Assembly: GCF_022399565.1 (NCBI RefSeq)
Contig: NZ_JAJTUT010000003.1
Coordinates: 806,001 to 870,000 of the forward strand
Length of the DNA stretch: 64,000 bases
Source: Flavobacterium algicola
Lineage (GTDB): Bacteria; Bacteroidota; Bacteroidia; Flavobacteriales; Flavobacteriaceae
Direction: 5' to 3'
Positions 1 to 64,000 of this stretch are shown here, one piece after another (the first letter of the stretch is position 1; every line of letters starts with the position of its first letter). Both the position numbers and the translations under genes were made by a program. The notes beneath the pieces are model-generated. The model did no database searches and was not told the origin of the DNA. It saw only the letters and a list, made by a program, of their open reading frames with translations.

Positions 1-66
1 TTAACGTTTATTTTATAAGTGATTTTCTTATTTTGAAAGTAGAATACTTCCCTTTACAATTGTAAT

Positions 67-513
67 TTACTTTTTAATCGAAAGCCCTACAGGAACTAAT
101 AAATATCCCTTTTCATAAATATTCATGTACAACTGAATAGGTTTTTTTTGACCTTCCCACCTAAGTTCATAAACATCCAAAAAACCTGCTCCCATACCGC
201 TTCTTTTAGTAGGGAATGGACAACAGCTTTCTATCTTGGTGTAGGCGATTTTTTCTCCCTGTGGTCCAGCTAAAGCATTTAAATAACGCACAGCATTGAT
301 TGTATCATTGGCTGTATTTAAGTAAAAAACATTTACAGGATAGCTACTGTCGAATCCGTACTTTTTGTCTTTACTGTATTCTGTAAGTACAAAAGTATTT
401 TCGGCAGTAAGTTGCGGACTGGGCGCATTGTCATCAACATTTTTTAAAGTAGATTTTGTACTCACGCAAGAAATTAAACTTAAGGCTAATAGCGAAAACA
501 TTATTTTTTTCAT
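67..513 (-). CDS. Small lipoprotein of unknown function
   Basis: About 148 residues. The N-terminus is a lipoprotein signal peptide with a lipobox ending L-I-S-C at Cys16, so the mature protein is probably membrane-anchored in the envelope. I start it at the MKKIMF methionine, because that places the signal peptide at the very N-terminus; an in-frame ATG nine codons upstream would spoil it. The mature part contains a Cys-Cys pair (ESCCPFP) but no domain I can name. From memory, relatives in flavobacteria sometimes carry the name 2-dehydro-3-deoxyphosphooctonate aldolase, seemingly by transfer from the neighbouring kdsA. Nothing here looks like an aldolase barrel and the protein is far too short. 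Transcription probably starts from the TAnnTTTG element near 567-574. Confidence 0.75.
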   Translation of the reverse strand: MKKIMFSLLALSLISCVSTKSTLKNVDDNAPSPQLTAENTFVLTEYSKDKKYGFDSSYPVNVFYLNTANDTINAVRYLNALAGPQGEKIAYTKIESCCPFPTKRSGMGAGFLDVYELRWEGQKKPIQLYMNIYEKGYLLVPVGLSIKK

Positions 514-566
514 ATTCGAATAGATAATTAGAACCGACAAATTTGAGACAGTGTCCGTTTTAAATA

Positions 567-574
567 CAAAGATA
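567..574 (-). promoter_or_regulatory. Bacteroidota -7 promoter element for the lipoprotein gene
   Basis: Read on the minus strand the bases are TATCTTTG, an exact match to the TAnnTTTG consensus. A start site a few bases downstream would give a leader of roughly 48 bases before the lipoprotein start. It lies back to back with the promoter of the plus-strand gene at 705. Confidence 0.5.
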
Positions 575-678
575 ATGAGAACTTTATTTTTAGTGGTACA
601 GCTTAATAGAAAATTAAATGATTTTGCAAAATTTGATCGAATGTAACAAATGGCACATTGCAGTTTATAAAACCAACT

Positions 679-686
679 TATCTTTG
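679..686 (+). promoter_or_regulatory. Bacteroidota -7 promoter element for the YeeE/YedE pair
   Basis: TATCTTTG matches TAnnTTTG exactly. A TTG at 658-660 sits 18 bases upstream, close to the usual spacing of the -33 element. The ATG at 705 follows by 18 bases, which supports that start over the longer frame opening at 618. Confidence 0.6.
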
Positions 687-704
687 TATTCTAAAATAAT
701 TAAT

Positions 705-1262
705 ATGAATGTTTTCTTTCAAACCTGGCCTTGGTATATTTCTGGCTTTATTATAGGTCTTATTATGTTGAGTTTACTATATTTTGGTAAGTCTTTTGGA
801 ATGTCATCTAATTTACGCTCAATGTGTGCAATGATTGGTGCTGGTAATAAAGTTTCTTTTTTTGATTTTGATTGGAAATCGCAACGCTGGAATCTAGTTG
901 TAGTAGTAGGAGCCATTCTAGGCGGTTTTGTTGCTGTAAATTTTATGAGTGATCCATCTAATGTTACAATCAATCCTAAAACAATAGATGCTCTGGCACA
1001 ATTAGGATTGGATGCACCCAATGGTCAATTGATGCCTAGTCTTCTTTTTGGTAATGATAATTTTCTAACGCTTAAAAACTTAGCAATATTATTAGCGGGT
1101 GGGATTCTTGTAGGTTTTGGTGCCCGTTATGCAGGTGGTTGTACTTCTGGTCACGCTATTTCTGGCTTGAGTAATTTACAACTACCTTCTCTAAAAGCAG
1201 TAATTGGTTTCTTTATTGGTGGATTAATAATGGTTCATCTTTTATTTCCTTTAATTTTTTAA
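705..1262 (+). CDS. YeeE/YedE family (sulfur transport) membrane protein, half 1
   Basis: About 185 residues with several hydrophobic helices. Near the C-terminus it carries the family hallmark ARYAGGCTSGHAISG, whose Cys lies in the conserved pore region of the YeeE/YedE (Sulf_transp, DUF395) family. Members import thiosulfate or related sulfur species across the inner membrane. This is a half-length version, and the gene 2 bases downstream supplies the second half, so the two probably form one transporter. The start at 705 is chosen because a promoter element lies just upstream of it and inside the longer frame. No sulfur-oxidation or rhodanese gene is adjacent, so the exact substrate is open. 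Confidence 0.85.
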   Translation: MNVFFQTWPWYISGFIIGLIMLSLLYFGKSFGMSSNLRSMCAMIGAGNKVSFFDFDWKSQRWNLVVVVGAILGGFVAVNFMSDPSNVTINPKTIDALAQLGLDAPNGQLMPSLLFGNDNFLTLKNLAILLAGGILVGFGARYAGGCTSGHAISGLSNLQLPSLKAVIGFFIGGLIMVHLLFPLIF

Positions 1263-1264
1263 GT

Positions 1265-1678
1265 ATGAAAGTATTAAAATATATAATTGTTGGTTTTGTG
1301 TTTGGAATAGTTTTAACCAAGTCCGAGGCGGTCTCGTGGTACAGAATTTATGAAATGTTTCAATTTCAGTCCTTTCATATGTATGGAATAATTTCTGTTG
1401 CTATACTTACAGGGATTGTAGGTATTCAATTGATCAAGCGCAATGACATTAAAGACATCGATGGCGCACCAATAGAAATTCCGAATAAAGAAAACGGTAA
1501 TTACCGATATTGGATTGGTGGAATAATCTTTGGATTGGGTTGGGGATTGGTAGGATCTTGTCCTGGACCTATTTTTATATTATTAGGAGCCGGATTTTAT
1601 TCAATAATAGTAGTGCTTGCAGGAGCGATGATTGGTACTTTTATCTATGGTGTTGTTCGGGATAAATTACCTCACTAA
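1265..1678 (+). CDS. YeeE/YedE family membrane protein, half 2 (DUF6691-like)
   Basis: 137 residues, with four predicted membrane segments and the motif GSCPGPIFILLGAG, the second Cys-containing signature of YeeE/YedE proteins. It starts 2 bases after the stop of the preceding gene, so the two are certainly cotranscribed. The pair corresponds to a split form of the full-length thiosulfate transporter. The operon ends at the hairpin near 1771-1810. Confidence 0.85.
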   Translation: MKVLKYIIVGFVFGIVLTKSEAVSWYRIYEMFQFQSFHMYGIISVAILTGIVGIQLIKRNDIKDIDGAPIEIPNKENGNYRYWIGGIIFGLGWGLVGSCPGPIFILLGAGFYSIIVVLAGAMIGTFIYGVVRDKLPH

Positions 1679-1770
1679 GAGTCAAAGCTCAATACAAATA
1701 TTACTCACATAAAATTGATCTTCTTACTTTCTAGTAAAGTTGAATGAGTATGTAACCTCTGCAAAGTCAA

Positions 1771-1810
1771 AAAAAAAAGCATTCTCAAAGTTGAGAATGC
1801 TTTTTTTTTG
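1771..1810. terminator. Bidirectional intrinsic terminator
   Basis: The inverted arms GCATTCTCAA (1779-1788) and TTGAGAATGC (1791-1800) are flanked by A8 on the left and T9 on the right. It can therefore end the YeeE/YedE pair on the plus strand and clpS on the minus strand, which converge here. Confidence 0.9.
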
Positions 1811-1823
1811 GAACTTAATTGTT

Positions 1824-2099
1824 CTAGATAATTTCTGCGCTGATACCAGCTTCTAACAATTGCAAACACTGAGGCTCTAATTTTTTTAAAGGCCCAGTTT
1901 TTACAGTGCACTTTCCATTATAATGTACAATTAGAGAACATTGCTCTGCTTGTTCTGGAGTATGCTCACAAACTCGTATTAGAGTGTCAATAACGTGGTC
2001 AAAAGTATTTACGTCGTCATTGTAGACAACAATTTCGTTATTTAAAGTAGGTACTTCTTTCGGACTTACTTTCTCTCTTATTTTTTCTTTAGTACTCAT
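1824..2099 (-). CDS. clpS: ATP-dependent Clp protease adaptor ClpS
   Basis: 91 residues, the normal ClpS length. The core matches the family: NEIVVYNDDVNTFDHVIDTL near the N-terminus, where the Asn and Asp residues line the N-degron pocket, then EQAEQCSLIVHYNGKCTVKTG. ClpS binds the N-domain of ClpA/ClpC ATPases and delivers proteins with destabilising N-terminal residues for degradation in the cytoplasm. It lies 44 bases downstream of prmA on the same strand. From memory, the prmA-clpS pair is a common Bacteroidota arrangement. Confidence 0.95.
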   Translation of the reverse strand: MSTKEKIREKVSPKEVPTLNNEIVVYNDDVNTFDHVIDTLIRVCEHTPEQAEQCSLIVHYNGKCTVKTGPLKKLEPQCLQLLEAGISAEII

Positions 2100-2143
2100 T
2101 TAGATGTGGTGTTTGTACTTAATAATTAATAAAATAGCTAAAA

Positions 2144-2977
2144 CTAATTTACGTATTTTAATGATACCCAGTTGTTTCTTTCGAATTTTTTAACATAAGT
2201 TAAGCCTTTTTCTGTGCACGAGGCTTCGATGTACGGAATATCTTCAGTGTAAAATCCGCTTAATAATAGCGTACCATTAGGATTTAAACAATCAACATAA
2301 GCTTGCATGTCGTTCAACAAAATGTTACGGTTAATATTCGCTATAATTAAATCGTATTTTTTATCTTTTAGTAATGCAGCTTCACCTTCATAAACGGTAA
2401 TGTGTTTGCAATTATTGCGTTCAGCATTTTCGATAGAATTTAAATAACACCAGTTGTCAATATCAATTGCATCGATAGGCTGAGCCCCTTTCATTTCAGC
2501 CAAAATAGCCAAAATAGCAGTTCCACAACCCATGTCAAGTGTTTTTAAACCTTTTACATCTATTTCGAGTAAATGCTGAATCATCATATGTGTTGTTTCA
2601 TGATGACCTGTACCAAAACTCATTTTTGGTTCTATAACAATGTCAAATTCTGCATCTGTTTTGGGGTGAAAAGGAGCACGTACATGACAGTTACCATCTA
2701 CATCAATAGGCTCAAAGTTTTTCTCCCATTCCTCGTTCCAGTTTACTTGATCGATTTCTTCAAAAGTATATTCAATTTCAAATTCATCTGAACTCAAAAT
2801 TTGAATATCTTTTAATATCGTTTCGTCCCACAAATCTTTTTGTACAAAGGCAGATATACCCGTTTCAGTTTCGGTAAAACTTTCAAAAGCAGTCTCTCCT
2901 AATTCTGCGATTAATATTTCTGACCCTAATTCTTTGGGTGCAATAGTAAAATGGTAGCCGATATATATATTTGACAT
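2144..2977 (-). CDS. prmA: Ribosomal protein L11 methyltransferase PrmA
   Basis: About 277 residues. The Rossmann methyltransferase core has the SAM-binding loop LDMGCGTAILAI and, later, ANINRNILL in place of the usual N-x-L catalytic-loop region. The N-terminal 100 residues form the substrate-recognition part, with the characteristic NWNEEWEKNFEP segment. It trimethylates L11 on lysines and the N-terminus. The start at the MSNIYIG methionine is preferred because a TACCTTTG promoter element lies between it and the more upstream ATG. It probably forms a transcription unit with clpS. Confidence 0.95.
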   Translation of the reverse strand: MSNIYIGYHFTIAPKELGSEILIAELGETAFESFTETETGISAFVQKDLWDETILKDIQILSSDEFEIEYTFEEIDQVNWNEEWEKNFEPIDVDGNCHVRAPFHPKTDAEFDIVIEPKMSFGTGHHETTHMMIQHLLEIDVKGLKTLDMGCGTAILAILAEMKGAQPIDAIDIDNWCYLNSIENAERNNCKHITVYEGEAALLKDKKYDLIIANINRNILLNDMQAYVDCLNPNGTLLLSGFYTEDIPYIEASCTEKGLTYVKKFERNNWVSLKYVN

Positions 2978-2992
2978 TTCTTTATTTTTTTG

Positions 2993-3000
2993 CAAAGGTA
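2993..3000 (-). promoter_or_regulatory. Bacteroidota -7 promoter element for prmA-clpS
   Basis: The minus strand reads TACCTTTG, an exact TAnnTTTG match ending 15 bases before the prmA start at 2977. It excludes the longer frame that opens at 3004. Confidence 0.6.
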
Positions 3001-3164
3001 GCATTTCTCTCTTATCGTTTTCTTATAAACAACATAAATGTATTCGTTTTTCAATTTAAATTAGGCTTATAAATTAAATTCAGTTTGATGCTGTGATTGA
3101 TAAAAGAAATTTAAAACTATTTCTATTGAAAACTTTTTTATAGAATTGAGGTAGATTGAAAAGT

Positions 3165-4349
3165 TTAAAATAAAGTATAGCCTAATATCATAGATGCTTG
3201 CTGATAACTTGATGTATAATATACGTAATCTTTTTGAAGATTTCTTGCTGTTTGCATTCTGAATTCTACACTGTATCTGTCTTTAATTTTATAACCAATT
3301 CCAAATGCAAAATTATAGGCATTCGAAATATCTAATATCTCTCCACCCCGAAATAATTCAGAATTTAAAGAAAAATCTATGACATAAGCCCCATTTAAGA
3401 ATAGCTTTGAATTTTCATTTAAAAACATATAGTATCTTATTCCTATAGGAAGCTCAATTGATTTATAGTCAATACTTGTTTTAAAATTATATACTTCCTT
3501 TTGACTTTTGAAATATTGATAAGTTGGCTCCAGAATTAATGACCATTTATTTTTATTAAAACCAAAAATAATTTCGGATTCAATACCAAAACCTAACGTT
3601 TGATTATTTCCATAATCTATATTGCCGGTAGTAGATCCAAAATTGCTTAATTTAAAGCTGGAGAAGTTAAATCGAGGTCTTAAAGTTAAATTAAATAAAT
3701 CTTTTTTTTCTTTAGGTTGCATGATTTTAAAATCTTTATTCCTACACTGATTGTATTTTATGAATAGCTTTTTCAATTCTTTTTCGTCATATTCTAAATA
3801 CTTAAAGTCTTTTTCAGTGATTTTTTCGCACTTTAATTTAAGTAATAGTTGTTGTCTGTACTCGTTGTTTTCATTAAATTCTCCGGTATTAAATTTATAG
3901 AGTTTAAAAATTAGCTGTTCTATTTTAGAATCATTTATAGTATAAAAAAATCTAACAATATCGGGGCTATTATAACGGTACAAACTTGCTTCCCCTTCGA
4001 TTAAAACTTTTAAAAAAAGTTCTTCTTCTTCTAAAATAGCACTACGGACTTCACTTAATTCATTAATCTTGTTGCTTGACCTATCAATGCCAACATATGA
4101 CCTAACATATTTGGAAAAGTTATCAATACTAAACTCTTTGACTGTTTGAATAGTTGCTTTCTTAACTTGGTCGATCTCTGATAATCTATATTCAAATTCG
4201 CTAGGAGAATTCATCCAATCTAGATTTTTTATTTGGCAAATAACTTTCTCGCCATTTGTAGTAATAAAATACCCTTTTTCGAAAGTTATTTGTGAATAGC
4301 TGATTGAGTAAATTAGTAAAAATAAGATTAATAGGTACTGTTTTTTCAT
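3165..4349 (-). CDS. Outer-membrane beta-barrel protein of unknown function
   Basis: 394 residues with a clear Sec signal peptide (MKKQYLLILFLLIYSISYSQ). The first 200 mature residues are mixed and charged. Residues from about 215 onward look like an 8- to 10-stranded porin-type barrel, with alternating hydrophobic strands and a C-terminal aromatic residue (ILGYTLF). It resembles the small beta-barrel proteins that Bacteroidota carry in many copies, but I cannot assign a substrate. It is monocistronic: more than 180 bases separate it from prmA and about 270 from tpiA. Confidence 0.65.
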   Translation of the reverse strand: MKKQYLLILFLLIYSISYSQITFEKGYFITTNGEKVICQIKNLDWMNSPSEFEYRLSEIDQVKKATIQTVKEFSIDNFSKYVRSYVGIDRSSNKINELSEVRSAILEEEELFLKVLIEGEASLYRYNSPDIVRFFYTINDSKIEQLIFKLYKFNTGEFNENNEYRQQLLLKLKCEKITEKDFKYLEYDEKELKKLFIKYNQCRNKDFKIMQPKEKKDLFNLTLRPRFNFSSFKLSNFGSTTGNIDYGNNQTLGFGIESEIIFGFNKNKWSLILEPTYQYFKSQKEVYNFKTSIDYKSIELPIGIRYYMFLNENSKLFLNGAYVIDFSLNSELFRGGEILDISNAYNFAFGIGYKIKDRYSVEFRMQTARNLQKDYVYYTSSYQQASMILGYTLF

Positions 4350-4562
4350 ACAATTGGGGTAGGTTAATGATTTAAAAGCTTTTCGTTAAAATTAAGGATT
4401 GTTATAAACGTAATGTTACTGCAAAAATTATTGAGAAAATACTGAGTCAAAAATATAGAATTTAATTTGACAATTTTAAAAATTTTATTGTTGTGTAATT
4501 TATTTGCAAATAATAGGGGGGTGCTTGTACCAATTACTTATAATTTGTTTTGAAATTGTAGC

Positions 4563-4600
4563 AAAAAAAAAGTGATAAAACTAAGTTTTACCACTTTTAT
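4563..4600 (-). terminator. Intrinsic terminator of the tpiA unit
   Basis: Arms AAAGTGATAAAACT (4569-4582) and AGTTTTACCACTTT (4584-4597) pair with one mismatch. On the minus strand the hairpin runs into a T tract at 4571-4563, just past the tpiA stop. Confidence 0.85.
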
Positions 4601-4622
4601 ATAATTTATGTATCGGTATGAT

Positions 4623-5378
4623 TTACACTGCTGCTTTCACAATAGCTAAGAAATCATCTGCTTTTAACGCAGCACCACCAATAAGACCACCATCTACATC
4701 TGGTTTAGAGAAAATTTCTACAGCGTTCTCTGGCTTAACACTACCACCATAAAGGATAGAAACTTCGTCAGCAACTTCAGCTCCAAAAACTTTACGAACT
4801 GTTTCTCTAATGAATTCATGCATCTCTTGTGCTTGTTCAGGAGATGCAGTTTCACCTGTACCAATAGCCCAAACTGGCTCATAAGCCAATACAATCTTAG
4901 ACCAAGCTGACTTTTCGATTTGAAATAAACCATCACGCAATTGGTTTTCAACAATATTAAAATGTTGTTTGTCTTGACGGTCTTTCAACTCTTCACCAAA
5001 ACAGAAAATCACAGTCATGTTATGCTTTAATGCTGTATTTACTTTTTCAGCAATCAATGCGTCAGACTCATTAAAGATAGCTCTACGTTCAGAATGACCT
5101 AATATTACTGTGTTTACACCAACGCTTGTAAGCATGTCTGCTGTAATTTCTCCTGTAAATGCACCGCCTTCAGCTTGGTGTATGTTTTGAGCGGATACTG
5201 TAATTCCTTTACCTTCTAACTGCGTTACTGCCGCAGCTAAGTTTACAAATGTAGGAGCAACAATTACTTCAGCAGTTGTGTCTGCAGGTAATTTTGCAAC
5301 CAATTCAGTTAATAACTCAGCAGTTTGCGCTGCATTTTTATGCATTTTCCAGTTTCCAGCTACAATTTTCTTTCTCAT
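4623..5378 (-). CDS. tpiA: Triosephosphate isomerase
   Basis: 251 residues, the standard TIM length. It interconverts dihydroxyacetone phosphate and glyceraldehyde 3-phosphate in glycolysis. The catalytic set is all present: Lys in GNWKMHK near the N-terminus, His in LGHSERR, Glu in AYEPVWAIGTG, and the phosphate-gripping YGGSVKPEN and GGLIGGAAL loops. The usual CIGE is CFGE here, a mild substitution. It lies 29 bases downstream of the thioredoxin-like lipoprotein gene and is probably cotranscribed with it. Confidence 0.98.
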   Translation of the reverse strand: MRKKIVAGNWKMHKNAAQTAELLTELVAKLPADTTAEVIVAPTFVNLAAAVTQLEGKGITVSAQNIHQAEGGAFTGEITADMLTSVGVNTVILGHSERRAIFNESDALIAEKVNTALKHNMTVIFCFGEELKDRQDKQHFNIVENQLRDGLFQIEKSAWSKIVLAYEPVWAIGTGETASPEQAQEMHEFIRETVRKVFGAEVADEVSILYGGSVKPENAVEIFSKPDVDGGLIGGAALKADDFLAIVKAAV

Positions 5379-5407
5379 TTTTTTCTGATTTGTTAGATTT
5401 TTAATTT

Positions 5408-5911
5408 TTATTTTAGTTCAGTAATTGTTTTGTCAATTTTGTCAAAATCAGTTTCAATTGCGCGATATAGTGCAATTTTCCCTGTTTTGTCAATAATTAT
5501 ATATCTAGGTATCCAATCTACATCGACTGCATTTGCAAACTTTCCTTTCATTTGGTCATTGGCCATATAGTGCGCTCCTTTTAACTCGTGCTTTTCAATT
5601 CCGTTTTGCCAAGCTGTATCCGACTTATCCATCGAAATGAAGACATAATTTACATCTGGGTGGTTTGCTTGTAGTTCTTTTAATTTTGGCATTGCTCCAA
5701 TGCAATCACCACACCACGACGCCCATATTTCAATAACAGTCGTCTTACCTTGATTTTCTTTTAATATAGATTCGAACGAAACTTGATTACCATCACGTGT
5801 CATTAAAGTCTCATTAAGTGCTTCCTCGTTAAAACTGGTCTTTTCTTCATTTGCTTTAGAACAAGCCATAAAAACGAATAATAAGATGAAAAGTGAAGTT
5901 GCTTTTTTCAT
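5408..5911 (-). CDS. Thioredoxin-like (TlpA family) lipoprotein
   Basis: 167 residues. The signal peptide ends in a lipobox (F-M-A-C, Cys17), so it is an envelope lipoprotein. The thioredoxin fold follows, with the active site WCGDC (Cys67 and Cys70) inside IEIWASWCGDCIGAMPKL and a cis-Pro at WIPRY. Such proteins reduce or shuttle disulfides in the periplasm. It is the first gene of a two-gene unit with tpiA, and the gene upstream (6096-7196) also ends in a thioredoxin-like domain. The GDC active site differs from the PPC or PHC of cytochrome-maturation ResA proteins, so that role is less likely. Confidence 0.88.
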   Translation of the reverse strand: MKKATSLFILLFVFMACSKANEEKTSFNEEALNETLMTRDGNQVSFESILKENQGKTTVIEIWASWCGDCIGAMPKLKELQANHPDVNYVFISMDKSDTAWQNGIEKHELKGAHYMANDQMKGKFANAVDVDWIPRYIIIDKTGKIALYRAIETDFDKIDKTITELK

Positions 5912-5936
5912 TTCTTTAATTTTTGCTAAGTTAATT

Positions 5937-5970
5937 AAAGTAAAAAGATTGCCCTATTAAAAGCAATCTA
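5937..5970 (-). terminator. Intrinsic terminator after the DoxX-like gene
   Basis: Arms AGATTGC (5946-5952) and GCAATCT (5963-5969) form a 7-bp stem. On the minus strand it is followed by a short T run at 5946-5942. It separates the DUF1599/DoxX-like unit from the thioredoxin-tpiA unit. Confidence 0.6.
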
Positions 5971-6095
5971 AATACCATTTTTTATATTTTTTTTATTGTT
6001 AAATCAATAAATTTCTGCTGATCTGTTTATGAAAACGTAATAGTTTGTTTTTCTTTTGAATTTTTATCAGCGTATATTTATGTTGAATTTGAAAT

Positions 6096-7196
6096 CTATA
6101 ATTTCAGATCTGCAATATCATTATAGTGTACTTTTTGAGTAATTGTACCCTTATTCATTATCAAGATACTTGGGTTGGCTCTTTCAATTGTTTTGAGCGT
6201 AATAGCATCACAAAAATAAAAGTCAAAATCAAATGCATATTGCTTTTGAATTGTCTCAATTTGCTCCGGAGTAGAAGCGGTCATTCCGATCACTTTGTAT
6301 CCTTTTGCCTTTGCAGCAATTGTTAACGTCTTTAAGTCGTTTAAACCTTCGATAGAAGCATTTGGTAAATCATAGGCGACATAAATAATTAATTTTGGTT
6401 CAAATAAAAATTCTTCCTTGTAGTCAGAACCATCTTTAGACATTGTAAAATCATGTATCGGCGGAATATATCCTTCTGTAATAACTTTATCTTTTCGATC
6501 TACGAAAGTGGCACTTTCGGGAATGTTCATTAAATCTTTATCTGTAAATTCTGTATCCACTCCGTTTACATTATAAATGAACACCATCTCAACAACAGAT
6601 TTTGGTGCGTCTGCAGGTATTTCCATCCCTTTTTGAATGTTAGTTCCTACCTGGTACGGTCTAAAATCAATAATAGGTAAATGATTCAGTACGTAATATC
6701 CTAGAAATGCTGAAGCAATAAAACTTACTATGGCAATAAATGTTTGTGTCTTTGAACCAAATAGTGGTTGCACTAATCGGCGGTTAAATGTCAAAATTAA
6801 GATGAAGACCAAAAGAATAATATCCTTTGTAAAAGATTCCCATGGGGTTAAATGTAATGCATCACCGAAACAACCACAATCTTTTACAACATCAAAGTAG
6901 GCGGAGTAAAAAGTAAGAAAGGAGAATTTGATTATCATTATGAGCAGTATCCAAATGGTCCATTTTGATTTGTAACCAATTAATAAAAACACTCCTAAAA
7001 CCACTTCTAAAATCACAATAAACAAAGCGAGAGCCAATGCATAGGGAACAAAAAACGGCATATTAAAAACAGGCTCGCTAAAGTATTCTGCTAACTTATA
7101 AGAGAAACCAAGCGGATCATTAAGTTTTATTAATCCTGAAATGATAAATAAAATTCCAACAAATATTCTAGAAAATTGTGTAAGTATATTTTTCAT
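6096..7196 (-). CDS. BT_3928-type fusion: DoxX-like membrane domain plus thioredoxin-like domain
   Basis: 366 residues. Residues 1-165 are a DoxX/MauE-like four- to five-helix membrane domain (RIFVGILFIISGLIKLNDPLGF at the start, with a conserved KDCGCFGD Cys pair in a loop). The rest is soluble and looks like a thioredoxin/TlpA fold, but I see no CxxC in it. From memory, Bacteroidota proteins of this architecture are named after BT_3928. A role in redox transfer across the inner membrane is plausible by analogy with MauE/DoxX and not shown. It is 12 bases downstream of the DUF1599 gene and cotranscribed with it. Confidence 0.8.
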   Translation of the reverse strand: MKNILTQFSRIFVGILFIISGLIKLNDPLGFSYKLAEYFSEPVFNMPFFVPYALALALFIVILEVVLGVFLLIGYKSKWTIWILLIMIIKFSFLTFYSAYFDVVKDCGCFGDALHLTPWESFTKDIILLVFILILTFNRRLVQPLFGSKTQTFIAIVSFIASAFLGYYVLNHLPIIDFRPYQVGTNIQKGMEIPADAPKSVVEMVFIYNVNGVDTEFTDKDLMNIPESATFVDRKDKVITEGYIPPIHDFTMSKDGSDYKEEFLFEPKLIIYVAYDLPNASIEGLNDLKTLTIAAKAKGYKVIGMTASTPEQIETIQKQYAFDFDFYFCDAITLKTIERANPSILIMNKGTITQKVHYNDIADLKL

Positions 7197-7208
7197 ATAT
7201 TTTTCAAC

Positions 7209-7751
7209 TTATTTTTTAAATCCCATTAAAATTAATGCAAATACGGAGTAGTTCAGCATATCCTGATAATTAGCATCGATGCCTTCGGATACTAATGTTT
7301 TACCTTTGTTATCCTCAATTTGCTTTACGCGCAACAATTTTTGCAAAATTAAATCAGTTAATGAGCTCACACGCATATCGCGCCAAGCTTCTCCATAATC
7401 ATGATTTTTAGCTTCCATCAACTCCTTTGTTAATTTCGCTTTTGCATCATATAATTCAGTAGCTTTTTCAGGGTCAAGATCGGGTTGGTCTACAACTCCA
7501 AGTTCCAGTTGTATCAAAGCCATGATCGAATAATTGATGATTCCAATGAATTCGCCTGTCTCGTCTTCGTCAACTTTGCGCACATCATTTTCTTGTAAAC
7601 TGCGTATGCGTTGTGCTTTGATGAATATTTGGTCGGTTAGTGATGGCAATCTTAAAATGCGCCATGCGCTTCCGTAATCTTTCATTTTATTATTGAACAA
7701 GTCACGGCAAACTGCCATAACCAAATCGTATTCCTGAGAAGTATTCTTCAT
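7209..7751 (-). CDS. DUF1599 domain protein (nucleotide-modification-related)
   Basis: About 180 residues made of two internal repeats. Each has the pattern LFNNKMKDYGSAWRILRLPSLTDQI or its close echo NHDYGEAWRDMRVSSLTDLI, followed by a helix rich in basic residues (IKAQRIRSLQE, LQKLLRVKQIE). That is the DUF1599 signature. The function is not established. I start it at MKNTSQEY because the TATTTTTG promoter element lies just upstream at 7771-7778. From memory, in related genomes this gene lies beside folP; here a PUL separates the two. Confidence 0.85.
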   Translation of the reverse strand: MKNTSQEYDLVMAVCRDLFNNKMKDYGSAWRILRLPSLTDQIFIKAQRIRSLQENDVRKVDEDETGEFIGIINYSIMALIQLELGVVDQPDLDPEKATELYDAKAKLTKELMEAKNHDYGEAWRDMRVSSLTDLILQKLLRVKQIEDNKGKTLVSEGIDANYQDMLNYSVFALILMGFKK

Positions 7752-7759
7752 TATTGATG

Positions 7760-7778
7760 TATATTTGTCACAAAAATA
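7760..7778. promoter_or_regulatory. Back-to-back -7 elements for DUF1599 (minus) and the PUL regulator (plus)
   Basis: The plus strand has TATATTTG at 7760-7767. The minus strand has TATTTTTG at 7778-7771. Both fit TAnnTTTG exactly and lie side by side, so the two divergent transcripts would start within a few tens of bases of each other. Confidence 0.5.
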
Positions 7779-7888
7779 ACTTTTTTTTTGGATTGAGGCG
7801 AATATCACAGACACAACTCATAGTGAGATATATGCCATTATTGCAACAATATTTAAAAGAGCAACAATCAGAACGGTCACTAAATTTA

Positions 7889-10651
7889 ATGCTAAACATC
7901 TCTACTTTGAAATTATTTAGATTCTATTTTTATATACTTATACTTCAATCAGTTTCTGTTTTTTCACAAACGTTACTTCCTTTTGTCGAAAACTTTAATA
8001 AGTCCGATTATCAAGGTGATAACCAAATTTGGAATATAGCACAAGGGAATGATAATGCGATGTATTTTGCCAATAATCACTACTTGCTTCGATACGACGG
8101 TATAAAATGGCAGAAATATGAGTTACCAAACAAAACCATAATTCGTTCCGTTTTTGTAGATGAGGATAAAGTTTATTCTGGCTCTTACAAGGAATTTGGT
8201 TACTGGAAAAGAGAGCATGGCAAGATGGTTTACGTTTCTATATCTCAGGGCAAAAACATTTTTAACGATAGTGATAATGGTGAGATTTGGAAGATTTTCA
8301 AATTCAATGACAAAATCTACTTTCAGTCCTTCAACGAAGTATTTATTTACCATGAAAAAAAGATAAAAAAAATTAAAATTGGACCTTTAATATCTTACTT
8401 TTTCGAAATAGACAATGAGCTGTTAGTTGCCACAGTGAGTGAAGGAGTTCAAAAGTTAATAGGGGAGAAATTAGTATCTATAGAAGGCTGGGATGCACTT
8501 AAGAATAACGTTGTACACGCAATAGAAAAGTATAACGGGATCACCTATTTCTTTACTAAAAAAAACGGTGTGTATATTAGCAAAAATGGATCATTATCGC
8601 CATGGCAGAATCCGCTCAATGACGTTTTAAAAAAGGCAAATATTAATGCAGCTAAATTTCTCAAAAACAATAAACTTGTAATAGGAACGGCAAATCAAGG
8701 ACTTTTTATTCTGGATTTTAAGACAAACTCATCTATAAATATAAATCGTGATAATGTTTTAATGAACAATAGCCTTCTAACAATTACTGAAGATAAGGAG
8801 AATAATTTATGGTTAGGACTAGATAACGGTATAGCATATATCGAAGTAAATTCACCCAATCTCATTTTTTACGACAATTCAGGAACTTTGGGATCTGTTT
8901 ACTCAGTGGTTAAAACAGATCGCGGCTACTTGTTGGCTTCAAATCATGGAGTTTATAAATATGAAAATAAAGAATTTTCGCTGGTGCCAAATTCGCAAGG
9001 ACAGGCGTGGAGTATTAATAAAGTGGGTAATAAATATTTAATAGGGCAGGACGAAGGAACATTTCTATACCAGGACGGAAACTACTCAAAATACAACAAC
9101 ATCAATGGGGGATGGACATTAGAGAAAAGCAATGTTGATAATTCGTACCTGCAAGGAACTTATAGCGGCGTTTATGTATATAAAGATTTAAGTAATTCAG
9201 CTCAAGCGACGCTATTAAAAGACTTCTTAAAACCCATAAAATACGTAGCGCAAAACAAACGTCAAGAGATTTGGGCAGCTGATAATTATAAGGGGTTGTA
9301 CCGCATTACTTACAATGATCAATTTCAAACTACGATCGAAAACATCACGCAGAAAAATGGGATTAAGAATGACTTTGCTGTAAAGATTTTTGAATTCCGA
9401 AATGAGATTTTATTTCTTATTAATCACCAATGGTATACTTACAATGCTGTTGCAAAGAAGTTGGTTAAAAATGAACTATTCAATGTCAATTTTTCTCAAG
9501 TGACTGATGTTGTAAAAATTGATGAAAATCATTTTATGATCTTGCAAGACGGACTTTTGTACCAAGTGTATGCTAGCGCCGATACTACATTTGTACGAAG
9601 TCTTATTCAAGATAAATATTACAAAGGAAAAATCATCAATGATAATTTAAATATTTATAAAGATGGAGAAAATTATCTATTGAATTTGGATGACGGTTTT
9701 ATTTCGTTAAAGTTAAATAATAATCACATAACCGTTCCCAATCTGAAAATTGAAGCTTTTGCCAATAATGAATTAGTTAATCCTGATGAAACAATACCTT
9801 TTAACACTGAAATTAGTATACATATCATTTCGGGATTTTATGGATCTTCAAAACCAAATCTCTTTTACAAATTAGAGGATTCAAAAAATCCTATTCCTAT
9901 AAATGAAGGCAAAGTAACCTTAAATAATTTAAAGAGCGGATCGAGTAGTTTTATTGTATACAGTCATGATGGGCTAAAGTATAATAAAGTGACCAGTTTC
10001 AGCTTTACTGTAGCTACTCCTTGGTATTTTTCTGTATGGATGATTCTTGTTTATATCGCACTTATTGGTTTAATCTTATACATCTATTATAAATGGAATA
10101 AACTGCGCTATATTCAAAAACTGGCTTTAAAAGAAGAAGATTTAAAGCATCAGAAAAAGATATTGGAGTTGGAATTGAAAGCACAAAATGATTTAAACAC
10201 GCAACAATATGAAAAACACATATTAGAACTAGAGGTGCAATCAAAATCATCACAAGTTGCTGGAAAATCACTGTCAATTGCTAAGCAAAGTGAAATGATC
10301 GAGAAAGTGCAAGGGATATTAGATAAAGAAACCGACATCAATAAGCTAAAGTCGGAGGTTAAAAAGGCTATAAAAATTAACGCAGTCAATAAGCACGAAT
10401 GGGAAACATTTGAAACCAACTTAAGTCAAATTCATAATGAATTTATGACCACTTTATCCAAAAAATTTCCGGTATTAACTTCCAAAGATATCAAACTTTG
10501 TATTTACTTAAAGATGAATTTATCATCAAAAGAAATTGCACCGCTTATGAACATTTCATATCGGGGTGTGGAACTTCACCGCTACAGATTGCGTAAAAAG
10601 CTGCAACTTCAGCAGGATGTTAATTTATCTCAATTTCTATTATCCTTATAA
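7889..10651 (+). CDS. PUL regulator: periplasmic propeller, Y_Y_Y domain, membrane helix, LuxR-type HTH
   Basis: About 920 residues from the ATG at 7889, which gives a signal sequence (LFRFYFYILILQSVSVFSQ). An ATG at 7832 is an alternative. Residues 30-620 contain repeated two-component-regulator propeller motifs (for example NLWLGLDNGIAYIE). A triple-tyrosine (Y_Y_Y) domain follows, then one membrane helix near residues 712-735, a coiled coil, and a C-terminal LuxR-like helix-turn-helix from about residue 863 (LTSKDIKLCIYLKMNLSSKEI). There is no histidine kinase or receiver domain. It is therefore a one-component, membrane-tethered transcription factor of the kind that senses oligosaccharides in the periplasm and switches on the adjacent susC operon. 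Confidence 0.9.
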   Translation: MLNISTLKLFRFYFYILILQSVSVFSQTLLPFVENFNKSDYQGDNQIWNIAQGNDNAMYFANNHYLLRYDGIKWQKYELPNKTIIRSVFVDEDKVYSGSYKEFGYWKREHGKMVYVSISQGKNIFNDSDNGEIWKIFKFNDKIYFQSFNEVFIYHEKKIKKIKIGPLISYFFEIDNELLVATVSEGVQKLIGEKLVSIEGWDALKNNVVHAIEKYNGITYFFTKKNGVYISKNGSLSPWQNPLNDVLKKANINAAKFLKNNKLVIGTANQGLFILDFKTNSSININRDNVLMNNSLLTITEDKENNLWLGLDNGIAYIEVNSPNLIFYDNSGTLGSVYSVVKTDRGYLLASNHGVYKYENKEFSLVPNSQGQAWSINKVGNKYLIGQDEGTFLYQDGNYSKYNNINGGWTLEKSNVDNSYLQGTYSGVYVYKDLSNSAQATLLKDFLKPIKYVAQNKRQEIWAADNYKGLYRITYNDQFQTTIENITQKNGIKNDFAVKIFEFRNEILFLINHQWYTYNAVAKKLVKNELFNVNFSQVTDVVKIDENHFMILQDGLLYQVYASADTTFVRSLIQDKYYKGKIINDNLNIYKDGENYLLNLDDGFISLKLNNNHITVPNLKIEAFANNELVNPDETIPFNTEISIHIISGFYGSSKPNLFYKLEDSKNPIPINEGKVTLNNLKSGSSSFIVYSHDGLKYNKVTSFSFTVATPWYFSVWMILVYIALIGLILYIYYKWNKLRYIQKLALKEEDLKHQKKILELELKAQNDLNTQQYEKHILELEVQSKSSQVAGKSLSIAKQSEMIEKVQGILDKETDINKLKSEVKKAIKINAVNKHEWETFETNLSQIHNEFMTTLSKKFPVLTSKDIKLCIYLKMNLSSKEIAPLMNISYRGVELHRYRLRKKLQLQQDVNLSQFLLSL

Positions 10652-10714
10652 TAATACACTTTTTTTACGGATACTATATTTTTGAAGTGGTTTCATTACA
10701 GTATTCTGACACAT

Positions 10715-10815
10715 CATTACTACATCAACGGTGATAAATAGATTAATTTAAATTTTTTTAATCAACTGTAAGTCAGTATTTTGATTAATAAATAGTTCTT
10801 TTTGATGTAGTAATG
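10715..10815. promoter_or_regulatory. Putative PUL operator: perfect 14-bp inverted repeat upstream of susC
   Basis: CATTACTACATCAA at 10715-10728 is the exact reverse complement of TTGATGTAGTAATG at 10802-10815. The arms are 73 bases apart. The right arm continues into a partial direct repeat (GTAGTAATGTAGTA). The repeat lies in the 239-base gap between the regulator and susC, where a LuxR-type regulator would be expected to bind. No convincing TAnnTTTG element was found downstream of it, so an activator-dependent promoter is plausible. Confidence 0.45.
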
Positions 10816-10890
10816 TAGTACTCCTAAACTAACTGCTATAACGTTGTAATTATCTAATTTGGCACCACTAACTATTTAAATTATTTATTC

Positions 10891-13800
10891 ATGAGAAATA
10901 TTATTTTGGGCTTAATAGCACTTGTTTTTCTTCCGGCATATATGTCTGGTCAAGAAATTAAAGGTAAGATACTAGATAAAGAAGGTTTGGGCGTACCGGG
11001 TGCAATAGTTGCTGCTGCCTCTTCAAATTCTAGTACAGATACCGATATTGATGGTAACTTTTCGATTAAGGCAAATGTCGGAGAAATGATCAAAATATCA
11101 ATGATTGGTTTTAAAACGGTTTCTCTAAAAGCGACTGCAAGTTTTATGACTGTTACACTAAGTGAATCCAAAGACACACAATTGGACGAAGTTGTAATTA
11201 TTGGTTATGGTAGCCGAAAAAAGGTTGATAATACCACATCGATAACTTCTCTTAAAGCAGAAGAGGTATCTCAAAGGAAAGTTTTGAATGCTTCTCAAGC
11301 GATTCAAGGTAAAGCTGCGGGTGTACAAGTTATTTCTTCTGATGTACCAGGGAGTTCACCATCTGTGGTTATTAGAGGTTTAGGAACTGCAATCGGTGGT
11401 AGGTCACCGCTTTACGTTGTAGACGGTATGCCAACTGAGAATATCAATAATATCAATACAAATGACATCACCTCTTATGAGATATTAAAAGATGCATCTG
11501 CATTGGCTATTTATGGTACTAGAGCAGCAAATGGTGTTATAATAATTACTACAAAACAAGGAAAAGGCGATAAAGTAACCGTTGAAGTCGAAAGCTTTAC
11601 AGGTTTCAGAAATCCTCTTAAAAAGGTACAAATGGCTGATAGCAATGCTTATGCGCGCTACACAAATGCAGCTTTAGGTACTGCAACTTTCTCAGAAAAT
11701 CAGCCAGTAAATACAGATTGGTTGGACGCAGTTACAAGAACAGGTACTTATTCTCAAAATAACGTATCGCTATCTGGATCAAGTGAAAATATAAAATATT
11801 TTTTTAGTGCTGGAAATTACGAAGAAAAGGCAGTATTAGATGGTTTAAACTATAGTCGTTTTACTTTCAGAAATAATAATGAATACAGAATTTCAGATAA
11901 ATTAAAGATAACTCAAAATTTAAGCTTTACATCTGCTAATTCTGCTCCTAAGCCGCTAGATGCTTTTACAAGTGCTTACAAGCAATCACCAATTGTACCT
12001 GTTCGTTTTTCCAATGGGTCATATGGAGTTTCGTTTGTAGGATCTGATGGAACCGCAGGAACAGCTGGATCTTCATTTAATAATGTTGGTAATCCTGTTG
12101 CACAACTTGATTATACAGATGAAGAGCAACGTAGTATCACACTTCAAGGAGGTTTAAAACTGGATTATGATATTTCAAGTTCATTAAAGTTTACATCGCA
12201 ATTTAACGGTGAATATTACTCTTGGAAGAAATACAATTATGAGGCTACGCAAGAAATTTTCAATACTTATAATAATCCAGGAAATTTAAGTACAATTGTC
12301 TATCCAGCAGATAAAAATATTAATTCATTAGAACGAGGACGTGATCAATATTTCAACTGGAATTTATCTAACTACTTCACTTATAATAAACTTTTTGGAG
12401 ATATTCATGATGTAGAAGTTACTGCGGGTATGGAAACATCTGTCAGAGGTGGTAGAGAACGAATGACCGTTATCAGAAGAGATGTAAATGCCAATTCAAA
12501 TTACTGGTCTTTAACAGATGTTGATTACGCGGGTACCGTTACAAGCTATAAAGATGATATTTTAAACGAAACTAAATTAGCTTCTTATTTTGGACGTTTT
12601 CAATACAAATTATTAGACCGATACTTATTCACAGGTACTGTGAGACGCGACGGATCTTCTAATTTTGCTAAAGATTACCGTTGGGGAACTTTCCCTGCTT
12701 TTGGTTTGGGTTGGGTAATTTCCAAAGAGAATTTCATGGCAGATGTAAAAACTATTAATTTGTTAAAACTTAGAGGAGGTTGGGGTAAACTAGGTAATCA
12801 AACTGTACCATTAAATAACCAATCTTACACATCAGGTTTAAGTTACTACCTAGGTGGTTCAATCTTAAATGAAGGAACTACAATCAATTCACTTATAGAT
12901 CCTAGTTTGACATGGGAAGTGACCGAAGAAACTACTATTGGACTTGATTTTGAATTATTTGATAGTAAATTAAAGGGATCATTTGATGTTTATGATAAAG
13001 CAACTACCAATGTTATTTTATATACAAAACCTTATTTGACTTCAGGAATTACTGATCCAACGCCGGCTGAAGTTGGAGAAATATCTAATAAAGGTTATGA
13101 GATAGCTTTACGTTGGGATGATAAGATTAGCGATAATTTGTCTTACTGGGTAGGAGGTAACTTTTCTAATAATACAAATAAATTGGCAAGTCTTCAAAAT
13201 TCGAATATTAGTCCAATAAGAGGAGGGAATTTGGGAAATGGTCAGTTTACAAAACAACTTGATAACAGTTCTGTAGGACAAGCATTAGGTAGTTTTTATG
13301 TGTACGAATACGCAGGAATTGACGCAGCTAACGGGAATATGTTGTATTACAATGCGGCTGGAGAGAAGGTAGTGCAATCTGAATTAAAAGAAGCGACAGA
13401 TAAAAAATATGTTGGTTCTATTTTGCCTAAATCTAACTACGGTGTAACTCTTGGAGTTAATTACAAAAATTTCGATTTTTCTGTAGATGGTTATGGTACT
13501 GCTGGAGCAAAAGTCTACAATGGTAAAAAAGCACAACGCTTTAGTGGTGAAAATGTAGAGGCATCTTTGACAACAGATTTCTGGACAGCAACTAATACTA
13601 CAGCATCAAACCCAGCTCCTTTTAACCAAGTACCGGTTGCTTCTACCTATTACGTAGAATCAGGAGACTTTTTTAGAGTGAACAATATAACACTTGGTTA
13701 CAAATTACCACTTAAAGAAGGATTTATCAACTATTGCCGCTTGTACGTAAATGCAATCAATCCATTTATCACGCAAAAATTCTCTGGATTCTCACCTGAA

Positions 13801-13899
13801 TTAAATGGAGATAGTGATCCTTATGGAACTCAAGGAATAGAGCTAAATGCTTATCCTACATTAAGATCAATCGTAATTGGTGCTAATTTAAAATTTTAA
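10891..13899 (+). CDS. SusC/RagA family TonB-linked outer-membrane transporter
   Basis: 1002 residues. A signal peptide ends near MSGQ, then a carboxypeptidase-like regulatory domain (about 23-84, GKILDKEGLGVPGAIV), a SusC signature and TonB-box-like stretch (LDEVVIIGYGSRKKVDNTTS), the plug (VVIRGLGTAIGGRSPLYVVDG, EILKDASALAIYGTRAANGV) and a 22-stranded barrel ending in an aromatic (IVIGANLKF). It imports oligosaccharides across the outer membrane using TonB energy, with SusD as its lid. The susD gene starts 4 bases after its stop. The gene opens the main PUL operon. Confidence 0.97.
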   Translation: MRNIILGLIALVFLPAYMSGQEIKGKILDKEGLGVPGAIVAAASSNSSTDTDIDGNFSIKANVGEMIKISMIGFKTVSLKATASFMTVTLSESKDTQLDEVVIIGYGSRKKVDNTTSITSLKAEEVSQRKVLNASQAIQGKAAGVQVISSDVPGSSPSVVIRGLGTAIGGRSPLYVVDGMPTENINNINTNDITSYEILKDASALAIYGTRAANGVIIITTKQGKGDKVTVEVESFTGFRNPLKKVQMADSNAYARYTNAALGTATFSENQPVNTDWLDAVTRTGTYSQNNVSLSGSSENIKYFFSAGNYEEKAVLDGLNYSRFTFRNNNEYRISDKLKITQNLSFTSANSAPKPLDAFTSAYKQSPIVPVRFSNGSYGVSFVGSDGTAGTAGSSFNNVGNPVAQLDYTDEEQRSITLQGGLKLDYDISSSLKFTSQFNGEYYSWKKYNYEATQEIFNTYNNPGNLSTIVYPADKNINSLERGRDQYFNWNLSNYFTYNKLFGDIHDVEVTAGMETSVRGGRERMTVIRRDVNANSNYWSLTDVDYAGTVTSYKDDILNETKLASYFGRFQYKLLDRYLFTGTVRRDGSSNFAKDYRWGTFPAFGLGWVISKENFMADVKTINLLKLRGGWGKLGNQTVPLNNQSYTSGLSYYLGGSILNEGTTINSLIDPSLTWEVTEETTIGLDFELFDSKLKGSFDVYDKATTNVILYTKPYLTSGITDPTPAEVGEISNKGYEIALRWDDKISDNLSYWVGGNFSNNTNKLASLQNSNISPIRGGNLGNGQFTKQLDNSSVGQALGSFYVYEYAGIDAANGNMLYYNAAGEKVVQSELKEATDKKYVGSILPKSNYGVTLGVNYKNFDFSVDGYGTAGAKVYNGKKAQRFSGENVEASLTTDFWTATNTTASNPAPFNQVPVASTYYVESGDFFRVNNITLGYKLPLKEGFINYCRLYVNAINPFITQKFSGFSPELNGDSDPYGTQGIELNAYPTLRSIVIGANLKF

Positions 13900-13903
13900 T
13901 ATT

Positions 13904-15358
13904 ATGAAAAAAGTATATATCTCACTGTTTGCATTATCCACACTATTTATGGCTAGTTGTTCTAGTGATTACCTTGATGTTGATGCAACAGAATCAATCA
14001 AAACGGAAGACATCGAATTATTTAATAGTAATGAAGGTGCTGCTACATTTACCACAGCAATTTATAATAAATTTTTAAGCTTCGATATGTCTGCATTCTC
14101 TTGGGTAGGATTGACAAGTATCGCCTCTGACGACGCTGATAAAGGATCATCTCCTGGTGATACAGGTTCTGATAAAGATGTTTTGGATGCCCTTACATTT
14201 AATTCATCGTCTCCATCTGTTGCTGAAATTTTTACTGCAAATTATGCTGGAATTAATAGATGCAATCAAGCAATTGATATCATCCCGCAATTGGATAAGG
14301 CAGATGCAACTGTGCGTGCCAGATTAGTTGGGGAAGCAAAATTCTTAAGAGCTTTCATGTATTTTACATTAGTTAAAACATATGGTGGTGTACCAATAAT
14401 TGATCACCTACCAATTCAATCTTCGGAAGATGACAGAATTATGCAGTTGACTCGAAAAAGTAAAGAAGAGGTTTATGCATTTATAGAAAAAGACCTTCTT
14501 GAAGCGGCAGCAGTTTTACCTTTGAAATCTTCTTATTCTTCTACAGAAGTAGGAAGAGCTTCTCAAGGAGCGGCTTATGCTTTGTTGGCTAAAATAAATT
14601 TATATCAAAAAAATTGGCAAAAGGTAGTTGACAATTGCAACCTAGTTACGGGTTATAGTCTGGTATCAGATTATGCTTCTATGTTTAAATTGGCAGGAGA
14701 AAATGATGCAGAATCAATTTTTGAAATTCAAGGAACTGGAAGTATTCCCGCAAAAGGAATTGCAGGGTATTCAAATGTCCAAGGTGCTCGTGGCGCTGGA
14801 GGATGGGGATGGGGTTTTAACACACCTTCTCAAAGTTTATTAAATGCTTACGAAGCAAATGATGTTCGAAAAAATGCTACAATTATCTTTGCAGGTACAA
14901 CTTTATACGATGGTAGAGTAGTGCCAACTACGGTTGAAAATCCAAGATACAATTACAAAGCTTATTCTTCGTCTTACACTGATGGCTGGGAGACAGATGC
15001 TAATATTAAATACCTACGTTTTGCAGAAGTAATCTTAATGAAAGCAGAAGCATTAAATGAATTAGGGCAAACAGCAGATGCAGTTCCGTTGTTGAACCAA
15101 ATTAGAACTAGAGCGGGATTAGCAAATACCACAGCAGTATCTCAAACTGATTTGAGAGCAGCAATATGGAAAGAGAGAAGAGTCGAAATGGCCTTTGAGC
15201 ACGACCGCTATTTCGACCTTGTTCGTACAGGTCAAGCAGCTGCAGCTTTTACTATTCACGGTAAAACATTTGTAACTGGTAAGCATGAAGTTTTCCCTAT
15301 TCCACAAGTATTCCTTGAACAAACGGGTGGACTATCAACACAAAATCCTGGATACTAA
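13904..15358 (+). CDS. SusD/RagB family glycan-binding outer-membrane lipoprotein
   Basis: 484 residues. The lipobox is F-M-A-S-C with Cys19. The helical TPR-like scaffold typical of SusD follows, including RLVGEAKFLRAFMYFTLVKTYGGVP and the C-terminal block beginning at LRFAEVILMKAEALNELG and ending QNPGY. It binds glycan at the cell surface as a lid on SusC. No third surface-binding lipoprotein (SusE/F-like) follows; a 192-base gap with two hairpins separates it from the glucanase gene. Confidence 0.97.
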   Translation: MKKVYISLFALSTLFMASCSSDYLDVDATESIKTEDIELFNSNEGAATFTTAIYNKFLSFDMSAFSWVGLTSIASDDADKGSSPGDTGSDKDVLDALTFNSSSPSVAEIFTANYAGINRCNQAIDIIPQLDKADATVRARLVGEAKFLRAFMYFTLVKTYGGVPIIDHLPIQSSEDDRIMQLTRKSKEEVYAFIEKDLLEAAAVLPLKSSYSSTEVGRASQGAAYALLAKINLYQKNWQKVVDNCNLVTGYSLVSDYASMFKLAGENDAESIFEIQGTGSIPAKGIAGYSNVQGARGAGGWGWGFNTPSQSLLNAYEANDVRKNATIIFAGTTLYDGRVVPTTVENPRYNYKAYSSSYTDGWETDANIKYLRFAEVILMKAEALNELGQTADAVPLLNQIRTRAGLANTTAVSQTDLRAAIWKERRVEMAFEHDRYFDLVRTGQAAAAFTIHGKTFVTGKHEVFPIPQVFLEQTGGLSTQNPGY

Positions 15359-15384
15359 TTTCTATTAGATCCTTTATAAATATA

Positions 15385-15503
15385 GTTGCAGTTAAAAAGT
15401 TATAAAGACTGCAACTTACTACTTCTTGCTAATAAATCATATTTAGAATAATTGAAAATTGTTTTCCATAACTTCATTCATTTGAAGTTGTGGAACTATT
15501 TTC
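15385..15503 (+). terminator. Two hairpins in the susD to glucanase gap
   Basis: The first has arms GTTGCAGT (15385-15392) and ACTGCAAC (15408-15415). The second is longer and imperfect: 15454-15476 pairs with 15483-15503 around a 6-base loop. Neither is followed by a strong T tract. They may act as partial terminators or as RNA-stabilising structures that set susCD levels apart from the downstream enzymes; I cannot tell which. Confidence 0.45.
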
Positions 15504-15550
15504 TGCTGTATTAGTAAGAGTTATTATCTAAAATTTAAAGCTTTTTAAAA

Positions 15551-16927
15551 ATGAAAATAGCTGCATTTATATTGCTTTTTAATATTCTAAGTTCTTGTTC
15601 CAGTGCTTCAAATGGGGAAAGCGCAAGTTCTTCTGATCCCAGTGTCAATACTAATATACCACCACTTACAGATCAAGAAGCACTAGACCAAGTTCAAAAA
15701 GATGCCTTAAAATATTTTTGGGATTATGCTGAACCAAATTCAAAACTAGCGAGGGAACGATACTTAGTTGATGATCCTGATTTCGAAAAAAATAAAGTGA
15801 CAACCGGTGGTTCAGGTTTTGGATTGATGACTTTAATTGTTGGAGTTGAAAGAGGGTTTATTCCAAGAGCAGAAGCAGTGAGTCGGATGACAACTGCAAT
15901 GCAATTTCTTAAAAAAGCCGATCGTTTTCACGGTGCTTGGGCACATTGGATGGATGGAGCGACTGGTAAAGCAATCTCTTTTGGTGGGAAAGATGATGGT
16001 GGAGACATTGTCGAAATTGCATTTTTAAGTCAAGGGTTAATTACTGTTAGAGAGTATTTCAAAAACGGAAATGAAGCAGAAAAAAATCTTGCAACGCTAG
16101 CTGATGAATTGTGGAAAGGCGTAGAATGGAGTTGGTACACTAATGGAGAAAATGCCATGTATTGGCACTGGTCTCCAACTTATGAGTGGGAAATGAAATT
16201 CAAACTAGAAGGATATAATGAATGCTTAATTGCTTACATCCTTGGAGCGGCATCAACCACGCACCCAATTCCTGCGGCGGCTTATCACGAAGGGTGGGCT
16301 AGAAGTGGAGCGATCAAATCAACAAAAACGCAGCTAGATATTCCATTATTATTTCAATACAACACGGTTAGTGGCGATGTTGGGCCGTTGTTTTGGGCTC
16401 AGTATTCGTACTTAGGATTAGACCCATCACAGTTGGTTGATCAATACGCAAACTATGGTGATGTAACACAAAACCATGCTAAAATCATGCATAAATATGC
16501 TGTAGAAAATCCTAAAAAGTGGAATGGTTATTCTGATTCAGTTTGGGGATTAACTGCCAGTTATACTCGCAATGCAGATGGTTCAACAGGATATGCTGCT
16601 CACGATACAGATAGTGATTTTGGAGTCATTACACCTACAGCGGCTTTGTCTTCTTTTCCTTATACACCAGAAGAATCAATGAAGTTTTTACATTACATCT
16701 ATGGTGAAAAACGAAATCAATACGTTGGAAAAGCAGGTCCTTACGATGCTTTTTCGCCACATTATAGTTGGGTAACTAAAAGATATTTGGCGATAGACCA
16801 AGGAACAATTGCCCCTATGATCGAAAATTATCGTTCTGGATTATTATGGAAATTATTTATGAACGCTCCTGAGATGAAACCTGCTTTAACAGCATTAGGT
16901 TTTCATTCTAGCAAGTATAATTTCTAA
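15551..16927 (+). CDS. GH144-type glucanase lipoprotein (glycoamylase-like domain)
   Basis: 458 residues with a lipobox at Cys16 (I-L-S-S-C) followed by a Ser-rich linker. The body is an alpha/alpha barrel of the PF10091 glycoamylase-like type: YFWDYAEPNSKLARER near the start, MYWHWSPTYEWEMKFKLEGYNE, GPLFWAQYSYLGLDP, HDTDSDFGVITPTAALSSFPY and SPHYSWVTKRYLAIDQG. Characterised relatives in GH144 are endo-beta-1,2-glucanases, for example from Chitinophaga pinensis. It probably acts on the cell surface or at the inner face of the outer membrane. The next gene starts 3 bases after its stop, so it leads an enzyme operon. The substrate is inferred from the family only. Confidence 0.85.
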   Translation: MKIAAFILLFNILSSCSSASNGESASSSDPSVNTNIPPLTDQEALDQVQKDALKYFWDYAEPNSKLARERYLVDDPDFEKNKVTTGGSGFGLMTLIVGVERGFIPRAEAVSRMTTAMQFLKKADRFHGAWAHWMDGATGKAISFGGKDDGGDIVEIAFLSQGLITVREYFKNGNEAEKNLATLADELWKGVEWSWYTNGENAMYWHWSPTYEWEMKFKLEGYNECLIAYILGAASTTHPIPAAAYHEGWARSGAIKSTKTQLDIPLLFQYNTVSGDVGPLFWAQYSYLGLDPSQLVDQYANYGDVTQNHAKIMHKYAVENPKKWNGYSDSVWGLTASYTRNADGSTGYAAHDTDSDFGVITPTAALSSFPYTPEESMKFLHYIYGEKRNQYVGKAGPYDAFSPHYSWVTKRYLAIDQGTIAPMIENYRSGLLWKLFMNAPEMKPALTALGFHSSKYNF

Positions 16928-16930
16928 ACT

Positions 16931-17635
16931 ATGAAACAGCTTAAATTAATCTCTATCGTACTATTGTTTTCGAATTTCAGTTTTGCTCAAAAAGATATTG
17001 CTGGAACGGTGAAAACAGAAGTAGTAAAGAAAAAAAGCATTCAGTATGCGTTACATATTCCTGAAAACAGTAAGGACAAAAAACCGCTGATCGTCTTTTT
17101 ACACGGAGCAGGAGAGCGAGGAACGGATATCGAAAAAGTAAAGGTGCATGGCCCGTTCAAATATTTAAAGACAAATGTTTTAGATGCATATATTCTGGCG
17201 CCACAGTGTGCAGAAAATGAATATTGGGATACCGACTCGCTTTATGAATTACTATTAAAAATTCAGAAAGAACATAACATCGATGATAGCCGAATCTATT
17301 TAACAGGTTTAAGTATGGGCGCTTGGGGAGCTTGGAATTTGGCTACAGCCCACCCTGAAAAATTTGCGGCCTTAGTAACTATTGCTGGAGCCGTAGATCG
17401 CGTAGTTCTTTTAGAAAATAAAAAATTAGCATCGATGCCAATCAAGATTTTTCACGGACTGTTAGACGATGTAGTCGATATGAATTATTCTGTGATGATG
17501 TATAAAAGATTAAAAGCTTCGAATGGGAATGTAACCTTGACCATTTTTGATGATGCAAATCATGACAGTTGGAGTCGCGTGTATGACAACAAGGAGATTT
17601 ATGAGTGGATGTTTAAACAAACTAAAAACAAATAA
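16931..17635 (+). CDS. Secreted alpha/beta hydrolase (esterase or prolyl-oligopeptidase-like)
   Basis: 234 residues with a Sec signal peptide (ending FSFAQ). The fold is alpha/beta hydrolase: oxyanion-side HGAGERG, nucleophile elbow GLSMGAWG with Ser128, acid Asp179 or Asp180 in HGLLDDVVD, and His211 in DDANHDSW. Similar small enzymes in PULs are annotated as phospholipase/carboxylesterase or dienelactone hydrolase, and several remove acyl groups from glycans. De-esterification of the PUL substrate is therefore a reasonable inference. It lies 3 bases after the glucanase and 1 base before the GH3 gene. Confidence 0.85.
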   Translation: MKQLKLISIVLLFSNFSFAQKDIAGTVKTEVVKKKSIQYALHIPENSKDKKPLIVFLHGAGERGTDIEKVKVHGPFKYLKTNVLDAYILAPQCAENEYWDTDSLYELLLKIQKEHNIDDSRIYLTGLSMGAWGAWNLATAHPEKFAALVTIAGAVDRVVLLENKKLASMPIKIFHGLLDDVVDMNYSVMMYKRLKASNGNVTLTIFDDANHDSWSRVYDNKEIYEWMFKQTKNK

Positions 17636-17636
17636 A

Positions 17637-19940
17637 ATGAATAACAAATTAATTGTGGCTTTACTATGCTTTTCGGCATTTGGCTACAGCCAAAAAAAGA
17701 GTTCGAAAAAAACAGTTAAGATAAAACCTAAGGCAGAATTTGTAGCTGATTTAATGGCCAAAATGACTATTGATGAAAAGATAGGTCAGCTGAATTTACC
17801 TACCTCAGGAGATATTACTACAGGAGCTGGAAGCGAAAGCTCAGATGTAGCTAAAAAAATTGAAGACGGTAAAGTAGGCGGACTTTTTAATATCAAATCT
17901 GTTCAAAAAATTAAGGAAGTTCAAAAGATCGCAGTAGAAAAAAGCCGTTTAAAGATTCCGTTACTTTTTGGTATGGATGTGATTCACGGTTACGAAACTA
18001 CTTTTCCTATTCCGCTAGGATTGTCATGTAGTTGGGACATGCCTTTAATCGAAAGAACAGCTCAAATTGCTGCTCAGGAAGCAAGTGCTGACGGAATCAA
18101 TTGGACATTTTCACCAATGGTCGATATCTCTCGCGATCCTCGTTGGGGACGTGTTTCTGAAGGTTCAGGTGAAGATGCTTATTTGGGAAGCCAAATTGCA
18201 AAAGCAATGGTGAATGGGTACCAACAAGACAACCTTTCTAATAACAACTCTATTCTTTCATGTGTAAAGCATTTTGCATTGTATGGGGCTCCTGAAGCAG
18301 GACGCGATTACAACACTGTTGATATGAGTAGAATCAAAATGTATAATGACTATTTCCCTCCTTACAAAGCGGCAATTGACGCTGGTGCAGGATCTGTGAT
18401 GGCTTCGTTTAATGAAGTAGACGGAATTCCAGCTACAGGAAACAAATGGTTGATGACTGATGTACTTAGAAATCAATGGGGTTTTAAAGGCTTTGTGGTG
18501 ACTGATTATACAGGAATTCCTGAAATGATCGCACACGGAATGGGTGATTTACAAACGGTATCAGCTTTGGCATTAAATGCAGGAATTGAAATGGACATGG
18601 TAGGAGAAGGTTTTCTTACTACTTTGAAAAAATCGCTAGATGAGAAAAAAGTAACTATAGAGCAAATAGATAATGCAGTGCGTCTTATTTTGAACGCTAA
18701 ATATGACTTAGGATTATTTGAAGATCCTTATAAATATTGTGATGTGAGTCGTGCTAAAAACGAAATTTTCACAAAATCAAATCGTACTGAAGCTAGAAAT
18801 ATAGCGGCACAATCACTAGTATTATTGAAAAATGAAAACCAATTATTACCTTTGAAAAAGACTGCGACTATTGCGGTTATAGGACCCTTGGCTGATGCCA
18901 AAGAAAATATGGCAGGAACTTGGAGCGTGGCAACAAACATGGAGAAATCAATTTCTTTATTAGCTGGGATTAAAGAAGTTTCAAAAAATGCAGCTACTAT
19001 TTTATATGCTAAAGGAAGCAATTTAGACTATGACGCTGCCTTTGAAGAAAAAGCAACAATGTTTGGTAAAACGCTACACAGAGACGACAGAACTAAGGAA
19101 GAATTATTAGCCGAAGCTTTAAAAACAGCTGAAAAAGCAGATATAATTGTTGCTGCTCTTGGAGAATCGGCTGAGTTGAGTGGAGAAAGTAGTAGTAGAA
19201 CCAACTTAGAAATTCCGCAAGCACAGCAAGATTTATTAGCGGCGCTTCTTAAAACAGGAAAGCCAGTTGTGTTAGTTCTTTTTAACGGACGACCATTAGT
19301 TCTAAATTATGAAAAAGAAAATGTACCAGCAATACTAGATGTTTGGTTTGCAGGTAGTGAAGCAGGAACGGCAATTGCTGATGTATTGTTTGGAGATGTG
19401 AATCCGTCAGGAAAATTAACGACAACTTTTCCTAGAAGTGTAGGGCAGGTGCCTATTTATTACAATCAAAAAAATACTGGTAGACCATTAGGAAATTCAG
19501 AAGGAAAGTTTGAAAAATTCAAATCAAACTATATCGATGAGAGAAACGAACCATTATTCCCTTTCGGTTTTGGACTGAGTTATACCTCTTTTGAGTATGC
19601 TAATTTAAAACTGTCTAATACTATAATGACGGCTAACCAAACGATCAAAGCGAGCGTTGAACTTACAAATACAGGAAATTATGACGGTAAAGAAATTGTT
19701 CAATTATACATCAGAGATGTTGTGGGATCAGTAACGCGACCTGTGAAAGAACTAAAAGGTTTCCAAAAAATATTCTTGAAAAAAGGAGAAAAGCAAACAG
19801 TGACTTTCGAAATCACAGTTGAAGATTTAAAATTCTATAATTCAGACTTGAACTACGATGCTGAAGCTGGCCAATTTGAAGTGTTTATTGGAACTAATTC
19901 AGATACAGCAAATAAAGTTGACTTCCTTTTGGATAAATAA
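17637..19940 (+). CDS. Glycoside hydrolase family 3, BglX-like beta-glucosidase
   Basis: 767 residues from the ATG at 17637, which immediately follows the upstream stop and begins a signal peptide (LIVALLCFSAFGYSQ). The GH3 N-terminal barrel has FGMDVIHGYETTFPIPL and the nucleophile Asp290 in GFVVTDYTG. The C-terminal domain carries the acid/base candidate Glu517 in LSGESSSRTN, and an FN3-like domain closes the protein. The order matches periplasmic BglX. It removes beta-linked glucose from non-reducing ends, and in beta-1,2-glucan PULs a GH3 cleaves sophoro-oligosaccharides made by GH144. A terminator follows at 19965-19995. Confidence 0.93.
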   Translation: MNNKLIVALLCFSAFGYSQKKSSKKTVKIKPKAEFVADLMAKMTIDEKIGQLNLPTSGDITTGAGSESSDVAKKIEDGKVGGLFNIKSVQKIKEVQKIAVEKSRLKIPLLFGMDVIHGYETTFPIPLGLSCSWDMPLIERTAQIAAQEASADGINWTFSPMVDISRDPRWGRVSEGSGEDAYLGSQIAKAMVNGYQQDNLSNNNSILSCVKHFALYGAPEAGRDYNTVDMSRIKMYNDYFPPYKAAIDAGAGSVMASFNEVDGIPATGNKWLMTDVLRNQWGFKGFVVTDYTGIPEMIAHGMGDLQTVSALALNAGIEMDMVGEGFLTTLKKSLDEKKVTIEQIDNAVRLILNAKYDLGLFEDPYKYCDVSRAKNEIFTKSNRTEARNIAAQSLVLLKNENQLLPLKKTATIAVIGPLADAKENMAGTWSVATNMEKSISLLAGIKEVSKNAATILYAKGSNLDYDAAFEEKATMFGKTLHRDDRTKEELLAEALKTAEKADIIVAALGESAELSGESSSRTNLEIPQAQQDLLAALLKTGKPVVLVLFNGRPLVLNYEKENVPAILDVWFAGSEAGTAIADVLFGDVNPSGKLTTTFPRSVGQVPIYYNQKNTGRPLGNSEGKFEKFKSNYIDERNEPLFPFGFGLSYTSFEYANLKLSNTIMTANQTIKASVELTNTGNYDGKEIVQLYIRDVVGSVTRPVKELKGFQKIFLKKGEKQTVTFEITVEDLKFYNSDLNYDAEAGQFEVFIGTNSDTANKVDFLLDK

Positions 19941-19964
19941 TTTGGTTTTTATTGCAACTTTGTT

Positions 19965-19995
19965 ACCCTTCGGCCTAGTCTCCGAAGGGTTTTTT
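19965..19995 (+). terminator. Intrinsic terminator after GH3
   Basis: ACCCTTCGG (19965-19973) and CCGAAGGGT (19982-19990) form a perfect 9-bp G+C-rich stem followed by T6. It ends the glucanase-esterase-GH3 unit. Confidence 0.9.
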
Positions 19996-20062
19996 ATAAC
20001 TGCAATATCTTAATCGAATTTAGAATCTTTACTTTAGCAACAGCAAACAAATACCAAGAAAT

Positions 20063-22162
20063 ATGAAACATCTATTAGTAGCCTTAGTGCTCTTTTCTTC
20101 GAGTTATATAGCGGCGCAAACTGCCGTATCTCCTTCAAAAAAAATTGAGGTCAATTTTAAACTTAGTGCTACTGGCCAGCCTACCTATTCTGTAAAATAC
20201 AACAAGAACACGGTGGTTGAAAAGAGCGCGATGGGATTTACTTTGAAAGATAAAGCGGCGCTTACTACTGACTTTACAATTGAAAAAGTGGAGAATTCTA
20301 GCTTCAATGAAAGTTGGAAACCCGTGCTTGGTGAACAAGCTAGTATTGTAAATCGTTACAACGAACTAAAAGTAGCTTTGATACAGAAAGAATCAAATAT
20401 CAAAATGACTATTTTCTTCAGAGTTTTTGATGAGGGAATTGCCTTTAGATATGATTTTCCAAAACAGAAAGAACTGAACTATTTTATCATTTCTGATGAA
20501 GTTTCGCAATTCAACTTAACTGAAAACTACAAAGCATTCTGGCTTCCTGGTGATTTTGATAGTAATGAATACGGGTACAACGAAACCAAGTTATCAGAGA
20601 TTGATAATTCGAAAATAGATATGAACAATGGAATTGGTGTCAAATCGATTCCCGGAAAATACATTGTGCAATCACCGTTAATGATGAAATCAGATGCGGG
20701 TTTGTATGTAAATATTTTTGAGGCAGCAGTCGTTAATTATCCGGTAATGCATCTTAATGTTGATGTGAAGAACTTTGATTTTACAGCACAGTTGGTTCCT
20801 AATGCGATAGGCGATAAAGCCTATTTACAGGCGCCATGTGTATCGCCCTGGAGAACAATCATGATTAGTGATGATGCTAGAGATATTGTAGGTTCTAAGA
20901 TGATTTTGAATTTGAACGATCCTTCAAAAATCGAAGATACTTCTTGGATTAAACCAATGAAGTATGTTGGAATCTGGTGGGAAATGCACGTAGGGAAATC
21001 AACTTGGGATTTTGCTGGTTCGCAAAATGCTCAAAACTCATTAACACAAGATTTAATTCCGTCAGGAAAACACGGAGCAACTACTGAAAATACGAAGAGA
21101 TACATTGATTTTGCTGCTAAACATGGTTTTGATGGTGTACTAGTAGAAGGATGGAATGTAGGTTGGGAAGACTGGTTTGGAAACTGGAAAGAAGAAGTTT
21201 TTGACTTTGTTAGTCCGTATCCTGACTTTGATATTGCCGCAGTTTCAGCTTACGCAAAATCAAAAAATGTAAAAATGATCATGCACAATGAAACTTCAGG
21301 ATCAGTGTCTAATTTTGAGCGCCATTTAGATCGAAATTTCGAAAATATGGTGAAATACGGTTATCCAGCAACCAAAACAGGATACGTAGGGAAAATTATT
21401 CCTCGTGGTGAATTTCATGACGGACAAAGTATGGTGAATCACTTTAATTTTGTTGCAAGACGAGCAGCAGATTATAAGTTGATGGTCAATTCTCATGAGT
21501 CGACTAGACCTACAGGCTATAGCAGAACCTATCCCAACTTCATTGCGGCAGAAGCTGCTCGTGGAAATGAATTCAACGCTTGGAGCAACGGTAATGCACC
21601 TATGCACGAGACTATTTTACCATTTACTCGCTTATTAGGAGGTCCTATGGATTACACTCCGGGAATATTCGAAATAAAAATGAGCCATTACGATAAATCG
21701 AAAACGGAGCAAGTGCATACTACTTTAGCCAAGCAATTGGCATTGTACGTTACAATGTATTCTCCTCTGCAAATGGCAGCTGATTTACCTGAAAATTACG
21801 AGAAATATAGCGATGCCTTTCAATTTATAAAAGACGTAGCTGTTGACTGGGATGATAGTAAATATCTAGAAGCAGAACCCGGAGATTATTTAACGGTAGT
21901 GAGAAAAGCAAAAGGTTTTGAAGACTGGTTCCTAGGTGCAATCACAGATGAAAATGCTAGAAACACCACTGTTAGTTTGGAATTTTTAACGAAAGGAAAA
22001 AAATACAAAGCAACTATTTACGCCGATGCAAAAGACGCTGATTGGAAAGCGAATCCAATCGCTTATAAAATCACTACACTTACAATTACAAGTAAATCGA
22101 AGCTAAAATTAAATTTGGCAGCAGGAGGAGGAACAGCAATTAGCTTCCAACTTATAGACTAA
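20063..22162 (+). CDS. Glycoside hydrolase family 97, inverting (SusB-like) alpha-glucosidase type
   Basis: 699 residues with a signal peptide (ending YIAAQ). GH97 N-terminal super-beta-sandwich, barrel (YVGIWWEMHVG, DGVLVEGWNVGWEDW) and C-terminal sandwich are all recognisable. Glu410 (MHNETSG), Glu479 (NSHESTRPTGYSRTYPN) and Glu503 (ARGNEF) have spacings of 69 and 24 residues. As I recall, this equals the spacing of Glu439, Glu508 and Glu532 in Bacteroides SusB. The retaining GH97 galactosidases lack the first two. It is thus probably a periplasmic inverting alpha-glucosidase. It sits alone between two terminators, so it likely has its own promoter in the 122-base gap before it. Confidence 0.92.
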   Translation: MKHLLVALVLFSSSYIAAQTAVSPSKKIEVNFKLSATGQPTYSVKYNKNTVVEKSAMGFTLKDKAALTTDFTIEKVENSSFNESWKPVLGEQASIVNRYNELKVALIQKESNIKMTIFFRVFDEGIAFRYDFPKQKELNYFIISDEVSQFNLTENYKAFWLPGDFDSNEYGYNETKLSEIDNSKIDMNNGIGVKSIPGKYIVQSPLMMKSDAGLYVNIFEAAVVNYPVMHLNVDVKNFDFTAQLVPNAIGDKAYLQAPCVSPWRTIMISDDARDIVGSKMILNLNDPSKIEDTSWIKPMKYVGIWWEMHVGKSTWDFAGSQNAQNSLTQDLIPSGKHGATTENTKRYIDFAAKHGFDGVLVEGWNVGWEDWFGNWKEEVFDFVSPYPDFDIAAVSAYAKSKNVKMIMHNETSGSVSNFERHLDRNFENMVKYGYPATKTGYVGKIIPRGEFHDGQSMVNHFNFVARRAADYKLMVNSHESTRPTGYSRTYPNFIAAEAARGNEFNAWSNGNAPMHETILPFTRLLGGPMDYTPGIFEIKMSHYDKSKTEQVHTTLAKQLALYVTMYSPLQMAADLPENYEKYSDAFQFIKDVAVDWDDSKYLEAEPGDYLTVVRKAKGFEDWFLGAITDENARNTTVSLEFLTKGKKYKATIYADAKDADWKANPIAYKITTLTITSKSKLKLNLAAGGGTAISFQLID

Positions 22163-22227
22163 TAATTGAAAATTTTCTAAAGTAATGCAAAATGTACGGC
22201 TTAGAATAATTTTCGAAAAATAGCCTT

Positions 22228-22266
22228 AAAAGCCTGCAAGTTCGCGTGTTCTTGCAGGCTTTTTTT
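22228..22266 (+). terminator. Intrinsic terminator after GH97
   Basis: AGCCTGCAAG (22231-22240) and CTTGCAGGCT (22251-22260) pair perfectly, extended by A-T pairs at the base and followed by T6. Confidence 0.92.
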
Positions 22267-22295
22267 ATATAGAATAAACAAACATTAAAATCCAA

Positions 22296-24074
22296 ATGAT
22301 GATGTATAAAAATAAAATGATTAGCAGTTTATTAATGATCGGTCTGAGTTTTATCTTAACTGAGGCAACTGCACAAAACAAAACGTATTGTAATCCCATA
22401 AATCTAGATTATGGTTACTGTCCCATTCCAGATTTTGTTACTCAAGGAAAACACAGAGCTACAGCAGATCCTGTGATTACCTATTTTAAAGGGGAATACT
22501 ATCTTTTTTCAACCAATCAATGGGGATATTGGCACAGTAAAGACATGTCTGATTGGAAATTTATTTCTCGAAAATTCCTGAGACCAGAGCACGATGTCTA
22601 TGACGAACTATGTGCACCATCGCTTTCATTTGTCAACGATACTTTGCTTGTTGTAGGTTCGACACACGGAAAGGAATTTCCAATCTGGATGAGTAAAAAT
22701 CCATCGACAGACGATTGGAAAGAATTGGTTCATAAATCTGAAGCGGCAGCGTGGGATCCAGCTATTTTTTGGGATGAAGATAAAGACGAACTTTATGAAT
22801 ACTACGGTTCGAGTAATATGTATCCATTATACGGTGTGAAATTGAATAGAAAAACTTTTCAGCCAGAGGGAGATCGTGTGCCGTTAATTGCATTGAACGA
22901 TGATGAACATGGCTGGGAACGCTTTGGTGAAAACAACGACAACACCTTCATGCAACCTTTTATGGAAGGTGCATTCATGACCAAATACAATAATAAATAC
23001 TATTTGCAATATGGCGGACCTGGAACAGAGTTTAGCGGTTATGGAGACGGCGTATATGTTGGTGACAAACCACTAGGACCTTTTACATATCAATCTCACA
23101 ATCCATTCTCTTATAAACCAGGTGGTTTTGCTAGGGGTGCAGGACATGGTGCAACGTACCAAGATAGTAATGAAGATTACTGGCATGTTTCGACAATTGT
23201 TATTGGAACAAAAAATAATTTCGAAAGACGCATCGGAATCTGGCCTGCTGGCTTTGATAAAGATGATATATTGTATTCGAATACGGCATACGGAGATTAC
23301 CCAACCTACTTACCATCAGAGAAGAAGAATCATCTGAATGAAAACTTCACGGGCTGGATGTTGTTGAACTACAATAAAGCCGTCCAAGTTTCTTCAACAC
23401 TTGGAGGTTTTCAAGCTAATAATGCGGTGAATGAAGATATAAAAACCTATTGGTCGGCAAAAAGTGCTGATAAAGGCGAGTGGCTTTCTACTGATTTGGG
23501 TGAAAAAAGTACCATTAATGCAATACAAATCAACTTTGCTGATCAAGACGTTACTTTAATGGGGAAACCAGAAACAACTGTTGGTCATAAGTACATTATA
23601 TACGCATCAGATAATTACAAAGATTGGAAAGTGCTTATTGATAAAAGTAAGAATGACAAGGATGTTCCTCATGATTATATCGAATTAAAAAAGCCAGCTC
23701 AAGCTCGTTATTTAAAAATTGTAAATATGGGAATGCCAACCGGTAAATTTGCTTTATCTGGATTTAGAGCTTTTGGAAAAGGGAATGGAGAAATTCCGAA
23801 ATCTGTAAATAATTTTGTTCCTTTACGTTCTGCACCAAAAGTGAAAGGAGAACGCCGCAATGTTTGGTTTAAGTGGCAACAGGAACCCTCTGCTGACGGT
23901 TACGTTATTTACTTTGGTAAATCTCCCGATAAAATGTACGGTGCAATTATGGTTTACGGGAAAAACGAATATTATTTTAATGGACTAGACAGGTCTGATG
24001 CTTATTATTTCCAAATAGAAGCGTTTAATAATAATGGTATAGGAGCCCGAACACCAGTCATGAAATCAGAATAA
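22296..24074 (+). CDS. GH43-like five-bladed propeller protein with F5/8C and FN3 domains
   Basis: 592 residues with a signal peptide (ending TEATAQ). Residues 45-340 form a GH43-type five-bladed propeller: ADPVITYFKGEYYLFST supplies the early Asp, and AAWDPAIFWDEDKDELYEYYG and GGFARGAGHGATYQD follow. Residues about 361-495 are an F5/8 type C (discoidin, CBM32-like) sandwich, and 509-592 an FN3 domain (WFKWQQEPSADGYVIYFG). GH43 members usually cleave alpha-L-arabinofuranosides or beta-xylosides, but this subgroup is distant and its activity cannot be assumed. Three ATGs in a row make the exact start uncertain by a few residues; a further ATG at 22317 is also possible. Confidence 0.8.
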   Translation: MMMYKNKMISSLLMIGLSFILTEATAQNKTYCNPINLDYGYCPIPDFVTQGKHRATADPVITYFKGEYYLFSTNQWGYWHSKDMSDWKFISRKFLRPEHDVYDELCAPSLSFVNDTLLVVGSTHGKEFPIWMSKNPSTDDWKELVHKSEAAAWDPAIFWDEDKDELYEYYGSSNMYPLYGVKLNRKTFQPEGDRVPLIALNDDEHGWERFGENNDNTFMQPFMEGAFMTKYNNKYYLQYGGPGTEFSGYGDGVYVGDKPLGPFTYQSHNPFSYKPGGFARGAGHGATYQDSNEDYWHVSTIVIGTKNNFERRIGIWPAGFDKDDILYSNTAYGDYPTYLPSEKKNHLNENFTGWMLLNYNKAVQVSSTLGGFQANNAVNEDIKTYWSAKSADKGEWLSTDLGEKSTINAIQINFADQDVTLMGKPETTVGHKYIIYASDNYKDWKVLIDKSKNDKDVPHDYIELKKPAQARYLKIVNMGMPTGKFALSGFRAFGKGNGEIPKSVNNFVPLRSAPKVKGERRNVWFKWQQEPSADGYVIYFGKSPDKMYGAIMVYGKNEYYFNGLDRSDAYYFQIEAFNNNGIGARTPVMKSE

Positions 24075-24091
24075 ACTAAATTATATAACCA

Positions 24092-25468
24092 ATGAAAAAA
24101 ATAACGGTAGTCGCATTATTTCTGTTAGGAACTAGTTCGCTTTTTGCTCAAAAAACAGACGAGCAAGTATTAAAAGAAATCTACAAACAAGCATTAACCA
24201 ACTCGAAATCATACACATGGTTAGACTATTTATCGAATGATATTGGAGCGCGTTTGTCAGGTTCTGCAAATGCTAAGAAAGCGGTGCAATACACCAAAGC
24301 TGAAATGGAAAAATTAGGATTTGATAAAGTGTACTTGCAGGAAGTAATGGTTCCTAAATGGGTAAGAGGCGAAAAAGAAACGGCCTATATTTTAGATAAT
24401 AAAGCAAAAACTGTAGTACCTATTTGCGCATTGGGAGGTTCAGTGGCTACAGCCAAAAATGGTTTAACTGCAGAGGTTATAGAAGTTCAGAATTTTGAAG
24501 AATTAGCAGCACTAGGAGCAACGAAAGTGAAAGGAAAGATTGTCTTTTTTAATAGACCAATGGATAACGAACAAATTGAATCGTTTCATGCCTATTCAGG
24601 AGCCGTAGATCAACGTTATGCTGGTGCACAAAAAGCAGCAGAACTTGGCGCAGTAGGAACTATTGTGCGTTCGCTAAATCTAAGATTAGATGATTTTCCG
24701 CATACAGGAGCGCAAAGCTATGGTGACTTACCTAAGTCAAAATACATACCTACTGCCGCAATTAGTACTAATGGCGCAGAATTATTAAGTAAAACTTTAA
24801 AGAAAAACCCAAAGTTGAATTTCTACTTCAAGCAGTCTTGCGAGCAGTTTGAAGACGTACTTTCGTATAACGTAGTGGGAGAAATTAAAGGTTCAGTAAC
24901 GCCAGAAAATATTATGGTTGTAGGCGGACATCTTGATTCATGGGATCTTGCTGATGGATCACATGATGATGGAGCAGGAGTAGTGCAAAGTATGGATGTG
25001 GCTAATATTTTTAAAAACATAGGGTACAAACCAAAAAACACGATTAGAGTGGTGCTTTTTATGAATGAAGAGAATGGTTTACGAGGAGGTCAAAAATACG
25101 AAGAGCTATCTTTAAAAAACAATGAAAATCATATTTTTGCATTAGAAAGTGATTCAGGAGGATTTAGTCCAAGAGGATTTTCGTTAGAATGTAATAAAGC
25201 GAATTTTGACCAGATTGCAGAATTTAATACGTTATTCGAACCTTATTTAATTCATAGTTTTGTTGAAGGCCACAGCGGCTCAGACATTGGCCCATTAACC
25301 TCTAAAAACATTGTTAAAGCAGGTTTAAAACCTGATTCGCAGCGTTATTTTGATTACCATCATGCTGCAAATGATAAATTTGATGCAGTTGATAAAAGAG
25401 AACTAGAATTGGGTACAGGAACGATGGCTTCCTTGATGTATTTAATGGATCAAAGAGGAATTTTATAA
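24092..25468 (+). CDS. Secreted M28 family metallopeptidase (carboxypeptidase Q-like)
   Basis: 458 residues with a signal peptide (ending SLFAQ). A protease-associated (PA) domain occupies roughly residues 100-260. The M28 zinc site is intact: His and Asp in VGGHLDSWDLADGSHDDGAG, the catalytic Glu-Glu in MNEENGLRGG, a later Asp in ESDSGG and the C-terminal His in DYHHAANDKFD. It is an exopeptidase acting on peptides in the periplasm. It follows the GH43-like gene by 17 bases and is probably cotranscribed. Whether it belongs to the glycan pathway (for example for glycopeptides) or only shares the operon is not clear. Confidence 0.9.
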   Translation: MKKITVVALFLLGTSSLFAQKTDEQVLKEIYKQALTNSKSYTWLDYLSNDIGARLSGSANAKKAVQYTKAEMEKLGFDKVYLQEVMVPKWVRGEKETAYILDNKAKTVVPICALGGSVATAKNGLTAEVIEVQNFEELAALGATKVKGKIVFFNRPMDNEQIESFHAYSGAVDQRYAGAQKAAELGAVGTIVRSLNLRLDDFPHTGAQSYGDLPKSKYIPTAAISTNGAELLSKTLKKNPKLNFYFKQSCEQFEDVLSYNVVGEIKGSVTPENIMVVGGHLDSWDLADGSHDDGAGVVQSMDVANIFKNIGYKPKNTIRVVLFMNEENGLRGGQKYEELSLKNNENHIFALESDSGGFSPRGFSLECNKANFDQIAEFNTLFEPYLIHSFVEGHSGSDIGPLTSKNIVKAGLKPDSQRYFDYHHAANDKFDAVDKRELELGTGTMASLMYLMDQRGIL

Positions 25469-25490
25469 ATGTTTGTAAGATAAAGTGAAG

Positions 25491-26315
25491 ATGACAATAA
25501 ATTGCAAAGGTCAGTTGATAGATTTAGAAATACCAAAAGTAATGGGCATCTTGAATGTTACTCCCAACTCATTTTTTGATGGGGGTAAATATAAAGAGGA
25601 ATCAGAAATACTTTCTCAAGTAAGTAAAATGCTGGCCGATGGTGCATCGTTTATAGATATAGGAGCATATTCTAGTAAACCAAATGCTGATTTTGTATCA
25701 GAAAAGGAAGAAATTAATCGAGTTGCTCCAGTCGTTGAATTGATCTTGAAAAACTTCCCCGATGCAATGCTTTCAATTGACACCTTCAGGAGTGAAGTGG
25801 CCAAGGTTGCGATTGAAAATGGCGCTGCAGTCATCAATGATATTTCTGCAGCGAAGTTAGATGACAAAATGTTGCAAACCGTTGCCAAATTTAATGTTCC
25901 TTACATCATGATGCACATGCGTGGTACGCCACAAACGATGCAAACCATGACTGACTATAATGATATTGTAAAAGAGATGTTGTTCTATTTTTCAGAACGT
26001 GTAAGCGTGGCACGTAGTCTTGGAATTAATGATATAATCGTGGATCCTGGATTTGGTTTTGCTAAGACATTGGAGCAAAATTATGAAGTACTTCAAAAAT
26101 TAGAGTTATTTACGATTCTTGATTTACCGCTACTAGCAGGAGTTTCTAGAAAATCAATGATTTATAAAGCATTAAACACTAGCGCTGATCATGCACTAAA
26201 TGGAACTACAGTATTAAATACGATTGCATTGTCTAAAGGAGCCAAAATTCTAAGAGTCCACGATGTAAAAGAAGCAGCAGAAGCGATACTATTGTTTGAA
26301 AAAGTAAAAATATAA
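25491..26315 (+). CDS. folP: Dihydropteroate synthase
   Basis: About 274 residues from ATG 25491 (a GTG two codons upstream is possible). It condenses p-aminobenzoate with hydroxymethyl-dihydropterin pyrophosphate in folate synthesis. Signature elements are KVMGILNVTPNSFFDGGKY, IDIGAYSSKPNA in place of the common DIGGESTRP, SIDTFRS, NDISAA, DPGFGFAKT and GVSRKSM. It begins only 22 bases after the M28 gene, so it may now be read from the PUL operon, unless a promoter lies inside that gene. Confidence 0.96.
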   Translation: MTINCKGQLIDLEIPKVMGILNVTPNSFFDGGKYKEESEILSQVSKMLADGASFIDIGAYSSKPNADFVSEKEEINRVAPVVELILKNFPDAMLSIDTFRSEVAKVAIENGAAVINDISAAKLDDKMLQTVAKFNVPYIMMHMRGTPQTMQTMTDYNDIVKEMLFYFSERVSVARSLGINDIIVDPGFGFAKTLEQNYEVLQKLELFTILDLPLLAGVSRKSMIYKALNTSADHALNGTTVLNTIALSKGAKILRVHDVKEAAEAILLFEKVKI

Positions 26316-26317
26316 TT

Positions 26318-26950
26318 ATGAAATATTTAAGTTTGCTCTTAGTTTTAGTTTTAGTTTCTTGCGGGAAAAAAGAAGATATTTTACTTCCTAAAGCAGCAGT
26401 TACTGTTGTAAATGATGTCGTAGACCATTCACCAATTTACCTTTTTTTTAGAACTGAAAATAAGGATACATTGGTAGAAGTAAACAGAAAGAACAGTATT
26501 ATAACGACCAATTGGATTTTTAATATCGACAAGCGCTTGCCGCTTAAATTGGTAATTCCAGAGGTCATTAAACTACAAGACAAAAAACGCAAAGAAAAAG
26601 CGCATAAAAATGAAAAAGCGGAGAACTTTTATGCCTATGCTGACTCTATCGGAAAAAATATGGCGTTTTTACCATTTACCAATGTACTTTATAAATTAGA
26701 AAAACCAACTGAAGATTTTTTGATATTTCATATGAAAAAAGGAAGTCCAACCGTGTACTTATTGGGTTCGGAAGTTGAAAAGGCAAAGTTATATGAAAAG
26801 TTTCAAGAGGTAAAATTTAAAATCACTCCCAAATTAGTATTCCTATTTGACAAGAACATGAGCTATCAAGAATATATTGAAGATAAAATACTAATGAAAG
26901 ATTTTAAAACGCATATTGCTGATAGCCTAGCTTTAGAATTTATTTATTAG
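26318..26950 (+). CDS. Lipoprotein of unknown function
   Basis: 210 residues. The signal peptide ends in a lipobox (V-L-V-S-C) with Cys15. The mature protein is lysine-rich with no motif I recognise. It starts 2 bases after folP and is cotranscribed with it. It converges on rlmH, with 29 bases between the stops. Confidence 0.75.
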   Translation: MKYLSLLLVLVLVSCGKKEDILLPKAAVTVVNDVVDHSPIYLFFRTENKDTLVEVNRKNSIITTNWIFNIDKRLPLKLVIPEVIKLQDKKRKEKAHKNEKAENFYAYADSIGKNMAFLPFTNVLYKLEKPTEDFLIFHMKKGSPTVYLLGSEVEKAKLYEKFQEVKFKITPKLVFLFDKNMSYQEYIEDKILMKDFKTHIADSLALEFIY

Positions 26951-26979
26951 TGTAAAGTGTTCTCGACGAAATATCTAAT

Positions 26980-27453
26980 TTACTGATGATGGTAGGGTTC
27001 ATTTCTTAAAATAGTAAAACCTCGGTACAATTGCTCAATAAAAAACAAGCGCACCATTTGATGGGAAAAGGTCATTAAGGACAATGAAATTTTCCCTTTT
27101 GCTTTTGCATATACAGTCTCCGAAAAGCCGTAAGGTCCGCCTATAACAAAAACGAGGGTTTTTACTCCTGAATTCATTTTCTTTTGTAACTCTTCAGAAA
27201 ATCCTACACTCGAAAAGTTTTTACCATTCTCATCTAATAAAATTAGCTGATCGGTAGGTGTAATTTTCGATAAAATAAGTTCGCCTTCTTTTTCTTTTTG
27301 CTGACTTTCTGATAGGTTTTTTACGTTTTTAATGTCTGGAATCACTTCCAAATCAAATTTTACGTAAAATGACAAGCGCTTCGTATAGTCATCAATCAAT
27401 GTTTGTAACGCTTTATTATCGGTTTTGCCAATGGCAATAAGTTTGATGTTCAT
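26980..27453 (-). CDS. rlmH: 23S rRNA pseudouridine-1915 N3-methyltransferase RlmH
   Basis: 157 residues, the full SPOUT-family length. MNIKLIAIGKTDNKALQTLI at the N-terminus, VFVIGGPYGFSE for the SAM-binding knot, and the C-terminal LSLMTFSHQMVRLFFIEQLYRGFTI with a final Y-H-H are diagnostic. It methylates the ribosomal large-subunit helix 69 pseudouridine. Its promoter element is at 27479-27486. Confidence 0.97.
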   Translation of the reverse strand: MNIKLIAIGKTDNKALQTLIDDYTKRLSFYVKFDLEVIPDIKNVKNLSESQQKEKEGELILSKITPTDQLILLDENGKNFSSVGFSEELQKKMNSGVKTLVFVIGGPYGFSETVYAKAKGKISLSLMTFSHQMVRLFFIEQLYRGFTILRNEPYHHQ

Positions 27454-27478
27454 GAAAAGTCTGTTTCTTGTAAGAGCA

Positions 27479-27486
27479 CAAATATA
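27479..27486 (-). promoter_or_regulatory. Bacteroidota -7 promoter element for rlmH
   Basis: Minus strand TATATTTG, an exact TAnnTTTG match 25 bases upstream of the rlmH start and just past the stop of the ABC gene at 27492. Confidence 0.55.
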
Positions 27487-27491
27487 AGTAA

Positions 27492-28730
27492 CTAGTTTTG
27501 GTTTTTTATCACTCCTTCAGAACCCGTAACTTTAGGTGTAAGTTCTAAGATTGAATTGGGAGCCAATAATTTCTCAATTCGGTGTGATACAAAAATTATT
27601 GCAATAGATGTTTCCTTTGCTAAGTGCGAAATAAGCTGTGTAACCAAGGCTACATTTTCGTCATCCAGACCTTCTGTAGGCTCGTCTAAAATCAATAAAG
27701 GAGGATGTTTCAAAACCGCACGAATAATCATGATCACACGTTGTTGTCCTACTGATAGGTGAATAAAAGGAACCTTTCTCAAACTTTCCATCTGCAGAAA
27801 CACCAACCATTCATTCATCTTTTTAATTTGCAAACTGCTGGGTTCAATATATAATCCTATAGAGTCAAAAAAGCCTGAAAGAATCATTTGCTCAACAGTA
27901 TGATTTTTTTGAAACAAATCAATCATGGCTGTAGAAAATTGGCCGATATTCTTCTTAATTTCCCAAATACTTTCACCACTTCCTTTCTTTTTTCCAAACA
28001 AGTACAAATCTTGCCCGTACCCCTTTGAATTATCCCCGGTAATCAACGACAAAATAGTACTTTTTCCGGATCCATTTGGTCCAATAAGTTGCCAGAATTC
28101 TCCTTTCTTAATTGTCCAGTTAATGTTGTTTAATATCGGTTTTTCATTGTAACTCACTTTTAAATTGTTCATCTGAATCAAGATAGGATCTGGGCAATCT
28201 ATCGTTACGATTGGGCTAGGAACTGATTGTAATAAAAAAGGTTGTATTGCAGTAGTAGCTTCCAGAGGATTAAGCTGAAATGTATTGTCTTTTATTTCAC
28301 GCTTATTAATGATAAAAGACAACAAATCTTCTGTACGATTTACAAGCTGAATTAATACAACTTGTTTCGCCAATGCTTCGAGCTGAACGTGCAAATCTTT
28401 TCTAGATTGCTGGTCCAAATGATCCAGCGGATTATCAAGAATAATAAAGTCAGGTTGTTGATTGATACAGTATTTTAAGAAAGCTTTCTTGCGCTCTCCT
28501 GAAGAAAAGGTACGTAGTTGACGCTCTGTTTCTGGCGCAGCTTCCACCGACTCATATCGGTATTCTCTTTCTATAAATTTTTCTATAGCCAAATCAGAAA
28601 AGAGAATTCCCTTTTTTGAATTGAAAGGAGCTAATTCTCCTTCAGCATGACTAGAAATAATCGTTTCTATAAATTCTTTTTTTGCTACTTGGTTGCGCAA
28701 AAGTATGTCCCAGTGTGTAATTTGTTGCAT
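27492..28730 (-). CDS. ModF-like tandem ABC ATPase with a degenerate first domain
   Basis: 412 residues from the ATG at 28730; the open frame continues upstream to 28904, but that stretch reads like untranslated leader. Two nucleotide-binding domains are fused. The second is complete: Walker A LIGPNGSGKS, signature LSVGQQRV, Walker B LLILDEPTEGLDD, switch His in VSHR. The first keeps a signature (FSSGERKK) and Walker B (FIILDNPLDHLD), but I find no Walker A; the sequence there is LAPFNSKKGILFSDL. The layout resembles E. coli ModF, whose role in molybdate or related metabolism is poorly defined. No membrane partner is adjacent, so it is probably a soluble ATPase. Confidence 0.82.
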   Translation of the reverse strand: MQQITHWDILLRNQVAKKEFIETIISSHAEGELAPFNSKKGILFSDLAIEKFIEREYRYESVEAAPETERQLRTFSSGERKKAFLKYCINQQPDFIILDNPLDHLDQQSRKDLHVQLEALAKQVVLIQLVNRTEDLLSFIINKREIKDNTFQLNPLEATTAIQPFLLQSVPSPIVTIDCPDPILIQMNNLKVSYNEKPILNNINWTIKKGEFWQLIGPNGSGKSTILSLITGDNSKGYGQDLYLFGKKKGSGESIWEIKKNIGQFSTAMIDLFQKNHTVEQMILSGFFDSIGLYIEPSSLQIKKMNEWLVFLQMESLRKVPFIHLSVGQQRVIMIIRAVLKHPPLLILDEPTEGLDDENVALVTQLISHLAKETSIAIIFVSHRIEKLLAPNSILELTPKVTGSEGVIKNQN

Positions 28731-29000
28731 TGTATGTATTTGAAAATATAAAAGTAGAATTGTTTTGTTTAAAAAGAAATCAAAAAAGGATTTTTTATGG
28801 AATATTCCCAGATTTTTTACCATTCGCATCATAGACAATTGCCTATTAGACGTTCTTTTTTTTTTATGAATTTGCTTTGGCCTATCAACAGCTGCGTGAT
28901 TCAAAATTATCTTAAAATTTTAATAAGGAACTGATATATATCATTATTAAGCCCTAAATTTAAGACTAGTTTTACAACTAACTATAAAATTAGTATAATT

Positions 29001-29062
29001 ATGAAACGTATTTTATTTCCAACCGATTTTTCTGAAGTGGCCAATAATGCCTTTGTGCATGC
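29001..29062 (+). repeat. 62-base direct repeat, unit 1 (usp gene start)
   Basis: Bases 29001-29062 are identical to 29874-29935, covering the first 20 codons plus two bases of both stress-protein genes. Identity breaks at the next base and the genes diverge beyond it. Confidence 0.9.
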
Positions 29063-29831
29063 GCTCGAATTTGCAAATGCAGTTCATGGTGAATTAATAC
29101 TACTACATTCTTATGCTATTCCTGCAATTGATGATCAATTTTTCCCTGAGAATTTCACCGAAGTTTATAATACATTAGAGTTATCACATTTTGAGCTCTT
29201 CAAAGACGAGGTTCCAAAAATGCGCAAAATCATGGAAAAAAATGGTTATGGTGCAATCGAAATGAATCACAGATTAATGGAAGGGGAATTGGTAGCTACT
29301 ATACAACAATGCATTGTTGAAGAAAACATAGACTATTTAATAATGGGAACTTCAAGTGCTACAGATTGGGAGACTTTATTTTCGGGCAGTAATTCTGGAG
29401 CTGTAGTTACTGGTTTGCAAATTCCGATGCTATGCATTCCCTTAGATGTAAAATACAAGAAATTAGAAACTTTTGGTTTTGTCACTCATTATAAACCTGA
29501 GGATAAAATAGCCCTCAATAAAATTCTAGCCCTTGCAAAAATGATAAATGCCAAGGTAAAATGTTTGTATATAGGTCATGGTGCGGCAGCACATACGCAA
29601 GTAGAAACTGAAAAATGGGAAGCGGAATTTAAATCTGAACCGGTACAATTTTTAGGTATCAAGAGTGAAGATATTAAACAAGTGACTTTAGATTTTATTA
29701 AAGCCGAGTCAGTAGATGTGTTTAGTATCCTTACATACAAAAGCTCAGATTTTGAGCGTCTTTTTGTAGCAAATTATAGTAAAAATAAATCAAAAGATAT
29801 AGCAGTGCCACTTTTGGTAATTCATGCCTAA
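29001..29831 (+). CDS. Universal stress protein, tandem copy 1
   Basis: 276 residues with two UspA-like domains. The first opens MKRILFPTDFSEVANNAFVHA and has the nucleotide-binding region MGTSSATDWETLFSGSNSG. In the G-2x-G-9x-G-S/T ATP motif the second Gly is Ser here. The second domain (from about 155) is degenerate. Proteins of this kind bind ATP or AMP and modulate stress survival. It is followed 42 bases later by a second copy on the same strand. Confidence 0.88.
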   Translation: MKRILFPTDFSEVANNAFVHALEFANAVHGELILLHSYAIPAIDDQFFPENFTEVYNTLELSHFELFKDEVPKMRKIMEKNGYGAIEMNHRLMEGELVATIQQCIVEENIDYLIMGTSSATDWETLFSGSNSGAVVTGLQIPMLCIPLDVKYKKLETFGFVTHYKPEDKIALNKILALAKMINAKVKCLYIGHGAAAHTQVETEKWEAEFKSEPVQFLGIKSEDIKQVTLDFIKAESVDVFSILTYKSSDFERLFVANYSKNKSKDIAVPLLVIHA

Positions 29832-29873
29832 CTAACTATTAATTAAAAATTATTCACAATAAACATCTGTATT

Positions 29874-29935
29874 ATGAAACGTATTTTATTTCCAACCGAT
29901 TTTTCTGAAGTGGCCAATAATGCCTTTGTGCATGC
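29874..29935 (+). repeat. 62-base direct repeat, unit 2 (usp gene start)
   Basis: This is the second copy of the repeat at 29001-29062. The three bases before the ATG (ATT) are also shared. Zero silent differences over this length, next to heavily diverged flanks, suggest recent gene conversion or strong nucleotide-level constraint. Confidence 0.9.
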
Positions 29936-30710
29936 TTTAGAACTAGCCAAAACGATGAACGGGGAGTTAATCGTTTTACATAGTTTTGATTTACCTGTTG
30001 TAGACAATCAGTTTTTTCCAGAAAATTATATGATTATTTATGAATCTTTAGAACTGTCACAATTTGACATGTTCAAAGATGAAATTCCAAAACTTCGCGC
30101 TATTGCAGAGGGGCGCAATTTGCAACATATTAAAATGTCGCACCGTCTTATGGATGGTGATTTGGTATATAATATTAAAAAAGCAATTGTAGACGATAAG
30201 ATTGATTTCGTCGTGATGGGTACATCAGGAAGCACAGGTTGGGAATCATTTTTCCTAGGTTCCAATGCTGGAAATGTCTTAAATGGTATCGATATCCCTA
30301 TGCTATGCGTACCTTTGGAAGCTCCTTTCAAAAAAATTAAAACAATTGGATTCACAACTCGTTTTCGAGAAAAAGATAAAAAAGCACTCAAAAGAGTTCT
30401 AAAAATTGCTAGCAAAACCAATGCACACGTAAAATGTCTGTATGTAAAAACAGATGAGTCAGATGTCAATGCTACTTTAATAAAATCATGGGAAGAAGAA
30501 TTTGCTCAACACCCAATTACTTTTTCCGTGGTTATATCAAATGAAGTAACAGAGACAATTTTAGATTTTATGCTTCAAAAAGACATTCAGATATTAACTA
30601 TGTTAACATATAAGAGAGGCTTTTTTGAATCATTATTTCACAACAGCTTAACCAAAAAAATAGCAACAGAATATACTTATCCAGTTCTGGCAATTCCGAT
30701 CGAGTCATAA
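29874..30710 (+). CDS. Universal stress protein, tandem copy 2
   Basis: 278 residues, the same two-domain layout as its upstream neighbour. The ATP motif is complete here (GTSG, nine residues, GS). The first 62 bases of the gene are identical to those of copy 1, while the rest has diverged clearly. It arose by tandem duplication and the paralogues may have split roles. Confidence 0.88.
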   Translation: MKRILFPTDFSEVANNAFVHALELAKTMNGELIVLHSFDLPVVDNQFFPENYMIIYESLELSQFDMFKDEIPKLRAIAEGRNLQHIKMSHRLMDGDLVYNIKKAIVDDKIDFVVMGTSGSTGWESFFLGSNAGNVLNGIDIPMLCVPLEAPFKKIKTIGFTTRFREKDKKALKRVLKIASKTNAHVKCLYVKTDESDVNATLIKSWEEEFAQHPITFSVVISNEVTETILDFMLQKDIQILTMLTYKRGFFESLFHNSLTKKIATEYTYPVLAIPIES

Positions 30711-30713
30711 TTT

Positions 30714-30856
30714 TTGGGCCTCGTCCAGTTCTTCGTTTTAGCCCTCAATCAAAAAGCATTTTTTACTAGGTCGTTGCAGGAGCTTCCGTTGGTCGCTCTG
30801 CATCTCCTGTAAAAAGTACTTTTTTCAATCGGGGCTGTCACTTCGACCTTGGGCAA
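30714..30856. repeat. REP-like intergenic hairpin element
   Basis: This noncoding stretch is much richer in G+C than its flanks. Nested inverted repeats run AGCCCTCAATCAAAAAGCAT (from 30740) against AAAAAGTACTTTTTTCAATC and GGGGCT (30811-30836), with inner arms CAGGAG and CTCCTG. On the minus strand it begins AGCCCCGATTGAA, a sequence I associate from memory with dispersed intergenic repeats in Flavobacterium genomes. It lies after the stress-protein genes. Confidence 0.55.
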
Positions 30857-30897
30857 AATAAAAATAAATATTCGCACAAAGTTTGTCTTGTAAATGA

Positions 30898-30950
30898 GGA
30901 AAAGTTCTTTATACACTTTATTATTTATTAAGTGTATAAAGAACTTTTCT
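30898..30950. terminator. Strong bidirectional terminator-like hairpin
   Basis: A perfect stem of 19 bp pairs 30900-30918 with 30930-30948 around an 11-base loop, extended by one G-C pair at 30899/30949. The stem starts AAAAG and ends CTTTT, so either strand has a terminal T run. It lies between the stress-protein genes and the minus-strand small gene at 30988. Confidence 0.75.
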
Positions 30951-30987
30951 TAATTACAATGTTTCCTTTTAAGGCTATTGTTCAGTA

Positions 30988-31284
30988 TTACTTTCGCCCC
31001 CTGATACTTATATTAATTAATACTTCGTGGGCTTCGGTAATAGAGTTGGCGGCGAAACCAGCAACATACACTCCTTTTTTTCCAGTAGTACATTTTATAC
31101 CATAAACTACCGCCTCATCATCTGGATTAGAATCACCTTCGTACCGATACACGTGTACGATTTCAAATTTACTTGGGTTCTTAACGATATCGGCCTCATG
31201 AATATTAAAATCATAAGTAAAACCATTTTCATGCAATTCATCCAAAGCATTTGCAACAGAAGTATAATGATACATCTTAGTCAT
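30988..31284 (-). CDS. Small conserved protein of unknown function
   Basis: 98 residues, acidic to neutral, no signal peptide. It begins [28 protein letters not shown] and ends in a basic RGRK. From memory, similar flavobacterial proteins are often labelled phosphoribosylpyrophosphate synthetase, but it is far too short for that enzyme and lacks its PRPP-binding motif. I regard that name as wrong. An internal ATG at the fourth codon is an alternative start. Single gene between a terminator-like hairpin and the rnpB leader. Confidence 0.7.
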
Positions 31285-31486
31285 AATAAATAGTTTTTAG
31301 GTTGACTTTAAAGATAACTGTTTTATAATTAATTATTTACTATCAAATAGGTTAATTTACCAACTAGTAGTAAGAAGGATTAAATAGGAGGTTATACCAA
31401 AGAATTCACGAAATAGCACTTGAAAATATAACTTATTAGACCTCAAATAAAGCCAGAGGCTTAGTGAACAGTCTTAATTTTTAGTG

Positions 31487-31494
31487 TAAATTTG
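31487..31494 (+). promoter_or_regulatory. Bacteroidota -7 promoter element for rnpB
   Basis: TAAATTTG fits TAnnTTTG exactly and ends 4 bases before the first paired base of the RNase P RNA, giving the expected distance to a transcription start. Confidence 0.7.
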
Positions 31495-31498
31495 CAGA

Positions 31499-31808
31499 AC
31501 AGACCGCCTTATCGCTGTCCCAATTTATTGGGGCCGAGGAAAGTCCGGACACCATAGGGAGGCATAGCGGGTAACACCCGTCGGTTCAAGCAATTGAGTC
31601 AGGACAAGTGCAACAGAAAGTATGTACAGGTAATGCTGTAGTGAAACCAGGTAAACTCTATGCGGTGAAATATCAAGTATATCAGCATTTAAGGATTTCC
31701 CGTCCGTTGCTGAAGGGTAGATAGCTTGAGCTTATGAGCAATTGTAAGCCTAGATAAATGATAAGGGTTCACCTCGGTGAATACAGAATCCGGCTTATAG
31801 GTCTGTTT
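31499..31808 (+). ncRNA. rnpB: RNase P RNA (bacterial class A)
   Basis: The 5' arm ACAGACCGCC pairs with the 3' end ATAGGTCTGT, closing helix P1. The universal core is present: GAGGAAAGTCCGGAC (about 31537-31551) forming P4 with the 3' segment ACAGAATCCGGCTTATAG. It also has GTGCAACAGAAAG and GGTAAACTCTATGCGG. A T tract follows at 31804-31813 and serves as terminator. The RNA is the catalytic part of the enzyme that trims tRNA 5' ends. Exact ends are uncertain by a few bases. Confidence 0.97.
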
Positions 31809-31907
31809 TTTTTAATATCTCAAATGTTTAAAATTTAAACGCTGCAGTTGCAGAAGATTATAGTTTTAAACATTTTCTGAGATGTAGTATTCTCAAAAAT
31901 CAATCAC

Positions 31908-32849
31908 ATGCAAACTCGAATAGGAATTTTAGGACTTGGTGGAGTAGGAGGTTACTTTGGTGGACTTTTAGCAAAAGAATTTGTAGATTCTGAGACGGTA
32001 GAAATTGTTTTTATCACACGTGGTCTCACACAAAAGCAAGTACTTGAAAACGGACTTAAAATAATTATGGATGAGTCCGAAATGACTGTTTTTCCATCAA
32101 AAGCTTCGGATAATCCTGAGGTGATTGGCAAATTAGATTATCTCATTTGTGCTACCAAAACGTATGATTTAGAGGCAAGCTTAAATTCGATTAAAGCATG
32201 CATCACAAAGAACACTGTAATTTTACCACTTTATAATGGTGTTGATGCTCCAGAACGAATCAGTGCTTTATTCCCAGAGAATGATGTACTGCAAGGATGT
32301 GTCTATATACTATCGAAAATAGAAACTCCGGCAGTAATTAGGAAAGTTGGACATTTCGAAAAATTATATTTTGGTTCTCCTAGTTCTTCCATGACCAAAA
32401 TGAAAGCATTACAAGCCATTTTTCTAAAAGCAAATATTCAGAGTTCTTTGGTTGATACAATCGAAGATGCGGTATGGGAAAAATATGTGTTTATTTCTGC
32501 TTTGGCTGCTGTCACAACTTACCTCAATCAAAATGTTGGTGAAGTAATGGATAATATCGAAAGCCGTGAATTATATGTAGCATTATTGCATGAAATTACT
32601 TTGTTAGCAGCTGTAAAAGGAATTAATCTTCCCGATGATATTATAATGCAAACTATTTTAAAGTTAGAAAAATGTCCAAAAGAAACGACTTCTTCTATGC
32701 ATCGTGATGCGCTTGCTGGTAATAACTTTGAATTGGATTCACTAGTATCCTATGTTGTGAATGAAGGAGTGAAGTATGAGGTAGAAACACCTTCTTTTCA
32801 AAAAGTATTTGATAAACTATCATTACTTACACCAGAGAAAGTGGTGTAA
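31908..32849 (+). CDS. Ketopantoate reductase family protein (PanE/ApbA)
   Basis: 313 residues. An N-terminal NADPH-binding Rossmann fold has GILGLGGVGGYFGG. The conserved ICATKTYDLEASLNSI block and the C-terminal helical domain (TIEDAVWEKYVFISALAAVTTYLNQ, with the expected catalytic Lys in WEKY) follow. The family reduces 2-dehydropantoate to pantoate in coenzyme A synthesis. Many Bacteroidota carry more than one paralogue, so the specific substrate is not proven. Confidence 0.87.
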   Translation: MQTRIGILGLGGVGGYFGGLLAKEFVDSETVEIVFITRGLTQKQVLENGLKIIMDESEMTVFPSKASDNPEVIGKLDYLICATKTYDLEASLNSIKACITKNTVILPLYNGVDAPERISALFPENDVLQGCVYILSKIETPAVIRKVGHFEKLYFGSPSSSMTKMKALQAIFLKANIQSSLVDTIEDAVWEKYVFISALAAVTTYLNQNVGEVMDNIESRELYVALLHEITLLAAVKGINLPDDIIMQTILKLEKCPKETTSSMHRDALAGNNFELDSLVSYVVNEGVKYEVETPSFQKVFDKLSLLTPEKVV

Positions 32850-32910
32850 GTAAGATTTGTTTTTTAAAAAGTACTACTGTAATTTAATGTAATTGTAATT
32901 ATATAAAAGG

Positions 32911-33501
32911 TTATTCATCCTCTTCATCCTCATCTTCGTTTTCAGAAATTTCTTTTTCCGCTGTATTTAGTTCGAAAAAGCTAAAGATAGAACCACCATA
33001 ACTTTTCTTAAATGAAAAATGCATCATGTGATCAAGCTTGGTATATTTTGAATGTTCGATTACCATCATTCCATCCTCATTCAAACTATTGCGTTCAAAA
33101 ATAGAAGTTACAATTTTTTCAAAAGTTTTTTGATCAAAATTGTATGGTGGATCGGCAAATATGATGTCATAAGTTGCATTGTTTCTTTCCAAAAACTTGA
33201 AAATATCACTTTTTAAAGCAGCAATATTAAAATCAAATTCCTCTGCCGTCTTTTTTATAAATTTAACGCATCCAAAATCTCCATCTACAGAAGTAATTGG
33301 TGTGCTTCCTCTAGAGGCAAATTCGTAGCTTATATTACCTGTACCAGCAAATAAATCCAAAATCTTTAAATCTTCAAAACTAAAATGATTGTTTAAAACG
33401 TTGAACAGTGCTTCTTTGGACATGTCTGTCGTAGGTCGAACGGGAAGTCCTTTTGGAGGCGAAATTCGTCTGCCTTTAAATTTTCCTGAAATGATTCTCA
33501 T
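32911..33501 (-). CDS. rsmD: 16S rRNA guanine-966 N2-methyltransferase family, RsmD
   Basis: 196 residues. It has the RsmD opening MRIISGKFKGRRISPP, the SAM loop LDLFAGTGNISYEFASRG and the catalytic DPPY (FADPPYNF). An unusual C-terminal tail is almost all Glu and Asp (ENEDEDEEDE). Its ATG overlaps the stop of the upstream DUF3822 gene by 4 bases (ATGA), so translation is coupled. Confidence 0.94.
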   Translation of the reverse strand: MRIISGKFKGRRISPPKGLPVRPTTDMSKEALFNVLNNHFSFEDLKILDLFAGTGNISYEFASRGSTPITSVDGDFGCVKFIKKTAEEFDFNIAALKSDIFKFLERNNATYDIIFADPPYNFDQKTFEKIVTSIFERNSLNEDGMMVIEHSKYTKLDHMMHFSFKKSYGGSIFSFFELNTAEKEISENEDEDEEDE

Positions 33502-34304
33502 GAGTTGAAAAGTATAAAATGTTTTCTGTTTTCGGCCTCAGAAAAATAATTGTTCCATCGTAAATCCTCAACATCAATCAAATTGATGTTTCGGACATAT
33601 TTGTATGCTATTTTGTAAAATGCACTATCAGTGTGAATGTCGCCTATCAATTCTAATGCAAAATTTTCGGGATTCATATTTAACTGTTCGGCGGTAAATA
33701 ATAAGTAATATAAAAAATCTTCTGCTGTTGCATATTCAAACGAGTTGAACAGTAACAATTTTTGATTTTGAATTACAACAATTTCAAAATGACCCTTAGC
33801 AAAGTGAACCCACATCGTTTTGCTATCATTATTTTTTGATAATTGCATCAATCTAGTGAGCAGAATTGTATTGGCATGTTTGTAATCAAATGCTCCAAAT
33901 TTATCAATAAAATAGTTGTTCATATTCACGTAAGGAATATAGACGGTATTGATATCGTATGTTTCAATTTCGTCAAAAGCGAAAAAATCAGTATCAAAAA
34001 CTTTTGTGTTGTATTGTAAATAGCTACCTAAAAAGTTCTCATCAAATAGGGCAGTTGGTACAAAAGTAGATAGGTTATTGTAATGAATGATTGAAACTTC
34101 ATCATAATCTTGTTTTAATTCAGGATGTTTTTGAAAAGCTTCTGAAAATAAATCTTCAATTTTCACTCCTTTATCTATCGTATCAAAAAGCAGTTCGTTG
34201 AAAGAACTTATAGTGTTGTTTAATGTATCAAAACAACAAAAAGAAAGTCCAGACAAAGAAACTTGAATGGATAATTTTTTATATTTCTTTTCGGTAATGT
34301 CCAT
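33498..34304 (-). CDS. DUF3822 family protein
   Basis: 268 residues, cytoplasmic, no signal peptide. It matches the DUF3822 family as I recall it from Bacteroidota: the N-terminal KKLSIQVSLSGLSFCCFDT, central YIPYVNMNNYFIDKFG, and LLLFNSFEYATAEDFLYYLLFTAEQL. It has an actin/PilM-like feel, but the function is unknown. It is always found just upstream of rsmD in my recollection, and here it overlaps rsmD by 4 bases. Confidence 0.85.
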   Translation of the reverse strand: MDITEKKYKKLSIQVSLSGLSFCCFDTLNNTISSFNELLFDTIDKGVKIEDLFSEAFQKHPELKQDYDEVSIIHYNNLSTFVPTALFDENFLGSYLQYNTKVFDTDFFAFDEIETYDINTVYIPYVNMNNYFIDKFGAFDYKHANTILLTRLMQLSKNNDSKTMWVHFAKGHFEIVVIQNQKLLLFNSFEYATAEDFLYYLLFTAEQLNMNPENFALELIGDIHTDSAFYKIAYKYVRNINLIDVEDLRWNNYFSEAENRKHFILFNS

Positions 34305-34331
34305 GAATAACGCAGTTTGAATTTACTTTGG

Positions 34332-34339
34332 CAAACTTA
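34332..34339 (-). promoter_or_regulatory. Bacteroidota -7 promoter element for DUF3822-rsmD
   Basis: Minus strand TAAGTTTG, an exact TAnnTTTG match 27 bases upstream of the start at 34304. Confidence 0.5.
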
Positions 34340-34581
34340 CAAATTTTAAAAAGAATTTCAGTGTCTAAAGTAGAAGTCAATAGTAAATTGAGATAAAAAT
34401 GACATAACTAATTAAATAGTAAATAGGTAAATAAAGCGAGGGTAAGTTAATGCTGCAAATTGCTGCAATTCCTACCAGTCCGCGTTATTATTCTTATATG
34501 TAGCTGACCCGACTGAAAGTTGCTTCGTCTTTGTATTTTGTCTTTGTAGTTAAAATAATGGTTAATCATAAATCTATATCC

Positions 34582-34589
34582 TATCTTTG
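34582..34589 (+). promoter_or_regulatory. Bacteroidota -7 promoter element for the RecD-like helicase
   Basis: TATCTTTG matches TAnnTTTG; the ATG at 34619 follows by 29 bases. Confidence 0.55.
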
Positions 34590-34618
34590 AAATTCAATAA
34601 TACAATCCTATTTTCAAG

Positions 34619-36043
34619 ATGAATTCCTCATTACTATACAGCCTTTTACGAAGAAAATTCCCTTTTACGCCAACATACCAGCAGGATATCTTTTTTCAGA
34701 AAATTGCTATTTTCTTGACTGATAGTTATGACGATACTATTTTTGTACTTAAAGGATACGCAGGAACAGGAAAGACAACTGTCATTTCGACTATTGTTAA
34801 TAATTTGACTGAAATCAATAAGAAGTATGTTTTGTTAGCGCCAACAGGTCGTGCGGCAAAAGTAATTGCCAATTATTCTGAGAAACCCGCTTTTACTATT
34901 CATAAGAAAATTTATTTTCCCAAGAAGTCATCAGCTGGAGGAGTATCTTTTGTTTTGCAGCCGAATAAACATAAAAACACTATCTTTTTTGTAGATGAAG
35001 CATCTATGATTTCCGATGTGAATTCCGATTCAAAACTCTACGAAAATGGTTCTCTGTTAGATGATTTGATTTCATATGTCTATTCGGGTACCAATTGCAA
35101 AATGATCTTGCTAGGAGATACAGCTCAGTTGCCGCCAGTTAATTTAGATGTAAGTCCAGCTCTAGATATAGATACATTGAGTTTGCATTACAACAAAGAG
35201 ATTGATCATATTGAACTTGACGAAGTGATGCGTCAAGAAGAGGATTCTGGAATCTTGTATAATGCCACAGAGCTTCGAGAATTACTGAAAGATTCTTTTA
35301 TTACCGAATTCAAGTTTGATGTAAAAAAATTCAAAGACATTGTCCGTCTTACGGATGGTTATGATATTCAAGATGCTATTAATTCAGCATACAGCAATTA
35401 TAGTATTGAAGATACAGCATTTATTGTTCGATCCAATAAAAGGGCAAATCAATATAACGAACAGATACGTACGAAAATATTAGATAAAGAAAGCGAACTT
35501 TCTACCGGTGATTATTTAATGGTTGTAAAAAATAACTATTACTGGCTTAAAGACTCAGATGAAGCAGGTTTTATTGCTAATGGTGACATTATAGAGGTAT
35601 TAGAAATTTTTACTATTATCGAATTGTACGGATTTAAATTCGCCAAAGTCAAAATAAGAATGGTCGATTATCCCAATCAAAAACCATTTGAAACTGTTTT
35701 ATTACTAGATACAATTAAAAGCGAATCACCTTCTTTGTCATATGAAGATTCCAATCGATTGTATGAAGAAGTAATGAAAGACTATGAAAGTGAGACTACA
35801 AAATACAAGAAGTTCCAAAAAGTAAAAGAAAACGAATACTTTAACGGACTGCAAGTAAAGTTCTCTTATGCGATTACATGTCACAAATCACAAGGTGGGC
35901 AATGGGATACTGTATTTATAGAGCAACCGTATTTGCCTAATGGTATCGATCGCGACTACATAAGGTGGTTGTACACTGCGATGACGCGTGCCAAGAGCAA
36001 ATTGTATTTGATAGGTTTTAAAGATGAAAGTTTTGTCGAATAA
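34619..36043 (+). CDS. RecD-like superfamily 1 DNA helicase / AAA ATPase
   Basis: 474 residues. It has Walker A LKGYAGTGKTT (near residue 47), motif Ia LAPTGRAAKV, Walker B FFVDEASMIS, motif III LLGDTAQLPPV, and C-terminal UvrD_C_2 motifs ITCHKSQGGQWDTVFIEQP and YTAMTRAKSKLYLIG. This is the layout of short RecD2/Pif1-type 5'-3' helicases. No RecB or RecC is adjacent, so it acts alone or with unlinked partners in DNA repair. It is a single-gene unit from the promoter at 34582. Confidence 0.9.
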   Translation: MNSSLLYSLLRRKFPFTPTYQQDIFFQKIAIFLTDSYDDTIFVLKGYAGTGKTTVISTIVNNLTEINKKYVLLAPTGRAAKVIANYSEKPAFTIHKKIYFPKKSSAGGVSFVLQPNKHKNTIFFVDEASMISDVNSDSKLYENGSLLDDLISYVYSGTNCKMILLGDTAQLPPVNLDVSPALDIDTLSLHYNKEIDHIELDEVMRQEEDSGILYNATELRELLKDSFITEFKFDVKKFKDIVRLTDGYDIQDAINSAYSNYSIEDTAFIVRSNKRANQYNEQIRTKILDKESELSTGDYLMVVKNNYYWLKDSDEAGFIANGDIIEVLEIFTIIELYGFKFAKVKIRMVDYPNQKPFETVLLLDTIKSESPSLSYEDSNRLYEEVMKDYESETTKYKKFQKVKENEYFNGLQVKFSYAITCHKSQGGQWDTVFIEQPYLPNGIDRDYIRWLYTAMTRAKSKLYLIGFKDESFVE

Positions 36044-36189
36044 ATAACGACGAAAAACAAACAATACATTCCTGTAACCGATTGAGTTTTTTACAAGAAT
36101 CAATATATTTGTTCTATTTTGAATGAATTTAAAAATAAATAATAAAATTACTTTGAGTCCTACAATTTCGTAGCATAAAAATATTCTTT

Positions 36190-36927
36190 ATGAAAATAAT
36201 AGCAGTTATCCCAGCACGTTACGCATCGACCCGCTTTCACGCCAAACTTATGCAAGATTTATGTGGAAAGACAGTAATTCTACGAACATATGAAGCTGCG
36301 CTACATACAAAATTGTTTGATGATGTTTTTGTAGTAACCGATTCTGATTTGATCTTTGACGAAATCGTGAATCATGGAGGTAAGGCTATAATGAGTATAA
36401 AAGAACATGAGTCGGGTAGTGACCGTATTGCTGAAGCAGTAGCCAATATTGATGTTGATATCGTAATAAATGTGCAAGGAGACGAACCTTTTATCAATAC
36501 AGATCCATTAAAAGAAATTATTGAAGTATTTAAAAATGATACAGACAAGAAAGTTGATCTAGCTTCACTTATGTTCGAAATCACTGAACGTGAAGAAATT
36601 GAAAACCCTAACAATGTCAAAGTTGTTGTAAATCAAAATAATTTTGCGCTGTACTTCTCCCGTTCTGTAATTCCGTATCCTAGAGATACAGATGTGGGTG
36701 TGCGTTATATGAAGCATGTGGGAGTGTATGCTTTTCGAAAACAAGCTTTATTAGATTTTTACAGTTTACCTATGAAATCGTTAGAAGCTTCAGAAAAGTT
36801 AGAACAGCTCCGTTATTTAGAATTTGGAAAACAAATTAAAATGATAGAAACAACTCATGCTGGTATCGGAATTGACACTAAGGAGGATTTAGAAAAAGCC
36901 ATAAAAATAATTCAGCTTAATCTTTAA
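36190..36927 (+). CDS. kdsB: 3-deoxy-manno-octulosonate cytidylyltransferase (CMP-KDO synthetase)
   Basis: 245 residues, standard length. It activates KDO with CTP for lipopolysaccharide inner core synthesis. Signature parts: [24 protein letters not shown] for CTP binding, [13 protein letters not shown] with the metal-binding Asp, [28 protein letters not shown], and a C-terminal [13 protein letters not shown]. It converges on lpxD, another lipid A gene. Confidence 0.97.
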
Positions 36928-36978
36928 TTGAGTAATTAAAAATTAAGCTGAATGAAAGTATAAGCTATCGGTATTTTA

Positions 36979-37983
36979 TTATGATTTACTTTTAGAGTCG
37001 TTGACCATTCTTTTTAAAATAGCCCACTGTTTAAGAGCATCGCGAGCTTCGACCGCTGGGTATCCTAACATTGTTTTACCAGCTGGAATATCACCTGTTA
37101 CTCCAGAACCTGCACCAACCGTAGCACCATCACCAATGGTAGTGTGGTCTTTTATTGAAGCACTTCCTCCTATGATTACTCCATTCCCTAGTGTTACAGA
37201 ACCAGCAAGACCACTGTTTCCTGCCATAATGCAAAAACGACCAAGTTTACTGTTATGTCCAATTTGAACTAGATTATCAATTTTACAACCATCACCAAGA
37301 ACTGTAGAACTAAATTTACCTCTATCAACACAAGTATTAGCGCCAATTTCTACATTATTACCAATCACAACATTTCCGATTTGTGGAATTTTTACCAATC
37401 CTTTTTCAGGACATGGTCGAAAACCAAAACCATCTGCGCCTATCGTGGCATTTGGATGAATGATACAATCATTGCCAATATGACAACGTTCTCTAATCAC
37501 CGTTCCAGACCAAATAATGCTATTCTTACCTATTGTGGATTGGTCTAAAATGGTTACGTTTGGATAAAGAACCGTATTTTCTCCGATAACAACTCCTGGA
37601 CCAACATAACAACCTGCTCCAATTTTGGCACCATTACCAATTGAGGCGGTATTGTCTACGACTGAAGTGGGGTGAAGATCGACTTCAAATTCAGGCATGT
37701 CAGGTGCAAAAAGTTCCAAAACCTGACACATTGCCAAGTCTGCATTCTTAACTTTAATAAATGCTCTGTTCTCTCCAGGTTCAATTGAAATATCTTCATT
37801 TACAACTGCAACACAAGCATTAGAAGCTGCCCATAGTTTTTCATACTTTGTACTTCCAATAAATGAAATTTCAGTATCACTAGCAATTTCGAGTTGTTCT
37901 GGTGCTGTTATAGTTTGATTCGTCCCTCCAAGGATCACTCCTTTAAGAACTTCATTGATTTCTAGAATAGAATACGATTTCAT
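36979..37983 (-). CDS. lpxD: UDP-3-O-acylglucosamine N-acyltransferase LpxD
   Basis: 334 residues. The N-terminal uridine-binding domain is followed by a left-handed parallel beta-helix of hexapeptide repeats (GNGAKIGAGCYVGPGVVIGE and many more). The catalytic His lies in VQIGHNSKLG. It adds the second 3-hydroxyacyl chain in lipid A synthesis. Bacteroidota may carry a second LpxD-like gene elsewhere. It is separated from prfB by a terminator at 38123-38161. Confidence 0.95.
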   Translation of the reverse strand: MKSYSILEINEVLKGVILGGTNQTITAPEQLEIASDTEISFIGSTKYEKLWAASNACVAVVNEDISIEPGENRAFIKVKNADLAMCQVLELFAPDMPEFEVDLHPTSVVDNTASIGNGAKIGAGCYVGPGVVIGENTVLYPNVTILDQSTIGKNSIIWSGTVIRERCHIGNDCIIHPNATIGADGFGFRPCPEKGLVKIPQIGNVVIGNNVEIGANTCVDRGKFSSTVLGDGCKIDNLVQIGHNSKLGRFCIMAGNSGLAGSVTLGNGVIIGGSASIKDHTTIGDGATVGAGSGVTGDIPAGKTMLGYPAVEARDALKQWAILKRMVNDSKSKS

Positions 37984-38122
37984 AGTTTGTTGGTTATAGG
38001 CATCAAATAAAGCAATTTGTTGGTTGTATTCCTAATAAAAAGAAGTTTTCATCTCAAAAATTAACATTGAATTGCGGTTTTGATGCATAAGTTTTGCATA
38101 TTATGTTAAATCTTTAAATATA

Positions 38123-38161
38123 AAAACCTCTCCATATATTTTAAATACTTGGAGAGGTTTT
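38123..38161 (-). terminator. Intrinsic terminator of prfB
   Basis: AAAACCTCTCC (38123-38133) and GGAGAGGTTTT (38151-38161) form an 11-bp stem with a T run on the minus strand, just downstream of the prfB stop. Confidence 0.9.
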
Positions 38162-38184
38162 CAATATTTTTAAGAAAAGAAAGT

Positions 38185-39286
38185 CTATTCCTCTTCCTCT
38201 TTTTGTCCCATCATCATTAGGTAAGCTTTTAAAAACTCATCAATTTCGCCATTCATCACTGCATCAACATTGCTAGATTCATATCCTGTACGAACATCTT
38301 TGACTAATTTGTAAGGTTGCATTACATAATTTCGAATTTGAGAACCCCATTCGATTTTCATCTTACCGGCCTCAATATCGTTACGCTGCTCCAATTGTTT
38401 TTTCAGTTCAATTTCATACAATTGAGATCGTAGCATTTGCATCGCTCGGCTTCTATTATCATGTTGAGAACGTGTCTCAGAACACTGAATTTGAATTCCA
38501 GATGGTTTATGTACCAACTGTACTTTTGTTTCTACCTTATTCACATTTTGACCACCTGCACCACTAGAGCGTGCTGTTGTGATTTCGATATCGGCAGGAT
38601 TTATTTCGATTTCAATAGTGTCATCGACTAACGGATAAACATAAACAGAAACAAAAGAGGTATGCCTTTTTGCATTACTATCAAATGGAGAAATACGCAC
38701 CAATCGATGCACACCGTTTTCACCTTTTAAATAGCCAAAAGAATAATCTCCTTCAATTTCTAATGTAACTGTTTTTATTCCGGCAGCATCTCCTTTTTGA
38801 AAGTTTAATTCTTTGATCTTATAGCCGCTTTTTTCTGCCCACATCATGTACATGCGCATCAGCATTTCTGCCCAGTCACAACTTTCTGTTCCTCCTGCTC
38901 CAGCGGTAATTTGAATTACGGCACTAAGTGAATCACCCTCATCTGAAAGCATATTCTTAAATTCGATAGAATCAATGTGATTTTCAGATTTTAAATATTG
39001 CTCATCAAGTTCTTCAGCAGTGAGCTCACCTTCGCGATAAAATTCATACGCAAGCTGCAATTCATCTGTAAGTTCGATCGCTTTGTTGTAGTCTTCAATC
39101 CATTTCTTTTTGGACCTCAGGTTCTTAACAATAACTTCGGCTTCTTTGGCGTTATTCCAAAAGTCGGGAGCAAAGGTCTTCTCTTCTTCGTTGGCAATTT
39201 CGATTAATTTAGCATCAACGTCAAAGATACCTCCTCAACGCACCAAGACGCTCTACAATACCTTTAATTTGTTCGGTAGTTGTCAT
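38185..39286 (-). CDS. prfB: Peptide chain release factor 2, expressed by programmed +1 frameshift
   Basis: 366 residues once the frameshift is made. The 21-codon first frame starts at ATG 39286 ([21 protein letters not shown]) and meets TGA at 39223-39221. Reading one base ahead gives [14 protein letters not shown] and continues through all of RF2. Hallmarks: the SPF tripeptide (VRISPFDSN) recognising UGA, and GGQ ([15 protein letters not shown]), which triggers peptide release. The frameshift provides autoregulation, since low RF2 slows termination at its own UGA. Anyone reading only a single open frame would miss about 75 N-terminal residues. It is transcribed alone, divergent from ltaE. 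Confidence 0.97.
39221..39235 (-). promoter_or_regulatory. RF2 programmed frameshift site
   Basis: The minus strand reads AGGAGGTATCTTTGA followed by C. The internal Shine-Dalgarno AGGAGG lies 3 bases before the slip codon CTT and the UGA stop, with a C after it. This is the canonical bacterial RF2 recoding signal, conserved here in an organism that otherwise rarely uses strong Shine-Dalgarno sequences. Confidence 0.97.
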
Positions 39287-39307
39287 AAAATTTGTAATTT
39301 TGTCGCA

Positions 39308-39315
39308 CAAAAATA
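39308..39315 (-). promoter_or_regulatory. Bacteroidota -7 promoter element for prfB
   Basis: Minus strand TATTTTTG, an exact TAnnTTTG match 21 bases upstream of the prfB ATG. It supports the start at 39286. Confidence 0.55.
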
Positions 39316-39374
39316 GAAAAAATTACTAAAGCCACAAGTCTTGACTTGTGAGTATTTGAATATAAAAAAAAGAT

Positions 39375-40400
39375 ATGGATATAAACTTGGTTAGTGACAC
39401 TGTTACTAAACCCAATTTCGAAATGCTTGAGTGCATGTTTAATGCTCAAGTAGGGGATGATGTGTACAAGCAAGACCCCACAGTTATAGAACTAGAATCT
39501 ACTGTAGCGCAAATTTTTGGCATGGAGGCCGCTTTATTTTTTCCTTCGGGAACTATGGCCAATCAAACCGCTATAAAATTACATACAAATCCTGGAGAAC
39601 AGATTATTGCAGATAAGACTTCGCACGTTTATCTTTATGAGGGAGGAGGAGCTTCTTTTAATAGTGGCGTTTCTTTTTCATTAATTGATGGTAATAGAGG
39701 AATGATTACTGCAGAGCAAGTGGCTCAAAATATTAATGATCCTGAATTTTATCATAGTCCCTTAACTAGTCTAGTATGTGTCGAGAATACAACCAACAAA
39801 GGTGGCGGTGCTTGTTACGAAATGGAAGAATTGCAAAAAATTAAAGCTGTCTGTGATGCAAATAATTTAAAATTTCACATGGATGGTGCTCGAATTTGGA
39901 ATGCTTTAATTGCAAAAAAGCAAAATCCTAAGATGTTCGGACAATTGTTTGACACGATATCAGTTTGCTTATCTAAAGGTTTGGGCGCTCCGGTTGGATC
40001 TGTTTTACTAGGTGATAAAGCTACTATACATCGAGCGTTGCGCATTCGTAAAATGTTAGGTGGAGGAATGCGACAAGTAGGTTACTTGGCAGCCGCAGGT
40101 TTGTATGCACTCGAAAACAATATATCGAAGTTGACAGAAGATCATCGCAGAGCAATTGAATTGGCTAGGTCTTTAAGAAAATCGAATTGGGTAGATCAAA
40201 TAGCGCCAGTTGAAACTAATATTGTGATTTTTACTATAAAACCGCAGTATAATGAAAAGATGGTAATTGAGAAGTTAAGGTTAAAGAATATTTCGATTAG
40301 TGCAATGGGACAAGGAAAACTGAGATTGGTCACTCATTTGGACTATCGAGAGGTAATGCACAGTTATGTGCTAGAAGCTCTTGAAAAGATTCAGATGTAA
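39375..40400 (+). CDS. ltaE: Low-specificity L-threonine aldolase
   Basis: 341 residues, a PLP enzyme of fold type I. It cleaves threonine or allo-threonine to glycine and acetaldehyde. Key elements: NLVSDTVTKP at the start, FFPSGTMANQTA, the HMDGARIWNA block and the PLP lysine Lys201 in CLSKGLGAPVGSVL. A terminator follows directly. Confidence 0.94.
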   Translation: MDINLVSDTVTKPNFEMLECMFNAQVGDDVYKQDPTVIELESTVAQIFGMEAALFFPSGTMANQTAIKLHTNPGEQIIADKTSHVYLYEGGGASFNSGVSFSLIDGNRGMITAEQVAQNINDPEFYHSPLTSLVCVENTTNKGGGACYEMEELQKIKAVCDANNLKFHMDGARIWNALIAKKQNPKMFGQLFDTISVCLSKGLGAPVGSVLLGDKATIHRALRIRKMLGGGMRQVGYLAAAGLYALENNISKLTEDHRRAIELARSLRKSNWVDQIAPVETNIVIFTIKPQYNEKMVIEKLRLKNISISAMGQGKLRLVTHLDYREVMHSYVLEALEKIQM

Positions 40401-40407
40401 ATAGAAA

Positions 40408-40439
40408 AGAGGCTGCAATTTAATGCAGCCTCTCTTTTT
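40408..40439 (+). terminator. Intrinsic terminator of ltaE
   Basis: AGAGGCTGCA (40408-40417) and TGCAGCCTCT (40424-40433) form a perfect 10-bp stem with a 6-base loop and a T-rich tail. Confidence 0.92.
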
Positions 40440-40600
40440 AAGTTTGTAAATTGGGGGGAAACAAACCATTAATATATTTTGTGATATTTTGCACGAGTAA
40501 TAAAAGCTTCCTCTGTTTACGAGGTTTTATATCCTTGCAAAAATGCAGCAAACTTACTGACCCCTCCCAAATTTTTGGGATTAGATGGGGACACGCTTAA

Positions 40601-42181
40601 TTAATGCATTGCATCGGCTGGATTTACTTTTGACTTACCAGGTTTTACCAATAATATGATTGGAATACAACATAGAAATAGAATTCCGAGGTACAAAAAT
40701 ATGTCCATGTATGCGAGTACGGTACTTTGCTTCATTACCGAAAAGTCTATTGCTTGGTAAGCTTTCTTCAAAGCTTCATTGGCCGAAAAACCTTTTGACA
40801 TGAAACCAGTTTGCAATTGCTGTATACGCTGCTGAATTTCGAACTTACTTCCATCTAAATGAGCTACTAAATCAACTCGGTGCTTTTGACTAAATCGAGT
40901 AATAAACGTAGTAATAATAGCGATACCAAAAGAACCACCTAATTGTCTCATCATTCCAGTAAAAGCGGCACCTTCACCAATTCCTTTACCGGATAATGTA
41001 GAAAGTGACATGGTTGTGATTGGTACAAAAAGTAATCCTAGACCAACTCCTCTCAAAATCAACGGCCAGTACATATGTTCTACTCCAGTATCTGGTGTCA
41101 TCACATTGTACATCATGATAGTAAATATGAAAAAAGTTAAGAAACCAGCAGCAACCATATAGGTTTGTGGAATTCCTTTTTGAATCATTCTACCTACAAT
41201 TGGCATCATGAATGCCGTTGTAATCGACCCGGGTATTAATAATAATCCAGCGTCTAATGCTGTCCAGCCCAATACAGATTGTGTATAAATTGGTATAATT
41301 AAAGTTGATCCGTACAGACCAAATCCAAGTATGAAACTCATTATCGTACCAATACGTAAATTACTATCTTTTAAAACACTTAAATTCACAATCGGATATT
41401 TATAAGTCATTTGTCTCCAGATAAACAATATAAGTCCGAAGAAAGAGATCGTGCTCAACGTTACAATTAATCCATTATTAAACCAATCGTCTTGCTGTCC
41501 GTGTTCTAAAACAAATTGTAAAGAACCAATAAAAGAGGCTAGGAGCACAATACCAATCCAATCGACTTGATTAGATTTTAGCTTTTCACCATATTTAGGA
41601 CTTCTTACAAAACTTAGCGTCAATAAAGTTGCAATAATACCTAAAGGTATATTGATATAAAAAATATAAGGCCATGAAAAGTTATCTACTAGATAACCTC
41701 CCAAAGGTGGTCCTAGTGTTGGTCCTACAATAACTCCCATACCGTAGATCGCTTGCGCCATACCCCGTTTTGCAACAGGATAACTCTCAGTGATAATGGT
41801 TTGTGCAGTTACAAGTAAAGCACCACCTCCAAGTCCTTGTATGAATCTAAACGCAACGAGCTCCCAAATATTGGTTGCGTTTCCACATAGAAAAGAAGCT
41901 ACTGTAAAGATTACGATCGATACGGCAAAATAGTTGCGTCGACCAAATTGTTGCGACAACCAACTGGTCATCGGGATAATAATTACATTGGCAATAGCAT
42001 AGGCTGTAATTACCCATGCTACATCGGTTAGAGTAGCACCTAGACTTCCACGCATGTTGGTCAAAGCTACATTTACAATGGTGGTATCTACAATTTCCAA
42101 TAAGGCACAGAGCACCGCTGTTATCGTGATGATAACGCGTCTAAATCCGTATTCTACTAAATCGTCTTGTCCTTGTGTCAT
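40601..42181 (-). CDS. DHA2 family drug efflux permease (EmrB-like)
   Basis: 526 residues with 14 predicted membrane helices, the DHA2 count. Characteristic MFS pieces: LEIVDTTIVNVALTNMRGSLGAT in helix 1, WLSQQFGRRNYF in the first loop, and FIQGLGGGALLVTAQTIITE. It exports toxic compounds using the proton gradient and works with an HlyD-type adaptor and TolC. Those two genes lie immediately upstream in the same operon, so the tripartite pump is complete. Confidence 0.94.
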   Translation of the reverse strand: MTQGQDDLVEYGFRRVIITITAVLCALLEIVDTTIVNVALTNMRGSLGATLTDVAWVITAYAIANVIIIPMTSWLSQQFGRRNYFAVSIVIFTVASFLCGNATNIWELVAFRFIQGLGGGALLVTAQTIITESYPVAKRGMAQAIYGMGVIVGPTLGPPLGGYLVDNFSWPYIFYINIPLGIIATLLTLSFVRSPKYGEKLKSNQVDWIGIVLLASFIGSLQFVLEHGQQDDWFNNGLIVTLSTISFFGLILFIWRQMTYKYPIVNLSVLKDSNLRIGTIMSFILGFGLYGSTLIIPIYTQSVLGWTALDAGLLLIPGSITTAFMMPIVGRMIQKGIPQTYMVAAGFLTFFIFTIMMYNVMTPDTGVEHMYWPLILRGVGLGLLFVPITTMSLSTLSGKGIGEGAAFTGMMRQLGGSFGIAIITTFITRFSQKHRVDLVAHLDGSKFEIQQRIQQLQTGFMSKGFSANEALKKAYQAIDFSVMKQSTVLAYMDIFLYLGILFLCCIPIILLVKPGKSKVNPADAMH

Positions 42182-42200
42182 TTGTATTGAAGTAAGGTTC

Positions 42201-43280
42201 TTAATTTACGTGTACATCTACGTCCACATTCATTCCTGGACGTAAAAGTTTAATTTTTTCGGCATCATTATCTTTGTCGATGCTTATCTTAACAGGTAAT
42301 CTTTGAATAGTTTTTACAAAGTTTCCTGTAGCATTATCTGGAGGCAAAATAGAAAAGCGAGATCCAGTAGCTGGTGAAAATGATGTTAATGTTCCACTAA
42401 ACTCATAATCGGGATAAGCATCTACTTTTAATGTTACTTTTTGTCCTGAAACCATTTTATTTAATTGCGTCTCTTTAAAATTGGCAATTACCCAAGCCTC
42501 ACTATTATTAATGATGTAGAATAGTGATTGCCCTGGTTGAACTAGCTGTCCTGGCTGGATATCTACTTTTGATACTTGACCATCAATTGCTGCCGTAATT
42601 ACAGTATAAGTCAAGTTCAACTCAGCAGCTTCTAACATTGAAGTTGCTTTTTTGATATTCGCAGCAGCAACATCTGTTTGCTTGTTGGAAACTTTTGAAT
42701 TGGCTTGAGAAACTGTCTTCTGGAAGGCCGATGCTTTTTGCTGTTGTTGTAAAATTTTAATTTGATTCTCTGCTTGTTGTTTAGTCGCCAAAGCTTGCTC
42801 GTACTGCTGTTTTGTTATAGTATGACTTTTATACAAATTGCTATAACGTTCAAAATCATTGGTAGCAAGACCTAATTTGATTTTTGCTGATTCAATATTT
42901 CCATAAGCCGATTGCACGTTAGCATCAGAAACAGATACGCTAGCCATTACACTTCCGATATCTGCTTTAGAAACTTCAAGATTTCCTTCTGCACTAGCTA
43001 GATTAGCTTTTGCTTCATCAATTTTTAAGCGATACTCTTGTGAGTCAATGGTAAACAATGTATCTCCTTTTTTTACGAAATCATTATCTTTAATATATAC
43101 TTTTTTAACATAACCAGAGACTCTAGGAATTATAGGGTTCATGTTTTTCTCAATTTGGGCATCATCTGTTTCCTCGTGCGCAAGAGAGTGCATGTATTTG
43201 AATGTTCCGTAAGCAATACCTAAAATTACGAATGCAGAAATGATTACAATGAATTTTTTATTAGTGGTTTTCTTTTCCAT
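42201..43280 (-). CDS. HlyD family membrane fusion protein (EmrA-like)
   Basis: 359 residues. One N-terminal membrane anchor (FIVIISAFVILGIAYGTFKY), a split biotinyl-lipoyl domain (VSGYVKKVYIKDNDFVKKGD and DGQVSKVDIQPGQLVQPGQ) around a long coiled coil, then a barrel domain. It bridges the inner-membrane permease and the TolC channel. It lies 5 bases after tolC and 19 bases before the permease gene. Confidence 0.94.
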   Translation of the reverse strand: MEKKTTNKKFIVIISAFVILGIAYGTFKYMHSLAHEETDDAQIEKNMNPIIPRVSGYVKKVYIKDNDFVKKGDTLFTIDSQEYRLKIDEAKANLASAEGNLEVSKADIGSVMASVSVSDANVQSAYGNIESAKIKLGLATNDFERYSNLYKSHTITKQQYEQALATKQQAENQIKILQQQQKASAFQKTVSQANSKVSNKQTDVAAANIKKATSMLEAAELNLTYTVITAAIDGQVSKVDIQPGQLVQPGQSLFYIINNSEAWVIANFKETQLNKMVSGQKVTLKVDAYPDYEFSGTLTSFSPATGSRFSILPPDNATGNFVKTIQRLPVKISIDKDNDAEKIKLLRPGMNVDVDVHVN

Positions 43281-43285
43281 TTTGA

Positions 43286-44608
43286 TTATATTTTTGAAAG
43301 ATTGAAAGTTTGGTTTAATTGCCCTGAAGCTGATAATAAAGCGTAATATTTTTGAATGCTGTTGGCTCTAGATAAAGTCTGATTTATTTTTGACTCAAGC
43401 TGTTCTACATCTGCCTCTAATAAATCATTGGTATCAGATAGTCCGTTATCATATTTGTCTTTTATGATACGATAATTTTCCGTGGCCTGATCTGTAGCTT
43501 CTCTATAAACTTGCTCTTGTTTTAATGCTAATTCGTAACCTTCCATTGCTCTTTTGACTTCGATCTTGATATAGTCAGTTAGCATTTCTTCGTTATTTTT
43601 AAGTTCCTCAGCTTGGCTTTTCGCTAGTTTTACTGCAGTACCATTTTTCAGAATTCCACCAAGGTCATACGATACTCCAACTCCAACGTTCATGGCATTT
43701 TGTACAGTGATTACATTTTTTAAATCTAGAGTAGTATAACCGCCCACCAGAGATAAGGAAGGATAGTAACCACCTTTTGCAGCTGCAATTTTATCTAAAC
43801 TTGCTTTTTGTTGTAATTGAATAGCCTCAAGATCTTTTCTATTTGATAAAGCAGTTTGATCAGTAGTAGGTACTCCGGTCATTTCAAAATCGGCAAAATC
43901 TCCTTCTCTAACTTCTACAATTGTTTTTGGATCAAGTTTTAAAAAGTTTGTTAATTCAAAATTTACAGTGTTCAAATCACTTATGGCATTGTCGAGCGAC
44001 AGCTGTAATTTAGATACTTGCAATTTAGCTTTAAGCAAATCATTTCGTGGTATAATTCCGTTTTTCTCTAACTCAATAAAATCGGTCACACGTTGTTGTG
44101 CACTTTTTTTATTTTCAGTTATAAGAGCTATAGTTTGTTGTGCCTTGTATAAGTGAGCGTAAAAGTTGACAACTTTAAGAGCAACCTCTTCTTTAGTTTG
44201 CAGTGCATACGCTGTTTCAGCTTCGTACAGATGATTAGAAGCTTTCACATTATTTCTTAACTTAAAACCGCTGAATATCGGTAATGATGCAGTTACTTGT
44301 CCCAATAGTAATTGATCAACAGCAGGTGCACCTTCAGTACCTGATCCGCTGCTTTGTAAGTCAACTTTAGCATTAGTTAAACGTTGGTATTGCCCAGCTA
44401 CCTTTAAATCGGGATACATATGATTCTTCACAGATTGCACTTCCAATGATTTGGTTAAAACTTTTGAATCTGCCAAAGAAACTTCGTTGCTTTTGTCCCA
44501 AGCCATGTGAATAGCTTCCTCGAGTTTAAGACTCGTCTTTACCTGTGCTTGCAGGCTAGGTATTAGAAATAATGAAACTCCTAATACTAGGTATGGATTA
44601 ATTTTCAT
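43286..44608 (-). CDS. TolC family outer-membrane efflux protein
   Basis: 440 residues with a signal peptide (ending SLQAQ). It is built of two repeats of the outer membrane efflux protein fold, with long helices and short barrel strands. It forms the outer-membrane exit duct for the pump. Its start overlaps the end of the tetR gene by 11 bases, so translation is probably coupled. Confidence 0.94.
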   Translation of the reverse strand: MKINPYLVLGVSLFLIPSLQAQVKTSLKLEEAIHMAWDKSNEVSLADSKVLTKSLEVQSVKNHMYPDLKVAGQYQRLTNAKVDLQSSGSGTEGAPAVDQLLLGQVTASLPIFSGFKLRNNVKASNHLYEAETAYALQTKEEVALKVVNFYAHLYKAQQTIALITENKKSAQQRVTDFIELEKNGIIPRNDLLKAKLQVSKLQLSLDNAISDLNTVNFELTNFLKLDPKTIVEVREGDFADFEMTGVPTTDQTALSNRKDLEAIQLQQKASLDKIAAAKGGYYPSLSLVGGYTTLDLKNVITVQNAMNVGVGVSYDLGGILKNGTAVKLAKSQAEELKNNEEMLTDYIKIEVKRAMEGYELALKQEQVYREATDQATENYRIIKDKYDNGLSDTNDLLEADVEQLESKINQTLSRANSIQKYYALLSASGQLNQTFNLSKI

Positions 44609-45233
44609 AGATAAGAAGTGATTTTATTGTTTGTTGAATATGTTGAATTAAATTTGTTTTGATGTATTCTTCAAAAGCGATTTCAGTCTTTAAATCTAAA
44701 AGATTCTGGAAATAATGCTTATTCATATAGAAATGAAAAAATGTACCTAGAATCGTTGGTGTAATCAAAGGAATTATAATGTCTTTTCTAAAAATCCCTT
44801 TTCGTTGTCCTTCTTCAATAATTGCGGTAATTGCAGTTAAATTTTTCAGTCTGATATCATCAAGAATTTGTAATTTTAAGTCATTTTTACTTCCTGTAAT
44901 TTCATAATGTAAAATTCTGTAAATTCCTTTATTACAATTTATTCGATTAATATAAAGAGGAATTAAACGGTTAATTTTCTCCATCGGCTCTAATTCTTCT
45001 ATAGAAAGATTTTCGATTTCAAATCTTAAATCCTTGGTACGATAGAATACCAAAGCTTCCAACAACTTCTCTTTTGAACCAAAATAGTAAGAGACCATTG
45101 CTATATTAATCTTTGCTTCTTTTGCTATTGTTCTAATAGAGGTACGTTCAAATCCATTCTCTGCAAATAATGTCTCTGCAACTTGAAGTATTTCTAATTG
45201 TTTCTCGTTAAAATCATTCGCTACACTTGCCAT
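44598..45233 (-). CDS. TetR/AcrR family repressor of the efflux operon
   Basis: 211 residues. The N-terminal HTH is typical: ILQVAETLFAENGFERTSIRTIAKEAKINIAMVSYYFGSK, here given in overlapping parts as LFAENGFERTSIRTIAKEA and INIAMVSYYFGSKEKLL. The C-terminal ligand domain is helical. It is the first gene of the tetR-tolC-emrA-emrB unit and is preceded by two palindromes over the promoter, so it very likely represses its own operon until an efflux substrate binds. Confidence 0.92.
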   Translation of the reverse strand: MASVANDFNEKQLEILQVAETLFAENGFERTSIRTIAKEAKINIAMVSYYFGSKEKLLEALVFYRTKDLRFEIENLSIEELEPMEKINRLIPLYINRINCNKGIYRILHYEITGSKNDLKLQILDDIRLKNLTAITAIIEEGQRKGIFRKDIIIPLITPTILGTFFHFYMNKHYFQNLLDLKTEIAFEEYIKTNLIQHIQQTIKSLLIYEN

Positions 45234-45251
45234 AGTTTCTAAATTTGATTA

Positions 45252-45292
45252 CAAAATTAAACAAGTGTTTAATTTAAACGACTGTTTAATTT
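45252..45292 (-). promoter_or_regulatory. Efflux operon promoter with double palindromic TetR operator
   Basis: A -7 element TAATTTTG lies on the minus strand at 45259-45252. Two palindromes overlap or adjoin it. The first has arms AAATTAAAC (45254-45262) and GTTTAATTT (45267-45275) around AAGT. The second has arms TTAAAC (45274-45279) and GTTTAA (45284-45289) around GACT. Their centres are 17 bp apart. The shared TTAAAC-N4-GTTTAA core is a plausible TetR dimer site. Confidence 0.7.
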
Positions 45293-45524
45293 TTATTTAA
45301 CTTTAAATTAACATAGTGTAAAAGTAATTAGGGCTAGAAGATCAGTGGTTTAACTCCATTTAGACCTGTTTTCACAGTAACTATATACTGGTGTTTTGTT
45401 TCTCTACAGCAGTAAAATAGATACTTTATTCCTATCGGTGTAATTGATGGGGTGTTGTTTTTCAGATTTGGATACTGAAAAGTTATATGTTTTTGAAATG
45501 AAAAGAAGTTCAGAATAAAGGAGT

Positions 45525-46412
45525 CTAACTAAATCTCATTTTAAGTTCCAAAGAAATATATTGTATTAAAAGAGGTAAATTCAAAGTTCGGACGGCTTTG
45601 TCCATTTCGATGTGAATTCGATGCAGTAATTCTTTATCTTCTTCCTTTGTTTTGTTCATTACTATCGCTTTTTTTACAATAAGATAGATAGAATGATTTA
45701 ACTTGTTGGTATGTGGATTCATTCTTCTGCGAAACATGGATCCTAGTGAGTTTTGTACAACTCTTTTTTGCACCAGTATTTCATCAATAAAGACAATATT
45801 GTAATTTCTGGCACAACGAAACCAATAATCTAAATCCTCAAAAGCTAAGGTATCATCATAACCATCTAGCGCAATAAAGGTCTCTCTTTTTAGCATTGAA
45901 CTTACAGAGCAAATATATTGGCGATAACCAATTACCGAACTATAAATATCTCCCGAAGGTGGACACGAACTAGCTTTTTTAAATTCGTTAACGGGATAAT
46001 AATATTCGAGGTGTTTTTTGTCGCAGCTAATTAGTTCTGCATTTCCATATACCATTCCAATGTTTTGACAAGTAGGGGATAGAAAAGCCGTTAATTGTTT
46101 TTCAATACAATTCGGAAGTAAAATATCATCTGCGGCTAAGTCAATTATATATTCTCCTTCTGATAATTTAAAAGCATTATTAAAAGTTTTGTTATTGCCA
46201 AGGTTTTTTGAGTTTATAATGAATGGAATTTGAGGATGTTGCAATAACCACTTTTCAATAACAAATTTTGAATCATCAGTGCTAGCATCGTCAGCAATAA
46301 TTAATTCAATGTTTGAGTAATTTTGATCGAGAACCGAATTCAATGATTCAATCACAAATTCACTGTGATTATAACACATACAAATAACAGTTACTAAAGG
46401 TTTTGATTGCAT
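45525..46412 (-). CDS. Glycosyltransferase family 2
   Basis: 295 residues. The GT-A fold has VTVICMCYNHSEFVIESLNSVLDQ, the nucleotide-binding LIIADDASTDDSK and a second Asp-rich motif IDLAADDILLPN. The C-terminal third is amphipathic and basic. It transfers a sugar from a nucleotide donor in surface glycan synthesis. It is divergent from the GT4 gene, 46 bases away. Confidence 0.9.
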   Translation of the reverse strand: MQSKPLVTVICMCYNHSEFVIESLNSVLDQNYSNIELIIADDASTDDSKFVIEKWLLQHPQIPFIINSKNLGNNKTFNNAFKLSEGEYIIDLAADDILLPNCIEKQLTAFLSPTCQNIGMVYGNAELISCDKKHLEYYYPVNEFKKASSCPPSGDIYSSVIGYRQYICSVSSMLKRETFIALDGYDDTLAFEDLDYWFRCARNYNIVFIDEILVQKRVVQNSLGSMFRRRMNPHTNKLNHSIYLIVKKAIVMNKTKEEDKELLHRIHIEMDKAVRTLNLPLLIQYISLELKMRFS

Positions 46413-46458
46413 TGGTTGGTATAAAATACTATATTGTGTGCTAAATTAGTACTAATGA

Positions 46459-47583
46459 ATGAAAATACAAAGTAAGATATTTAAAATTGCAATGATAGGC
46501 TACCAGTTGAACGAAGGAGGATTGGAAAAAGTAATGTCGTCTTTGTCTGTTTACTTTGGGAAAAAAGGAATTGAAGTTCATAATATTCTTTTTGTAGATA
46601 ATATTGCTTATCCCTATTCTGGTAAATTGGTTAATATTGGAAAGATGAAAGAGAATAATGAAGGCTTTATAGCTAAACTAAAATTGTTTTCGTTTTTCAA
46701 AAATTACATCTATGAGAATGATTTTGATTTTATCATAGATTTCAGGTATAGGCTCCATCCGCTGCAAGAACTTATTATATCAAAATTAGTTTATAATTCT
46801 AAAACTATATATACAGTACACAGTTCTAACATAAATAATTATTTGCCCAAGTCTCGTTTTTTGACCAAGCAAATTTGTAAATCTGCCTATAAAGTGGTTT
46901 GTGTATCTAAAGGAGTAGCTAATTTAGTAAATCAATATCATCAAATTAAAAATACAGCTGTCATATTCAACCCTATAGATGTAGAAGAGATAAAATCAAA
47001 AGCATTGGAAAGTGTAGATATGATAGCTTCGTATGTGATTTCTGCAGGAAGATTTGATTCTAGTAATGTAAAACAATTTGATGAATTAATAATCTCTTAT
47101 TCCAAATCTGTTTTACCGCATAATGGAGTTAATCTAGTTTTGTTGGGAGATGGAGTACTCAAAGAACACTTAATGAACACCGCTATAAACAGTGGTGTAA
47201 AGGAACAAGTATTATTTCTTGGTTTTGTTGATAACCCATTTAAGTACTTCAAAAATGCTATGTTTTTTGTATTGTGCAGTAAATATGAAGGTTTTCCGAT
47301 GACACTTATTGAGGCTTTGGCTTGTGAGATACCAGCAATTTCTTTTGACTGCCTTTCTGGTCCGAATGAGATTATTAAAAATAAAATAAATGGTCTTTTG
47401 GTTGAAAATCAGAACTTTGAAAAGCTAACAATTGCAATTGATTTACTGTATAATAATGACATTTTGAGAGCTAGTTGTAAAGAAAATAGTTTAGAAAGTG
47501 TGCAATGTTTTTCGTTAGAAAGAATAGGTAAAAAATGGTTAGATTTGATGAAAATTAATAAAAATTCGCGAAATGAACGTTAA
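46459..47583 (+). CDS. Glycosyltransferase family 4
   Basis: 374 residues of GT-B fold. GYQLNEGGLEKVMSSLSVYF is the N-terminal loop, AGRFDSSNVKQFDELI starts the donor domain and SKYEGFPMTLIEALACEIPAIS carries the EX7E-type motif. It is likely a retaining transferase in surface polysaccharide assembly. Its end overlaps the FdtA-like gene by 11 bases. Confidence 0.9.
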   Translation: MKIQSKIFKIAMIGYQLNEGGLEKVMSSLSVYFGKKGIEVHNILFVDNIAYPYSGKLVNIGKMKENNEGFIAKLKLFSFFKNYIYENDFDFIIDFRYRLHPLQELIISKLVYNSKTIYTVHSSNINNYLPKSRFLTKQICKSAYKVVCVSKGVANLVNQYHQIKNTAVIFNPIDVEEIKSKALESVDMIASYVISAGRFDSSNVKQFDELIISYSKSVLPHNGVNLVLLGDGVLKEHLMNTAINSGVKEQVLFLGFVDNPFKYFKNAMFFVLCSKYEGFPMTLIEALACEIPAISFDCLSGPNEIIKNKINGLLVENQNFEKLTIAIDLLYNNDILRASCKENSLESVQCFSLERIGKKWLDLMKINKNSRNER

Positions 47584-47971
47584 GATTATCGAAATACCTA
47601 AAATCACGGAGCCAAGAGGTAATTTGTCTATCATAGAAAAAGATATAATACCTTTTGAAATCAATCGTGTTTATTATTTATATGATGTTCCAAGTGGATC
47701 TGAACGTGGTGGTCATTCACACAAAAACTTACTGGAATTTCTTATTGCATTAAGTGGAAGCTTTGATGTTGTTTTAAATGATGGTAAAGAAAGTAAAACA
47801 ATTACATTAAACAAACCATATGAAGGATTGCTTATCAATCCTGGAATTTGGCGCGAACTGAATAATTTTTCGTCAGGGTCAGTTTGTTTGGTGATTGCTT
47901 CCGAAGTGTATGAAGAAGAAGATTATATTAGAGATTTTGAAGAGTTTGTTAATTTTTCTAATTGTAAATAG
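47573..47971 (+). CDS. FdtA/QdtA-type TDP-4-oxo-6-deoxyglucose 3,4-ketoisomerase
   Basis: 132 residues, a single cupin. ITEPRGNLSIIEKD, RVYYLYDVPSGSERGGHSHKNL, LNKPYEGLLINPGIW and ASEVYEEEDYIRDFEEF match FdtA/QdtA. The active-site His pair of the H-x-H motif is kept (GHSHK instead of the more usual HAHK). The enzyme makes the 3-keto sugar used for Fuc3NAc or Qui3NAc. The aminotransferase and acetyltransferase that normally follow are not in this window. It overlaps the tail of the opposite-strand GT2 by 14 bases. Confidence 0.88.
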   Translation: MNVKIIEIPKITEPRGNLSIIEKDIIPFEINRVYYLYDVPSGSERGGHSHKNLLEFLIALSGSFDVVLNDGKESKTITLNKPYEGLLINPGIWRELNNFSSGSVCLVIASEVYEEEDYIRDFEEFVNFSNCK

Positions 47972-48893
47972 TGAAATTTAAGCCTACTTTTTTTAAGTTA
48001 TGTTTAAATTTTAAAAATAAGCGCAAATAAAAACTTGGTAACATTAGTAAGAATCTAATTTTTAAATTTAGATTTTTTGGACTAACATCTTTTAAATAAT
48101 AGTTCATTTCGTCTTTATAGCCAAATGTATAATAACGCAATCCATATTCCATTCGATATATATCGAGAAATTTCTTTAGGTCTGTATTATTTTCTTCATA
48201 AATTTTAAACTGATCAAAATCCATTAATTTCATTCTATTGACATTGTTTTTGGCTAAACTATTTGGAATGTCAAAATTATAAATAGCAGTTATTTTATTC
48301 GTAATAGCAACTGGATGAGAAATACCTAGTTTAGTCCATAATTCTAAATCCTGACCATTGGTTACTCCTGGAATAAATCCTCCATTATTATTTAAAATTT
48401 CTTTAGGAATAGCTAAGCAAGAAGTCCAAGTGATTCTAAAAGGTATATTAGAAAAAAAATAATTTTCGACAATGCCCGAATAGGAGTTTTTAATTCCATT
48501 ATGGTGTGGAACTAGAAAATGATTTTTAGCTGTTTTAATCTTGTAGCGGGAGCAGTACATACCGCAATTAGGGAAACGAAGATATAAATTTGCTAATTCC
48601 TCTAAGTGATTTGGAAACCAAAAATCATCAGCATCTAAAAAAGCAATAAGACTGCCTTTAGATTTTTCAATTCCATAATTTCGAGCTACAGAAACACCTT
48701 GGTTTTTTTGATGGTAAATTAGTATTCGATTGTCATTAATGGACGCAACCTTTGCAACGCTTTCATCATTAGAACCGTCATTTATAATAATGATTTCGTA
48801 ATTATTATAAGTTTGATTCAGGACACTTTGTATCGTATTTTCAATATAATCCGCTTTGTTGTATAATGGAATTATGATAGTAAATAATAGCAT
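47958..48893 (-). CDS. Glycosyltransferase family 2
   Basis: 311 residues. FTIIIPLYNKADYIENTIQSV opens the GT-A domain, with IIINDGSNDES and the DXD-like LIAFLDADDFWFPNHLEEL. The last 40 residues are basic and hydrophobic. It follows the next gene's stop (read 3' to 5' along the strand) by 4 bases, so both form one transcription unit. Confidence 0.9.
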   Translation of the reverse strand: MLLFTIIIPLYNKADYIENTIQSVLNQTYNNYEIIIINDGSNDESVAKVASINDNRILIYHQKNQGVSVARNYGIEKSKGSLIAFLDADDFWFPNHLEELANLYLRFPNCGMYCSRYKIKTAKNHFLVPHHNGIKNSYSGIVENYFFSNIPFRITWTSCLAIPKEILNNNGGFIPGVTNGQDLELWTKLGISHPVAITNKITAIYNFDIPNSLAKNNVNRMKLMDFDQFKIYEENNTDLKKFLDIYRMEYGLRYYTFGYKDEMNYYLKDVSPKNLNLKIRFLLMLPSFYLRLFLKFKHNLKKVGLNFTIYN

Positions 48894-48897
48894 ATTT

Positions 48898-49782
48898 CTA
48901 TTGTTTAAGCTGACATAAATACCCTATTCGAAATAAATTAAAAGCAAATAAGCTGGGTTCTTTTCCTTTTAAGTTTGCCATCAATCTTTTTTCAAATAAA
49001 GAATACAAAGATGTAATTAAGAATGACACTTTTACCTTTTGTAGCAAAAAAACGAGATACATTATTCGAACGTATTTTTTATCGATCTTATTTTCATCAA
49101 ATAAAACTCTCAAATTTTCAAGTGAGTTTTTTGTTTTATTGATGTAAACTAGATTGGTGTCAATGTCATTATGCTCTACAGGATTTTCTATATGATGAAT
49201 ATTACTCTTATGTAAAAGGAGTTGATACGAAAATTGTGTGTCATCGTGTCCGTATTTTGTAAAACTACTATCAAATTTGACTTGATTAAAACAGTTTTTA
49301 GAAATTAAGATATTATTAAAAAGTAATGATTGAAATGGTTTTTTTAATCTATCAATGGATAATTTGTCCTCAATAAATTTGCCATACTTCCATCTTAATT
49401 TTTGATTACCAGAAGGACAAGTGTCAGAGTGCTTTCTACCACCATATACAGCATCATATTTACCGATGTTTTGTACGTAGTCTTTTATAAACGAATTGCT
49501 AATTATACTACAATCACCATCCATTATTATTAAGTTATCGTACTTTGATTTTTGTACTAAGAGATTTTTGTTCTCTCTATAACCTACATTCTTAGTTAGA
49601 ATAGTAAAGTTGCAATTTGAAAGTGAATTTATTTTTTCGTTTTCAATATTTAACTTTGAGTTTGAAGCATCATCTTGAGTTAAAATTTCAAATTCAATAT
49701 CTAGCGAGTTGCATTGTTTGTGTAATTCTTGAACTACGGGATAAAGGTTGTAGTTGTATATCGTTATTAAAATTGAAAGCAT
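48898..49782 (-). CDS. Glycosyltransferase (GT2-like)
   Basis: 294 residues. MLSILITIYNYNLYPVVQEL, the donor motif LTQDDASNSK, LIIMDGDCSIIS, and a late YGHDDTQFSYQL block are typical of GT2 proteins with a galactosyltransferase-like C-terminus. It is the promoter-proximal gene of the pair with 47958-48893 and lies 35 bases downstream of the FtsE-like gene. Confidence 0.87.
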   Translation of the reverse strand: MLSILITIYNYNLYPVVQELHKQCNSLDIEFEILTQDDASNSKLNIENEKINSLSNCNFTILTKNVGYRENKNLLVQKSKYDNLIIMDGDCSIISNSFIKDYVQNIGKYDAVYGGRKHSDTCPSGNQKLRWKYGKFIEDKLSIDRLKKPFQSLLFNNILISKNCFNQVKFDSSFTKYGHDDTQFSYQLLLHKSNIHHIENPVEHNDIDTNLVYINKTKNSLENLRVLFDENKIDKKYVRIMYLVFLLQKVKVSFLITSLYSLFEKRLMANLKGKEPSLFAFNLFRIGYLCQLKQ

Positions 49783-49816
49783 TTAGTTTAATATTTTTTT
49801 TATACTATAAAATAAA

Positions 49817-50500
49817 TTAAACCGTCCTTTGCACCACTTCAAAGATTTTAGAATCTTCACACTTTAATGTTTTGGCTGGATATTTCATTAATAAGGCGTA
49901 ATCATGTGTAGCCATTATTATCGTCTTACCATTGTCATTAATTTTACGCAACACTTCAAGTACTTCAGTTGAAGTTTGAGGATCAAGATTACCTGTAGGC
50001 TCATCGGCTAGAATCAAGTCTGGATCATTTAATAAAGCTCTAGCAATTGCCACACGTTGTTGCTCACCACCAGAAATTTGGTGTGGCATTTTATCTGCAT
50101 AAGTTCTCATACCAACTTTGTCAAGTACTTCATCGATCTTACGATCCATTTCGTCTTTAACAGTCCATCCTGTGGCTTTTAAAACAAATAACATGTTCTC
50201 ACGAATACTTCTGTCTGGAAGTAATTTAAAATCTTGAAATACGATTCCAATTTTTCTTCTCAAAAACGGAATATCATTGTCCTTAAGTCCTACAAGATTA
50301 AATTCTACTATATTTCCTTCTCCATCTCTCAAAGGTAAATCCGCATAAAGTGTTTTCATTAAACTACTTTTTCCTGATCCTGTTTTTCCGATGATGTAGA
50401 TGAATTCACCACGATTAACCTCCAAATTGATGTTTGATAAAATGATTTTATCTTCTTGTGAGATGGTCACGTTTTTTAATGAAAGAATTGGTAGAGACAT
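49817..50500 (-). CDS. ftsE: FtsE-like ABC transporter ATP-binding protein
   Basis: 227 residues, one complete ATPase: Walker [16 protein letters not shown]-loop [16 protein letters not shown], signature ISGGEQQRV, Walker [14 protein letters not shown], switch His in MATHDYAL. The DFKLLPDR Q-loop is an FtsE hallmark. FtsE pairs with FtsX to control cell-wall hydrolases at division. No ftsX is adjacent here, so the call rests on sequence alone. Confidence 0.8.
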
Positions 50501-50750
50501 ATTATGTATAATTTATTGGGTAAAAGTAAGAAGTTAACGCTTGGATTCAAAATATATTTTATCAATATGTAAGAAGCACTTTTAAAATAGTTTTATTCGA
50601 TCACTTTTAAATTAAGAACAATAGAAAAAGGCATTGTTTTTGCTATAAGTGAACGCGGTATTTTCGGATAAATCGTCATAAAACGGACATTGTTTTACTA
50701 ATGTTTATAATAAATGTGATTTTCAGTTCGTTATAAACCGTATAATGTAA

Positions 50751-50758
50751 TACTTTTG
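50751..50758 (+). promoter_or_regulatory. Bacteroidota -7 promoter element for the TPR gene
   Basis: TACTTTTG matches TAnnTTTG; the ATG at 50782 follows by 23 bases. Confidence 0.55.
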
Positions 50759-50781
50759 AATAGATAAAAAAAACAAACACA

Positions 50782-53700
50782 ATGCGTAAATTTTCTAGGC
50801 TCTACATTCTGTTGGCTTTTGCAAATGCAATGACTCTCTCTGCACAAAAATCAGCTGTATATACTCATGATTTAAAAGACTTCGACAAAGCTGTATTACT
50901 GTACAGAGATGGCCAATTTGCTTCTGCACAAACACTTTTTACAAAAGTATACTTGGCAAATAAAAATCAAGAAGTACTTGCAGACTGCGCGTACTATACT
51001 GCCAGTTGTGCCATTCGATTAAATCGTGGAGATGCTGAGGAATTAATTAATCGTTTTTTAACTGATTATCCTACTAGCGCTAAGAGTAATCAGGCTAATA
51101 TTGAAATCGCTCATTACTATTTCGAGCAAAAAAATTATTCAGAAGCTTTAAAAGCTTTTGCTGCTGTTAATGAATCGCAGTTAAGCTATGAAGGACGCGA
51201 TAAATATAACTTTCAAAAAGGTTATAGTTTATTTGCATCTAATGACAAAAAAGGAGCAGCGACTTATTTTAACAAAGTGGAGAAATCTCCAGTATATAGT
51301 TCTCAAGCTAAATATTACTTAGGTTTTATGGCTTATGAAGGTAATGATTATGCTCAAGCTAATAAATACTTTGATGCTGTTTCCGGAGACGAAAAATACA
51401 AAGAGAAACTTTCATATTACCAGGCTGACATGAATTTCAAGCAAGGTAATTTTGATCAAGCGATTGTATTAGGAGAAAAGGCAATGGCAAAATCCACTCC
51501 TGCAGAAAAATCTGAACTGAATAAAATTATTGGTGAGAGTTATTTTAATCAAAAAAAATATGATAAAGCCATTCCATATTTAACCCTTTATAAAGGTTCA
51601 AGAGGTAAATGGAATAATACTGATTATTACCAGTTGGGATATGCATATTACAAGCAAAATGATTTTGAGAAAGCAATCACGCAGTTTAATAAAATTATTG
51701 GAGGTAAGGACAGTGTTTCTCAAAATGCTTATTATCATTTGGGGGAAAGTTATTTAAACCTCAATAAAAAACAAGAAGCCTTAAATGCTTTCAAAAACGC
51801 ATCAGAAATGTCATTTGATATGGCAATTCAAGAAGACGCAAGTCTTAACTATGCAAAATTGAGTTATGATATTGGAAATTCATACACGAGTACTCCTGAG
51901 GTTTTACTAGGATTTATAACAAAGTATCCAAATAACAGTAATAGAGCAGTTATTGAGAAATTATTAATTGATTCCTATATTTCATCTAAGAATTATACTG
52001 AAGCGCTCGTTTTATTAGAGAAAAATAAAAGACCAGAAAATAAAGGTGCTTATCAAAAAGTAACTTTTTATAAGGGGTTAGAACTGTATACCAACAGAGG
52101 TTATTTGGGTGCTGCAGGAATGTTTAAAAAATCGTTGGAAAATCAAGTTGATGCTGAATTTACTGCCAGAGCAACATTCTGGAAAGGGGAAACGGAGAAT
52201 ATTCTTGATGATTATAAAAATGCATTGCTAAGTTTCAAACAATTTGCAGCAATGAGTGCTGCATCAAAAACACCAGAATATAAAAACATTAATTATAATA
52301 TAGCTTATGGATACTTCAAAGTAAAGGACTACGATCAAGCAGCTATTTATTTTAAGAATCAAATTGATAATTCAAAAAGCGATAAAGACCGTTTAAACGA
52401 TTCTTACTTGCGTTTGGGTGACTGTAATTTTGTTAACTCGAAGTATTATCCAGCAATGGAATCGTATAACAAAGTAATTGAGTACAATGATTTTGATGCA
52501 GATTATGCTTATTATCAAAAATCATTGTGTTATGGTTTTGTAGGGAAGAGTGATAAAAAAATTGAAGAACTTAATAACTTCATCAAACAATATCCAAAAT
52601 CAAACTACAGAGATGATGCATTGTATGAATTGGGTAATACCTATGTGGCCACAAACAAACAAGATTTGGCTATTAAAACGTATGATCGTTTAATAGAAGA
52701 ATATAAAAACAGCTCTTTTATTCCACGAGCTATCTTGAAACAAGGTTTGGTTTATTATAACTCAGACAGAAATGAGTTGGCTTTAACCAAATTAAAGAAA
52801 GTGGCTGCTGCTTTTCCAAAAACACCAGAAGCACTTGAAGCAGTTTCAACAGCAAGATTGATTTATGTAGATAATGGTCACGTTGATGAATATGCTACCT
52901 GGGTACGTACTTTAGACTTCGTAGCTGTTACAGATGCAGATTTAGATAATGATAGCTTTGAATCGGCAAACAAACAGTATAGTCAAAAAAATAATGCACA
53001 AGCTATTTCAGGTTTTAATGCTTATATAGCTAGTTTCCCTAGAGGACTGCATAGCTTGCAAGCTAATTTTTATTTAGCACAAACTTATTTTGCAGAAGGA
53101 CAAGAAAGCAAATCGGTTGCAAATTACGAATATGTTGTAAGTCAATCTCGTAATGAATTTACAGAACAATCATTGACACGTTTGGGTCAAATTTATTTAA
53201 AGAATACTGACAAAACAAAAGCGATAAGTACTTTATTGCGTTTAGAAAATGAAGCAGAGCTTAGTCAAAATAAAATTTTTGCTCAGTCAAATTTGATGAA
53301 ATGTTATTATGATAAAAAGGATTACGCTAACTCTGTGACTTATGCAGAGAAAGTATTGAATGCTTCTAAAATTGATGATAATGTGAAAAGTGATGCTCAA
53401 ATAATTATTGCGCGTTCAGCTATACAGACAGGTGATGAAACGAAAGCTAGAGCAGGATATGCAAAATTATTAACTATTGCAAAAGGAGAATTAGCAGCAG
53501 AGGCTTTGTATTATGATGCTTATTTCAAAAACAAAGATGGTAAATTTGAAGCGTCTAATAGTACCGTGCAAAAAATTGCTAAAAGTTACTCTAGCTACCG
53601 CTATTTTGGAGCAAAAGGATTGGTTGTTATGGCTAAAAACTTTTATGGTTTAAAAGATAGTTTTCAAGCGACTTATATTTTAGATAATGTGATTCAGAAT

Positions 53701-53796
53701 TTTACAGATTTTCCAGAAGTAGTTGCAGAAGCTAAAACGGAATTAGCTGCAATCAAATCTCAAGAGTCTAAAACAAATTCATCGATTCAAAATTAA
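50782..53796 (+). CDS. Large secreted tetratricopeptide repeat protein
   Basis: 1004 residues with a signal peptide (ending TLSAQ). The whole mature chain is TPR and Sel1-like helical repeats, of which I can pick out at least fifteen (YYQLGYAYYKQNDFEKAITQF is an example, given here in parts as YYQLGYAYYKQN and DFEKAITQF). No catalytic domain is visible. It is a periplasmic or outer-membrane scaffold. It is transcribed with a predicted barrel 87 bases downstream, and the pair probably forms one envelope complex. Confidence 0.88.
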   Translation: MRKFSRLYILLAFANAMTLSAQKSAVYTHDLKDFDKAVLLYRDGQFASAQTLFTKVYLANKNQEVLADCAYYTASCAIRLNRGDAEELINRFLTDYPTSAKSNQANIEIAHYYFEQKNYSEALKAFAAVNESQLSYEGRDKYNFQKGYSLFASNDKKGAATYFNKVEKSPVYSSQAKYYLGFMAYEGNDYAQANKYFDAVSGDEKYKEKLSYYQADMNFKQGNFDQAIVLGEKAMAKSTPAEKSELNKIIGESYFNQKKYDKAIPYLTLYKGSRGKWNNTDYYQLGYAYYKQNDFEKAITQFNKIIGGKDSVSQNAYYHLGESYLNLNKKQEALNAFKNASEMSFDMAIQEDASLNYAKLSYDIGNSYTSTPEVLLGFITKYPNNSNRAVIEKLLIDSYISSKNYTEALVLLEKNKRPENKGAYQKVTFYKGLELYTNRGYLGAAGMFKKSLENQVDAEFTARATFWKGETENILDDYKNALLSFKQFAAMSAASKTPEYKNINYNIAYGYFKVKDYDQAAIYFKNQIDNSKSDKDRLNDSYLRLGDCNFVNSKYYPAMESYNKVIEYNDFDADYAYYQKSLCYGFVGKSDKKIEELNNFIKQYPKSNYRDDALYELGNTYVATNKQDLAIKTYDRLIEEYKNSSFIPRAILKQGLVYYNSDRNELALTKLKKVAAAFPKTPEALEAVSTARLIYVDNGHVDEYATWVRTLDFVAVTDADLDNDSFESANKQYSQKNNAQAISGFNAYIASFPRGLHSLQANFYLAQTYFAEGQESKSVANYEYVVSQSRNEFTEQSLTRLGQIYLKNTDKTKAISTLLRLENEAELSQNKIFAQSNLMKCYYDKKDYANSVTYAEKVLNASKIDDNVKSDAQIIIARSAIQTGDETKARAGYAKLLTIAKGELAAEALYYDAYFKNKDGKFEASNSTVQKIAKSYSSYRYFGAKGLVVMAKNFYGLKDSFQATYILDNVIQNFTDFPEVVAEAKTELAAIKSQESKTNSSIQN

Positions 53797-53883
53797 GTTT
53801 AAGAGTAAATAAAAAAGGTAAGTTAAAGCAAAAGCAATCAAATAAGCATTTCGATTTTGATCGAATATCAAAAGAAAAAAAAT

Positions 53884-55647
53884 ATGAAATTTAATTTCCA
53901 AAATAATATAGCCTTAGCGATAGTAGCATTTACTGTTCAAGTATCAGTTGCTCAAAAGAGAGATGGAAACATAGGTTCAGAGGAAGTGACTGTAACAAAA
54001 TCGTACAGTCCAACAATATCTGATGCTAACAAAATTAAAGAAATTCCATCCTTAGAAGATGACGGAAATGCAAAGAAAGAAACAATTAAATATTCCATTT
54101 TCTCGTTTCCTGTAGCCTCAACATTTGCACCCTTGAAAGGTAAAGCAGAAGGAGTAGATAAAACGGAACAGGCGCATTTGTATGATAATTATGCAACCTT
54201 AGGTATTGGGAATTTCGGAACTATTAATGCCGAACTTTTTGTAAACAAGGAATTAAATAATAATGACTATGTAGGAGGGATGTTTCGCCACCTATCTTCA
54301 CAGGGAGGAATCAAAAACACACCTTTCGATACAGATTATTACGATACAGCTATTGACTTAACGTACGGTGCTAATTATGATAATATGTCTATGAACTTAG
54401 ACTTAGGATACAAAAATCAAAGTTATAATTGGTATGGTTTACCTCAAGATTTTGGTAGTTCATTATCCGATGCTGACAGAAATAATGTGATTAATACAAT
54501 TGACCCACAACATGGATATAATACTTTTTCTTTAGGAAGTAGATTTTCATTTAAAGAAGGTTTTTTAAATCAAGCTAGTTTGAAATATAGCCATTTCTCT
54601 GATAATTATGGTTCAAGTGAAAATAGGTTTATCGCGCAACCAACTATCGAATTTGAGGTAAAAGAAGAACTTGTAAAAACAAAATTAATTGTTGACTACG
54701 TAGGAGGTACTTTCGAAAACGATTATAACAAAACAAATACAGAAGCCATACAATATGGCTACACAAATATTGGAGTTCAACCTAGTTTTATAATGCTTAA
54801 AGACGACTGGACTTTAGATTTAGGTGCTGGACTTTTTTACAGTATTGATGGAGAAAACAGCAGAGGAACCTTGTTCGTCTATCCACAAGTTACGGCTTCG
54901 CTCAATGTAGTTGGTGATTTGATGATTTTCTATGCTGGAGCAGAAGGGAGCTTAGAGCAAAATTCATACGAGCAGTTTGTAGATGGGAATCCTTTTTTAT
55001 CACCAACAATTGGAGATCGAAATGCAGCTAATTTTATCAAGCCAACTGATAAACAATTTGATATTTATGCTGGATTAAAAGGTAAATTAGCAAACAATGT
55101 AAGCTACAATATTAAAGCATCTTATCTTAATGAGAAAAACAAGGCGTTGTATAAAAGTAGCGACTACAATGAATTGATTACAAATGAATCATACGCTTAC
55201 GGAAACGCTTTTCAAGTAGTATATGACAATGTAAAAACATTGAGTTTTACTGGAAATGTGAAAGCTAATTTTACTGAAAATATTGCTTTTGGTTTAACAG
55301 GTACATTTAATAGTTTCAAAAATAGTTTTGAGCAAGAAGCATGGAATTTACCAACAGTAAAAGTGGAGTCTAATCTAGATGTAAATATTACTCCAAAATG
55401 GTTTGTTGGTGCTCAAGTGTTTTATGTGGGTGAGCGTATGGATAATTTACAAAACGTGACATCATCAGCTACAGAATTGGGTAGTTATTTTGATGTGAAT
55501 GCGCACTTAGGTTACAAACACAGCGACCGTTTAACAGGATTTTTAAAATCGAATAATATAACAAATAATGGTTATCAAAAATGGTTGAATTATCCTGTAC
55601 AAGGTTTTCAAATCGTATTAGGAGCTAATTATAAATTTGATTTTTAG
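53884..55647 (+). CDS. Outer-membrane beta-barrel protein, TonB-receptor-like, no plug seen
   Basis: About 587 residues from the ATG at 53884, which places the signal peptide (IALAIVAFTVQVSVAQ) first. The segment EVTVTKSYSPTISDANKI follows, then a long run of alternating aromatic and hydrophobic strands ending in F (LGANYKFDF). Databases tend to call such proteins TonB-dependent receptors, but I see no plug domain. It may need the TPR protein upstream for assembly or function. A terminator follows at 55684. Confidence 0.75.
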   Translation: MKFNFQNNIALAIVAFTVQVSVAQKRDGNIGSEEVTVTKSYSPTISDANKIKEIPSLEDDGNAKKETIKYSIFSFPVASTFAPLKGKAEGVDKTEQAHLYDNYATLGIGNFGTINAELFVNKELNNNDYVGGMFRHLSSQGGIKNTPFDTDYYDTAIDLTYGANYDNMSMNLDLGYKNQSYNWYGLPQDFGSSLSDADRNNVINTIDPQHGYNTFSLGSRFSFKEGFLNQASLKYSHFSDNYGSSENRFIAQPTIEFEVKEELVKTKLIVDYVGGTFENDYNKTNTEAIQYGYTNIGVQPSFIMLKDDWTLDLGAGLFYSIDGENSRGTLFVYPQVTASLNVVGDLMIFYAGAEGSLEQNSYEQFVDGNPFLSPTIGDRNAANFIKPTDKQFDIYAGLKGKLANNVSYNIKASYLNEKNKALYKSSDYNELITNESYAYGNAFQVVYDNVKTLSFTGNVKANFTENIAFGLTGTFNSFKNSFEQEAWNLPTVKVESNLDVNITPKWFVGAQVFYVGERMDNLQNVTSSATELGSYFDVNAHLGYKHSDRLTGFLKSNNITNNGYQKWLNYPVQGFQIVLGANYKFDF

Positions 55648-55683
55648 ACGCGATTCTGGATTATAACACTTAGTAATAATAAG

Positions 55684-55733
55684 CACGATACACAGTAAGA
55701 TTTATATCTTTTGTGTATCGTGTTTCTTTTTTT
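55684..55733 (+). terminator. Intrinsic terminator of the TPR/barrel unit
   Basis: CACGATACACA (55684-55694) and TGTGTATCGTG (55712-55722) form a perfect 11-bp stem followed by a T-rich tail. Confidence 0.9.
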
Positions 55734-55810
55734 AATAAAATTGTCGGTTAAGATGATTCAAATAAAACACACAACCTTTGTATCTTTACCGTCAAGCTAT
55801 ATCATACAAA

Positions 55811-56260
55811 ATGACTTTCAAACAAAAAATACATACACACTATACATTACTAGTACAAGATAGAATTGATGTTTTTAGAGATATGATCTCAGGACTGACA
55901 GAAGATTCAAAAAACGATGCCAAAGGATCAGCAGGAGATAAACATGAAACGGCTTTGTCAATGATGCATATCGAACAAGAGAAATTAAACAGGAAACTTG
56001 CTGAGGTTTTAGATCAAAAAGGAGTTTTAGAGAAAATTAATCCTGAGATTAGCGCCGAAACTATTTCCTTGGGAAGCCTAGTCAAAGCAAATGGAATTTA
56101 CCTTTACCTATCACTGGCATTGCCAAAGATAAATATGGAAGGAATTAATATTATTGCTTTGTCACCCCAAGCCCCCTTAGGGAATAAGTTGATGGGGAAT
56201 AAGGTAGGATTTACATTTGAAATTAATGGGACAACTTATTTGGTTGAAACTGTTGAATAA
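55811..56260 (+). CDS. GreA/GreB-like small protein
   Basis: About 149 residues from the ATG at 55811. The N-terminal half is a charged helical hairpin (about residues 1-80). The C-terminal half has the shape of the GreA C-terminal FKBP-like domain: ISLGSLVKANGIYLYLSLAL and IIALSPQAPLGNKLMGNKVGF, compared with the S-P-x-x-x-A-L-x-G-K-x-x-G of GreA. From memory, such flavobacterial proteins are often mislabelled 3-oxoacyl-ACP synthase, which this is not. A role in binding the RNA polymerase secondary channel is an inference. The acidic tip of GreA (Asp-Glu pair) is not clearly conserved. Confidence 0.6.
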   Translation: MTFKQKIHTHYTLLVQDRIDVFRDMISGLTEDSKNDAKGSAGDKHETALSMMHIEQEKLNRKLAEVLDQKGVLEKINPEISAETISLGSLVKANGIYLYLSLALPKINMEGINIIALSPQAPLGNKLMGNKVGFTFEINGTTYLVETVE

Positions 56261-56446
56261 CTATTTTGTTTTTTGTGAACTTCTATTCTTTTTGTGAAAA
56301 AGTATAGAAAAAATATTAAAACTGTTACATATTGATAGCATTAACCGCTTTTAAATAACCGAAAACATCAAAAAAATAGGATTCCCTAATAAAACTTTTG
56401 TAAATTCGCCACCTTAAAAGTTAGTCTTTAAAAACGAAACATTATT

Positions 56447-56713
56447 ATGAGCAAAACAATGACAGTCGACATTTTGTCGAGTATTAAAGGAGCACAGCCT
56501 TCAGAGTCCGTGAACAAATTATTTGATGTAATCAAAAATGCACATCCTACAAATAATACTTTAAATAATGTCAATCGTAATGCGGTATTTGTTAGTGATT
56601 TAAGGGAAGACGTTGTGGTAGAGAGTTCGGCTATCGAAAAACAACTTATTTTGGAAAATTTTCCGAACAAGAAAAATGGTTTTTTAGTAGTTGCTAAAGT
56701 TATAGAAGGATAA
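56447..56713 (+). CDS. gatC: Candidate GatC subunit of tRNA amidotransferase (divergent)
   Basis: 88 residues, close to GatC length. The C-terminal half, LREDVVVESSAIEKQ through ILENFPNKKNGFLVVAKVIEG, aligns with the GatC belt, R-E-D then N-A-P-x-x-x-x-G-Y/F-x-V-P-x-V-I-E. The N-terminal half does not show the usual LAKLARLEL motif, so it has diverged. The stop is one base before the gatA start, and gatB-aspS follows. That context is the strongest support. GatC wraps round GatA and GatB and stabilises them. A standard search might leave it hypothetical. Confidence 0.65.
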   Translation: MSKTMTVDILSSIKGAQPSESVNKLFDVIKNAHPTNNTLNNVNRNAVFVSDLREDVVVESSAIEKQLILENFPNKKNGFLVVAKVIEG

Positions 56714-56714
56714 A

Positions 56715-58112
56715 ATGGATTCTCAGATAAAAAAAATACACCAGCAATTGGTGTCGAAAGAAATAACTTGTACTGCTTTGGTACAAGAAAAATTGAACTT
56801 GATTAAAGAAAATAAATACAACTCGGTAAACTCTTTATTGGACACATTGGCGCTAGATTTAGCCGCAAAAGTAGACGTTAAAATTGCTAACGGAGAAACT
56901 ATTGGTTTATTAGAGGGAATTCCGTTTGGAATTAAAGATGTGTATATGGTGCAAGGAACATACACAACGGCAAGCTCCGAATTACTTAAAAATTATAAAT
57001 CTCCATATACAGCAACTGCTATTCAGAAATTATTGGATGCAGGTGCTATTCCATTGGTAAAAGAAAACTGCGACAGTTTTGGTCATGGTTCTTCTAGCGA
57101 AAATACCATTTTTGGAGCGGTTAAAAATGCAATTAATCCAGAATTAGTGGCAGGAGGATCTAGTGGAGGTTCTGCTGTGAATGTAGCAAAAGAGTACACT
57201 GTTTTTTCTATTGGTGGAGATACAGGAGGTTCGATTCGTCAGCCTGCTGGATACAATGCTATTTATGGTTTTAAACCGACTTACGGAAGAGTATCGCGAT
57301 TTGGATTAATGGCGTATGCATCTTCTACAGACTGCGTAGGACCATTGGCTAAATCAATTGAAGATATTCGAATTGTACTGAATGTTATTAGCGGTAAAGA
57401 TCCAAAAGATCAAACTTCAATTAACTCAAACGAAATTTCTGAAGATGCGATTACGGCATCAGAAGTAAAAACGATTGGTTATTTTAAGAATTTTGTCGAA
57501 AATGATGCTATTGACGTACAAGTGAAAGCGGACTTTCTAGCAGCTATCGAAAAAATTAAAGCTAAAGGTATTACAGTAAAAGAACTGGATTTCTTTAAAT
57601 CGGATATCTTAGTTTCTACCTATTATACGCTAGCAATGGCTGAAACGGCCTCTAATTTATCTCGCCTAGACGGAACCAATTATGGTAATCGTATCGAAGC
57701 AGAGAATCTAATCGAAACTTATGCAGTGACACGTTCTGAAAACTTTTCGGAAGAAACTAAACGTAGAATTGTAGGAGGGAACCAAGTATTATCGCAAGGT
57801 TTCTCGGATGAAATATATTTAAAAGGGCTAGCTTTAAGAGATCAAATTTCTGAAAACTTCAGTAAAGATTTTGAAGAAGTAGATGTTATATTGTCACCAG
57901 TGACACCAAGCACACCTCCTAAAATTGGAGACAGTTTGAAAGATCCATTGGCAATGTACTTGTCTGATGCTTATACAGTAGGTTTTAGCTTGGGACAATT
58001 ACCAACGATGACTGTGCCACAAGGTACGCCTACAGGACTGCAGATTACAGCAGCAAAAAATAATGATGAATTAGTGTTGAAGTTTGCAAACTTCTTAAAA
58101 GATACGATATAA
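56715..58112 (+). CDS. gatA: Asp/Glu-tRNA amidotransferase subunit A (amidase family)
   Basis: 465 residues, slightly short for GatA. The amidase triad is complete: Lys74 in GIPFGIKDVY, cis-Ser153 in GGSSGGSA and nucleophile Ser173 in GGDTGGSIRQPAG. It hydrolyses glutamine to supply ammonia to GatB. It sits between the GatC-like gene and gatB-aspS, and its TAA overlaps the next ATG by one base. A general amidase is the alternative, but the context argues for GatA. Confidence 0.9.
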   Translation: MDSQIKKIHQQLVSKEITCTALVQEKLNLIKENKYNSVNSLLDTLALDLAAKVDVKIANGETIGLLEGIPFGIKDVYMVQGTYTTASSELLKNYKSPYTATAIQKLLDAGAIPLVKENCDSFGHGSSSENTIFGAVKNAINPELVAGGSSGGSAVNVAKEYTVFSIGGDTGGSIRQPAGYNAIYGFKPTYGRVSRFGLMAYASSTDCVGPLAKSIEDIRIVLNVISGKDPKDQTSINSNEISEDAITASEVKTIGYFKNFVENDAIDVQVKADFLAAIEKIKAKGITVKELDFFKSDILVSTYYTLAMAETASNLSRLDGTNYGNRIEAENLIETYAVTRSENFSEETKRRIVGGNQVLSQGFSDEIYLKGLALRDQISENFSKDFEEVDVILSPVTPSTPPKIGDSLKDPLAMYLSDAYTVGFSLGQLPTMTVPQGTPTGLQITAAKNNDELVLKFANFLKDTI

Positions 58113-61100
58113 TGGAATTGGAGCAATTAACTGAGGCATTAAAAGCCCACGATTTAGAATTGGTAATTGGACTTGAAACACACGTTCGATTGAATACCAA
58201 AACCAAGTTGTTTTGTTCTTGTCCAAATCAAGAAATAGAAACACCAAATGAAAATATATGTTCTGTATGTACAGGACAAATGGGCGTTTTACCTGCCCTA
58301 AATAGAGAAGCAATTACAAAAGCGATTTATTTTGGAAAAGCGGTAGAATCAACTTTTAGTAATGAAGTGATATCTTGGGATAGAAAGCATTATGAATATC
58401 CCGATAATCCGAAGAACATTCAAATAACGCAGTTTCACAATCCAATCATTCCTGATGGTCATGTGTCTTGTTATCGTAATGACGGTTCTCAATTTACAGT
58501 GACACTTACTCAGGTTCATATTGAGGAGGATGCTGCCAAATTGATGCACGAAAAGAAAACTTCGCTAGTTGATTTTAATAAAGCGGGTGTGCCGTTAATC
58601 GAAATTGTTACTGATCCATGTGTTCGCAATATCGAAGATGCATCTACTTATGCACAATACATTCAACGTATTGTTCAAAATTTGAGAATCTCTGAAGCCA
58701 ATCTAGAAAAAGGAGAATTCAAATCGGATGTTTCAGTATCCTTACGTAAAATCAATTCGGATGTTTTGAACCCACGAACGGAGATTAAAAACTTGAACTC
58801 GTTTAAGTTTATGGTCGAAGCTTTGAAAGAAGAGGTAGAGAAGCAATTCAACTATTTTATCGAAAATAAAGCATTCAGGCCTGATCAAACGACCGTCTTA
58901 TGGGATGCAGATTTGAAGCAAACCAAAGTAATGCGTAAGAAAGAATTTGAAGCAGATTACCGTTTCATTTCGGAGCCAGATTTGCCTTTCGTGAATATCA
59001 AAGCAGAGATTGATGCTATTTCTGTAGACACGAGTGCTTTGCCTTATGCAGTAGAATCTATTTTGATAAATGGTGGTGTTTTGCCACAAGACGCAAAATT
59101 TTTCACGGCTGATGCTTTGCGTTCTAGGACTTTTGTGACTTTAAATAATAAAATTAACGATCCGTCATTTGTAGCCAAAACTTTGGCAAATAATATCAAG
59201 GCGGAAGATTATATCAAAATCAGAAATATTGCTCATTTGACAACTATATTTGTGTTGTTTAAATCAGAAAAAATTACCGCAGTATTAGTTCAAAATGCGA
59301 TCGCAGGTTATTTAAAAGATCAAAATTTTGATTACAATAAATATTTTGCAGACAACATTATATCTGAGGATAAAATTCAAGAAGTTATTGCTAAGGTAAT
59401 TTGTGAAAATGAAGTTGTTGCCAATGATATAAAAGCGGGTAACGAAGGTAAAGCTGGAATCTTAGTTGGTAAAGTATTAGGAGTAGTAGGTAAAGGTGCT
59501 GATGGGAAAGTAATTCGTAAAATTATTTTAGATCAATTGGGTACTGCTGCCGTAGCAGAAAAGAAAGAGGCTGCAGAAAAAGTAGCCGATTCAATTACAG
59601 TGGCAAACAAAGAAGGACAGGATGAAACACTTCCCGAGGTTCCAATTATTATAAAAGACAGTTATAGAACACACAAGATTTCACAGTTATCTGAAGAAAG
59701 CATTAAAGAAGAAGTAATGTTGTCAGGTTGGGTAGCTAGTGTTCGTGACCATGGAGATTTGATGTTTATTGATTTACGTGATTCAAGCTATGAAATTTTT
59801 CAGGTTCGTATTAGTAGAGAGTCATTTGCAAATATTGATGAACTAGTAAAATTAAAACCAGAGTCGGTTATTTCGGTAACGGGAATTGTAGTGGGTCGTA
59901 ATGAGGATGATTACAATGCTGGCTTACGAACTGGTAAAATAGAATTGGAAACTTCTGCTTTAGAGATATTAAATTTGTCTAAAACATTGCCGTTTGAAAT
60001 CAAAAGAGCAGCTAAGACAAACGAAGCCATTCGTTTTCAATATAAATTCTTAGATCATAGAAATGAAGAGGTGAGAAGAGCAATTGTTAACCGTCATAAA
60101 GTAATCAAGTTATTGCGTGACATGTTGGATAACGAAGAGTTCTTAGAGATAGAAACACCAATTTTGAGCGCCGGTACCGATGAGGGAGCACGTGAATTTA
60201 TTGTTCCTACTCGAAAGGGTTCAGGCTTGTTTTATACGCTTCCACAAGCGCCACAACAGTTCAAGCAAATGTTGATGGTGAGTGGTTATGAGAAATATTT
60301 CCAAATTGCACGTTGTTTTAGAGATGAGGATTCTCGTGGAGACCGTCAACCCGAATTTACGCAATTGGATATCGAAATGGCATACGCGAGTATGCAGCAA
60401 ATTATCGATTTGAATACTAAAATGTTTAATGAAATAGTAACCAAAATTTACGGCAAAAAATGGATCTTACATCCGTTTGCTGTCATTACCTATAAAGACG
60501 CGATGGATTTTTATGGTTGTGACCGACCTGATTTGCGTTACGGGTTAAAAATGCAAGACATCACCGATATTGTAAAAGACACTACTTTCCAAGTATTCTC
60601 TAAACCAATTGACGAAGGTGGAATTGTAAAATGTATCAAAGTTTCGGCTGCAGAGCAAGGAAACAAACGTATGTCTAAAGGACAAATTGAAACCTTGACA
60701 GCTGTTGCACAACAACACGGTTTAGGTGGATTAGCGTATATTATTGTTAATGAAGAAGATTTGCAATCTCCAATTATTAAATTTTTAGGGGAAGAAATCG
60801 CAGCTGGAATTATAAAAGCTACGGATGCTCAAGTAGGAGATATTGTATTCTTTTCGGCAGCAGATTATGCTACGGCTAATAAAGCTTTGGATGCTGTTCG
60901 TCAAGAAATGGGTAGAATGTTGAATTTGATTAATCCGAAAGAATTACGCCCGGCTTGGGTAATTGATTTTCCTATGTTTGAAAAAACAGACGAAGGTAGA
61001 TGGACGTTTACACACAACCCGTTCTCAATGCCTGCTATTTATGATTTGAAGAAACACATGGATGGTAACGAAAATGAAATAGGATCAATCATTGCGCAGC

Positions 61101-61444
61101 AATATGACATCATCTTAAACGGTTATGAAATAGGTGGAGGATCTGTTCGTGCGCACAAATCGGAAATTCTTGAAGCGACTTATAAAAACATGGGTTACAA
61201 CGAAGAAGAGATGATGAAGAGTGTAGGAACGATGTACAAAGCCTTCCAATACGGTGCACCGCCACACGGTGGAATCGCATGGGGAATTGATCGTTTGATG
61301 ATGATCTTGGAGAAAAAAGCTTCTATTCGTGAAGTTATGGCTTTCCCGAAGACAGGTTCAAGTGAAGATTTATTATTTGGAGCACCATCACTATTATCAG
61401 ACAGAAAAGTAGAAGAGATGAATGTTAGGATTTTGAGGAAATAA
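58112..61444 (+). CDS. gatB-aspS: Bifunctional GatB amidotransferase subunit / aspartyl-tRNA synthetase fusion
   Basis: 1110 residues. Residues 1-485 are GatB: LVIGLETHVRLNTKTKLFCSCPN (read as LVIGLETHVRLNTKTKLF with a Cys cluster C-x-C and C-x-x-C), DFNKAGVPLIEIVTDP, and a YqeY-like tail (EGKAGILVGKVLG). A linker follows, rich in Ala, Lys and Glu. From about Tyr518 it is a complete AspRS: OB-fold (VMLSGWVASVRDHGDLMFID), class II motif 2 FRDEDSRGDRQPEFTQLD and motif 3 GGIAWGIDRLMM. The AspRS charges tRNA-Asp (perhaps tRNA-Asn) and the GatB part amidates mischarged tRNA, so the fusion can pass substrate directly. Confidence 0.96.
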   Translation: MELEQLTEALKAHDLELVIGLETHVRLNTKTKLFCSCPNQEIETPNENICSVCTGQMGVLPALNREAITKAIYFGKAVESTFSNEVISWDRKHYEYPDNPKNIQITQFHNPIIPDGHVSCYRNDGSQFTVTLTQVHIEEDAAKLMHEKKTSLVDFNKAGVPLIEIVTDPCVRNIEDASTYAQYIQRIVQNLRISEANLEKGEFKSDVSVSLRKINSDVLNPRTEIKNLNSFKFMVEALKEEVEKQFNYFIENKAFRPDQTTVLWDADLKQTKVMRKKEFEADYRFISEPDLPFVNIKAEIDAISVDTSALPYAVESILINGGVLPQDAKFFTADALRSRTFVTLNNKINDPSFVAKTLANNIKAEDYIKIRNIAHLTTIFVLFKSEKITAVLVQNAIAGYLKDQNFDYNKYFADNIISEDKIQEVIAKVICENEVVANDIKAGNEGKAGILVGKVLGVVGKGADGKVIRKIILDQLGTAAVAEKKEAAEKVADSITVANKEGQDETLPEVPIIIKDSYRTHKISQLSEESIKEEVMLSGWVASVRDHGDLMFIDLRDSSYEIFQVRISRESFANIDELVKLKPESVISVTGIVVGRNEDDYNAGLRTGKIELETSALEILNLSKTLPFEIKRAAKTNEAIRFQYKFLDHRNEEVRRAIVNRHKVIKLLRDMLDNEEFLEIETPILSAGTDEGAREFIVPTRKGSGLFYTLPQAPQQFKQMLMVSGYEKYFQIARCFRDEDSRGDRQPEFTQLDIEMAYASMQQIIDLNTKMFNEIVTKIYGKKWILHPFAVITYKDAMDFYGCDRPDLRYGLKMQDITDIVKDTTFQVFSKPIDEGGIVKCIKVSAAEQGNKRMSKGQIETLTAVAQQHGLGGLAYIIVNEEDLQSPIIKFLGEEIAAGIIKATDAQVGDIVFFSAADYATANKALDAVRQEMGRMLNLINPKELRPAWVIDFPMFEKTDEGRWTFTHNPFSMPAIYDLKKHMDGNENEIGSIIAQQYDIILNGYEIGGGSVRAHKSEILEATYKNMGYNEEEMMKSVGTMYKAFQYGAPPHGGIAWGIDRLMMILEKKASIREVMAFPKTGSSEDLLFGAPSLLSDRKVEEMNVRILRK

Positions 61445-61777
61445 AGGTTTTATGAGTCAAAAGTCAAAGGTCAAATTTCAATTTCAATTTAAATAAAAAA
61501 TTAAATAAAAAATAATATTTGATTCTGTATAAAAAAAACCGAGAAATTGCTCGGTTTTTTTATATATGGAATTAAATCAGCTTATCTATGCTGGTATAGA
61601 TTACAAATCTGTTATATGTATTGTTAACCTCAGTTTAGATTTATGCTAAGTCGACGCAGATCTTATTAATGCTGGAAGGGAATTTATATTTATTAAAAAA
61701 AAAATGACTTAACTTATATTTTATTTTAGACTTTTTTATATTTTAGAGAATTGTTGCTTTTTTAAACCAAAAATACA
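61445..61777. other. Intergenic region with terminator (333 bases)
   Basis: This AT-rich gap after gatB-aspS contains the terminator at 61531-61561. The rest shows no open frame, RNA gene or repeat that I can support. Confidence 0.6.
61531..61561 (+). terminator. Intrinsic terminator of the gatC-gatA-gatB/aspS operon
   Basis: A8 then CCGAG (61539-61543) pairs with CTCGG (61550-61554) and T7, giving a long A-T-extended stem with a T tail. Confidence 0.88.
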
Positions 61778-62263
61778 ATGAAACATATAAAGATAAATAT
61801 TGATAAAATTGATTTGGAACTTGCACAACTTTTGTGGAAATATCCAAATCGATTACTTGCTACAGATGAAAGGTTGAAATTATATGAAAAATTTGGTAAG
61901 CTTTTACAATTTAATTTTTCAGAAAACTCAATAATCTACAATGATCAGCTTTTAGCTATGCCTCATTTGGTTTATTTAGTTGGTCAAGCAAGAAAGTTTA
62001 ACCAAAGGACAGGGTTTTATACAAGTCAATATTGTCCGATAGTTGAAGAGGATAGACCTATTAATAATGTAAACACAAAAGTAATTGTAATAAATAATGA
62101 AGTTAAAATTGTTGATAAAAAGGAATACCCAAATTTCTTATTCTATTTAGAATTTGCGGATTATGATAAATACAAAGGGAATGCAATCTATTTTGTGGAA
62201 ATATATAAAGAAATAATTCTTAAATCTTCAATTTTTTTAGACCCATATTATAAATCTAAATAA
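61778..62263 (+). CDS. Orphan protein of unknown function
   Basis: 161 residues, cytoplasmic, rich in Lys, Ile, Asn and Tyr. It starts MKHIKINIDKIDLELAQLLW and contains FYTSQYCPIVEEDRPINN and LFYLEFADYDKYKGNAIYF. I recognise no family. The AT-rich composition and position beside a decayed toxin-antitoxin locus fit an accessory gene acquired by transfer, which is an inference. No neighbour is cotranscribed. Confidence 0.6.
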   Translation: MKHIKINIDKIDLELAQLLWKYPNRLLATDERLKLYEKFGKLLQFNFSENSIIYNDQLLAMPHLVYLVGQARKFNQRTGFYTSQYCPIVEEDRPINNVNTKVIVINNEVKIVDKKEYPNFLFYLEFADYDKYKGNAIYFVEIYKEIILKSSIFLDPYYKSK

Positions 62264-62567
62264 TATATAAATGCTTAAGAAATTTTTCTCTTAATTTGTA
62301 TCACTACATATACAAGGAGATTTATGGCAATATGAACAATGGTGATTTTCATCACTATCATATAAATCACCTGAGTGCTGGAAATTCATCATATCATAAG
62401 ATCTGTCCTGAGCTATCTACGGCTCCATTCCCTGCTCTGCAATGTCTCCGACTTTGAGGTAGTGATTCTCGTTTTTTAACTGTCGTATGTTCTAATTTTT
62501 GTCAGTCGCTGAATGACAAACACAATGTCAAAATCGGAGACTTTATGAAGCAAATTATGTGATTTAA
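62264..62567. other. Noncoding stretch with a decayed accessory region
   Basis: No supported gene. It contains an inverted repeat: GTCTCCGACTTTGA at 62445-62458 and TCAAAATCGGAGAC at 62528-62541, complementary at 13 of 14 positions, 69 bases apart. This may be a small mobile-element relic. The right end abuts the higB remnant. Confidence 0.5.
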
Positions 62568-62606
62568 ATGACTGAATATGATAAAATTAATGCTGACACA
62601 ATTTAA
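62568..62606 (+). pseudogene. higB toxin remnant (C-terminal end only)
   Basis: The 12 codons read M-TEYDKINADTI-stop, which matches the last residues of HigB-type RelE-fold toxins (typically HxEYDKIDADTI, from memory). The codon before this stretch is a stop (TAA), so nothing of the toxin body can be read. The remnant sits just before a HigA-like antitoxin gene, which is the normal order higB-higA. It is a decayed toxin gene. Confidence 0.55.
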
Positions 62607-62986
62607 AATTTAGAATTATCAAAATTGCACCTATTAAAACAGAAAATGATTACTAAAAGGCTTTGGAGAGACTAGAAGTGATTTTTGATGCTATACCTAA
62701 TTCTATTGAAGGAGATGAAGCTGAAATTTTATCAATGCTAATCGAAAATTATGAGAACCAATTTTTTCCAATTGAAGCTCCAGATCCAATCGAGGCAATA
62801 AAAATAAGAATGGAAGAAATGAATATTAAGCAGAAGGATTTGGTTGGTATTATTGGTGGTAAAAGAAGTGTTTCAGAAATTTTAAGCAAGAAAAAAAGAT
62901 TAACTGTAGATATGATTAGAGAATTGGAAAGAGTTTTAAATATTTCTGCATCTGTGCTAATTAATAAGTATCAATTGAGTAAGTAA
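62597..62986 (+). pseudogene. HigA-like antitoxin with an in-frame stop near its N-terminus
   Basis: The reading frame runs HNLKFRIIKIAPIKTENDY, a TAA at 62654-62656, then KALERLEVIFDAIPN and on to the stop at 62986. This matches HigA antitoxins, which normally read TENDYKKALERLE there. A single A-to-T change (AAA to TAA) would explain the stop. No ATG opens the upstream part. The remaining 107 codons, from a TTG at 62663, still hold a complete XRE helix-turn-helix (IKIRMEEMNIKQKDLVGIIG, KRSVSEILSKKKRLTVDMI). A shortened DNA-binding protein could still be made from the TTG, but an active antitoxin pair is unlikely. Confidence 0.7.
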
Positions 62987-63042
62987 TAAATTTAGTTCAG
63001 AAGTCAATTTCAATGGTAATTGTTAATTGAAATTAAAATTAT

Positions 63043-63087
63043 AAAATCCAAAACAGCATTTTAAATGTTTGTTTTGGATTTTTTTTA
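63043..63087. terminator. Bidirectional terminator hairpin
   Basis: AAAATCCAAAACA (63043-63055) pairs with TGTTTTGGATTTT (63070-63082), a perfect 13-bp stem with a 14-base loop and a T9 run on the plus side. It separates the HigA-like gene from the converging methyltransferase gene. Confidence 0.85.
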
Positions 63088-63117
63088 TTGCTATTGAAAT
63101 TGATTTTTGTTGTTTTT

Positions 63118-63576
63118 TTAAGACCTCGGCTTATTAAGCCCTCTATCATAAAGCACAATACTCCCTGCAACCGATACATTCAAGCTATAATGGGATTTGA
63201 ATTTTACTAAAAAATGACATTTTTCAATGGCTGCTTTTGAGAGTCCGTTGTCTTCTGCGCCTAGTAGGTACACGCAACGTCTTGGGTGTTCAAATGTTTC
63301 TAAATCAGTGGCTCTTTCATCAAGTTCTACGCCAACTAGGCGAGCGCCTTTGGGTAGGTTTTTGAAGAAATCTTCAAAAGTTTCATAATGGAAATACGGA
63401 ATTGCATTTACAGCATTGTGGGTGTCGCAAGCTTGTTTGGCATAACGATTTCCGATGGTGAAAATAAAGCTCGCCCCAAGGTTTTGAGCAGATCGCCATA
63501 AAACACCTAAGTTCTCAGGAGTTTTCCCGTTTAATATTCCGATTCCGAAATATTCATTTACAAAATTATCATTCAT
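63118..63576 (-). CDS. TrmH/SpoU family RNA methyltransferase
   Basis: About 152 residues from MNDNFVNEYFG. SPOUT-fold motifs: motif 1 GKTPENLGVLWRSAQNLGASFIF, motif 2 YLLGAEDNGLSKAAIEKC and motif 3 YSLNVSVAGSIVLYDR, written here in family order. It is expected to 2'-O-methylate a tRNA or rRNA ribose; which one cannot be told from sequence. The start is set by the promoter at 63581-63588, which leaves almost no leader. Confidence 0.9.
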   Translation of the reverse strand: MNDNFVNEYFGIGILNGKTPENLGVLWRSAQNLGASFIFTIGNRYAKQACDTHNAVNAIPYFHYETFEDFFKNLPKGARLVGVELDERATDLETFEHPRRCVYLLGAEDNGLSKAAIEKCHFLVKFKSHYSLNVSVAGSIVLYDRGLNKPRS

Positions 63577-63580
63577 GCGG

Positions 63581-63588
63581 CAAAAGTA
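63581..63588 (-). promoter_or_regulatory. Bacteroidota -7 promoter element for the TrmH-type gene
   Basis: Minus strand TACTTTTG, an exact TAnnTTTG match ending 4 bases before the ATG at 63576. The transcript would begin within or just before the start codon, so it may be leaderless. Confidence 0.45.
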
Positions 63589-63705
63589 CAAACTGTTGTT
63601 AGTATTTTCAAATTTAATTAACACACTGATTTCAGGGAGTAGTCGAGTATTGCATGAAATTAATTTTTATGAACGTTGTTTGTGGAGTAGTATGCACGAT
63701 TATAC

Positions 63706-63818
63706 GTGAGGGATAGGAATAAGCTACCGCAGTAGCATGGATAGCCCGACAGCGCTAAGCAAAGGGGTTTAATAAGCGCACTAATTAGTAAGCCTCTTTG
63801 TTTAGCGGTGGCACGCCC
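63706..63818. repeat. REP-like intergenic hairpin element, second type
   Basis: It begins GTGAGGGATAGG, contains GGATAGCCCGACAG, and ends GGCACGCCC. The core hairpin pairs CGCTAAGCAAAGGGGTTTA (63753-63771) with TAAGCCTCTTTGTTTAGCG (63789-63807): 19 positions with 3 mismatches, all G-T compatible on one strand. These end motifs resemble, from memory, dispersed intergenic repeats in Flavobacterium. It is richer in G+C than the flanks and has no open frame. Confidence 0.6.
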
Positions 63819-64000
63819 AAATGAGAATCGTTATTTAGAAATAAAGAGATTATAGTTTTTTGTTGTTACTATAGACTTTTGCTAATGAAATTCACAGTTT
63901 TTGTTAATAACTTAAAGGGTTAAAAGCCAATTTTTGACTAGATATAAATTCTGTTTTTATATATTTGTTCGTTAGACAAAAAATAATACATTTTTAGATT

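Follow-up and report, generated by a model that had tools for sequence, protein, structure and literature searches.

The window, i.e., the 64,000-nucleotide stretch of Flavobacterium algicola DNA analysed here, contains a gatC-gatA-gatB::aspS operon, in which the genes for a GatCAB-type amidotransferase lie in a row and gatB is joined to a gene for aspartyl-tRNA synthetase (AspRS). The fusion gene is a single frame of 1110 aa (58112-61444, + strand), with a one-base overlap with gatA. The operon and its flanks comprise the following features:

50782..55647, + strand, a TPR-type protein and an outer-membrane-like protein (names by look), farther left flank of the chromosomal slot discussed below
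55814..56260, + strand, protein of 148 aa whose C-terminal GreA/GreB match stays below threshold, forming the left edge of the slot; a recurrent neighbour within the genus, also found beside asnB in two asnB genomes
56447..56713, + strand, divergent gatC, 88 aa, assigned from a PF02686 match, an alignment of relatives, a profile-profile comparison and dN/dS
56715..58112, + strand, gatA, glutaminase subunit, 465 aa, starting one base past gatC, assigned from profile matches
58112..59656, + strand, GatB part of the fusion, with the catalytic domain and YqeY-like tail in residues about 1-477 and a linker (about 40 residues) that ends near residue 516
59657..61444, + strand, AspRS part, which begins near residue 517 of the fused protein and is of bacterial type (anticodon-binding domain with RDHG, class II core and GAD domain)
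61778..63624, mixed strands, the three ORFs that separate the operon from gyrB in F. algicola (names by look), as follows
within 61778..63624, + strand, 161-aa ORF without an assigned family
62663-62986, + strand, 107-aa HTH-like protein (by look)
63118-63624, - strand, 168-aa TrmH/SpoU-like methyltransferase (by look)

In F. agrisoli (L277), a gene similar to the TrmH-like one is likewise located after the operon, before asnB2.

The two larger amidotransferase subunits were recognized by profile searches. GatA matches PF01425 with 388.6 bits and the GatB part matches GatB_N with 306 bits; among the more specific models, the scores are above the cut-off for TIGR00133 (GatB, 337 against 314.8) and NF004012 (390.5 against 338) and under it for TIGR00132 (GatA, 442.5 against 481.1). 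The aligned Lys of GatA and its GGSSGGSA and DTGGSIRQPA stretches, which we take to be catalytic, are present. A structure model of the 1110-aa fusion, built with 21 sequences, had a pLDDT of 48.6 and was discarded.

GatB (PF02934) was detected in 59 of 397 sampled genomes of Flavobacteriaceae, the family being judged from named relatives. At these 59 loci, gatB::aspS was read in all and gatA in 58. A gatC was read in 57; the two loci where it is missing (L072 and L093) both lie at contig ends. The fused frames measure 1115-1130 aa in 58 cases, and the remaining one (809 aa, G170) is on a contig of 3562 bases. Gene order and strand are the same in each of the 57 complete operons, 53 of which also have the one-base gatA/gatB overlap. 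Named relatives include Flavobacterium, Lutibacter, Polaribacter, Flavivirga, Tamlana and others, together with one bin labelled Lentimicrobium (best 80 of 304). In a sample of the wider phylum, GatB is present in at least 322 of 395 genomes; when 50 such genomes were rechecked, an unfused frame of 484-571 aa was seen in 41, and the fusion, measuring 1117 and 1123 aa, in two further members of the window's genus. Fusion-sized GatB frames are restricted, among the frames listed, to the window's family. Seven genomes of the wider phylum (G736, G505, G767, G581, G676, G558 and G546) have low-scoring GatB_N matches in frames of 643-654 aa, presumably about the size of archaeal GatE. In 20 further genomes from the phylum, the 12-13 kb stretches around gatB yielded neither a credible canonical gatC (best E 0.12) nor any gatA match. 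On plasmids, the GatB part found 49 records, every one below 60% identity, and GatC found none.

The smallest gene of the operon is the most difficult to assign. An earlier note had recognized the GatC pattern in the C-terminal half of the 88-aa product but no N-terminal helix motif, and both observations hold. The protein scores 24.2 bits against PF02686, for which the cut-off is 23, and 23.8 bits against TIGR00135, below the cut-off of 47.1; the expectation that it would be called hypothetical is therefore a borderline matter, the Pfam cut-off being narrowly passed. It is the sole match above the PF02686 cut-off in a family sample of 149 genomes. In an alignment of 55 of the 57 GatC sequences (the window's among the 57; two with extended N-termini were excluded), PF02686 is matched by 52 sequences and TIGR00135 by all 55 at E <= 0.01. 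The C-terminal half follows the pattern LRED ... ENFP..K.G.LVV.KVIE, in which Arg53 and Asp55 are invariant. When the alignment was compared as a profile with five solved GatCs, a match was obtained in the C-terminal 36 columns only (probability 84, P 7.7e-6), and it aligns Arg53 and Asp55 of LRED to Arg64 and Asp66 of Staphylococcus aureus GatC. These two S. aureus residues are described as GatB contacts (PMC4027206). The N-terminal half has a new conserved motif of its own, M.K.M..D.LSSIK.A..S..V..LF..I, and cannot be aligned to the N-termini of the five solved GatCs, whose helix with an LA[RK] stretch is absent; this weakens the claim of a typical GatC but not that of a divergent one. The median dN/dS of gatC is 0.20 over 42 pairings with relatives that share 75% identity or more, drawn from 77 named loci with a gatC match, two of the 42 being partial.

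It could be argued that the ORF encodes an unrelated small operon protein whose C-terminal half happens to resemble GatC. Its length of just 88 aa, the undetectable N-terminal similarity and the TIGR00135 score under the cut-off would all suit such a protein, and so would the search of the profile against PDB chain sequences, in which nine chains, mostly repeat proteins, were found, with no GatC and no independently passing stretch. A single-chain model from the 55 sequences was of low confidence (pLDDT 50.8) and was discarded. Set against this are the near-universal family matches of the aligned relatives, the invariant Arg/Asp pair at the S. aureus contact positions and the place of gatC at the head of the operon in 57 of 57 loci. 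Moreover, the only PF02686 match in the genome at E <= 0.001 is the 88-aa ORF itself, so that no canonical gatC, which would have spoken against the earlier proposal, was found elsewhere with this profile. An unrelated protein is hence very improbable. Because of the family matches, the contact residues, the conserved operon order and the lack of a second PF02686 match, the view that the ORF is a genuine, very divergent GatC completing gatC-gatA-gatB::aspS, as the note had suggested, is supported at the sequence level. As to its adaptation to the GatB-AspRS fusion, also proposed in the note, what is seen is a co-occurrence and no more: every divergent GatC found adjoins a fused GatB.

With regard to the synthetase part, the fused enzyme differs from its stand-alone counterparts at a diagnostic position of the anticodon-binding domain. 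All 59 fused rows read RDHG, with His at this position, whereas all 30 stand-alone rows read RDK, with Lys. Among solved structures, the AspRS of 4wj3 also has His (RDHG), and 1efw/6hhv and 1eqr/1c0a have Leu (RDLG); we take these to be the enzymes of Pseudomonas aeruginosa, Thermus thermophilus and Escherichia coli, respectively. The position presumably corresponds to P. aeruginosa His31, a determinant of the relaxed specificity of non-discriminating AspRS, and Gly82 of the same enzyme is assumed to be a second one. At the latter position, Asp is found in the window fusion, and DD[YF]N in patterns covering 30 of the 59 fused rows. Two of the class II motifs are present in all 59 rows and the third in 58, the remaining row being truncated. 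Since the fused and stand-alone enzymes of the same genome are 38.6% identical, the fusion is not a recent copy.

According to a 2014 survey, GatCAB requires a U1-A72 pair in tRNA(Asn) (PMC4206432). This pair is present in all 45 genomes read, the present one included (20 with the operon, 22 with asnB and 3 with asnA). As a separator of operon from asnB genomes it fails, as all 22 asnB genomes read have it.

The operon of F. algicola stands in a genome otherwise well provided with synthetases, a context that the note did not take into account. F. algicola has a stand-alone AspRS (582 aa), AsnRS, LysRS, GlnRS and GluRS, and a stand-alone AspRS is found in at least 57 of the 59 operon genomes, the other two (G170 and G271) being 76-77% complete. 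Four class IIb synthetase matches are found in 54 of the 59, among the matches listed. On the same basis, three operon genomes that are 99-100% complete (G228, G237 and G383) have three matches only, which by frame size and score are the stand-alone AspRS, the fusion and LysRS. AsnRS thus appears to be missing from these three genomes, and, if so, the operon must supply their Asn-tRNA(Asn).

The distribution of the operon is best understood in relation to that of the asparagine synthetases. Canonical AsnB (NF006949, E <= 1e-90, a threshold chosen after the scores of both AsnB types were known) was detected in 302 of the 397 family genomes, in 297 of them above the model cut-off, and in none of the 59 with the operon, while 36 genomes have neither (Fisher p ~1e-45, in a test that ignores relatedness). 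AsnA was searched for in 80 genomes, leaving out 4 operon genomes and 15 with neither operon nor asnB; it is absent from all 55 operon genomes tested, including that of F. algicola, and from the 4 asnB genomes, and present in 11 of the 21 with neither. The operon, asnB and asnA therefore appear, from gene content, to be three alternative asparagine routes. At least five genera among the 397 genomes (g1, g7, g48, g114 and g133) contain both operon and asnB genomes.

A complication is the presence of AsnB-like proteins of another type. PF00733 has no match better than E 1e-10 in 36 of the 59 operon genomes and a strong one in the other 23, namely the present genome and 22 others, for which the operon may not be the sole source of asparagine. 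The protein of F. algicola scores 423 bits against TIGR01536 (cut-off 267.1) and 266 against NF006949 (cut-off 499):

C3:41517-43364 (= L398:8518-10365), AsnB-like protein of 615 aa, glutamine-hydrolysing type, between murB and glycosyltransferases (names by look)

Surface sugars are a possible target of this protein, but it may also have a role in asparagine synthesis. Another case is F. agrisoli (L277, outside the 397), in which an AsnB2-like gene follows the operon. As the G127 relative of this protein passes the NF006949 cut-off (675 against 499), F. agrisoli would probably count by that model as having both operon and AsnB, an exception to the zero overlap; it is as if only the canonical asnB copy had been exchanged for the operon there. 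Two AsnB2 proteins encoded near gyrB begin with MGG instead of MCG (L148:1990-3603 and L277:10184-11794), so that they lack the Cys1 expected of a glutaminase, and they may use free ammonia as substrate or have another role.

The operon and asnB also share a chromosomal position by gyrB. In 45 of the 59 operon loci, gyrB is located on the gatC side, always in opposite orientation, and in 43 of these no more than one ORF separates the two. Beyond asnB, it is seen in the same orientation in 16 of 20 asnB loci selected from the canonical-AsnB list, adjacent or a single ORF away in 14 of them. No gyrB was seen in the remaining 14 operon and 4 asnB stretches. The other flank is shared as well (names by look): a DUF2911-like gene precedes asnB in 17 and a queE-like gene in 5 of the 20 asnB loci, and the same two are found on the side away from gatC in 28 and 23, respectively, of the 59 operon loci. 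Both flanks, with gyrB at one end and one of these genes at the other, are present in 16 of the 20 asnB loci and 27 of the 59 operon loci. Given these shared flanks and the opposite orientation of gyrB, the operon, as read from gene order, is in the position of asnB, inverted. Within the window's genus, it is collinear with the asnB arrangement: two asnB genomes of the genus have GreA-like, asnB, asnB2 and gyrB, and F. undicola (L255), an operon genome, has GreA-like, gatC, gatA, gatB::aspS and gyrB. In F. algicola, the gyrB match starts at window coordinate 64015, just beyond the window end.

A gyrB tree built from 52 rows with the operon and 16 with asnB requires no fewer than seven state changes, at least four of them on well-supported branches, for rows that were chosen, not random, and with a marker that is linked to the slot and a tree that is blind to gain versus loss. 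Distances of the fusion correlate with those of gyrB (Mantel r 0.68, 51 rows) and of the stand-alone AspRS (r 0.75, 30 rows), which would fit mostly shared descent, with transfer possible.

Taken together, these observations are best explained if gatC-gatA-gatB::aspS specifies a transamidosome whose parts are covalently tethered and which forms asparagine on tRNA, in place of free asparagine synthesis, a reading to which we assign a probability of about 0.86. It builds on the gene content of the genomes, the conservation of the operon, its exclusion with canonical asnB and asnA, the shared slot and the diagnostic residues, and it would entail a particular tRNA specificity, enzymatic activity, channelling and GatC contact. 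Briefly, the fused, presumably non-discriminating AspRS would load aspartate onto tRNA(Asn), the tethered GatB would activate the aspartyl side chain and amidate it with ammonia, and GatA would release this ammonia from glutamine, with the divergent GatC predicted to strap GatA to GatB. tRNA(Asp) would be served by the stand-alone AspRS, and AsnRS, where retained, would use scavenged asparagine. From the asnB slot by gyrB, the operon would thus substitute for free asparagine synthesis.

Two other roles deserve consideration. The operon might chiefly be a backup for AsnRS, needed when that enzyme is inhibited or asparagine is scarce, without being a route of asparagine synthesis. Such a role would agree with the AsnRS of F. 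algicola and with the four class IIb matches of most operon genomes, which fit a retained AsnRS; however, a mere backup would hardly exclude canonical asnB and asnA so fully or occupy the slot of asnB, and it is at odds with the three genomes apparently devoid of AsnRS, so that we regard it as unlikely. Amidation of Glu-tRNA(Gln), as performed by GatCAB in many bacteria, is less credible still: Gln-tRNA(Gln) is a frequent use of GatCAB (PMC4206432), but GlnRS is present in the genome and the fused synthetase is an AspRS, not a GluRS.

Beyond tRNA-dependent asparagine synthesis as such, a more far-reaching scenario can be sketched, which we consider speculative. Because the stand-alone AspRS covers tRNA(Asp), the fused one may have become dedicated to tRNA(Asn), with synthetase and amidotransferase in one chain that would not need to let go of the misacylated product and GatC rebuilt to fit. 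The operon and asnB would then be alternative alleles of one slot, implying a repeated exchange of free for on-tRNA synthesis, after which some lineages might have lost AsnRS.

If the proposed function is correct, a natural, covalently fused Asn-transamidosome would exist in common environmental bacteria, and the question of why asparagine is made on tRNA at all could be put to a clean genetic test, species of one genus having either route in the same slot. A second AspRS that looks redundant and an 88-aa ORF of borderline status would become parts of a biosynthetic pathway, and predictions of asparagine auxotrophy for Flavobacteriaceae without asnA and asnB would be corrected.

No paper on a GatB-AspRS fusion was found in the part of the literature covered. 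A bifunctional GatB/AspS product name is in use in RefSeq. With regard to solved Asn-transamidosomes, the GatA and GatB of F. algicola have matching chains in PDB 3KFU as well as in 4WJ3, and the AspRS part matches that of 4WJ3. In these complexes, AspRS and GatCAB are understood to act jointly on tRNA(Asn); AspRS is a separate chain there, whereas it is covalently joined to GatB here. AspRS joined to an amidotransferase subunit is also known from the NCBIfam model NF009460 (AspRS/GatC fusion), but the partner is GatC instead of GatB, and the fusion of F. algicola, at 463.6, is below the cut-off of 1379. The divergent GatC is reminiscent of fungal mitochondrial GatF (PMC4027206), in which a GatC-like C-terminal region likewise follows an N-terminal region of another kind; GatF is extended by a large segment at its N-terminus, while the N-terminus of the window GatC is short and replaced.

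At the level of the pathway, the closest parallels are described in the available passages of PMC4206432, which do not mention a GatB-AspRS fusion. Deinococcus radiodurans and Thermus thermophilus form asparagine on tRNA with a second, archaeal-type ND-AspRS and GatCAB, beside AsnRS and GlnRS, an extra AspRS being described there as rare. The present system resembles theirs in having an extra AspRS and GatCAB, with AsnRS and GlnRS present and AsnA and canonical AsnB absent, but its extra AspRS is of bacterial type, contains a GAD domain, forms one protein with GatB and is encoded together with gatC and gatA in a single operon. Bdellovibrio bacteriovorus has ND-AspRS and GatCAB beside AsnRS and GlnRS, and 13 genera were surveyed that have GlnRS, AsnRS, GatCAB and one AspRS without an Asn synthetase, Bacteroidetes being among the clades; the surveyed Bacteroidetes genera may include carriers of the fused operon (PMC4206432). 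AsnRS, GlnRS, GatCAB, the apparent lack of a canonical Asn synthetase and U1-A72 in tRNA(Asn) are common to these bacteria and the present system, although the AspRS of Bdellovibrio is single and unfused, whereas a stand-alone AspRS is kept here besides the fused one. The chemistry of Asp-tRNA(Asn) amidation is therefore known, and what appears to be new is the GatB-AspRS fusion, the divergent GatC and the in-place exchange with asnB.
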